This document shows positions 1 through 30,152 of a stretch of 30,152 nucleotides of DNA, piece by piece. The translations under genes were made by a program, and so were the position numbers. The stretch lies in IMG/VR virus record IMGVR_UViG_3300031578_000246, positions 1 to 30,152 of that record. One strand, written 5' to 3'. This stretch comes from a virus. The number at the start of each line of letters is the position of its first letter. Position 1 is the first letter of the stretch. Below the pieces are notes generated by a model. The model did not search any database, was not told where the DNA came from, and saw nothing but the letters and a program-made list of their open reading frames with translations.

Positions 1-1
1 A

Positions 2-889
2 GGTAATTTACAGATTATTATTTCAACCTGGCAATCCATCTATAAATTACCTTCTGCGTGGTTTGATAAATTCTTTTGTATATTTGGTGACGAATGCCAT
101 GGGTTCCAGGCGAGTTCATTATCGTCTATTATGAATAAAGCTAAGAATACCAAATACCGTATAGGCACCACAGGTACCTTGGATGGCACTACAGTTAACA
201 AACTTGTATTAGAGAGTCTATTTGGACCTGTCTATAATGTAACTACCACTAAGGCTTTACAAGAAGCAGGTACCGTTGCTGATCTAAAGATACGTATGAT
301 ACATCTATCCTATCCTAAGATTATCACCGACAATATACCAAAGAAGTTTTCATATAAGGATGAAATCAAGTTTTTAACTGAATATAAACCTCGTAATGAT
401 TTTATCGTTAATCTGGCCCTTAGTTTGAAAGGTAACACACTTATACTATTCCGTTTTGTAGAAACTCACGGAGAAGTACTATATAAGGACATACTGACTA
501 AAAAGGGTAAGAAACGAAAGGCCTTTTATATACACGGTAAAACCGATATGGATGATAGAGAAGCTGTTAGAGGTATTGTGGCCTCTCAAGAGGATGCTAT
601 TATCAATGCGTCCCTTGGTGTCTTCTCCACAGGAATTAATATACCTGAGATACACAATTGTATCTTTGCTAATCCTATGAAAGGACAAATAAAGGTATTA
701 CAGAGTATAGGTCGAACCCTTAGAAAAGTAGAAAGAGGTTCTAGATTATTTGACATAGTGGATGATTTAATGTATACTGGTAAAAGTAAACCAAATTATT
801 CTATGCAACACGGACTCGTTCGGAGACAAATATATCAGAACGAAGGATTTAATTTCACGATAGATAACATAAGGCTGGAACATATATGA
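2..889 (+). CDS. uvsW: UvsW-like recombination DNA helicase, 3' part
   Basis: C-terminal part of a superfamily 2 helicase; the gene starts before the window and the frame is open from base 2. Walker B/motif II reads DECH (codons at 89-100), followed by motif III TGTLDG just after an SIMNKAKN stretch, and motif VI SIGRTLRK near the end. This arrangement matches T4 UvsW, which unwinds D-loops, R-loops and stalled forks and helps switch the phage from origin-dependent to recombination-dependent replication. The ATG at 131 lies inside the helicase core, after motif II, so it is not the start. The stop overlaps the next start by an ATGA. Gene 55 and genes 46/47 lie downstream, as expected for a T4-like recombination cluster. 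Confidence 0.93.
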   Translation, partial: GNLQIIISTWQSIYKLPSAWFDKFFCIFGDECHGFQASSLSSIMNKAKNTKYRIGTTGTLDGTTVNKLVLESLFGPVYNVTTTKALQEAGTVADLKIRMIHLSYPKIITDNIPKKFSYKDEIKFLTEYKPRNDFIVNLALSLKGNTLILFRFVETHGEVLYKDILTKKGKKRKAFYIHGKTDMDDREAVRGIVASQEDAIINASLGVFSTGINIPEIHNCIFANPMKGQIKVLQSIGRTLRKVERGSRLFDIVDDLMYTGKSKPNYSMQHGLVRRQIYQNEGFNFTIDNIRLEHI

Positions 890-1278
890 GTGTAAAACAG
901 ATAAAGTTAATGAACGGGGAAGAAATCTTCTGTGATATACAAGAAGAAACCGAAACCGATCTAATAGCAATAGGTGTACTCGTTTTACGAGATACTGGTA
1001 GAGTTTATCATGATGATGGATTAGAAGCGAGGATTTTCAGTCTATTTCCATGGATGACATACCAATCAGAACTTAAGAATCTTATTCTTATTTCCAAGAA
1101 CTCGGTAGTCGGTAGTATGATACCTAGTAAATCAGCAATTGAGTATTATGAGTCTTCTTTGGATTGTCTGTCTGACATATGCGAGGGCGAGGAATTAATT
1201 GAGGATCTAAAAAGTATAGTATTAGATTCTGATAGGCCCAATGTTGTCAGCTTTCCCTCACGACCCACAAAACACTAG
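886..1278 (+). CDS. Small Sm-like (LSm/Hfq-fold) protein, putative
   Basis: 130 residues. The N-terminal half reads as short beta strands: VKQIKLMNGEEIFCDI, then a conserved-looking IAIGVLVLRD strand, then ISLFPWMTY-type residues and a strand LILISKNSVVGSM followed by a YYESSL helix start. The pattern 'KLxNGEE(I)' near the N-terminus is typical of small Sm-like proteins of T4-like marine phages, which form rings and may bind RNA. The C-terminal 40 residues are acidic and probably flexible. It overlaps the uvsW stop by four bases and so is probably translationally coupled to it. The function is inferred from fold resemblance only; it could be an unrelated small beta protein. Confidence 0.5.
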   Translation: MSVKQIKLMNGEEIFCDIQEETETDLIAIGVLVLRDTGRVYHDDGLEARIFSLFPWMTYQSELKNLILISKNSVVGSMIPSKSAIEYYESSLDCLSDICEGEELIEDLKSIVLDSDRPNVVSFPSRPTKH

Positions 1279-1288
1279 GAAACGGGTA

Positions 1289-1317
1289 TTGACGGGGGAG
1301 CGGCTGATGGCTTTTAT
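1289..1317 (+). promoter_or_regulatory. Possible sigma70-type promoter before gene 55
   Basis: TTGACG at 1289-1294, a 17-bp spacer and TTTTAT at 1312-1317 (four of six matches to TATAAT). It lies in the 87-bp gap before the gene 55 start. A good ribosome site AGGAG at 1352-1356 sits nine bases before that ATG. The -10 is poor, so this is only a candidate. Confidence 0.35.
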
Positions 1318-1365
1318 TTTAAAGGATTTTTTGTAGTTTGGCAAGTATTTTAGGAGATTTATATT

Positions 1366-2010
1366 ATGCCCGAAGTTAAAGCAGTAAAAAGAAAGAATGG
1401 AAAACGTGCGATAGAACATTATGTGGATAACAAATTGTTCTCTGAAAGCGTTGTGGATTATGTACACCTTAAACAGGAAGCCGAAGCGGCGGGTAAAACC
1501 CCACCTCAGGTGACCCATTATATAGCATCATGTTTCCTAAAGATTTGCGAAGGACTATCTCATAGTTTCAACTTTGTTAGGTATACCTACAGGGAAGAAA
1601 TGGTTATGGACGCAGTTGAGAACTGCTTGAAAGCAATTGGTAATTATGATATCGATAAGGCAACCCGCACAGGCAAACCTAATGCCTTCTCATATTTTAC
1701 CCAGATAGCCTGGTTTGCCTTTGTAAGACGCATTAATAAAGAGAAACGCCAACAAGACATTAAACTCAGGTATATGGCCCAGTCAGGGTTCGACGAGTTT
1801 ATGATATCCGAAGACGAAGATCCCGAAGCAGCCGCAGCGGTCCGTAGTTTCGTTGATTCATTATTACAGAGAATTGATGAAATTAAGGTTAAAGACCGTA
1901 AGGTGGATGAATATGCGAAAGAGGATAAAGCCCGCAAAAAACGTACTGTTATTGCTGACTCCGACCTAAGGGACTTCTTACACCTAGACGATTTGAATGA
2001 TATAGCTTGA
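1366..2010 (+). CDS. 55: Late-transcription sigma factor gp55
   Basis: 214 residues; T4 gp55 has 185. Residues about 80-130 carry the sigma region 2-like core (VENCLKAIGNYD, then KPNAFSYFTQIAWFAFVRRI, then a basic KEKRQQ), which is the diagnostic stretch of T4-type gp55. The family is a minimal sigma factor that replaces sigma70 on host RNA polymerase and reads late promoters with only a TATAAATA box, activated by the sliding clamp gp45. The C-terminus (SDLRDFLHLDDL, about 199-210) has the acidic-hydrophobic pattern expected of the clamp-binding tail. AGGAG precedes the ATG by nine bases. Two intergenic TATAAATA octamers in this window (16379 and 25075) are possible targets. Confidence 0.93.
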   Translation: MPEVKAVKRKNGKRAIEHYVDNKLFSESVVDYVHLKQEAEAAGKTPPQVTHYIASCFLKICEGLSHSFNFVRYTYREEMVMDAVENCLKAIGNYDIDKATRTGKPNAFSYFTQIAWFAFVRRINKEKRQQDIKLRYMAQSGFDEFMISEDEDPEAAAAVRSFVDSLLQRIDEIKVKDRKVDEYAKEDKARKKRTVIADSDLRDFLHLDDLNDIA

Positions 2011-2036
2011 CACACCAATTATTTTTGTTATATAAT
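2007..2036 (+). promoter_or_regulatory. Consensus sigma70 promoter for genes 47-46
   Basis: TTGACA (2007-2012), 18-bp spacer, TATAAT (2031-2036). The -35 hexamer overlaps the gene 55 stop codon. Start of gene 47 at 2065 follows after a leader of about 22 nt with AGGAT. Both hexamers match consensus exactly, so this is probably a strong early promoter read by the host polymerase. Confidence 0.75.
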
Positions 2037-2064
2037 AACTCCAATATTGATGTAGGATAGTTAT

Positions 2065-3129
2065 ATGCGTATTGCCCTTTTGAATGATACCCATTGTGGT
2101 ATTAGGAATTCTTCTGATATTTTTATCGGATATCAGGAACGATTTTATAATGAAATCTTTTTCCCCTATTGCCTAGAGAATGACATTAAACACATTCTAC
2201 ACCTAGGCGATTATTATGAACACCGCAGATTCATTAATTTCAAAGCACTTAGAAGTAACCGCAGGTGTTTCCTTGGTAAACTGAGGGAATATGGTATGAC
2301 CATGGATATTATACTTGGTAACCATGATGTATACTATAAGAATACCAATGACCTAAACTCTCTAAAGGAATTGTTAGGCCATTATATGAATGAGGTAAAT
2401 ATCATCACCAAACCTAAGGTTATGGATTATGATGGTATGAAGATGGCCCTTATACCATGGATTGCACCTGATATAGAAGTTGAGACAATGAAATTTCTAA
2501 AGAAGTGCAAATGTGATATAATTGGCGCTCACCTAGAATTGTCTGGATTCGATGTAACGCCTGGCCAGAAAATGATTGGGGGAATGGATGCAAAGATATT
2601 CTCAAAATTTGAAATGGTGTTATCAGGACATTACCATACTAAATCCAGTTCAGGTAATATTCATTACCTGGGATCTCAAATGGAGTTTTTTTGGAATGAC
2701 GCCCACGATTCAAAATATTTCCACGTACTTGATACGTCGGACCGTTCTTTGTTACCAATATTAAATCCTATCACTTTATTTGAAAAAATCTACTATGACG
2801 ATAGAGGAGATACCGATTACCTAACAACAGACGTATCCCACCTACGGGATAAGTTTATTAAATTGTACGTTATGAATAAATCAAATCCATTCGTGTTTGA
2901 CAGATTTCTTGATCGTATACAAGACCAACCCATACTTGAACTGAAGATTGCTGAGAATTTCCAAGAGTTTCTTGGTGAGTCGGTATCGGATGAACACGTA
3001 AAGTTGGAAAACACCGAGGAATTGTTGAACACGTATATTGATAGTATAGACACCGATCTAGACAAATCCAAGATTAAAAAATTGGTCAGTGAGTTGATGA
3101 CCGAATCTGAAAGCATGGAGATATCATAA
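2065..3129 (+). CDS. 47: Recombination nuclease subunit gp47 (Mre11-like)
   Basis: 354 residues (T4 gp47 is 339). All calcineurin-like phosphoesterase motifs are present: D8 and H10 in NDTHCG, GD (D49) in LHLGDYYE, LGNHD (N86-H87-D88), H156 in GAHLELSG and SGHYH (H189, H191). These residues bind two metal ions in the Mre11/SbcD family. With gp46 it forms the complex that resects double-strand ends to load UvsX for recombination-dependent replication, and it is also tied to host DNA breakdown in T4. It is the first gene after a consensus promoter, and its stop overlaps the gene 46 start in TAATG, indicating coupled synthesis of the two subunits. Confidence 0.95.
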   Translation: MRIALLNDTHCGIRNSSDIFIGYQERFYNEIFFPYCLENDIKHILHLGDYYEHRRFINFKALRSNRRCFLGKLREYGMTMDIILGNHDVYYKNTNDLNSLKELLGHYMNEVNIITKPKVMDYDGMKMALIPWIAPDIEVETMKFLKKCKCDIIGAHLELSGFDVTPGQKMIGGMDAKIFSKFEMVLSGHYHTKSSSGNIHYLGSQMEFFWNDAHDSKYFHVLDTSDRSLLPILNPITLFEKIYYDDRGDTDYLTTDVSHLRDKFIKLYVMNKSNPFVFDRFLDRIQDQPILELKIAENFQEFLGESVSDEHVKLENTEELLNTYIDSIDTDLDKSKIKKLVSELMTESESMEIS

Positions 3130-4844
3130 TGATTATATTCCAACGTCTTTCATGGGCTAATTTTCTAAGCACTGGTAACAACGTAACCACAATAGATTTA
3201 GAAAAGAATCCGTCTACCCTTGTTATTGGCACTAATGGTGCCGGTAAGTCCACCATGTTGGATGCTTTGTCCTTTGCGTTATTCGGTAAGGCCCACCGTA
3301 ACATTAACAAAGCGCAGATGATTAACTCCATTAATAGAAAACACTGTCTTGTTGAGGTAGACTTCTCTGTGCATAGTGCCCAGTATAAAATCGTGCGAGG
3401 CCTTAAACCAGCCAAGTTTGAAATTTGGAAAAATGGTGAATTGATTAACCAGAATTCCCACAATAAAGAATACCAGAAAATACTCGAACAGAATATCTTG
3501 AAATTGAACCATAAATCTTTCCACCAAATTGTGGTGTTGGGTTCGTCTTCCTTTATACCGTTTATGCAATTGACTTCCCAGAACCGTAGAGAAGTTATTG
3601 AGGATCTATTGGATATCAATGTTTTCTCCAAGATGAATGTTCTATTAAAGGAGAAGGTGGCTCTTGTACGGGATCAGTTAAGAGATATAGAATATCAGTC
3701 GGACCTTGAGGGAGCCCGCCTCGAGGCGGCTGAACAGAATGTCAATAAGATTAAGTCTATTAATAAAGAACACCGACAACATAAAGAATCTCAAATGGAA
3801 GAGATTAATGCTCAGATATCCGACCTGAATACTGAGGTCGAATCCCTACAACACGGTTTGGAAGAATCTAAGTCCTCGTTTGAAGATGAAAAACGCAAAC
3901 TTAAGAATACCAAATCTGGACTTGAAGAAGAAAAACGCACAGCAACCGTTGAGATATTGACGCTAGCGAAACACGCCAGATTTTTTGAGTCCAACGATGT
4001 TTGTCCTACGTGTGACCAAGATATTGACGAAAAGTTTAAGAAGACCCAGATTTCTGTGGCTGCTAAGAAGGCTAAAGATACCACCAAGGTGGTGAAAAAT
4101 TTGACTGAACAAATAGAAGCTGGAGAGGCGTACATTAAACATGTGGAGAATAGTCTAGAGGATATTCAAAACAAAACCATGACCATTCACGGTCATAGTC
4201 AGTCTATCGTGCAATTGTGTGCCCAGTTAATCCAACTCCAAAAGGACATAGACCTGATAAACACTGGTGCAGGAGACCTAACGGTCGCTAAGAAAGAGAT
4301 TGAGAAGTATAGAGATATACTCACCAAACTAGGAGACGACCAAGACGAATTAAAAGAGATTGCCTCGTACCAGCGGGTGGCACAGGAACTATTGAAAGAT
4401 ACAGGTATTAAAACTAAGATCATCAAACAGTACCTACCTGTTATCAATCAACTGGTTAACCAGTATCTACAGGTATTGGACTTCTTTGTGTATTTCAATC
4501 TGGACGAGAGTTTTACCGAAACTATTAGGTCACGACACCGTGATGATTTCTCCTATGACTCCTTTTCCGAAGGCGAGAAACAACGTATCGATTTGTCTCT
4601 GTTATTTACCTGGCGCCAGGTGGCCAAGATGAAAAACTCGGTAGCGACTAATCTTTTGATATTGGACGAAACATTCGATTCATCCCTTGATGCTGATGGT
4701 GTAGAGAATCTTATGAAAATTCTCCATACTCTTGACGCCGGCACTAATGTCTTTATTATATCTCACAAGACGGACCTGTTAGAAGGAAAGTTCGAAAATA
4801 AAATTGAGTTTCGTAAAGTCAAAAACTTCTCGGTGCTTGCATAA
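3129..4844 (+). CDS. 46: Recombination nuclease ATPase subunit gp46 (Rad50-like)
   Basis: 571 residues (T4 gp46 is 560). N-terminal Walker A GTNGAGKST at 34-42; long coiled-coil arms from about 190 to 420, interrupted by a zinc-hook CPTC (C292, C295); ABC signature SFSEGEKQR at 478-486; Walker B LLILDET at 509-515, followed by a D-loop and the switch histidine in ISHK. This is the complete SMC/Rad50/SbcC layout. Two molecules clamp DNA and, through ATP hydrolysis, drive the gp47 nuclease during end resection. It is the second gene of the 47-46 operon. In many T4-like phages gene 45 follows soon; here about 4.9 kb of accessory genes intervene. Confidence 0.95.
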   Translation: MIIFQRLSWANFLSTGNNVTTIDLEKNPSTLVIGTNGAGKSTMLDALSFALFGKAHRNINKAQMINSINRKHCLVEVDFSVHSAQYKIVRGLKPAKFEIWKNGELINQNSHNKEYQKILEQNILKLNHKSFHQIVVLGSSSFIPFMQLTSQNRREVIEDLLDINVFSKMNVLLKEKVALVRDQLRDIEYQSDLEGARLEAAEQNVNKIKSINKEHRQHKESQMEEINAQISDLNTEVESLQHGLEESKSSFEDEKRKLKNTKSGLEEEKRTATVEILTLAKHARFFESNDVCPTCDQDIDEKFKKTQISVAAKKAKDTTKVVKNLTEQIEAGEAYIKHVENSLEDIQNKTMTIHGHSQSIVQLCAQLIQLQKDIDLINTGAGDLTVAKKEIEKYRDILTKLGDDQDELKEIASYQRVAQELLKDTGIKTKIIKQYLPVINQLVNQYLQVLDFFVYFNLDESFTETIRSRHRDDFSYDSFSEGEKQRIDLSLLFTWRQVAKMKNSVATNLLILDETFDSSLDADGVENLMKILHTLDAGTNVFIISHKTDLLEGKFENKIEFRKVKNFSVLA

Positions 4845-4891
4845 AACGCAAGTATCCGTCACAAATATCTCACCTCCCTCACCTCCTTTAC

Positions 4892-4954
4892 GCCTCCTGC
4901 ACCGCGACCCAAACCTAATGTATTAGTATTGGTTTGTATTCGCGTTCAGGAGGC
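4892..4954 (+). repeat. Long imperfect inverted repeat / hairpin
   Basis: Outer arms GCCTCCTG (4892-4899) and CAGGAGGC (4947-4954) pair perfectly. Inside them CGCGA (4903-4907) pairs with TCGCG (4940-4944), then CAAACC (4910-4915) with GGTTTG (4931-4936), and AAT (4917-4919) with ATT (4928-4930), leaving an eight-base loop. About 22 base pairs with small internal bulges. No T-tract follows, so it is not a standard intrinsic terminator. It lies downstream of gene 46 and upstream of the tandem promoter cassettes. It could protect the 3' end of the 47-46 mRNA, end transcription in another way, or be a protein-binding site. A second small palindrome GAGGCGCCTC overlaps its right arm. Confidence 0.65.
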
Positions 4955-4984
4955 GCCTCTCCTGAGTCTCTCCTGCACTATTCT

Positions 4985-5046
4985 GTAAGTCATTGATTTC
5001 TATAGGTAATACCGTGGTTGACTTCTGGGTCGTTAACCCTCATAAT
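4985..5046 (+). promoter_or_regulatory. Promoter cassette A1 (repeated family)
   Basis: Upstream element GTAAGTCATTGATTTC (4985-5000), 17-bp gap, -35 TTGACT (5018-5023), 17-bp spacer, -10 CATAAT (5041-5046), then TTCACTTCAATTCGAGA. It is the first of two tandem copies before the CobT-like gene. Any transcript from here would also run through cassette A2. Confidence 0.75.
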
Positions 5047-5115
5047 TTCACTTCAATTCGAGAATGAAATAATTGAAAAACGTCTTACAAATCAACCACT
5101 TAGAACGCAAACCGC

Positions 5116-5177
5116 GTAAGTTATTGATTTCTATAACGAATATTGATGTTGACTTCTCGAAGAAATACCTTCATAAT
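5116..5177 (+). promoter_or_regulatory. Promoter cassette A2 (repeated family)
   Basis: Upstream element GTAAGTTATTGATTTC (5116-5131), 17-bp gap, -35 TTGACT (5149-5154), 17-bp spacer, -10 CATAAT (5172-5177). The predicted start near 5184 gives a leader of about 17 nt to the ATG at 5201. The leader contains GAGAG, which probably acts as the ribosome site. Confidence 0.78.
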
Positions 5178-5200
5178 GGCATTTCAAATTGAGAGAAACA

Positions 5201-7528
5201 ATGACAGTTAACAAGACAGTTAAATCGACACTCGCACGGCTCCTCGCTCAAGAGGATATACATGTAGAGCATAGAGGTGTAAGAACCGCTGGGTTTAACT
5301 TGAAGACTCGCGTATTGACTTTGCCCGTATGGGATGCAATGTCACCTGCGATGTATGACTATATGACCGCTCATGAAGTGGGTCATGCATTAGAGACACC
5401 TACCTCGGGTTGGATGGAAGCGGTAGAACGCCGCAAGGCCCTGAAAGGTTATTTGAATGTAATCGAAGACGTGCGCATCGAAAAGATTATGCGCCGCCGT
5501 TATCCTGGTCTGAAAAAAGACTTTACAGCAGCTTATGTTGAATTATATCAGCGTAACTTCTTTGGAGACGATGCACCTCATAAACCCCTATTAATCGACC
5601 GTATCAATTGTTACTATAAAGGTGGCACTATGATGGGTATTAACTTTACTGCGGAAGAAGCAGTATTGCGTGATAGGGTGGGAACAGTAAACACCTGGGA
5701 ACAAGTTGAGGAACTAGCGTTAGAAATACTCGAATTCGCCAAAGCGAATAAGACTCCTGAACCTGAAATTGAAGAAGAAAGCGGTACTGAGGAAAAGGTA
5801 GAGTATGTCCCTGTTCCTGAGGAATTCTCCGAAGAAGAATCTGAATCTGGTGAAGAATCCGAAGAGGACGCTGAAGGTGAAGAATCCGAGTCAGAAGAGG
5901 ACGCTGAAGGTGAAGAATCCGAAGAGGACGCTGAATCTGGTGAAGAATCCGAAGAGGACGCTGAAGGTGAAGAATCCGAAGAGGACGCTGAAGGTGAAGA
6001 ATCCGAAGAGGACGCTGAAGGTGGCGAAACTGACTCCGAGGAAGGGAATGATTCGGGTAGTGATGAATTGTCGGATGACGAAGTAGAATCCGAAACTGAT
6101 GAATTGCTGCAGAAAATGTTAGAGGAAACCTTTGGTTCTTCTAGGGAAAGGTTTCACCTACAAATCAATATTAACCCTAAAGTTAAAAACATAGAGAATA
6201 GGGTCGTGTCTTATGACACTATCCTGAGGGATATTGCGGATGAAAATGTTTATGTTAACATTGAACCCGAGCTCGAATCTCTTATGTCAGACTTCAACAA
6301 AGAAAACAAGGCTATTATAAACCACATGGTGCGCGAATTCGAAATGAAGAAACGCGCAGCAGAATATTCTAGAACGGCTACCTCCAAAACTGGAATTATA
6401 GATTGTTCTAAACTACACATGTACAAGTATTCTGACGATGTTTTTGCGCGTATGGACGTGACTCCTGATGGTAAGAACCATGGCATGATTATGTACGTGG
6501 ACTGGTCAGGATCAATGTCTAGTTCCCTCCATAATGTTGTTGAACAGTTAATCAACATGGTAGCATTTTGTCGTCAAGCAGGCATTGCCCACAGGGTCTT
6601 TGCCTTTACTGATGATAGCGGGGCCAGAACTTCTCTGCGTCAGCAACAAAAATCAGAATTAGAAATTGCGGACTGTGAACTTGATGTTAACAAGGTGTCC
6701 CTACTCGAACTTTTCAATTCAAACATGAATAAGTTAAAATACAGCAGGATGTCCAAATACTTACTGGCCTATTCTTCTGAAATATCCAGATCACAACGCC
6801 GCGGATACTGGCGTTCTGGAGGCTCAAGAAGTAAATTTGGTATGCCTTCAAAATATACCTTGAATGGTACTCCCCTGACAGAAGCTCTGGTTTTGTCCTT
6901 TCCTATGTTTGATAAATTCAAGTCAGATTCGAGAGCAGACGTTATTACTACTCTTTGGTTAACGGATGGCGGCGGGTGCGATCCCCTGTATAGGGATCCT
7001 GCGACAAAATCATCCCTACCTATGTCCCAGTCGGCAAAACGCCCTCGCGACGAGGAAGGCCGTTTGATGCCTTTACGCACCACAGTAACTAACCTTGTTA
7101 ACAAGGAGTCAATTGTGTTGCCTGACTATGCTACTAACGCGGATGGAATATGCGAAGCGTTACGCTCTATGTACATATCGTACACCGACAGTAACCTTCT
7201 GGGATACTTTGTGGTAGGAAGTACCCTTGCGCAATTTCAGCGTCATATACCTGCCATTGTTAAAAAGAAGTTTGGGGGTGGATATAGCCCTGAGTTTGAA
7301 GCGTATGCGAAAAAATGCGTAAAAGAAGGTTTGTGTGTCACTAAGGACACCTCCTATACGGAATACTATCTTATCAGTAACGATAAATTGAAGACTGAAT
7401 CGGATAATTTCGATTCAATACCTGAAGGCGCGACAACGCGGAAGATTGCTTCTGTTTATAAGAAAATGTCCAACAAAAAGAATAGCTCTAGGGTATTCGC
7501 TTCTAAGATGATGGAACTGGTCGCGTAA
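5201..7528 (+). CDS. Zinc metallopeptidase-like/VWA protein, CobT-like
   Basis: 775 residues from the ATG at 5201. An upstream TTG at 5189 would sit about five bases from the predicted transcript start, without a ribosome site. An HExxH zinc-binding motif is in HEVGHALE (H58, E59, H62), followed by NVIEDVRIE, where a third ligand may lie. Residues about 186-303 are extremely acidic and include six copies of a nine-residue unit GEESEEDAE. The C-terminal half is a von Willebrand A domain: MIDAS DWSGS (D434, S436, S438), a threonine in GTPLTEAL and an aspartate in LWLTDGG (D589). The order N-domain, acidic linker, VWA resembles cobaltochelatase CobT and other partners of MoxR ATPases. The next gene encodes such an ATPase. 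No CobN homologue is visible, so cobalt insertion is unlikely to be its job. Confidence 0.8.
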   Translation: MTVNKTVKSTLARLLAQEDIHVEHRGVRTAGFNLKTRVLTLPVWDAMSPAMYDYMTAHEVGHALETPTSGWMEAVERRKALKGYLNVIEDVRIEKIMRRRYPGLKKDFTAAYVELYQRNFFGDDAPHKPLLIDRINCYYKGGTMMGINFTAEEAVLRDRVGTVNTWEQVEELALEILEFAKANKTPEPEIEEESGTEEKVEYVPVPEEFSEEESESGEESEEDAEGEESESEEDAEGEESEEDAESGEESEEDAEGEESEEDAEGEESEEDAEGGETDSEEGNDSGSDELSDDEVESETDELLQKMLEETFGSSRERFHLQININPKVKNIENRVVSYDTILRDIADENVYVNIEPELESLMSDFNKENKAIINHMVREFEMKKRAAEYSRTATSKTGIIDCSKLHMYKYSDDVFARMDVTPDGKNHGMIMYVDWSGSMSSSLHNVVEQLINMVAFCRQAGIAHRVFAFTDDSGARTSLRQQQKSELEIADCELDVNKVSLLELFNSNMNKLKYSRMSKYLLAYSSEISRSQRRGYWRSGGSRSKFGMPSKYTLNGTPLTEALVLSFPMFDKFKSDSRADVITTLWLTDGGGCDPLYRDPATKSSLPMSQSAKRPRDEEGRLMPLRTTVTNLVNKESIVLPDYATNADGICEALRSMYISYTDSNLLGYFVVGSTLAQFQRHIPAIVKKKFGGGYSPEFEAYAKKCVKEGLCVTKDTSYTEYYLISNDKLKTESDNFDSIPEGATTRKIASVYKKMSNKKNSSRVFASKMMELVA
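5849..6019 (+). repeat. Six-copy 27-bp tandem repeat in coding sequence
   Basis: Six nearly identical units encoding GEESEEDAE (57 residues with a two-residue and a one-residue insertion). Units are the same at the DNA level apart from the insertions, so the array probably expanded recently by slippage or recombination. It makes a negatively charged, probably unfolded linker between the peptidase-like and VWA domains. Confidence 0.88.
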
Positions 7529-7615
7529 GTGATTGATTCTAAAGACAATAATCGTAAGTCATTGATTTCCAAGAGAATTATGAGGGTTGACTTATGTGCC
7601 CCAAACCTTCATAAT
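7525..7615 (+). promoter_or_regulatory. Promoter cassette B (repeated family, doubled upstream element)
   Basis: Upstream element 1 GTAAGTGATTGATTCT (7525-7540) overlaps the stop codon of the CobT-like gene. Element 2 GTAAGTCATTGATTTC (7554-7569) is followed, after 17 bp, by -35 TTGACT (7587-7592), a 17-bp spacer, -10 CATAAT (7610-7615) and then ACTTCAATGAGAGA. It drives the AAA+ gene at 7645 with a leader of about 23 nt. Confidence 0.8.
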
Positions 7616-7644
7616 GGCACTTCAATGAGAGAGGAAACAAGTAT

Positions 7645-8850
7645 ATGAGCATGACAAATCAAGAGAAACGCGAATTCGTCGTGTCTGTTTTGACAGAGGC
7701 GTTCGGTCCTGATTGTACCGAACTGACCCGCGCTGATGTAGTTTCAGCGATGGAACCCTATCTGGATCAAGTGGCGTTTCCTTTCTGGGTAACTCACGCT
7801 AAGAATCGTTTGAAAAACGGGAACTATAAGTTTCCCCAAATCGACGGCGCCGTAGTGTCTGTCGGTAAACCTAAGGTCGAGAAGGTCGAGAAGGTTGAGG
7901 AAGAGGAAGTCGCGAATGTGGTCTCCTTTGCTCAGCGTAAGTTGGTTCAACCAACTATTAATACGGTCGCTTCTGGTTTTGATGAAAACCTGGTGCCCAA
8001 AAAGAATCCAATGTATGTGCCCTTTGGTTACTACAATACAGTTCATACGGTAGTTAAAAGTGGCATGTTTTACCCCATGTTTGTAACGGGTATGTCAGGT
8101 AACGGTAAAACGCACATGATCGAACAGGTGTGTTCGAAGCTGAAAAGAGAATGCATCCGAGTCAATTTCACCAAAGAAACCGACGAGGATGATCTGATTG
8201 GGGGATTCCGCCTGATCGATGGCGAAACAGTGTTCTTTAAGGGACCTGTTATCAAGGCGATGGAAAGAGGTGCAGTATTGCTTCTAGATGAAATCGACCT
8301 GGCATGCCCCGCTAAGGTTATGTGTCTCCAATCGATATTGGAAGGGTCAGGATACTTCATTAAGAAGACTGGCGAATATATTACGCCTGCTGAGGGTTTT
8401 ACCGCAGTCGCAACAGCAAACACCAAAGGTAAGGGGTCGGATGACGGTCGCTTTATTGCGACCAACGTGTTGAATGAAGCGTTCCTTGAGCGATTCCCTA
8501 TCACGATTGAACAAGAATATCCCCCCGTTGCAATTGAAAAACGCATTATCTTGAAGGAATTCCAATCGCTTGGCGTCGAGGATTCTGACTTTGTACGTAA
8601 ACTGGTCGAGTGGGCGGACATTATCCGCAAGACATTCGAAGTTGGGGGTGTAGACGATATTATCTCCACGCGCCGCCTGATACACATTGCAAAAGCGTAT
8701 TCCATCTTTAAGAATCGTTTGGATGCAATTAACCTTTGTATCAACCGCTTTGATGATGATACCAAGCAGTCCTTTCTTGAACTGTACTCCAAGTTGGACT
8801 CTGATGTAGACTTGTCCAACCTGGGAAAACCAACAAGCCCTGACGAATAA
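7645..8850 (+). CDS. MoxR/CobS-like AAA+ ATPase
   Basis: 401 residues. Residues 1-75 form a separate N-terminal domain (NQEKRE, FPFW, THAKNR) that recurs in the protein at 27472. The linker at about 75-95 is charged and repetitive (VEKVEKVEEEE). The AAA+ core follows: Walker A GMSGNGKT (149-156), Walker B LLLDEID (aspartate 215, glutamate 216), a sensor-like TANT and a FLERF arginine region. These match the MoxR/CobS class, whose hexamers work with VWA proteins such as the CobT-like neighbour to remodel or activate a target. Phage copies are often annotated cobS, but real cobalamin synthesis is doubtful. The ATG at 7645, ten bases after GAGG, is preferred to the ATG at 7651. Confidence 0.88.
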   Translation: MSMTNQEKREFVVSVLTEAFGPDCTELTRADVVSAMEPYLDQVAFPFWVTHAKNRLKNGNYKFPQIDGAVVSVGKPKVEKVEKVEEEEVANVVSFAQRKLVQPTINTVASGFDENLVPKKNPMYVPFGYYNTVHTVVKSGMFYPMFVTGMSGNGKTHMIEQVCSKLKRECIRVNFTKETDEDDLIGGFRLIDGETVFFKGPVIKAMERGAVLLLDEIDLACPAKVMCLQSILEGSGYFIKKTGEYITPAEGFTAVATANTKGKGSDDGRFIATNVLNEAFLERFPITIEQEYPPVAIEKRIILKEFQSLGVEDSDFVRKLVEWADIIRKTFEVGGVDDIISTRRLIHIAKAYSIFKNRLDAINLCINRFDDDTKQSFLELYSKLDSDVDLSNLGKPTSPDE

Positions 8851-8877
8851 AGTCAGGCACCCTGCCGTTCTGGCATT

Positions 8878-8901
8878 ACCCCGCGCTCTGCGGGGTTTTT
8901 T
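8878..8901 (+). terminator. Intrinsic terminator after the AAA+ gene
   Basis: Stem CCCCGC (8879-8884) / GCGGGG (8890-8895), five-base loop, then a run of T from 8896 to 8901. It ends the CobT/CobS-like block directly before a new consensus promoter at 8908. Confidence 0.88.
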
Positions 8902-8907
8902 ATATGG

Positions 8908-8936
8908 TTGACACGGTACATTTTTATCCCTATAAT
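8908..8936 (+). promoter_or_regulatory. Consensus sigma70 promoter
   Basis: TTGACA (8908-8913), 17-bp spacer, TATAAT (8931-8936). It shares TTGACACGG and ATCCCTATAAT with the gene 45 promoter at 9689. It follows the terminator at once and would transcribe the small membrane protein and the LapG-like protease. Confidence 0.85.
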
Positions 8937-8953
8937 AGAGGGATAGATACTAC

Positions 8954-9109
8954 ATGGATAAATTTATGTTAAAAGAATTTTCTTATTTAATACTGGTTAT
9001 TTACCTAATAACGTTTCTCACAGAAGAAGGTACCTTAGGTATATCCGTTGAGGCCGCTACTCGGGATTATTTGGTTCATGAGTTAAAGGTACCCGATAAT
9101 GAGGAGTAA
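8954..9109 (+). CDS. Small membrane protein, unknown function
   Basis: 51 residues. The N-terminus has one hydrophobic stretch (about 10-23, with FSYLILVIYLITFL), followed by a short polar tail. One transmembrane helix with little else suggests an inner-membrane peptide. The ATG lies about 11 nt after the predicted transcript start of the consensus promoter and has only a weak ribosome site. Unknown function; it precedes the LapG-like protease by 21 bp. Confidence 0.5.
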   Translation: MDKFMLKEFSYLILVIYLITFLTEEGTLGISVEAATRDYLVHELKVPDNEE

Positions 9110-9130
9110 TATTCATATGAAGGAGACTAT

Positions 9131-9685
9131 ATGGAATCTGTAAGGTTGGTGGCAAGCAGTCTGACTATGTTAAAAAATATAGAAGGACTTCCGTCTGAAA
9201 GTGACAAGGTACGCTCAATACATAATTGGGTATCAAATAATATTAGGTGGTCTTCTGACAAAGAAATGTATAATGTAGAGGATTATTGGGCCACCCCATA
9301 TGAAACGTTAAAGAAGGAACGAGGCGATTGCGAAGACATTGCCATCTTAAAATATTTTTTAATGTTAAAGGCAGGAGTTTCTGTCGGAACTCTCAGAATT
9401 TCCTTTGTTAAAATGTTGCAACAAGGTAAACAACTGGCTCATATGGTACTGTGTTATTACGATGATCCTGAGGATGATTCTTTTGTTTCCGATTGCATTA
9501 ACCCTAAACTATTAAGGTTTAATGAAAGATCGGATCTTACTCTGGTTTATGGATTTAACCATGACAACCTGTGGGTTGGTAATTCAAAAATGCCAGCGGG
9601 AGTTAATCCAGAACAGGCATTAAAGACCTGGAAAGATGTTAGGGCCCGTATGTCCGAAGAAATAGAAGATAATAAGTGGTACTAG
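9131..9685 (+). CDS. Transglutaminase-like cysteine protease (BTLCP / LapG-like)
   Basis: 184 residues. It has the bacterial transglutaminase-like cysteine protease signature: RGDCEDIA with the nucleophile at C67, AHMVL with H104 and SDCINP with D121, in the order and spacing of LapG. D66, E68 and D69 flank the cysteine, as do the calcium-binding residues of LapG. In pseudomonads LapG cleaves the biofilm adhesin LapA in the periplasm. No signal peptide is visible here, so the protein should stay in the cytoplasm until lysis unless exported another way. AAGGAG precedes the ATG. The substrate is unknown: host adhesin, another phage protein or a defence protein are all possible. Confidence 0.8.
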   Translation: MESVRLVASSLTMLKNIEGLPSESDKVRSIHNWVSNNIRWSSDKEMYNVEDYWATPYETLKKERGDCEDIAILKYFLMLKAGVSVGTLRISFVKMLQQGKQLAHMVLCYYDDPEDDSFVSDCINPKLLRFNERSDLTLVYGFNHDNLWVGNSKMPAGVNPEQALKTWKDVRARMSEEIEDNKWY

Positions 9686-9688
9686 GGC

Positions 9689-9717
9689 TTGACACGGCCC
9701 TAAAATATCCCTATAAT
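9689..9717 (+). promoter_or_regulatory. Consensus sigma70 promoter for gene 45
   Basis: TTGACA (9689-9694), 17-bp spacer, TATAAT (9712-9717). The leader of about 50 nt ends in a strong site AGGAG eight bases before the gene 45 ATG. It is closely similar to the promoter at 8908. Confidence 0.85.
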
Positions 9718-9776
9718 GATATATGAAAGTGTGAGAAATGGCTTGTTGCCGTTAAATTTATATTAGGAGAACACAA

Positions 9777-10451
9777 ATGAAGTTAGACGATTTTACTCAG
9801 GAAGTATTGAAGAATTTTTCGGATATACAACCCAATATCGTTATACACCCCGGAAAGGAGATTAAAACCCTTTCTGAATCCAGAAATATTATGGCGAGAG
9901 TCAACCTTAACCAAGAGTTTACCAATGAGGTACGTATCTATGACCTCAAGGAATTCCTTGGTGTTTTGCGTCTGTTGGATAGTCCCGATATTACCTTCCA
10001 TGAAACTCATGTACTTGTCGCCGACGGCGTAGGCCGATCCCGTATCAAGTACTTTTTTGCGGATGGTAATACTCTTACCGTACCTGCAAAGGACATTGCA
10101 ATGCCTAAGGCAGAGGTCATGTTTGAGTTGGACGAAAAGACCCTGAACTCAATACGCTCTGCAGCGGGGGCATTGGGCCATGAGAAATTCACAGTCAAGA
10201 AAATTGATGGAACTATTGTTCTGACCGTCGAAGATGTGGAAGATGATACGTCTAACAAATACTCCGTCGATGTGCCTGGTACCGCAGATCATGATGATTT
10301 TGTGTTTATACTTAACGTGAATAACGTTAAGGTAATTCCAGGAGATTATACGGTAAGTATGTCGTCCAAACGCATTTCTAAATTCAAGAATAAGACTCAT
10401 GATCTTGAATATTGGATTGCCTTGGATAAATCCTCCGTATATAATGGATAA
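9777..10451 (+). CDS. 45: Sliding clamp, DNA polymerase processivity factor gp45
   Basis: 224 residues (T4 gp45 is 228). The sequence has the two-domain clamp pattern of T4-type gp45: an N-terminal IRIYDLKEFLGVLRLL-like helix/strand unit, a central FELDEKTLNSIRSAAGAL helix opening the second domain, and the C-terminal repeat ending in DLEYWIALD. The trimer encircles DNA, holds polymerase gp43 on its template and, loaded by gp44/62, also activates gp55-dependent late promoters. It has its own consensus promoter and a strong ribosome site, which fits the large amount of clamp needed. Confidence 0.92.
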   Translation: MKLDDFTQEVLKNFSDIQPNIVIHPGKEIKTLSESRNIMARVNLNQEFTNEVRIYDLKEFLGVLRLLDSPDITFHETHVLVADGVGRSRIKYFFADGNTLTVPAKDIAMPKAEVMFELDEKTLNSIRSAAGALGHEKFTVKKIDGTIVLTVEDVEDDTSNKYSVDVPGTADHDDFVFILNVNNVKVIPGDYTVSMSSKRISKFKNKTHDLEYWIALDKSSVYNG

Positions 10452-10469
10452 GTAAACATTCGTAAACCC

Positions 10470-10485
10470 TAAACCCGATGGTTTA
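10470..10485 (+). repeat. Short perfect hairpin downstream of gene 45
   Basis: TAAACC, loop CGAT, GGTTTA. No T-tract follows, so it is not a clear terminator. It sits between gene 45 and the 79-residue gene and could lower read-through or stabilise the gene 45 mRNA end. Confidence 0.5.
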
Positions 10486-10508
10486 ATTAAAAGAAGGAAG
10501 TAAAAAAA

Positions 10509-10748
10509 ATGAGTGAAGATAAAAAAGAAGTTGAAGTGGTAGAACCTGAAGTAGTAATGTCTCCTGTTTCAGATCATGATGAAATTTATGATATTGGTAA
10601 TAAGGTAGGCCGTAGCGTTATTGCTGTTATCGATACTATGACCCAGCGTGGGGGATTCAAAGGTGAGGAACTTAGCACCATTGGTCAATTGCGCGATCAG
10701 TGTATTCGAATGGTACAGATCGTAGAAGCGCACCAAAGTAAGTATTGA
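10509..10748 (+). CDS. Small acidic protein between clamp and clamp-loader genes
   Basis: 79 residues, not recognised. The first 25 residues are highly charged with alternating K/E/V (EVEVVEPEVV) and probably unfolded. The rest looks helical (IGNKVGRSVIAVIDTMTQ and IGQLRDQCIRMVQIVEAH). AAGGAAG lies upstream of the ATG. Its place between genes 45 and 44 suggests a replication accessory role, but nothing in the sequence proves it. Confidence 0.7.
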   Translation: MSEDKKEVEVVEPEVVMSPVSDHDEIYDIGNKVGRSVIAVIDTMTQRGGFKGEELSTIGQLRDQCIRMVQIVEAHQSKY

Positions 10749-10755
10749 TACACCC

Positions 10756-10785
10756 AGGACCAGGCGGGCCAAGGATACTGGTCCT
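10756..10785 (+). repeat. Perfect 8-bp inverted repeat before gene 44
   Basis: AGGACCAG (10756-10763) and CTGGTCCT (10778-10785) with a 14-base loop. It forms the first of two consecutive hairpins in the 91-bp gap; the second, at 10793, looks like a terminator. Confidence 0.55.
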
Positions 10786-10792
10786 ATCGTGA

Positions 10793-10818
10793 GGGGCTAA
10801 GGATGGCCCCGACTTTTT
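10793..10818 (+). terminator. Probable intrinsic terminator between the 79-residue gene and gene 44
   Basis: GGGGC (10793-10797) / GCCCC (10806-10810) with an eight-base loop, then GAC and TTTTT. Only three bases separate stem and T-run, so termination may be partial. That would let some gene 45 transcripts continue into gene 44, since no clear promoter lies in between. Confidence 0.6.
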
Positions 10819-10839
10819 ATATTATGAGGCAGACTAAGA

Positions 10840-11775
10840 ATGTCCAATGAATTCCTTTGGGTGGAAAGATACAGGCCAACCACGGTACAAGAAACAATAT
10901 TACCAAAACGTCTGAAAGATATTATGCTGAAGGTCGTATCTGGGGGAGAAGTGCCCAATATGATACTATCTGGTACAGCAGGTATAGGTAAGACAACAGT
11001 GGCTCGAGCGATATGCAATGAACTGAACCTTGATTATATCATGATTAACGGTTCCGAAGAAGGCAATATCGACACTCTACGCGGTAAAATTAAACAGTTT
11101 GCATCATCGGTCTCCCTGCATGGGGGATATAAGGTGGTCATACTTGACGAGGCAGACTATCTGAATGCTCAGTCAACCCAACCTGCATTACGAGGATTCA
11201 TCGAAGAATTTTCTGACAACTGTAGGTTTATTCTAACTTGTAATTTCAAACACAAGATCATCGAACCTCTGCATAGTAGATGTTCTTTATTCGAATTTAA
11301 TGCGACAAAGAAAGAACTACCAGAACTGTGTGGTTTATTCTTGACCCGCCTGGAAGATATTCTGGATAAAGAAGGCGTGGAGTTTGATAGATCCACCCTG
11401 GCTGATATCATCAAACGATATTTGCCCGATTGGCGTAAGATCATAGGTGCGGTGCAAACCAATGCTATGACAGGCAATGTATGTGGCCAAACGGTGGTGA
11501 TAGAGGAGTCCTCATTTGAGGAGTTGTTTAAACACCTCAAAGATGGTGACTTCAAGGGAATGCGGCAGTGGGTTGCTAGTCACGTCGATTTAGAATCGGC
11601 CTCGGTGTTTCGAGGCATCTATGATAGAATGACTAACAAGGTAAAACCTGAGAGTATACCACATTTGGTTTTGATACTTGCGGACTATCAGTATAAGGAC
11701 GCCTTTGTAGCAGACCACGAATTGAATATGGTTGCCTGCATGGTTGAGTTAATGGGCGCGGTGAAATTCGTATGA
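10840..11775 (+). CDS. 44: Clamp loader large subunit gp44 (AAA+ ATPase)
   Basis: 311 residues (T4 gp44 is 319). Starts with the clamp-loader hallmark WVERYRP, then Walker A GTAGIGKT (45-52), Walker B ILDEAD (DEAD at 103-106) and the SRC arginine-finger motif (146-148). Four gp44 and one gp62 form the loader that opens the gp45 ring and places it at primer-template ends. In T4, gene 62 follows directly. Here four other proteins (64, 72, 128 and 433 residues) plus a 66-residue one come first. The stop overlaps the next start in ATGA. Confidence 0.95.
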   Translation: MSNEFLWVERYRPTTVQETILPKRLKDIMLKVVSGGEVPNMILSGTAGIGKTTVARAICNELNLDYIMINGSEEGNIDTLRGKIKQFASSVSLHGGYKVVILDEADYLNAQSTQPALRGFIEEFSDNCRFILTCNFKHKIIEPLHSRCSLFEFNATKKELPELCGLFLTRLEDILDKEGVEFDRSTLADIIKRYLPDWRKIIGAVQTNAMTGNVCGQTVVIEESSFEELFKHLKDGDFKGMRQWVASHVDLESASVFRGIYDRMTNKVKPESIPHLVLILADYQYKDAFVADHELNMVACMVELMGAVKFV

Positions 11776-11966
11776 GTTTACAAGACGACTATTATGACGT
11801 GTTACATACCTTAGAGGTACATGCACCTGATAATGTACTGGCCTTTGAACGCATATGGTTTGCCTTCTGCGATATTGAAACGCAACAAATGGTACGTGTA
11901 GGAGAATTAACGCCTGAACAATATTGGGAATGGCATAAGGCCAGAAAGGAGAAGTTAAAAATATGA
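11772..11966 (+). CDS. Small conserved-type phage protein, unknown
   Basis: 64 residues, not recognised. Helical and rich in aromatic residues (FERIWFAFCDI, EQYWEWHKARKEK). Both its start and its stop overlap neighbouring genes by ATGA, so it is probably translated together with gene 44 and the 72-residue protein. No function can be assigned. Confidence 0.7.
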   Translation: MSLQDDYYDVLHTLEVHAPDNVLAFERIWFAFCDIETQQMVRVGELTPEQYWEWHKARKEKLKI

Positions 11967-12181
11967 ACAGCATAGATTTTTGTTATTGGTTGCAAGGATA
12001 CTTTGAAATATCCGATGCCAAGTCATTGAATGAACGCCAAACCGAGGTATTGAAAAATCATCTTCACCTGGTGTTTAAACATGAGATTGATCCTCTTAGA
12101 GAGGAACAAACACCAACTCCTACGTCGGTATTAAATACTGCTCACACAGGACTAGATAACGATACTTTGGTTAGGTGTTAG
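11963..12181 (+). CDS. Small phage protein with FCYWLQGYFE motif, unknown
   Basis: 72 residues. The N-terminal pattern FCYWLQGYFEI followed by QTEVLKNHLHLVFKHEIDP resembles a short helical protein seen in many tailed phages, without known role. AAGGAG lies 12 bases upstream. The C-terminal 25 residues are rich in T and P and probably unfolded. Confidence 0.72.
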   Translation: MNSIDFCYWLQGYFEISDAKSLNERQTEVLKNHLHLVFKHEIDPLREEQTPTPTSVLNTAHTGLDNDTLVRC

Positions 12182-12184
12182 ACA

Positions 12185-12571
12185 ATGCGTAAAAGAACGT
12201 ATAAAGAAAAGACAGATTATCTATTAGCGTGTCTAGGTGAGGAGTGTGGAGAAGTACAACAATTGGTTGGTAAGTCTCTACGTTTCGGTTTACTTTCCGA
12301 AAATCCTCATAACGGTGACATAAACATGATTTTGTTGCGTAACGAGATAAATGATATTTCGGCCGCCTGGATGGCTTTGAAAGAACATATTGGGCTCGCA
12401 CCATATGATCCTAGGGATCAAACCCACATTGACGCTAAAATTGAAAAGATGGAACTGTATTCTGACCCTAAGTATTACGTGGATGACGCCATAGGCGAGG
12501 AAATACCCGACCAAGGTCAAGAGTCGTCTTTACCCTCAGAATCCAATGGAGGCGCTCCTGGCGCGTCCTAG
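12185..12571 (+). CDS. MazG-like NTP pyrophosphohydrolase
   Basis: 128 residues. The all-alpha NTP-PPase metal motif is visible: GEECGEV (E19, E20, E23) and, about 30 residues later, RNEINDISAAW (E54, D57), giving the EExxE...ExxD pattern. Family members hydrolyse nucleoside triphosphates to monophosphates, acting on non-canonical dNTPs or, as proposed for phage MazG, on host alarmones. The last 20 residues (GQESSLPSESNGGAPG) are low-complexity and look like a disordered tail. It starts three bases after the preceding stop. The exact substrate cannot be read from the sequence. Confidence 0.75.
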   Translation: MRKRTYKEKTDYLLACLGEECGEVQQLVGKSLRFGLLSENPHNGDINMILLRNEINDISAAWMALKEHIGLAPYDPRDQTHIDAKIEKMELYSDPKYYVDDAIGEEIPDQGQESSLPSESNGGAPGAS

Positions 12572-12607
12572 ACCCACCGCACCCCAATAGAATCAAGAGC
12601 TTACATA

Positions 12608-13909
12608 ATGGACATAGAAAAACAGTGGGAAACATGGTTAGAGAAGAATCCTCAGGATTCGTACCGTCATATTGACCCTGATGAACTTAAAGATAGACTT
12701 ATACGGGAACTGACTTATGTTTCCGCTATGACTGTGGAAGAATATACCCTCTATCAGAAGTGGTTGGAAATTCATGAGAAATACCCAACCCGTAAAGTAG
12801 ACACCCTTTTTGGTGAGGAACTACAACTGGTCGACCATTCGAAAGGTAAGTTTATTAATAAGGTCAAGGCGAACATGTGGATGCCTAATGACATTAATGA
12901 TTATATGAAACTTGAACCTACTCTGATATTCACAGACGATTCCTCTGTTACAGATGATGTTGGTCTTGATGGTAAGTCAACCGCTACCGAAAACAAACGT
13001 ACCGCAGAACTGTCTGAGGTGTGGGCCACTCTACGGGTGTTCGGTTCTACCATGAAAAATAACTCCAATATTGGCCGTAATATGCACTTCATAGTGCAAG
13101 ATAAAGTTTCAGGCAAATACCTTGGAGTTATCTGTATTACAGGTGACTTCCTGGACCTGACTCCTCGCGATAAGTATATTGGTTGGGATAGACATTCTAA
13201 AACCATGGAAGGTATGATTAACCACACCTGCATTGGTTCTACGATTGTGCCTCTACAACCTCTTGGTTTTAATTATGTTGGGGGTAAACTACTAGCTCTG
13301 TTATGTTTATCTGATACGGTACAGGACCTATGGTTGTCCCGATATGGAGATAAACTGGTGGGTGTGACAACAACCTCCTTATATGGTTCATTCTCTCAAT
13401 ATCAGAACCTTGCACATTGGAAGAAAAGAGGACACTCCTCAGGTTCAGTATCATATGAACCTTCCAAAGAGGCCACGTATATGATGCGTGATTGGATTAA
13501 AGAGAACTATACTAGAAAATACTTTGAATGGTATGGTGCAATGAACGCAAAGGGACAACCCTATAAGCGTGACCATAAGAACCGATCAAGGACCTTTGCT
13601 TTCTCCAAACTTGGTATACCTAAAGAACTGATTAAATCAGACCACTCCCGAGGAATATATTTCTCTACCCTGTATGATAACAGTAGGGAATTCTTACGAA
13701 AGGAGTGTGGTGTTGAAGATTTGAAGAAATCGTTTGCCACCGATGAACAAACTTTAGTACAATTATGGAAAGAGAGATACGCTTCCAAGAGAGTTAAGAA
13801 TTTATCAGAACAAGGTCGATGTAATATGGCCAGTCTTTTTTATGACGATCTGATATACATGACTTGGGAAGAAACCAAAGAGAAATACTTGAAGGAGATA
13901 GGAAGATAA
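12608..13909 (+). CDS. DUF4338 / DruA-like protein, putative
   Basis: 433 residues. The central part (about 150-290) matches the pattern I know from DUF4338, the domain of Druantia protein DruA: a strand pair with GKYLGVICI, then PRDKYIGW, an N..C-containing link to an IVPLQPLGFNYVGGKLLALL helix, LW..RYGDKLVGVTTTS and QYQNLAHWKKRGHSSG, in the same order. The N-terminal 130 residues and basic C-terminal 120 residues are unrecognised. DruA belongs to an anti-phage system; its biochemical role is unclear to me. A phage copy could be a decoy, an inter-phage weapon or a domesticated nucleic-acid enzyme. It sits between MazG and gene 62. The resemblance is by eye. Confidence 0.5.
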   Translation: MDIEKQWETWLEKNPQDSYRHIDPDELKDRLIRELTYVSAMTVEEYTLYQKWLEIHEKYPTRKVDTLFGEELQLVDHSKGKFINKVKANMWMPNDINDYMKLEPTLIFTDDSSVTDDVGLDGKSTATENKRTAELSEVWATLRVFGSTMKNNSNIGRNMHFIVQDKVSGKYLGVICITGDFLDLTPRDKYIGWDRHSKTMEGMINHTCIGSTIVPLQPLGFNYVGGKLLALLCLSDTVQDLWLSRYGDKLVGVTTTSLYGSFSQYQNLAHWKKRGHSSGSVSYEPSKEATYMMRDWIKENYTRKYFEWYGAMNAKGQPYKRDHKNRSRTFAFSKLGIPKELIKSDHSRGIYFSTLYDNSREFLRKECGVEDLKKSFATDEQTLVQLWKERYASKRVKNLSEQGRCNMASLFYDDLIYMTWEETKEKYLKEIGR

Positions 13910-14109
13910 TGGTTAATAGAAATTTATTCATGGCAAGAAAGAAACAATGGGGTACCAATCCAACCGAAATGCAATGGCCCAAAATTTGGCGGCCTTGTCA
14001 TACGGTAAGGGCAGAGAAGGCTCATTTAAAGGAGGTTGCTGAAAAGGAAAAAGAAGCCGCCTTGATGACAAAGTATAATGAAAATGCAAAGATTGTTAAT
14101 GAATCCTAA
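13909..14109 (+). CDS. Small basic protein, unknown
   Basis: 66 residues from the ATG at 13909, which overlaps the preceding stop (TAATG) and follows GGAAG. A longer start at 13864 would run back into the upstream gene and lacks a ribosome site. The first half is basic with several tryptophans; the second half is a charged helix (EKAHLKEVAEKEKEAALM). Not recognised. Confidence 0.65.
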   Translation: MVNRNLFMARKKQWGTNPTEMQWPKIWRPCHTVRAEKAHLKEVAEKEKEAALMTKYNENAKIVNES

Positions 14110-14137
14110 CCCCGATCAATTGCAGGTATTATGACTA

Positions 14138-14521
14138 ATGGGACCATTTGATTATTTAAATGCGATAAACTTCACCAAAGAAGATATCATGGAATTTCCT
14201 GAGGACGAGAAGGCATATACTCCGTTTATGGTGAACCGTGGTCTATCATACTTTCAAGATACTGTTATCTTGGCAAATGAAATGAATATCAATAACCATA
14301 TATCCTCGCGTATGCAATTTGACTTCCTTAAGTCTATTGTACGTAAACGTAAGAGATTCTCCAAGTGGTTGAAGGCCTCATACCCTGCTGACCTGGAAGT
14401 TGTGAAGGAATATTATGGTTACAGTAATGATAAAGCCTCCCAGGCCCTGAGAATGTTAACGTCTGAACAGGTGGAAGAGTTAAAGAAACGGTTATACAAA
14501 GGCGGTAAGAAAAAGAAATGA
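14138..14521 (+). CDS. 62: Clamp loader small subunit gp62
   Basis: 127 residues, clearly shorter than T4 gp62 (187). The stretch YTPFMVNRGLSYFQDTV, then ANEMN, then KRKRFSKWLK and EYYGYSNDKASQAL followed by LTSEQVEELKK is the signature I know from short gp62 of T4-like marine phages. It has no ATPase motif; in the family it is the fifth subunit that links the gp44 ring to the clamp and DNA. The basic C-terminus ends in GGKKKK. The start at 14138 is weakly supported (AGG about 11 bases upstream). The stop overlaps the next start by ATGA. Confidence 0.82.
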   Translation: MGPFDYLNAINFTKEDIMEFPEDEKAYTPFMVNRGLSYFQDTVILANEMNINNHISSRMQFDFLKSIVRKRKRFSKWLKASYPADLEVVKEYYGYSNDKASQALRMLTSEQVEELKKRLYKGGKKKK

Positions 14522-14826
14522 AGTGTGACCACAAAAGTATGATGTATACTCCAGATATGATGCGAGGTACCTGTCAGCTCTGCGGCGCGGTCTGGAAACG
14601 CCGCCGCGATGTAGTGCCGGATGATAGAGGTACATGGACTGATAAAACATATAGGTTTCAGTTTTCGAATGTTGTTGTGGTTGATGACAATCAGATTGGA
14701 GTGATTGTTAAGACTTGGGCTGATGATACGTATGAGGTGTATGTCAGATCAACAAACAGCGTGGTTCTATATCCTGAATCCGCAATTAAACATTTTGTAT
14801 ATGACAAAGAATTAAGGGAAGTATAA
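14518..14826 (+). CDS. Zinc-finger / KOW-like small protein, unknown
   Basis: 102 residues. An N-terminal zinc site is likely: CDHKSM, then CQLCG about 14 residues later, giving a C-H...C-C pattern, followed by KRRRD. The C-terminal half (IGVIVKTWADDTYEVYVRS... and VLYPESAIKHF) reads like a small SH3/KOW-type beta barrel. Such layouts bind nucleic acid or RNA polymerase, but the target is unknown. Translationally coupled to gene 62 by a four-base overlap. Confidence 0.7.
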   Translation: MKCDHKSMMYTPDMMRGTCQLCGAVWKRRRDVVPDDRGTWTDKTYRFQFSNVVVVDDNQIGVIVKTWADDTYEVYVRSTNSVVLYPESAIKHFVYDKELREV

Positions 14827-14827
14827 T

Positions 14828-15670
14828 ATGAAATTATGTATATACCACGGCAATTGCGCCGACGGGTTTACTTCAGCATGGGCTATGTGGAAGACTTTGC
14901 CTAACACCGAATTCCATGCAGGATTTTTTGGTACTCCTCCCCCTGATTGTACTGGCAGAGAAGTTGTATTAGTAGACTTTAGTTATAAACGACCTGTACT
15001 ATTGGAGATGGCAAAGGTTGCTAAATCTATATTGATACTGGACCATCATGCATCAGCAGAAAAGGACCTGGTGGATTTACCAGATAATGTTACTACTGTA
15101 TTTGATATGAATAGAAGTGGTGCCAGAATCACGTGGGAATACTACCATCCAGATACAGAAGTTCCTTTGATGATACTACACGTTGAAGACCGGGATCTTT
15201 GGAGATTTAATCTGGAAAATACCCGAGAATTTCAATCCAATATGTTTAGTTATGAATATACCTTTGAAAACTGGGACAAAATTCATAGTATTATGAGTAA
15301 TGGTCGTAATGATGAATATTGGAAATTTATATCTGAAGGATCAGCAATAGATAGAAAACTACTAAAAGACATAAAGGAACTTATGGGGGTGGCTGCCTAT
15401 AGAATGGTTATCGCGGGACATAATGTGCCTGTAATGAATGCCCCTTATTTCTATTCTAGTGAGGCCGGTTCTACAATGTGTGTGGGCGAACCATTTGCTG
15501 CATGTTATTGGGATTTACCAAATAATGAAAGGGTCTATAGTCTACGTTCCAATAACGACGGATTAGATGTATCTGAAATTGCTGTTAAATTCGGGGGCGG
15601 GGGACATCGTAATGCCGCCGGATTTAGTATTATCACCAACCCTAATAGTGAGGTCAATCCTGATGTGTAG
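14828..15670 (+). CDS. DHH-family phosphoesterase (nanoRNase-like)
   Basis: 280 residues. DHH motifs are complete: HGNCADG (motif I, with D12), LVDFSY (D50), LDHHAS (D72-H73-H74) and ED-containing VEDRDLW, followed by a DHHA1 domain ending in FGGGGHRNAAG (about 255-265), which grips the nucleic-acid end. Family members such as NrnA degrade short oligonucleotides or cyclic dinucleotide products with manganese. In a phage it may recycle nucleotides from degraded DNA or RNA, or remove signalling nucleotides. AAGGGAAG precedes the ATG. The last bases overlap the next gene. Confidence 0.85.
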   Translation: MKLCIYHGNCADGFTSAWAMWKTLPNTEFHAGFFGTPPPDCTGREVVLVDFSYKRPVLLEMAKVAKSILILDHHASAEKDLVDLPDNVTTVFDMNRSGARITWEYYHPDTEVPLMILHVEDRDLWRFNLENTREFQSNMFSYEYTFENWDKIHSIMSNGRNDEYWKFISEGSAIDRKLLKDIKELMGVAAYRMVIAGHNVPVMNAPYFYSSEAGSTMCVGEPFAACYWDLPNNERVYSLRSNNDGLDVSEIAVKFGGGGHRNAAGFSIITNPNSEVNPDV

Positions 15671-15887
15671 TACAGAACAAGGTTATTATCAACCTGTCAC
15701 TTCTCATGAAATACTCAAAGAAAAATTTTATGATGCGGTAGAACAAGCCAAGGCGTTTAAAGAAGCCAATGGACCTAACCAATATGCCGATTTATTGTTA
15801 TGGGCAGATACCCGTATTACCCAATTAGAAAGACGGGTTGAAATGTTGGAAGAATATAAGTGGATGTATGAAGACCTCCGAGAATAA
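15663..15887 (+). CDS. Small helical protein, unknown
   Basis: 74 residues from the ATG at 15663, overlapping the DHH gene stop by eight bases, with GAGG about nine bases upstream. A longer frame from 15567 would lie inside the DHH gene and is rejected. The sequence is mostly helical with a coiled-coil-like end (ITQLERRVEMLEEYKWMYEDL). No family recognised. Confidence 0.7.
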   Translation: MCSTEQGYYQPVTSHEILKEKFYDAVEQAKAFKEANGPNQYADLLLWADTRITQLERRVEMLEEYKWMYEDLRE

Positions 15888-15912
15888 GAAATATTGGCAA
15901 TCTAGGAGGAAA

Positions 15913-16200
15913 ATGTCTCTCTTACAGAAATTAAAGAAACGGGAACAAGTAGAACGACAACTAGCTCTGATTAAAATATCCAATAGATATTGGCCATTAT
16001 TGGAGTCTGCTGAAAAGAGATGCGACCACAAATTTGGAGAGGATTATCTCCAACGGGATCATATTGGTCCTACAGGCACCAGTTGTAATTTATTCAATAC
16101 ACCCTTTGTGTATAAAAAATGCGAAATCTGTGGTTATGTTTCCAGTCGTCTTTTGGACGAAGAAAATAATGAAACCACGTTTAATATGAAATATAGGTAA
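15913..16200 (+). CDS. Small zinc-binding protein, unknown
   Basis: 95 residues from the ATG at 15913, just after a perfect AGGAGG (15904-15909). Starts further upstream overlap the previous gene and lack such a site. A basic helix (LLQKLKKREQVERQLALIKI) is followed by a probable zinc site: CDHKFG and, about 35 residues later, CEICGY. Its finger pattern resembles that of the protein at 14518. Function unknown. Confidence 0.68.
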   Translation: MSLLQKLKKREQVERQLALIKISNRYWPLLESAEKRCDHKFGEDYLQRDHIGPTGTSCNLFNTPFVYKKCEICGYVSSRLLDEENNETTFNMKYR

Positions 16201-16205
16201 AGATT

Positions 16206-16373
16206 ATGGAATTTCATTTAGAATCATTTTTTGAAGATTTATTAAATAGGTTAGGTCCTGATGATGCCTTTACCATATCCGATATTCATTATTTTGTTCG
16301 TAGAGAGTTGGATTACGCATTTCTATCCGGAGCTGTGGACGAACAGTGGTATAGGGAATTTCTAAAAAAGTGA
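16206..16373 (+). CDS. Small acidic protein, unknown
   Basis: 55 residues, starting six bases after the previous stop. Acidic and helical (FHLESFFEDLLNRLGPDD, then REFLKK at the end). The reading frame is well kept and composition fits its neighbours, but the ribosome site is weak. Not recognised. Confidence 0.5.
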   Translation: MEFHLESFFEDLLNRLGPDDAFTISDIHYFVRRELDYAFLSGAVDEQWYREFLKK

Positions 16374-16378
16374 TCCGG

Positions 16379-16386
16379 TATAAATA
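16379..16386 (+). promoter_or_regulatory. Candidate gp55-dependent late promoter (TATAAATA)
   Basis: Exact T4 late-promoter octamer in the 68-bp gap before regA. T4-type late promoters need only this box. The match is short, so chance cannot be excluded, but the position is intergenic and correctly oriented. Confidence 0.45.
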
Positions 16387-16441
16387 TTCCGTTATGATGG
16401 TAATAACAATAAATAATACTTAACGTGAATTGGATTAACTT

Positions 16442-16849
16442 ATGGAAACTACACTTGCAACATGGACTCCAGCAGATATGCTTGAGGTCATTCTAAACGA
16501 ACCAGATGATTTTTTGAAAGTCAAAGAAACTCTCACCCGCATCGGCGTAGCATCAAAGAAGGATATGAAACTATTTCAATCCTGTCATATATTGCACAAA
16601 CAGGGCCGATATTTCATCGTACATTTCAAAGAACTTTTTATGTTGGACGGAAAACGTTCCAACTTGGAACAATCGGACATACAAAGACGTAATACTATAG
16701 CCACACTATTAAGTGATTGGGGATTGGTAGAAATGTCCAGGCCTGCCGATTATAAAGATTTGGCCCCTTTGCGCCAGATCAAGATTATTTCCTTTAAAGA
16801 GAAGTCGCTCTGGGAACTGTGTCCCAAATACAATATCGGTAATAAATAG
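16442..16849 (+). CDS. regA: Translational repressor RegA
   Basis: 135 residues (T4 RegA is 122). The core PDDFLKVKETLTRIGVASKKD, then QSCHILHKQGRYFIVHFKELFMLDG and LLSDWGLVE, then KIISFKEKSLWELCPKYNIGN follows T4 RegA closely. RegA binds the start regions of early phage mRNAs, including clamp and loader genes, and blocks ribosomes. Compared with T4 there are about 12 extra N-terminal residues; an internal ATG at 16478 lines up with the T4 start. Neither start has a strong ribosome site, so the shorter 123-residue form is possible. It lies upstream of gene 43, as in T4. Confidence 0.93.
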   Translation: METTLATWTPADMLEVILNEPDDFLKVKETLTRIGVASKKDMKLFQSCHILHKQGRYFIVHFKELFMLDGKRSNLEQSDIQRRNTIATLLSDWGLVEMSRPADYKDLAPLRQIKIISFKEKSLWELCPKYNIGNK

Positions 16850-16888
16850 TAATTATTACTACAATGAATAACTGTTACTTAAAGTAAC
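16847..16888 (+). repeat. Two adjacent short palindromes after regA
   Basis: TAGTAAT-T-ATTACTA (16847-16861) overlaps the regA stop codon, and GTTACTT-A-AAGTAAC (16874-16888) follows 12 bases later. Both are perfect around a single central base, so they suit a dimeric DNA-binding protein better than an RNA hairpin. No T-tract follows. Confidence 0.55.
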
Positions 16889-16901
16889 GGATAAGTATAT
16901 T

Positions 16902-17075
16902 ATGAATACCGAAGAGCATATAGAACGCATGTTCGAACTCTGGCCTAGTATACCTAGTCCAGAACACCATCCTTTGGTCTTTCAATACTACATTAAACTT
17001 TATAAACAAATTGTCTCCGTGGAGGAAGACGAAACATGTACTCAGCAAATATTGAAAAACGATCCGACCAATTAG
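16902..17075 (+). CDS. Small protein, unknown
   Basis: 57 residues, beginning MNTEEHIERMFELWPSIP, followed by a helix-like FQYYIKLYKQIVSV and acidic EEDE. It overlaps the following membrane-protein gene by 40 bases in another frame. Ribosome site weak (GGATAAG). A real gene is likely because otherwise a 186-base gap would follow regA, but this is a moderate call. Confidence 0.48.
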   Translation: MNTEEHIERMFELWPSIPSPEHHPLVFQYYIKLYKQIVSVEEDETCTQQILKNDPTN

Positions 17076-17260
17076 AAAATTTCTTTGTAACTTTACTCCT
17101 ATTTTGCGCGCCGTGGATAATCTCATTTTCCTTTGGACTTGAGGGTTATGCCACACTAGAAACCATGGTTATTAAATGGAGACTGATCCTTATAGGCCTG
17201 GGCATTGGTTTGCCATTTGCGTTTATTTGTTATATAATGAGTAAACGCAATAAAGCTTGA
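17036..17260 (+). CDS. Small two-helix membrane protein, unknown
   Basis: 74 residues with two hydrophobic segments (about 17-33, FFVTLLLFCAPWIISFS, and 48-68, WRLILIGLGIGLPFAFICYI) and a basic C-terminus KRNKA. GAGGAAG stands directly upstream of the ATG. Probably sits in the inner membrane. It is the last gene before the terminator at 17276. Confidence 0.68.
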   Translation: MYSANIEKRSDQLENFFVTLLLFCAPWIISFSFGLEGYATLETMVIKWRLILIGLGIGLPFAFICYIMSKRNKA

Positions 17261-17275
17261 TTGATAAATCTTTTT

Positions 17276-17295
17276 GGCCCGCAAGGGCCTTTTTA
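17276..17295 (+). terminator. Intrinsic terminator before gene 43
   Basis: GGCCC (17276-17280), tetraloop GCAA, GGGCC (17285-17289), TTTTT. Compact and typical. It ends 15 bases before the DNA polymerase ATG, so gene 43 either depends on read-through or on anti-termination. Confidence 0.85.
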
Positions 17296-17309
17296 ATTAT
17301 GGAAACTAT

Positions 17310-19796
17310 ATGGAATTTTACACCTCGGTTACCCGATACGGCAACTCTATACACTATAGAGGGTATAAAAACAACCTACGTGTCAAAAAACGAGTATCAT
17401 TTGAACCAGAATTATTTGTAACATCCCCCCTAGACAAAGCCACTGAATGGAAAAATATTAAAGGTCACCCTGTACACTCTGTTAAATTTGAGTCTATGAG
17501 GGATGCCAAAGATTTTCTTTCTAACTATGAAGATGTGACAGATTTTGAAGTCTGTGGCCAAACAAACTATATCTACCAGTATATTACCCAGAAATGGCCG
17601 GGAGAAATTGCCTTTGATCCTAACCTGGTATCGGTTTCTTATATCGATATTGAGGTCCAATCCGATGAAGGTTTCCCTGAACCTATGGATGCTCTCCATG
17701 AAATTACGGCTATTTGTATATGGAATAACATAGAACAAAAGTACCGTGTATGGGGGTTGGGAGACTATGTTAAACACCGTGATGATGTATACTATAAAAA
17801 GGCCAGGTCTGAACTCGAATTACTTTTGGACTTCCTAGATTATTGGCAGGCCAATATTCCTGATATTATTACAGGATGGAACTCCCGACTATTCGATATT
17901 CCGTATATTGTAAATAGAATTAATCGCCTAATGGGTAATGCAGATACCGTTAAACGCCTATCTCCTTGGGGAGTGGTGCAAGAACGTAATAAGAATATGG
18001 ACAACCGTAGAATCCAAGAATTTGAAATCATGGGTGTCGAACAGTTGGACTATTATGATCTGTTCAAGAAATTCCCTTACCTGTACGGAGAATTAGAATC
18101 CTATAAGTTGGATCATGTTGCGCATGTTGTGTTAAAGGAACGTAAAATGTCCTATGAGGAACATGGCAATCTGTATACCCTGTATAAGAACGATCACCAG
18201 AAGTTTATAGAATATAACATACGTGACGTTGAATTGGTGCACCGTTTGGAGGGTGAATGTGGATTCATCTCCCTGGTACTCACCATGGCGTATAGAGCAG
18301 GCGTTAATTATACCGATGTATACGGCACTACAAGTATCTGGGACAGTATCATCTATCGTATACTGAACGAACAGAATATAGCAGTACCCCCTAAGGTCAA
18401 TAAAATTAAGACACATTATCCTGGGGGATATGTAAAAGAACCTAAGCCGGGATCTTATGATTGGGTAACCTCATTCGATTTTAACTCTCTGTATCCAATG
18501 ATTATTGTGCAATACAATATGTCTCCTGAAACTGTAATGGTTAGTAGAAAGGATGCCACCGTTGAGAAACTGTTAAACTGTCAAATTAAACCAGATCATG
18601 GTGCATCCCTGGCGCCGACTGGAGTACAATTCTCCCATGAGAAACCAGGCATCGTGCCATCTGTCATTAAAATGTTTTATGCAGAACGTAGGGTAATCAA
18701 GAACAAGATGTTGGAACTCCAACAGGCCCGAGAAAATACAGACGAAAAAGAACGACATAATTTTGATCGTGAAATTGGTCAATTAAATACTCAACAACAC
18801 GCAATTAAAATTCTCATGAACTCTTTGTACGGTGCCTTGGGTAACCAATGGTTCCGATATTTCGACCAACGAGTGGCAGAGTCTATCACCCTGGCGGGAC
18901 AGTTGGCCATTCTTTGGGCAGAACGTACCATGAATGAGTTGATGAACTTTGCCATGGAGACTATGAAAACCGATTATGTAATTGCAATGGACACCGATTC
19001 TCTGTATGTGGAGATGAAAGACCTGGTGACCAAGTTTAAACCTAAAGACACTGTTAAATTTTTGGATAAAATGTCCGAAGAATTCTTTGTACCTAAACTG
19101 GCAGAATCATATGTACAATTGAATAAGTCGGTAAATGGTTATGAGAATGCCATGGAAATGTCCCGAGAGGTAATTGCAGATCGTGGTATTTGGTTAGCCA
19201 AAAAACGATATATCCTAAACGTATGGAACAGTGAAGGTGTCCAGTATTCTGAACCAAAATTAAAGATGATGGGCATAGAAGCGATTAAGTCTTCCACACC
19301 AGAGATTGTACGTAAGAAATTTAAAGAGATATTCCGAGTTATCATTTCAGGTACCGAAGAAGACACACAGAAGTTTATCGGGGATTTCAAATCAGAATTC
19401 TCCAATATGGATCCTGAGACAATATCATTTCCCCGAGGACTATCTAAACTTACAAAATGGGAAGACAGGGACCTTATCTATGGAAAAGGTACGCCCATAC
19501 ACGCTCGCGGGGCCCTTCTATATAACCATTATATCAAGAAGGCCGGGTTGGAGAACAGATACGAATTGATTAAAAATGGAGAAAAGATCAAGTTTGTGTA
19601 CCTGAAAGTACCTAACAAAATAAAGGAAAACGTTATTTCGTATCCTCAAAATCTACCTAAAGAACTTGACTTGCATGATAAAATAGATTACCATACCATG
19701 TATGAGAAGTCATTTCTTGATCCTCTTACACCTATATTAGATGCGGTAGGTTGGACAAGTGAACCCAGGTCTGACCTTGACGAGTTTTTTGTATAA
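17310..19796 (+). CDS. 43: Replicative DNA polymerase gp43 (family B)
   Basis: 828 residues (T4 gp43 is 898). Proofreading motifs: Exo I IDIE (D113, E115), Exo [14 protein letters not shown] and Exo [12 protein letters not shown]. Polymerase motifs: A DFNSLYP (D390), [14 protein letters not shown] (about 500-512) and C DTDSLY (D561, D563). It ends in DLDEFFV, the type of tail that docks on the gp45 clamp. The open frame extends upstream to a TTG at 17274, but this would read through the terminator hairpin, and homologues begin at MEFYTSV, so the ATG at 17310 is chosen. It copies both strands of the phage genome with proofreading. Confidence 0.96.
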
Positions 19797-19797
19797 T

Positions 19798-20739
19798 ATG
19801 TATAGTATGACCGTTTTTAAAAATAAGTATGACAACAAGACCCACAAACGTCTTGATGTTAATACTTGGTCGGTATTTGAACAGATATTGTATGATATGT
19901 CCCGACGACCAGGCACCAAAACAGGTTCAACTGCGGTGCCTCTTATATCTCCGGCCGCTTATGTTAAGGGAACCACCAGGTCTAATGACACGGTTGAAAA
20001 ATGGGCTAGTTGGTGTGCGGTGGATGTGGATGAATTTGTATTCGAATGTGATAACACCATAGAACTCCGTAAAAAGATAGAGAACGTGGTTGGTGACTAT
20101 TATTTTCTCTGTTATTCCACCGCGAGTAGTACCAAGGAACATCCTAAGTTTCGTCTGGTATTTCCCCTACAAACCGATGTTATAGCTAAAGATATAAAAC
20201 ATTTCTGGTTCGCCCTTAATAGTGAGATTTATGGTTTGGCTGATAAACAGACCAAAGATTTGTCCCGCATGTTCTTTATTCCTGCTCTGTATCCCGATGC
20301 TTACAACTTCTTTTTTAGAACGAAGGGTAACATTATGGATCCAGATGAACTGATGGATAAGTGGCCCTATACCGAACCAACGGGCAATAATTTCATGGAT
20401 AGATTGCCTGAAGAAATACGCAATCAGTTGATTGAATTTAAAAAGACAAAACTCACCAATCGTGATATAACCTGGTCAGGATATTCTAACTGTCCTTTCT
20501 GGCCTCATAAATTGGATAAAGAATACAGGTCTATCACTAATACTGGATGGTATCTTACAATGTATAAGATTATGGTGGCAATAGGGTATAATGCTATCAA
20601 AGCCGGTTATCCTATAAATGCACAACAGGTTGCTCGTTTGGTGGAGGAATTTGATGCAGATACCGGAGGTTGGTATAAGGACCGTCCTCTATTAAAAGAA
20701 GCAGACAGAGCTTTAGAATATGTTTATAAACACAGTTAA
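19798..20739 (+). CDS. Archaeo-eukaryotic primase-like (AEP) protein, putative
   Basis: 313 residues, ATG at 19798 (19807 also possible; no strong ribosome site). The N-terminal half shows an AEP layout: a strand with DxD in WCAVDVDEF (D76, D78), then FLCYSTASSTKEHPKFRLVFPL with the histidine (H115) and arginine (R119) of the motif II region, then LSRMFFIPALYPD. Plasmid and phage primases and PrimPols share these parts. The C-terminal half is unrecognised; its SGYSNCPFWP could resemble a small binding loop. It lies directly between polymerase gp43 and UvsX. T4-like phages usually use gp61 as primase; no gp61 is seen in this window. The assignment is by motif only. Confidence 0.6.
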   Translation: MYSMTVFKNKYDNKTHKRLDVNTWSVFEQILYDMSRRPGTKTGSTAVPLISPAAYVKGTTRSNDTVEKWASWCAVDVDEFVFECDNTIELRKKIENVVGDYYFLCYSTASSTKEHPKFRLVFPLQTDVIAKDIKHFWFALNSEIYGLADKQTKDLSRMFFIPALYPDAYNFFFRTKGNIMDPDELMDKWPYTEPTGNNFMDRLPEEIRNQLIEFKKTKLTNRDITWSGYSNCPFWPHKLDKEYRSITNTGWYLTMYKIMVAIGYNAIKAGYPINAQQVARLVEEFDADTGGWYKDRPLLKEADRALEYVYKHS

Positions 20740-20751
20740 AAGGAAAGTAAT

Positions 20752-21816
20752 ATGAGCAGTATAATGGACAAACTGAAAAAGAATTCGCGTCAAAAAGACA
20801 CCGCAATTCTTACAGAGTCAAAACTATTTAATGGTGATATGACCCCTACTGATGTACCTATGATTAACGTGGCGCTTTCTGGTTCGCTCCATGGTGGTCT
20901 GGTCGCTGGTATGGGTGTTCTTGCTGGACCATCTAAACACTTCAAGACCTCATTTGCCCTATTGATTGCTTCAGCGTATCTGGAACAACATAAAGACGCG
21001 GTGATGCTTTTCTATGATTCAGAATTTGGTTCTCCTTCAACCTATTTTAATATGTTTGGTATTGATATGAGTCGGGTACTACACACTCCTATCACCAATG
21101 TCGAAGAATTAAAATTCGATATTATTAACCAGTTAGATGGACTTGATAGAAAGGATAAGGTTATCATTGTCATTGACAGTATTGGTAACTTGGCGTCCAA
21201 AAAAGAGTTGGAAGATGCCAGAACTCAGAACACCGCGGCCGATATGTCCCGCGCCAAGGCTCTGAAAGGTTTATTCCGTATGATAACTCCTTATCTAAAA
21301 ATGAAAGATATTCCTTTGTTAGCTGTGAACCACACCTACAAAGAAATAGGCCTGTTTCCTAAAGATATTGTTGGGGGAGGTACAGGTATATACTATTCTG
21401 CGGACTGGATTTGGATTATTGGTCGTAGACAAAACAAAAAGGGCACAGAGGTAAAAGGTTATGATTTCATCATTAAAGAAGAAAAGTCAAGATTTATTAA
21501 AGAGAATTCAAAAATTCCTATCACGGTATCTTGGTCCGGTGGTATCGAGCCTTATAGCGGTTTGTTGGATATCGCTATTGCTGGGGGTTACGTTGTTAAG
21601 CCTAGTAATGGCTGGTATTCACGGGTTGATCCTAAAACTGGTGATATGGTGGGAACAAAGGTAAGAGAGGATGACGCCAAGAGTAGTCATGATTTCTGGT
21701 TAGGACTATTAGATGCTGGCAGTGATTTCTCCAAGTTTGTTGAAGACACCTATAAGATTGGTGCTGTCTCTGACCTTGATCCCGAAGAATTCTTAGCTGA
21801 TGAACTGGTGGAATAA
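20752..21816 (+). CDS. uvsX: RecA-like recombinase UvsX
   Basis: 354 residues (T4 UvsX is 391). Walker A GPSKHFKT (59-66), a catalytic glutamate in DSEFGSP, Walker B VIIVIDSIGN (D142), and the L2-like region after AVNHTY and GGGTG. The protein forms filaments on single-stranded DNA and performs strand invasion that starts recombination-dependent replication, working with gp46/47 and UvsW encoded earlier in the window. The C-terminus is acidic (DPEEFLADELVE). AAAGGAAAG precedes the ATG; the downstream gene starts within the stop codon (TAATG). Confidence 0.95.
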   Translation: MSSIMDKLKKNSRQKDTAILTESKLFNGDMTPTDVPMINVALSGSLHGGLVAGMGVLAGPSKHFKTSFALLIASAYLEQHKDAVMLFYDSEFGSPSTYFNMFGIDMSRVLHTPITNVEELKFDIINQLDGLDRKDKVIIVIDSIGNLASKKELEDARTQNTAADMSRAKALKGLFRMITPYLKMKDIPLLAVNHTYKEIGLFPKDIVGGGTGIYYSADWIWIIGRRQNKKGTEVKGYDFIIKEEKSRFIKENSKIPITVSWSGGIEPYSGLLDIAIAGGYVVKPSNGWYSRVDPKTGDMVGTKVREDDAKSSHDFWLGLLDAGSDFSKFVEDTYKIGAVSDLDPEEFLADELVE

Positions 21817-22109
21817 TGAAAGAAAATGTCGATTATGAATTGATTACTCCTCAGGACGATCCCCATGAACAGGCCTGGCATATTAGGATACTGACAGGAG
21901 ATTTCGTCGAGACTGTTTTGGCCTACGGCAATATATCCTTGGACGGAAAAAATGATTGCCTCCGCTTCAATTTTGTTGTAGTATTCTCTCCTGATGATGA
22001 ATTAACGCCAGAAAATATGGAACTCCAAGAAGTGGCAGCCGAAATCTTGCATGAGGTTTTAAATGAAGCCGCAGAAACAGGTTCCCTAATGACTAAGGAC
22101 ATAAGTTGA
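21816..22109 (+). CDS. Small acidic protein between uvsX and 41, unknown
   Basis: 97 residues. The pattern of strands (WHIRILTGDFVETVLAYGNI, then LRFNFVVVFSPDD) followed by a helix (LQEVAAEILHEVLNEAAE) suggests a small alpha-beta fold. Proteins of this size between uvsX and 41 are common in related phages, without known role. It overlaps uvsX and the gene 41 start, so the three are co-translated. Confidence 0.75.
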   Translation: MKENVDYELITPQDDPHEQAWHIRILTGDFVETVLAYGNISLDGKNDCLRFNFVVVFSPDDELTPENMELQEVAAEILHEVLNEAAETGSLMTKDIS

Positions 22110-23524
22110 AAGATACGCAGGAACAATTACAGGAAATAATAATACGCACATTGTTAACCAACGATGGTTATATGCGTAAGGTTGTTCCGTTCTTGGAACC
22201 AGATTATTTTGAAGGTATATACAATCCCCTTTTTAAAGGGGTAGCCAAGTATGTTGCCAAATATAATAAACTTCCCACCTATGAATCGTTTAATATATTC
22301 TTGCCAGAGTCCAATCTATTTGGCCAAGATATTGATGCAGCTCACCAAATTCTTCCAGGTCTATTCGAACATGTTATTGTAGATATGGATTGGTTGTTAG
22401 AGTCCACTGAGGGTTGGTGCCAAGATAGGGCCCTGTTTAATGCTGTGATGGAATCTATCATGGTAATGAATGGAGACCATAAGACTCTAACCAAGAATGC
22501 AATACCCGACCTACTGACAAAAGCATTAGGCGTATCTTTTGATAGAAGTATTGGTCACGATTACCTGGATAATTGGGACGAGAGATATGAATTTTATCAT
22601 GAAGACTTGGAACGTATACCCTTTGACATAGACATACTGAACAAGATTACCAAAGGGGGTCTGATACGTAAGACCCTTAATGTATTAATGGCAGGTACGG
22701 GAGTTGGTAAGTCCCTGTGTATGTGCCACATGGCCGCTGCAAACCTATCAATGGGATATGATGTGTTATATATCACCGCAGAAATGGCTGAAGAGCGTAT
22801 CGCGGAACGTATCGATGCAAACTTATTTAATATTCCTATTGACCAGTTGGAACACCTATCTAAAGATATGTTTAGGGATAGGGTGATGGGTCTTGCCAAT
22901 AAAACTAATGGTAAATTGATTATCAAGGAATATCCAACAAGTCAGGGTAATGCTAATCACTTTAGGGCCCTGCTGAATGAATTGAAATTAAAAAAGAATT
23001 TTAAACCCACCATAATCTATATTGATTACCTGAACATATGTGCATCTTCACGATTGAAAAATTCAGGGGGAGATTCATATGGATATATTAAGTCCATCGC
23101 AGAGGAACTCCGAGGTCTTGCTGTTGAGTTTAATGTGCCTATAGTAACTGCAACACAAACCAACCGAGAAGGTTTCTCAAGTAGTGACCCGGGCCTAACT
23201 GATACTAGTGAATCATTTGGTCTTCCCGCAACTTCTGACCTATTCCTAGTTTTAGTTTCCACGGATGAACTTGAATCGTTAGGTCAGATGATGTGGAAAC
23301 AATTGAAGAATCGATACGCCGATTTAAATGCCAACAAGAGATTTGTGGTAGGAGTATCAAAAGCGAAGATGCAATTATTTGATGTTGCGCCTGACCAACA
23401 GAATTTGGTACAAGGCGCCATTGTATCACCCGAAGAAGATATTCCTATTTTCGACAACACCCCAGCTGGTAAACGAATTGCGAGAGATAGTCGAGACTTC
23501 TCCTCAGTCAAATTTGACGTATAG
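22106..23524 (+). CDS. 41: Replicative DNA helicase gp41 (DnaB-like)
   Basis: 472 residues (T4 gp41 is 475) if it starts at the TTG at 22106, which overlaps the previous stop (TTGA) and has AGGA six bases upstream. The next in-frame ATG would remove 22 residues. Walker A is GTGVGKS (197-203), followed by the DnaB/RecA-type YITAEM strand, Walker B in IIYIDYLN and the ATQTNREG sensor region. The hexamer unwinds DNA 5' to 3' ahead of the polymerase and partners with a primase. It is the last gene of the uvsX operon; promoter cassette C starts at its stop. Confidence 0.93.
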   Translation: MKDTQEQLQEIIIRTLLTNDGYMRKVVPFLEPDYFEGIYNPLFKGVAKYVAKYNKLPTYESFNIFLPESNLFGQDIDAAHQILPGLFEHVIVDMDWLLESTEGWCQDRALFNAVMESIMVMNGDHKTLTKNAIPDLLTKALGVSFDRSIGHDYLDNWDERYEFYHEDLERIPFDIDILNKITKGGLIRKTLNVLMAGTGVGKSLCMCHMAAANLSMGYDVLYITAEMAEERIAERIDANLFNIPIDQLEHLSKDMFRDRVMGLANKTNGKLIIKEYPTSQGNANHFRALLNELKLKKNFKPTIIYIDYLNICASSRLKNSGGDSYGYIKSIAEELRGLAVEFNVPIVTATQTNREGFSSSDPGLTDTSESFGLPATSDLFLVLVSTDELESLGQMMWKQLKNRYADLNANKRFVVGVSKAKMQLFDVAPDQQNLVQGAIVSPEEDIPIFDNTPAGKRIARDSRDFSSVKFDV

Positions 23525-23612
23525 AAGTCATTGATTTCCTTACATATTTTGTAAGCTCTTGATTTCCTTAAGGAAAGTGACGCTTGACTTATGGTGGCCA
23601 GTCCTTCATAAT
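23524..23612 (+). promoter_or_regulatory. Promoter cassette C (repeated family, doubled upstream element)
   Basis: Upstream element 1 GAAGTCATTGATTTC (23524-23538) touches the gene 41 stop. Element 2 GTAAGCTCTTGATTTC (23551-23566) is followed after 17 bp by -35 TTGACT (23584-23589), 17-bp spacer, -10 CATAAT (23607-23612), then ACTTCAATGAGAGA. AGAGG in the leader serves the gene at 23647. Confidence 0.8.
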
Positions 23613-23646
23613 AGTACTTCAATGAGAGATTAAAGAGGTAACTCCT

Positions 23647-23835
23647 ATGTGGGTAGACGCCGATATTTTTTGGCTAAAAGGATCTTTTGCAGGACAGACA
23701 GTGCGTGAGGAACTAAGTTTCGATACGTGGGACGAGGCCTGTGATTGGTGTGGTATGAAAACGATGGACGTGAAAACGCCCTTTGTTGTGTTGACGGTAA
23801 CCAATCCGGAAACTGGTGAAACGGAGAAATTCTAA
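23647..23835 (+). CDS. Small protein under cassette C, unknown
   Basis: 62 residues. It begins MWVDADIFWLKGSF and contains FDTWDEACDWCGM and a strand pair PFVVLTVTNPETGE. It looks like a small alpha-beta protein; no family recognised. Ribosome site AGAGG eight bases upstream. It is the first gene of an accessory operon driven by cassette C. Its stop overlaps the next start in TAATG. Confidence 0.75.
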   Translation: MWVDADIFWLKGSFAGQTVREELSFDTWDEACDWCGMKTMDVKTPFVVLTVTNPETGETEKF

Positions 23836-24083
23836 TGTCAGAAACTAAATTTACATTCGAAGAAGTTGAACGTCTTATCCGTCGAGCTGAGGCGGCAGTA
23901 AGAATGGATAATCTTGAAAGTGCAATAAAGTATCCTATTATAGGACCTAGTATACAGGTAGCCAATAACTCTGTGGAACTTGTTGGACTTAAGATTCGCC
24001 AGTTTATGTATGAGTCAATGTCCGATAAACGTGACATTGAAAGAAAACGCGAGGCCAATGTCCGTGACTGGACAAGGTATTAA
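23835..24083 (+). CDS. Small charged helical protein, unknown
   Basis: 82 residues, largely helical with a basic/acidic mix (FEEVERLIRRAEAAVRM; MSDKRDIERKREANV). Not recognised. Coupled to the preceding gene by a one-base overlap, so both are probably made together. Confidence 0.7.
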   Translation: MSETKFTFEEVERLIRRAEAAVRMDNLESAIKYPIIGPSIQVANNSVELVGLKIRQFMYESMSDKRDIERKREANVRDWTRY

Positions 24084-24088
24084 GTATT

Positions 24089-24376
24089 ATGGCTATTAAG
24101 TTAAAAGGTGGTTACGAAAAACATTCCATTGACATTGATGGACCTGATGGAAATGCCTATGTTATTTTGGGCAGGGTCGGAAACTATGCCAATCAACTGG
24201 GTTACGATAAAAAAAAGATACAGGATGAAATGACCTCGGGAGATTACACTAATCTTTTGGCTGTTTTTGAAACGTATTTCGGAAGTGTATGCGATATAAA
24301 AACCGAGAACGAAGATTTGGTCCGGGACATATATCGACGCAAGGAAGAACTATATGATGGTGACCAAGATGTTTGA
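24089..24376 (+). CDS. Conserved-type phage protein (GNAYVILG motif), unknown
   Basis: 95 residues. The pattern of an N-terminal strand pair, DGPDGNAYVILG, LGYDKKKIQDEMTSGDY and FETYFG is one I associate with a small protein present in many tailed phages, of unknown role. AAGG lies upstream of the ATG. Its 3' end overlaps the next gene by 23 bases. Confidence 0.75.
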   Translation: MAIKLKGGYEKHSIDIDGPDGNAYVILGRVGNYANQLGYDKKKIQDEMTSGDYTNLLAVFETYFGSVCDIKTENEDLVRDIYRRKEELYDGDQDV

Positions 24377-24596
24377 AGAATTGAATCCTCAAGAACCTAA
24401 ACAACAAAATAAGGCAATATCAGAACTAAATGATTTGGTAGTGATATTAGTTAATAGAATTAAGATTTCTGAAAAGAACCTTTCGAACGCTGAAAGGGTG
24501 CTGCGGGATATCCGAGAAACGGGTAATGTTAGTGCGACAGATGTTACTAAAATAAACAAATATTTTGAAATTAAGAATAGGATATTATGTTCATGA
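24354..24596 (+). CDS. Small helical protein, unknown
   Basis: 80 residues from the ATG at 24354, six bases after AAGGAAG. Predicted to be helical throughout (ISELNDLVVILVNRIKISEKNLSN). Unknown function. Overlaps both neighbours by 23 and 10 bases. Confidence 0.65.
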   Translation: MMVTKMFEELNPQEPKQQNKAISELNDLVVILVNRIKISEKNLSNAERVLRDIRETGNVSATDVTKINKYFEIKNRILCS

Positions 24597-24823
24597 ATAA
24601 AAATAACTCTTTAGTTGATCTGATAAATGAAACTATCGACAATTTTATGGAAATAGCGAATAAGGACCAGTTTGAGGACCTGGATTCCTTGGATCATATG
24701 GAACTTATTATGGACATTGAGGAAACCTTGGACATTAATATTCCCATTAGCGACCTTGAAGGCACACCCACCCGAGAACAGATGGTGCAAATGTCAATTG
24801 ATGCTTCTGGTGTTAAATGTTAG
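24587..24823 (+). CDS. Acyl carrier protein-like protein
   Basis: 78 residues, the usual ACP length. The key motif is DLDSLDHMELIMDIEETLDI: the DSL serine (S34) is where a phosphopantetheine arm is attached in ACPs, and the following helix and IPISDLE match helices II and III of the four-helix bundle. The second half ends in TREQMVQMSIDA, the place of helix IV. No fatty-acid or polyketide enzyme and no phosphopantetheinyl transferase is seen nearby, so it would rely on host enzymes or act without the arm. It could modulate host lipid synthesis or a protein modification. The start could also be the ATG at 24593. Confidence 0.75.
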   Translation: MFMNKNNSLVDLINETIDNFMEIANKDQFEDLDSLDHMELIMDIEETLDINIPISDLEGTPTREQMVQMSIDASGVKC

Positions 24824-25065
24824 ACACCATATCGCAAGTATTTATTCTGGCTTGTGGGTTTGGGGCCTTAATACTAGCTACTTCTCCTATTGCCCTGCGC
24901 CGTAAATGGGCATCCCCTATAGGACTTCTTTCTGAACCTTTCTGGTTCTATTCCGCATTTGTAAATGACCAATGGGGAATTTTAATACTCAGTATGGCTT
25001 ACGGTACCCGATGGGCCCAATGTTTTTATAGAGACTGGTTTAGCGCAAAGAAAATAATCGCATAG
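24817..25065 (+). CDS. Small membrane protein, unknown
   Basis: 82 residues with two hydrophobic segments (about 5-27 and 36-60), the loop containing ALRRKWASPIG and FWFYSAFVNDQWG. A basic loop followed by an aromatic-rich helix suggests an inner-membrane hairpin. The ATG overlaps the stop of the ACP-like gene, so the two are translated together. Confidence 0.7.
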   Translation: MLDTISQVFILACGFGALILATSPIALRRKWASPIGLLSEPFWFYSAFVNDQWGILILSMAYGTRWAQCFYRDWFSAKKIIA

Positions 25066-25074
25066 TTAATATGG

Positions 25075-25082
25075 TATAAATA
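25075..25082 (+). promoter_or_regulatory. Candidate gp55-dependent late promoter (TATAAATA)
   Basis: Exact late octamer in the 54-bp gap before the gene at 25120, with a leader of about 30 nt and AGAGGA as ribosome site. Second such octamer in the window, again intergenic and in the sense direction. Confidence 0.5.
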
Positions 25083-25119
25083 ACTTGGTAGTACAATATT
25101 AATCAAGAGGATTTAAACC

Positions 25120-25392
25120 ATGGCCAATAAAGACGGCGCAGACAAAAACAACCAACAGGTACTAGACGAATTGAAAGAACTTGTTAACCAATGGAAATTG
25201 GGATTAGCGCGATTTAAAGATATTACCTTAAAGTTTGATAGCAAAAACAATGTGTTTCACCTAACACAAAATTTAATCACGGAAACCTATCGTGCATTAC
25301 CGCGCACCTTGAGTTATCTAACCAGTGGTGCCCTGATTTACGTTTTTGTGGTAAAGCCCTACATACTACCTTTGGTGGTATCCCTGTTCTAA
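25120..25392 (+). CDS. Small membrane-anchored protein, unknown
   Basis: 90 residues. A charged soluble N-terminal part (ADKNNQQVLDELKELVNQW) is followed by one or two hydrophobic segments near the end (LSYLTSGALIYVFVV, then YILPLVVSLF). Likely anchored in the inner membrane by its C-terminus. Strong ribosome site AGAGGA and a possible late promoter just upstream. Function unknown. Confidence 0.7.
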   Translation: MANKDGADKNNQQVLDELKELVNQWKLGLARFKDITLKFDSKNNVFHLTQNLITETYRALPRTLSYLTSGALIYVFVVKPYILPLVVSLF

Positions 25393-25411
25393 TTTGAGAA
25401 CACCTTATATT

Positions 25412-26035
25412 ATGAAAAGAAATTCAAAGATAATCCTAGTCGATGTTGACGGGGTTTTAATTGACTGGGAATATGGATTCCATATCTGGATGGAGACTCA
25501 TGGTCACCTGATAGAAGAATCTAAACAGTATAACATAGATAGAAAATATGGTCTAAGTCCCGGTATGGGATTATACCAAATTCAGATATTTAATGAATCT
25601 GCTGCGATGGGATTTTTACCTCCTCTACGGGACGCGCAATACTACGTCAAGTTATTGCATGAGAAACACGGTTACAGATTTGTGGCCGTGACTTCCATGA
25701 GTGATGATGAACACGCTGCCAAACTGCGTGGTAAAAATCTATCTAAACTATTCGGACCTAACACCTTCAAGGAGTTACATTGTCTGCCTTGCGGTTCTTC
25801 TAAACTCGAAATACTTACAGAGCTCAAAAAGAAGTATGCAGGTCACCTGTTCATTGAGGACAGTATTGACAACGCCGAAGATGCAATGAAGCTTGACTAT
25901 CGTGTGATGCTGATGGCGCATGGATATAATTGGGATTATAAACCCACCATATCTACTGTTAAGAAACCTCCATATGACAAGATACAACTAGTAAAAGACT
26001 GGGAAGAAATATATAATGAAGTCATTTCGTCATAA
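25412..26035 (+). CDS. HAD-superfamily phosphatase, putative
   Basis: 207 residues from the ATG at 25412; a TTG at 25394 has no ribosome site. The HAD core is visible: DVDGVLIDW with nucleophile D11 and acid/base D13, VAVTSMSDD (motif II threonine/serine), a conserved-looking GSSKLEILTELKKKY with lysine, and FIEDSIDNAEDA (motif IV acidic pair). The order fits 5'-deoxynucleotidase or polynucleotide-phosphatase type HAD enzymes, so a role in nucleotide metabolism is likely, but the substrate cannot be told. Its last 20 bases overlap the next gene. Confidence 0.78.
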   Translation: MKRNSKIILVDVDGVLIDWEYGFHIWMETHGHLIEESKQYNIDRKYGLSPGMGLYQIQIFNESAAMGFLPPLRDAQYYVKLLHEKHGYRFVAVTSMSDDEHAAKLRGKNLSKLFGPNTFKELHCLPCGSSKLEILTELKKKYAGHLFIEDSIDNAEDAMKLDYRVMLMAHGYNWDYKPTISTVKKPPYDKIQLVKDWEEIYNEVISS

Positions 26036-26714
26036 CCTCATTGAGGTAAAAGGACCTAAAGTACATTCTGAAAGTATTGCAGGTACCCGATTCTACTTCA
26101 ATGAAGATGATCCTACCTCAGGACCTTATCCTTCAGTTACCTCTATACTCAAGTCTCCTGAAAAGGAAGCTGGACTCCAGGCCTGGCGCGACAAAATTGG
26201 CAATGCTGAAGCCACCAAGATTAGTCGCCAGGCGGCGTGTCGTGGTAATAGGGTACACCTTACCATGGAGAATTATATTCTCGGTAAACCTGACGAAGGT
26301 TTTATGGGAGAAGATGCCAAGGGAATTTCCATACAGATTAAAAAACTGGCTGACAAACATGTAGATAATATTCGAGCAGTAGAACAACCCCTTTGGTCTG
26401 ACTTTTTGCGAGTTGCAGGAACACCTGATTTGGTGGCAGACTGGAACGGCCGCATATCGATTATCGATTGGAAGAATTCCATAGGGTCAAAAAAAGAAGA
26501 ATATATCCACGACTATTTTATACAGGAAGCCGCCTACGCTGTCATGTGGGAAGAGAATACAGGCATCCCTATAGATCAACTGGTCACCGTCATAGGAAAC
26601 TTGGAGGGAGCGCCCCAGGTGTTCATTAACAAAAGGGACGACTGGATGCCTTCCTTCCTCCAACTGCGCGAGGAGTTCGACCTCCGCCTTGTGGAGACGC
26701 TTGCAAGCTCTTGA
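26016..26714 (+). CDS. PD-(D/E)XK nuclease (RecB/Cas4-like exonuclease)
   Basis: 232 residues. Nuclease motifs: GNRVH (H81), a glutamate at about 123, GTPDLV (D138), IIDWKNS (D151, K153) and QEAAYAVMW (Q170, Y174). This is the RecB-like order H...D...DxK...QxxxY. Family members are metal-dependent single-strand or end nucleases. In T4-like phages such genes are often annotated only as exonuclease, and could process recombination ends or host DNA. Its stop codon overlaps the first upstream element of promoter cassette D. Confidence 0.85.
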   Translation: MKSFRHNLIEVKGPKVHSESIAGTRFYFNEDDPTSGPYPSVTSILKSPEKEAGLQAWRDKIGNAEATKISRQAACRGNRVHLTMENYILGKPDEGFMGEDAKGISIQIKKLADKHVDNIRAVEQPLWSDFLRVAGTPDLVADWNGRISIIDWKNSIGSKKEEYIHDYFIQEAAYAVMWEENTGIPIDQLVTVIGNLEGAPQVFINKRDDWMPSFLQLREEFDLRLVETLASS

Positions 26715-26801
26715 TTTCCTTAGAGTTTTTCTATATCCCCTAAGTCATTGATTTCATTGAAGAAATTAGTACTTGACTTACCTACCATAAACCTTCATAA
26801 T
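26703..26801 (+). promoter_or_regulatory. Promoter cassette D (repeated family, doubled upstream element)
   Basis: Element 1 GCAAGCTCTTGATTTC (26703-26718) overlaps the nuclease stop. Element 2 CTAAGTCATTGATTTC (26740-26755), 17-bp gap, -35 TTGACT (26773-26778), 17-bp spacer, -10 CATAAT (26796-26801), then ACTTCAATGAGAGA. The leader contains AGAGG before the TTG start at 26833. Confidence 0.8.
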
Positions 26802-26832
26802 GTTACTTCAATGAGAGAAAAGAGGTCACAGA

Positions 26833-27429
26833 TTGAAAGTCTCTAGACAATATATGATAGAGTATTTGCGGACACAACCCCGCGCCAAACAAATTCAGTT
26901 TGTTGGTCGCGCCTTGGTCGTGATCTTCAATAACCAAACCTCAGCCGAAAAACAATCGGATACCACCAATGAAGACAATGGTATCGGGTTCACTGGCGCT
27001 GACGCTTTTGGCGGCGGCCTGACTGCGAAATACTTCCTTAAGCATAAGACTCTTTTGGACTGGCAGTTTGAAAAGTGGGTTAAACCTAATACAAGGGGTG
27101 TACCCCGTATTGTGAAATATTGGAAACAGTTGGATGCCGCTGCACAAGCGAAGGTGTCTAAACCTGTACCTAAAGAACCCGTCATGACCCAAGCGATCAT
27201 GGATGATATTGAAGCTGAAATGAACCGCATGGATCACGAAGGTGAAATGACCGCAGAACGCAAGGCATATGAATGGAAAATGCAACGGGATGCGGATGCT
27301 GAGTTGCGTTCGGAACGGGAAAGGCGCCAGGTAGCGCTTGAGTTTGCAGGACGCAGGCAACGCAATCTAGGCAATAGAGTTGAGTCACGGCGACAAATCC
27401 GTGGCCGAGCAGACCAGAGGTCCTTGTAA
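26833..27429 (+). CDS. Conserved-type phage protein with TTG start, unknown
   Basis: 198 residues if started at TTG 26833, seven bases after AGAGG. The next ATG, 26854, lacks a ribosome site. The N-terminal 110 residues (ALVVIFNNQTSAEKQ, GIGFTGADA, DWQFEKWVKPNTRG, RIVKYWKQL) form a motif set I associate with a family found in several phages, of unknown role. The C-terminal 85 residues are a highly charged helix ending in a basic RRQRNLGNRVESRRQIRGR tail, suggesting nucleic-acid contact. Arginine and alanine codons CGC/GCG appear more often than in core genes. It stands alone between cassette D and a terminator. Confidence 0.75.
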   Translation: MKVSRQYMIEYLRTQPRAKQIQFVGRALVVIFNNQTSAEKQSDTTNEDNGIGFTGADAFGGGLTAKYFLKHKTLLDWQFEKWVKPNTRGVPRIVKYWKQLDAAAQAKVSKPVPKEPVMTQAIMDDIEAEMNRMDHEGEMTAERKAYEWKMQRDADAELRSERERRQVALEFAGRRQRNLGNRVESRRQIRGRADQRSL

Positions 27430-27450
27430 TAACAGGGCACCTCTTTTTTT
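27416..27450 (+). terminator. Intrinsic terminator overlapping the end of the 26833 gene
   Basis: AGAGGT-CCTTGT, loop AATA, ACAGGG-C-ACCTCT, then seven T (27444-27450). Long stem with one bulge and one wobble pair. The left arm lies inside the coding end of the upstream gene. Confidence 0.82.
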
Positions 27451-27471
27451 AAAAGTGTAGGAGAGTATAGT

Positions 27472-27978
27472 ATGAGTTTAAGTAACCAAGAAAAACGTGA
27501 GTTGATTGTAAATGCCCTGTATAAGAATTACAAGGGCGCCGAATCGGTCACCCGTAAACAAGTGGTAGCGGCCGTAAAGGACCTGCCTGTTCCCTTCCCT
27601 TTCTGGATGACACATGCCAAGAATCGTAATGACGATGGCACGTACCGTATGCCAGAACCTCTGGTAGTCAAATCTGCGCCTGGTAAGAAAGCGACAGGTG
27701 TTGTAGTTGCCGAGGAAGTTAAAGGCGTGACCAAACGAAAGCCTAAGGGCAAAAAGAAGGTCGAAAAGAAGGTTAAACCTGCGCCTGTAAAGAAGGCTAA
27801 GGTTGCGCCTGTGAAAAAGGCCAAAAAAGAGGTCGAACCTGGAACTGCTGTTGAGTTTGATGGTAAATCTGGAAAGATTGTCAATGACCTGTCCACTCAA
27901 TACTTTGTTGAACTTGAAGATGGCAAAGAAGTGTTCGTTTTTAAGACTGACAAGCGCTTGAGTAAAGCCAAAAATTAG
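27472..27978 (+). CDS. Protein sharing the AAA+ N-domain, with lysine-rich linker and KOW-like end
   Basis: 168 residues. Residues 1-65 are clearly related to the N-terminal domain of the AAA+ protein at 7645: both have NQEKRE, a TR-x-x-VV centre, FPFW, THAKNR and a following G-x-Y. Residues about 75-125 are a lysine/proline/alanine linker like histone H1 tails (PVKKAKVAPVKKAKKE). The last 45 residues (PGTAVEFDGKSGKIVNDL, then YFVELEDGKEVFVF) read like a small KOW/SH3-type barrel. It may bind nucleic acid and may compete with or recruit the AAA+ machine. TAGGAG lies before the ATG. Function unknown. Confidence 0.78.
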   Translation: MSLSNQEKRELIVNALYKNYKGAESVTRKQVVAAVKDLPVPFPFWMTHAKNRNDDGTYRMPEPLVVKSAPGKKATGVVVAEEVKGVTKRKPKGKKKVEKKVKPAPVKKAKVAPVKKAKKEVEPGTAVEFDGKSGKIVNDLSTQYFVELEDGKEVFVFKTDKRLSKAKN

Positions 27979-27981
27979 CTG

Positions 27982-28176
27982 ATGAAGTACCGAGTACTGC
28001 AAGAAATTACAGATTGGTCTGGGTTGGAGTACATTGTACCCAACCACACCTACCTTGTTAATGACACCAAAGAATTTTGTTATGGTTACATTAAACAAGG
28101 TACGACCGAACCTGAAATGTTCGATAAAGCGGTACTCTTTTCAACAAGCTATCGTAAGTTTAAGGAAATAAAATGA
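27982..28176 (+). CDS. Small beta protein, unknown
   Basis: 64 residues (MKYRVLQEITDWSGLEYIVP, YLVND, FCYGYI). It looks like a short beta-rich domain. Starts three bases after the preceding stop and overlaps the next start in ATGA. Not recognised. Confidence 0.65.
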   Translation: MKYRVLQEITDWSGLEYIVPNHTYLVNDTKEFCYGYIKQGTTEPEMFDKAVLFSTSYRKFKEIK

Positions 28177-28442
28177 AAATCAGAAATCGTACCCCATTAT
28201 TCGGTAAGGAAGATCCAAAATTCCTGTACAAGGTGCGCGTTAATTATCGTAGTGGTATCCAAGAAGAATTCTGGTGTCTAGACTTTAGTTACGGGCCTAA
28301 CAGTAGGGGTATAGGAACTTATAATTGGACGTTACCTACCACACCTTATAGTTCAGAAATGCCTGTACAAATAGGACCGTCAGATATTGAATCGGCCTGG
28401 ATAGTTGAAAGAATTAAAGTGCCAAAGGAATGCCTAGAATGA
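28173..28442 (+). CDS. Small protein, unknown
   Basis: 89 residues with YKVRVNYRSGIQEEFWCLDFSY and an AWIVERIKVP strand; a small beta-type fold. AAGGA precedes the ATG. Not recognised. Overlaps the next gene by four bases. Confidence 0.68.
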   Translation: MKIRNRTPLFGKEDPKFLYKVRVNYRSGIQEEFWCLDFSYGPNSRGIGTYNWTLPTTPYSSEMPVQIGPSDIESAWIVERIKVPKECLE

Positions 28443-28816
28443 AAGTACCATTAACAGCAATTAGTGCGCGGGCGGTTACAGGCATTACAGGCCAACGTCT
28501 ATGGGGTGAGTGGGATCTAAATGACCTGCGAGCCGATAATATGTCCACCATGTTAGATGTGTGGGAAAAAGAACTTAAGGAGGCCCATAAACGGATCAAA
28601 CTGGATGATATTTTCACGGACGACAAGTATATCAAATATGACCTACTTGCAACCTACGCCCATGGCGAAGGTGTTCCCCTGACCGCTGAGGTTAACCTTT
28701 CAATTCGAGGCAGCGTTAAGGAATTAAAATGGGGTAAATTTGTGTATCGTGCAAAGGGTACAAAACTTTACACCAAAAAGAAAGACAAGATTATTAAAGA
28801 AACGGAGATTGATTAA
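28439..28816 (+). CDS. Small alpha-beta protein, unknown
   Basis: 125 residues from the ATG at 28439, which overlaps the previous stop (ATGA) and lies nine bases after AAAGGA; a closer ATG at 28430 has no suitable site. Contains GQRLWGEWDLNDLRADN, a helix VWEKELKEAHKRIKL and a lysine-rich end. Unknown function. Confidence 0.65.
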   Translation: MKVPLTAISARAVTGITGQRLWGEWDLNDLRADNMSTMLDVWEKELKEAHKRIKLDDIFTDDKYIKYDLLATYAHGEGVPLTAEVNLSIRGSVKELKWGKFVYRAKGTKLYTKKKDKIIKETEID

Positions 28817-28817
28817 G

Positions 28818-29375
28818 ATGTATGTAACTGAAGCGAAAGCTCCTCCTGGCACCTACTTTATTGGCGACCCATGTTACGCGGTACCAGACGATGATTGGCA
28901 TGATCTGTTAGAGTCAACTGGTTATCTTGGTCTATATGCCAGTGAAGAAAACAAAAAACTGGATATTTACAATCGCAAAGATGATATGAATGGGGTCTTT
29001 CGTTATAAGGGCCGGTATATTTTGGCGTCTAGCACCTCGTATGGTGATGGGTGTTATCCAGGATCAGATGGGTTTTCTTACGGCGTCGATGCAGGCATGA
29101 TTGGTGCCGTGCCTATGGACTGGGCCTTATCCAGTGATGAAAATACAAAGGACGAACCAGGTTGGTTTGAACGTGTAGGCACTGTGGTGAACTTTAAGGG
29201 TTCAATTTGGATTGAATACGATGATGGTACGATTACCATCTGTAGCACAATCCCCTCCGAAAATATCAGCATCAAAACTGGTGACGAGGAAGAAGAAGCT
29301 TGTGAGCAGTGTGGCGAAATATACTCCGATTGTTATCCAGGATATTGCGAATATGACGAAGAAAACGAAGACTAA
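28818..29375 (+). CDS. GDPCY-type phage protein with C-terminal zinc-ribbon-like tail
   Basis: 185 residues from the ATG at 28818; a longer frame would overlap the upstream gene. The set YFIGDPCYAV, DDDWHDLL, STSYGDG and YGVDAGMIGAVP is a family pattern I know from various phage and bacterial proteins of unknown function. The C-terminus adds CEQCGEIYSDCYPGYCEY, a possible four-cysteine zinc site, followed by an acidic end. It could be an enzyme (conserved GD, DG and D residues), but no reaction can be stated. Confidence 0.7.
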   Translation: MYVTEAKAPPGTYFIGDPCYAVPDDDWHDLLESTGYLGLYASEENKKLDIYNRKDDMNGVFRYKGRYILASSTSYGDGCYPGSDGFSYGVDAGMIGAVPMDWALSSDENTKDEPGWFERVGTVVNFKGSIWIEYDDGTITICSTIPSENISIKTGDEEEEACEQCGEIYSDCYPGYCEYDEENED

Positions 29376-29553
29376 AACCGAGGACACTTTCAAGTGCGAA
29401 TATTGTGGCACAGATTGTGGTTGGGGTAAATGCCCTGAACAGGAAGAATATGAAAGGGAATCTGAGGATTACCCCGATGATGATTGGCGTCTAGAAGACG
29501 ATGGCCAACCCGATGAAGCCCAAGAGTGGCACGACTTTGACCCGGACTGTTAA
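29353..29553 (+). CDS. Small acidic zinc-finger-like protein
   Basis: 66 residues from the ATG at 29353, overlapping the preceding gene by 23 bases. A basic start (TKKTKTKTED), then CEYCGTDCGWGKC, giving a compact four-cysteine cluster, and a very acidic C-terminus. Its four-cysteine layout echoes the tail of the upstream protein. Unknown. Confidence 0.6.
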   Translation: MTKKTKTKTEDTFKCEYCGTDCGWGKCPEQEEYERESEDYPDDDWRLEDDGQPDEAQEWHDFDPDC

Positions 29554-30152
29554 ATGAAGTTAAGAATATACAGCGATCTTCATAATGAATTTAGAAGAGG
29601 CCAAGAATGGCGTCCCCCAGTTCTACTTGGAGAAAGGGATACCGTACTGGTCCTCGCGGGAGATATTGACGTGGGAAAACACCTAGTGAGATATGTGAAT
29701 TCCCTTGTGGACAGATTTAAGGCTGTGGTGTATATTCTGGGCAACCACGAACTATACGGCCACAATATCGATTTTCTGGATAAGTATAAGAGTACTTCTC
29801 CCAATGCATATTTCCTAAATAATTCCTCTGTCACCATTGATGATGTGGAATTCCTTGGTACGCCCTTGTGGACTGATATGAATAATGGAAATCCCCTAAT
29901 CATGCAAATGGCTACGGGTATGATGAATGACTTTTCGCAGATTCGTCAGGCGGCCGAGTATGGCAGACTTACTTCTGACCGTTGGATTGCGGAGAATATC
30001 AAAGCGCGAGACTTCCTGGTTAAGAACTTGGACGAGAATAAAAAACAAGTGGTTGTTACCCACCACGCCCCTGATTTCCTGTGCGCAGAGAATAATCCTA
30101 TGGCTGGAAACAACGGCGATTATTTTTATTATAACCTAAATATGCAGGACCT
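29554..30152 (+). CDS. Metallophosphoesterase, 5' part
   Basis: First 199 residues; the gene runs off the window. Calcineurin-like motifs: SDLHNE (D8, H10), LAGDID, LGNHELYG and VVTHHAPD, which together bind two metals. It belongs to the same superfamily as gp47 but lacks the Mre11 capping pattern. It is closer to small phosphoesterases acting on nucleotides or phosphoproteins. The start follows the preceding stop directly (TAAATG). Substrate unknown. Confidence 0.85.
   Translation, partial: MKLRIYSDLHNEFRRGQEWRPPVLLGERDTVLVLAGDIDVGKHLVRYVNSLVDRFKAVVYILGNHELYGHNIDFLDKYKSTSPNAYFLNNSSVTIDDVEFLGTPLWTDMNNGNPLIMQMATGMMNDFSQIRQAAEYGRLTSDRWIAENIKARDFLVKNLDENKKQVVVTHHAPDFLCAENNPMAGNNGDYFYYNLNMQD

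Follow-up and report, generated by a model that had tools for sequence, protein, structure and literature searches.

The usual cobS label, denoting a vitamin B12 enzyme, is probably wrong for an AAA+ ATPase and HExxH-VWA protein pair of T4-like phages

A gene pair of T4-like phages that is usually labelled as the CobS and CobT subunits of cobaltochelatase probably does not encode this vitamin B12 enzyme, and comparisons of its motifs, clades and domains favor a machine outside B12 synthesis. On balance, we read the pair as a MoxR-type AAA+/VWA remodelling machine belonging to the replication and recombination programme of T4-like phages, with an N-terminal domain that, judging from its sequence, would bind zinc and possibly act as a protease. 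The DNA analyzed here, referred to as the window, comprises 30,152 nt (positions 1 to 30,152 of IMG/VR record IMGVR_UViG_3300031578_000246) and is itself a fragment. The module itself has long been known to be conserved; the link to plasmids and the arguments against calling it CobT/CobS are new. In viral ecology, phage cobS is treated as an auxiliary metabolic gene for vitamin B12 and serves as a core marker for cyanomyoviruses (PMC9983427, PMC7029224), and the function of the pair is disputed in print between CobST hijacking host CobN (Liu 2021, PMC8651126) and a virion-assembly chaperone-protease (Iyer 2021). If the pair is a zinc-peptidase-type machine of DNA metabolism, one of the 'metabolic' genes most common in marine phages has been wrongly read as a B12 gene.

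Results

Gene layout and distribution of the pair

The features of the module are collected in Table 1. Open reading frames and motifs confirmed the initial annotation, according to which adjoining genes encode a HExxH protein with an acidic linker and a complete VWA MIDAS, and an AAA+ ATPase of the MoxR/CobS class. The VWA gene starts at the ATG at 5201, within an open reading frame that as listed opens at TTG 5189. The pair had also been described as inserted between genes 46 (3129-4844) and 45 (9777-10451); the position is correct, but a special insertion event is not indicated, since the group as a whole usually has this gene order. The proposal that the module has its own promoters and terminator was borne out by promoter-like elements before each gene and a terminator-like hairpin after the AAA+ gene. 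The TTGACT-17-CATAAT site, part of a repeated element, has five matches in the window, compared with 0.00 expected in shuffles: two tandem copies precede the VWA gene, one precedes the AAA+ gene and two lie elsewhere. Among the papers searched, none reported an expression class of the pair in cyanophages.

Table 1 Features of the module in the window
Feature	Coordinates	Strand	Details
Repeated promoter-like element before VWA gene, two tandem copies	4985..5205	+	TTGACT-17-CATAAT at 5018 and 5149
HExxH-VWA protein gene	5201..7528	+	775 aa; phrog_459 'peptidase', E 3e-172 over residues 3-775
HEVGH, residues 58-62	5372..5386	+	candidate zinc ligands H58, H62; candidate catalytic E59
NVIEDVRIE, residues 86-94	5456..5482	+	candidate third zinc ligand E89 or neighbouring acid
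Acidic, predicted disordered linker, about residues 185-293	5753..6079	+	pLDDT below 50; 27-bp tandem repeats
VWA MIDAS	6500..6967	+	DWSGSM 434-439 (D434-W-S436-G-S438), T557, D589
Promoter-like element before AAA+ gene, third copy	7554..7643	+	TTGACT-17-CATAAT at 7587
MoxR/CobS-class AAA+ ATPase gene	7645..8850	+	401 aa; phrog_249 'porphyrin biosynthesis / CobS', E 6e-117
N-terminal helical domain of AAA+ protein	7645..7842	+	alignment; present in most phage members
Walker A GMSGNGKT, residues 149-156	8089..8112	+	G149, G152, G154, K155 invariant
Walker B LLLDEID, residues 212-218	8278..8298	+	L212, D215, E216, D218 invariant
Intrinsic-terminator-like hairpin and T-run, module end	8878..8902	+	GC-rich hairpin itself 8878-8896

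A search for the pair in other T4-like phages, suggested at the outset, found the same two proteins in the same order and usually in the same place, for example in S-SM1, HTVC008M and DLP6, identifying a conserved T4-like module (phrog_459 plus phrog_249) that is part of the cyanophage core. Of 79 distinct loci, 78 have the AAA+ gene next to the VWA gene; the context is usually 46-pair-45 and also uvsX-41-pair. Such guilt by association carries little weight within T4-like phages, where a shared gene order amounts to a single observation. The window proteins are 37-62% (AAA+) and 19-35% (VWA) identical to aligned family members. Nothing essential distinguishes this pair from the others; the repeated promoters and the long acidic repeat linker are the window's own.

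The VWA protein carries a conserved zinc-peptidase-like motif pair

We aligned 48 diverse phage members of the VWA family, mostly 25-35% identical to the window protein. H58, E59 and H62 are invariant in all 48, as are N86, E89, D90, R92 and I93 of the second motif, with E94 present in 47/48. The loss of zinc-site residues in relatives, an outcome weighed in the initial annotation, was thus not observed for HExxH and NxxEDxRI, and the only two long members without the motif are truncated at contig ends. The combination of HExxH with a conserved downstream acid, invariant throughout the alignment, is that of gluzincin-like metallopeptidases. In the structure model NVIEDVRIE sits in a predicted helix following the HExxH helix region, where E89 could serve as a zinc ligand. 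The predicted helices of the N-terminal domain fit a zincin fold; the fold search yielded no known zincin for this domain, and the PDB fold matches listed for the protein fall on the VWA domain, the best being the VWA domain of NorD, bound to NorQ. The intact motifs suggest that the N-terminal domain most probably coordinates zinc and acts on a target by cleaving or clamping it.

The acidic linker (109 residues, 49 Glu, net charge -59) attracted low-complexity matches, apart from which the VWA protein had no direct match among Pfam and PDB sequences. The MIDAS residues D434, S436, S438, T557 and D589 are invariant in the 48 members. Kinship with SprT/Spartan was considered and rejected: PF10263 has no match in the window, its matches in phages, among those listed, are short separate frames, and the aligned VWA-protein members yielded one chance-level match (E 0.041).

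The partner is a MoxR-type AAA+ ATPase

The AAA+ protein matches Pfam AAA_5 with 66.2 bits (cut-off 22) and CbbQ_C with 23.7 bits (cut-off 20.6), and contains sensor-1 N259 together with conserved R283 and R343/R344. Its AAA+ motifs are, like the MIDAS of its partner, invariant across the aligned phage members. The Pfam scores and the complete MIDAS of the neighbouring protein identify the two as a MoxR AAA+/VWA pair. An AF2 model of the protein was of low confidence (pLDDT 66) and was left out of the analysis. The N-terminal domain had no match in Pfam; by eye only, it looks like a winged helix.

Homologous pairs reside on conjugative plasmids

The closest cellular relatives are encoded in bet/exo-MoxR-DUF3150-VWA operons on conjugative plasmids, E. 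coli plasmids included. Operons of the type RecT/Bet-YqaJ exo-MoxR-DUF3150-VWA occur in chromosomal loci as well as on conjugative plasmids, and those of pCAR1 (ORF100-103) and SXT/R391 have been noted previously (PMC2642839). Acidic linkers might raise the score of a full-length profile comparison, and the N-terminal and VWA domains were therefore rerun separately. With the linker excluded, phage and cellular relatives matched at 99.2% (E 3e-19) for the N-terminal domain and 95.3% (E 2e-8) for the VWA domain, compared with 0.2-0.3% in mismatched-domain controls. HExxH is present in 16/17 plasmid/ICE relatives, a biased count because the loci were fetched with motif patterns. The operons (IncC, IncHI2A, IncHI1B and ICE-like loci) thus share with the phage module a HExxH-VWA protein homologous over both domains and a MoxR/CbbQ_C partner, often next to DNA recombination genes, but differ in having a third protein, DUF3150, between the two genes. 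In a search with PF11348, DUF3150 was missing from the window and from seven further phage records, and was present in two cellular genomes searched alongside. A plasmid search with the Ochrobactrum phage protein gave no match. Marine phages are a difficult setting for studying the function of the gene pair, for which the plasmid link offers a tractable E. coli system.

Discussion

Alternative readings of the pair

In the common reading of 'cobS' as an auxiliary metabolic gene, phage CobS-CobT joins host CobN as cobaltochelatase and raises B12 output (PMC8651126), which we regard as quite improbable. Cobaltochelatase does share the architecture of an AAA+ protein plus an acidic-linker VWA protein; the best PDB match of the AAA+ profile, multi-domain midasin aside, is CobS (E 3e-39), CobT is homologous to the plasmid/ICE relatives over both domains, and CobN can be encoded by cyanobacterial hosts (control Synechococcus elongatus). 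However, the family cut-offs are missed: the window AAA+ protein scores 86.3 bits with TIGR01650 (CobS), far below the equivalog cut-off of 558.55, and PF06213 (CobT) has no match in seven phage records. Among the aligned VWA members, PF06213 and TIGR01651 gave only chance-level matches (best E 0.25, 2/43 members), and the window VWA protein had no match in NCBIfam. Per-domain comparison of the phage and CobT profiles was not significant (8.6% and 10.2%), and HExxH is found in 0/19 authentic CobT proteins. In the AAA+ tree the phage clade (98/97) is separate from the CobS clade (100/99); the tree does not settle which group is sister (p-AU 0.40). The doubt cast on the cobS label by the lack of CobN was supported, as PF02514 was not found in the window, a fragment, or in seven other pair-carrying phage records, four of them deposited as complete genomes. 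Moreover, the pair is carried by Pelagibacter phage HTVC008M, and SAR11 is stated to neither require B12 nor have pathways for making it (PMC8552899).

A role in virion assembly or maturation, with the pair folding or assembling proteins of the head or tail that its metallopeptidase domain would trim, appears unlikely. Such a chaperone-protease has been put forward for the group 2.2 jumbo phages (Iyer et al. 2021), whose MoxR and metallopeptidase-vWA pair has, by description, the same domain architecture and pairing, and the same paper cites a report that archaeal virus tail assembly requires a MoxR-vWA pair (PMC7824862). Proteolytic processing of structural proteins would also fit an intact HExxH. 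However, the pair belongs to the replication cluster and is preceded by sigma-70-like promoters, the T4 late motif TATAAATA is confined within the window to 16379 and 25075, and conjugative plasmids, which form no virions, have homologous pairs too. Of these observations, position alone is weak evidence, because T4 assembly chaperones can be made early. A host-takeover or counter-defence device, dismantling or cleaving host proteins early in infection, would agree with the early-type promoter-like element before each gene, the terminator-like hairpin closing the module and the MoxR-vWA couples known in conflict systems (PMC7159879). This is nevertheless hardly probable: none of the neighbours of the pair is recognised as defence-related, and counter-defence genes are patchy, whereas cobS belongs to the core shared by the 16 cyanophages of a 2010 comparison (PMC3037559) and almost every locus has the two genes side by side.

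A proposed remodelling machine with a zinc-peptidase-like domain

For the remodelling machine that we favor, NorQ-NorD suggests a mechanism. The AAA+ protein would assemble into a hexameric ring, onto which the VWA domain would dock while its MIDAS grips an acidic site of the target protein, presumably one acting in DNA metabolism. ATP hydrolysis would move the VWA domain with respect to the N-terminal domain, which the long acidic linker tethers, and the N-terminal domain, with its intact HExxH...NxxEDxRIE, would cleave or clamp the target during pulling. A broader and more speculative proposal, which we consider unlikely in its entirety, is an AAA+-driven metalloprotease, p97-Spartan-like in function, that T4-like phages share with conjugative plasmids and that removes or remodels proteins on DNA undergoing replication or recombination; chromosomal CobT would then represent a derived lineage in which the protease site was lost and the protein was taken over for cobalt insertion. 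NorQ-NorD and CbbQ-CbbO resemble the phage module in being MoxR-VWA pairs with a long flexible linker and a separate N-terminal domain, but they act on an enzyme that has to be reactivated or supplied with a metal (PMC13036017, PMC9976466). The N-terminal domains of the NorD and CbbO co-chaperones are described as mutually unrelated.

Conservation of the pair and its surroundings

The source record, a viral fragment of 30,152 bases, carries both genes of the pair, and we found the HExxH, MIDAS and AAA+ motifs in their products, confirming the basic observation of the initial annotation. By tblastn, the VWA protein was matched in 463 phage records, the majority from cyanophages, with further carriers among Pelagibacter, Stenotrophomonas, Pseudoalteromonas and Ochrobactrum phages. 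The AAA+ gene is the next recognised gene in 73 of the 79 distinct loci with enough flank; four of the remaining six have the reverse order, in one a split VWA gene stands in front of the AAA+ gene, and one has no AAA+ gene. The order 47-46-peptidase-cobS-45-44, with small genes interspersed, is found in Synechococcus phage S-SM1, Ochrobactrum phage OC and Pelagibacter phage HTVC008M, and in Stenotrophomonas phage DLP6 uvsX and a primase-helicase precede the pair. CobS was among the cyanophage core genes listed in 2010 (PMC3037559). The phage pair is already known and conserved, and the window holds a further member.

Features of the pair and its neighbourhood
Feature	Position	Strand	Remarks
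uvsW-like helicase gene			upstream of pair
Gene 55			upstream of pair
Gene 47	2065-3129		upstream of pair
Gene 46	3129-4844		upstream of pair
Promoter-like element copies	4985-5205, 7554-7643, 23551-23640, 26740-26829		~80-90 nt each, five copies
VWA gene	5201-7528	+	phrog_459 'peptidase', whole-length match, E 3e-172
AAA+ gene	7645-8850	+	phrog_249 'porphyrin biosynthesis', E 6e-117
Terminator-like hairpin	8878-8896		after AAA+ gene, predicted
Perfect TTGACA-17-TATAAT site	8908		after hairpin, predicted
C93 transglutaminase-like gene	9131-9685		downstream of pair
Gene 45	9777-10451		downstream of pair
Gene 44	10840-11775		downstream of pair

In 48 diverse VWA-protein members, a set pre-filtered for HExxH (only two long members lacked it, both cut at contig starts), residues H58, E59, H62, N86, E89, D90, R92 and I93 are invariant, and the MIDAS residues D434, S436, S438, T557 and D589 show no variation. 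The Walker A, Walker B, sensor-1 and arginine positions are all kept in the AAA+ family. An AlphaFold2 model of the VWA protein (mean pLDDT 72) places HExxH within helix 49-65 and NxxEDxRIE within helix 81-100, and shows residues 185-293 as a disordered linker. The best PDB matches of this protein are the NorD VWA domains of NorQ-NorD complexes (E 2.7e-5). Judged from its sequence, the N domain of the phage family appears to be of a conserved zinc-peptidase type.

Both genes are preceded by a predicted repeated element, TTGATTTC-N17-TTGACTT-N16-CATAAT, in which TTGATTTC forms the conserved upstream box; a conserved CTTCAATGAGAGA-like leader comes after the element. Of the five copies, two precede the VWA gene, one precedes the AAA+ gene and the others are at 23559 and 26748; 100 shuffles of the window gave 0 copies, with 0 expected by chance. 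The element appears to represent a class of early promoters specific to this phage.

Relationship to CobT, CobS and CobN

The cobS label and a vitamin B12 role had been doubted at the outset, and this doubt is well supported. No match to CobT (PF06213) was obtained in 7 phage records or to CobN (PF02514) in 8, control genomes being positive, and the AAA+ protein scored 86 bits with TIGR01650 (CobS), for which the cut-off is 558. Phage ATPases group into a single clade (98/97) in a maximum-likelihood tree and authentic CobS into a separate one (100/99), the branching order between groups not being fixed (p-AU 0.40 for the sister group). By membership, the pair is neither CobT nor CobS. Phage HTVC008M, whose pair carries HEVGH and NVIEDIRID, infects Candidatus Pelagibacter ubique and serves as a natural control for a B12 role. 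SAR11 is stated not to require B12 and to have no pathways for its synthesis (PMC8552899); a B12 booster makes no sense in this phage.

HExxH is present in 0 of 19 authentic CobT proteins, all from Alphaproteobacteria, which have RGxxDAxALRxxHHD-like sequence in its place and EQARVE-like sequence at the second motif. Since HExxH is present in the wider family, we infer that CobT lost it, as opposed to the others gaining it. CobN is missing from 19 of 40 CobT-bearing alphaproteobacterial genomes (G017-G073, of the class of genome G006; some possibly incomplete), and cellular CobT therefore need not mean cobalt insertion. Caulobacter vibrioides has a CobT match and no CobN match. Cells may use CobST in a role that does not depend on CobN.

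Relatives on plasmids and integrative elements

Genomes scanned using the phage family and motif patterns yielded cellular proteins that combine HExxH and NIIEDIRIE with an acidic linker and a VWA domain; relatives of this kind occur on conjugative plasmids and in ICE-like loci (the plasmid/ICE family). Domains were compared one by one without the acidic linker. Phage and plasmid/ICE proteins matched in the N domain (99.2%, E 3e-19) and the VWA domain (95.3%, E 2e-8), and plasmid proteins matched CobT in both domains (94.5% and 99.2%), whereas phage proteins gave no direct match to CobT domain by domain; mismatched-domain controls gave 0.2-0.3%. Of 17 plasmid/ICE members, which were picked with motif patterns, 16 carry HExxH; the L160 type has HExxxH. 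In a cellular subgroup (loci L159, L160, L161 and L170), HExxxH (HEGVGH, HEATGH) replaces HExxH and NIIEDIRIE is kept.

At three loci (L163, L167, L175), the VWA gene shares an operon with genes for RecT, YqaJ exonuclease, a MoxR ATPase and DUF3150, and parts of this operon are seen at two more (L168, L171); an IncC and a MOBH plasmid of E. coli have a similar layout. IncHI1B and IncHI2A plasmids carry ATPase-DUF3150-VWA-Toprim, with bet/exo not nearby. That MoxR-VWA genes are common to pCAR1, R478, Rts1, SXT and R391 was pointed out in 2009 (PMC2642839). CobN is missing in 8 of 13 genomes with a plasmid/ICE-type HExxH-VWA gene, and E. coli, one of 14 control genomes, had no CobN match.

Possible function

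NorQ-NorD offers a MoxR-VWA precedent (PMC13036017). By analogy, the ATPase ring would move the VWA domain, the linker would keep that domain attached to the N domain, and the MIDAS would grip a target protein. The conserved zinc-peptidase-type N domain would bind zinc and would probably either cleave or clamp the gripped target; a protease is a plausible candidate role. Replication and recombination neighbours in both phages and plasmids suggest a candidate target in DNA metabolism. The main rival, a role of the pair in virion assembly (PMC7824862), is weakened by the occurrence of the pair on plasmids and by late promoters not being found near it. An old question becomes testable through the contrast between a zinc motif that is invariant in mobile elements and its absence in CobT, and through the operon link to plasmids.

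Other genes of the window

The product of the C93 gene is a bacterial transglutaminase-like cysteine proteinase (Peptidase_C93, E 1.8e-13); its gene stands immediately between the pair and gene 45 and is preceded by the perfect sigma-70 consensus site. A 168-aa protein (27472-27978), to which PHROG and Pfam assign no family, shares 42% identity with the N-terminal region of the AAA+ protein across its first ~90 residues; a K/A/P-rich stretch comes next, and the end may be KOW-like. A gene for a DruA-like protein (12608-13909; PF14236, E 2.5e-15) is located between the clamp-loader genes 44 and 62, an unexpected homologue of a Druantia defence component inside a T4-like phage replication cluster.
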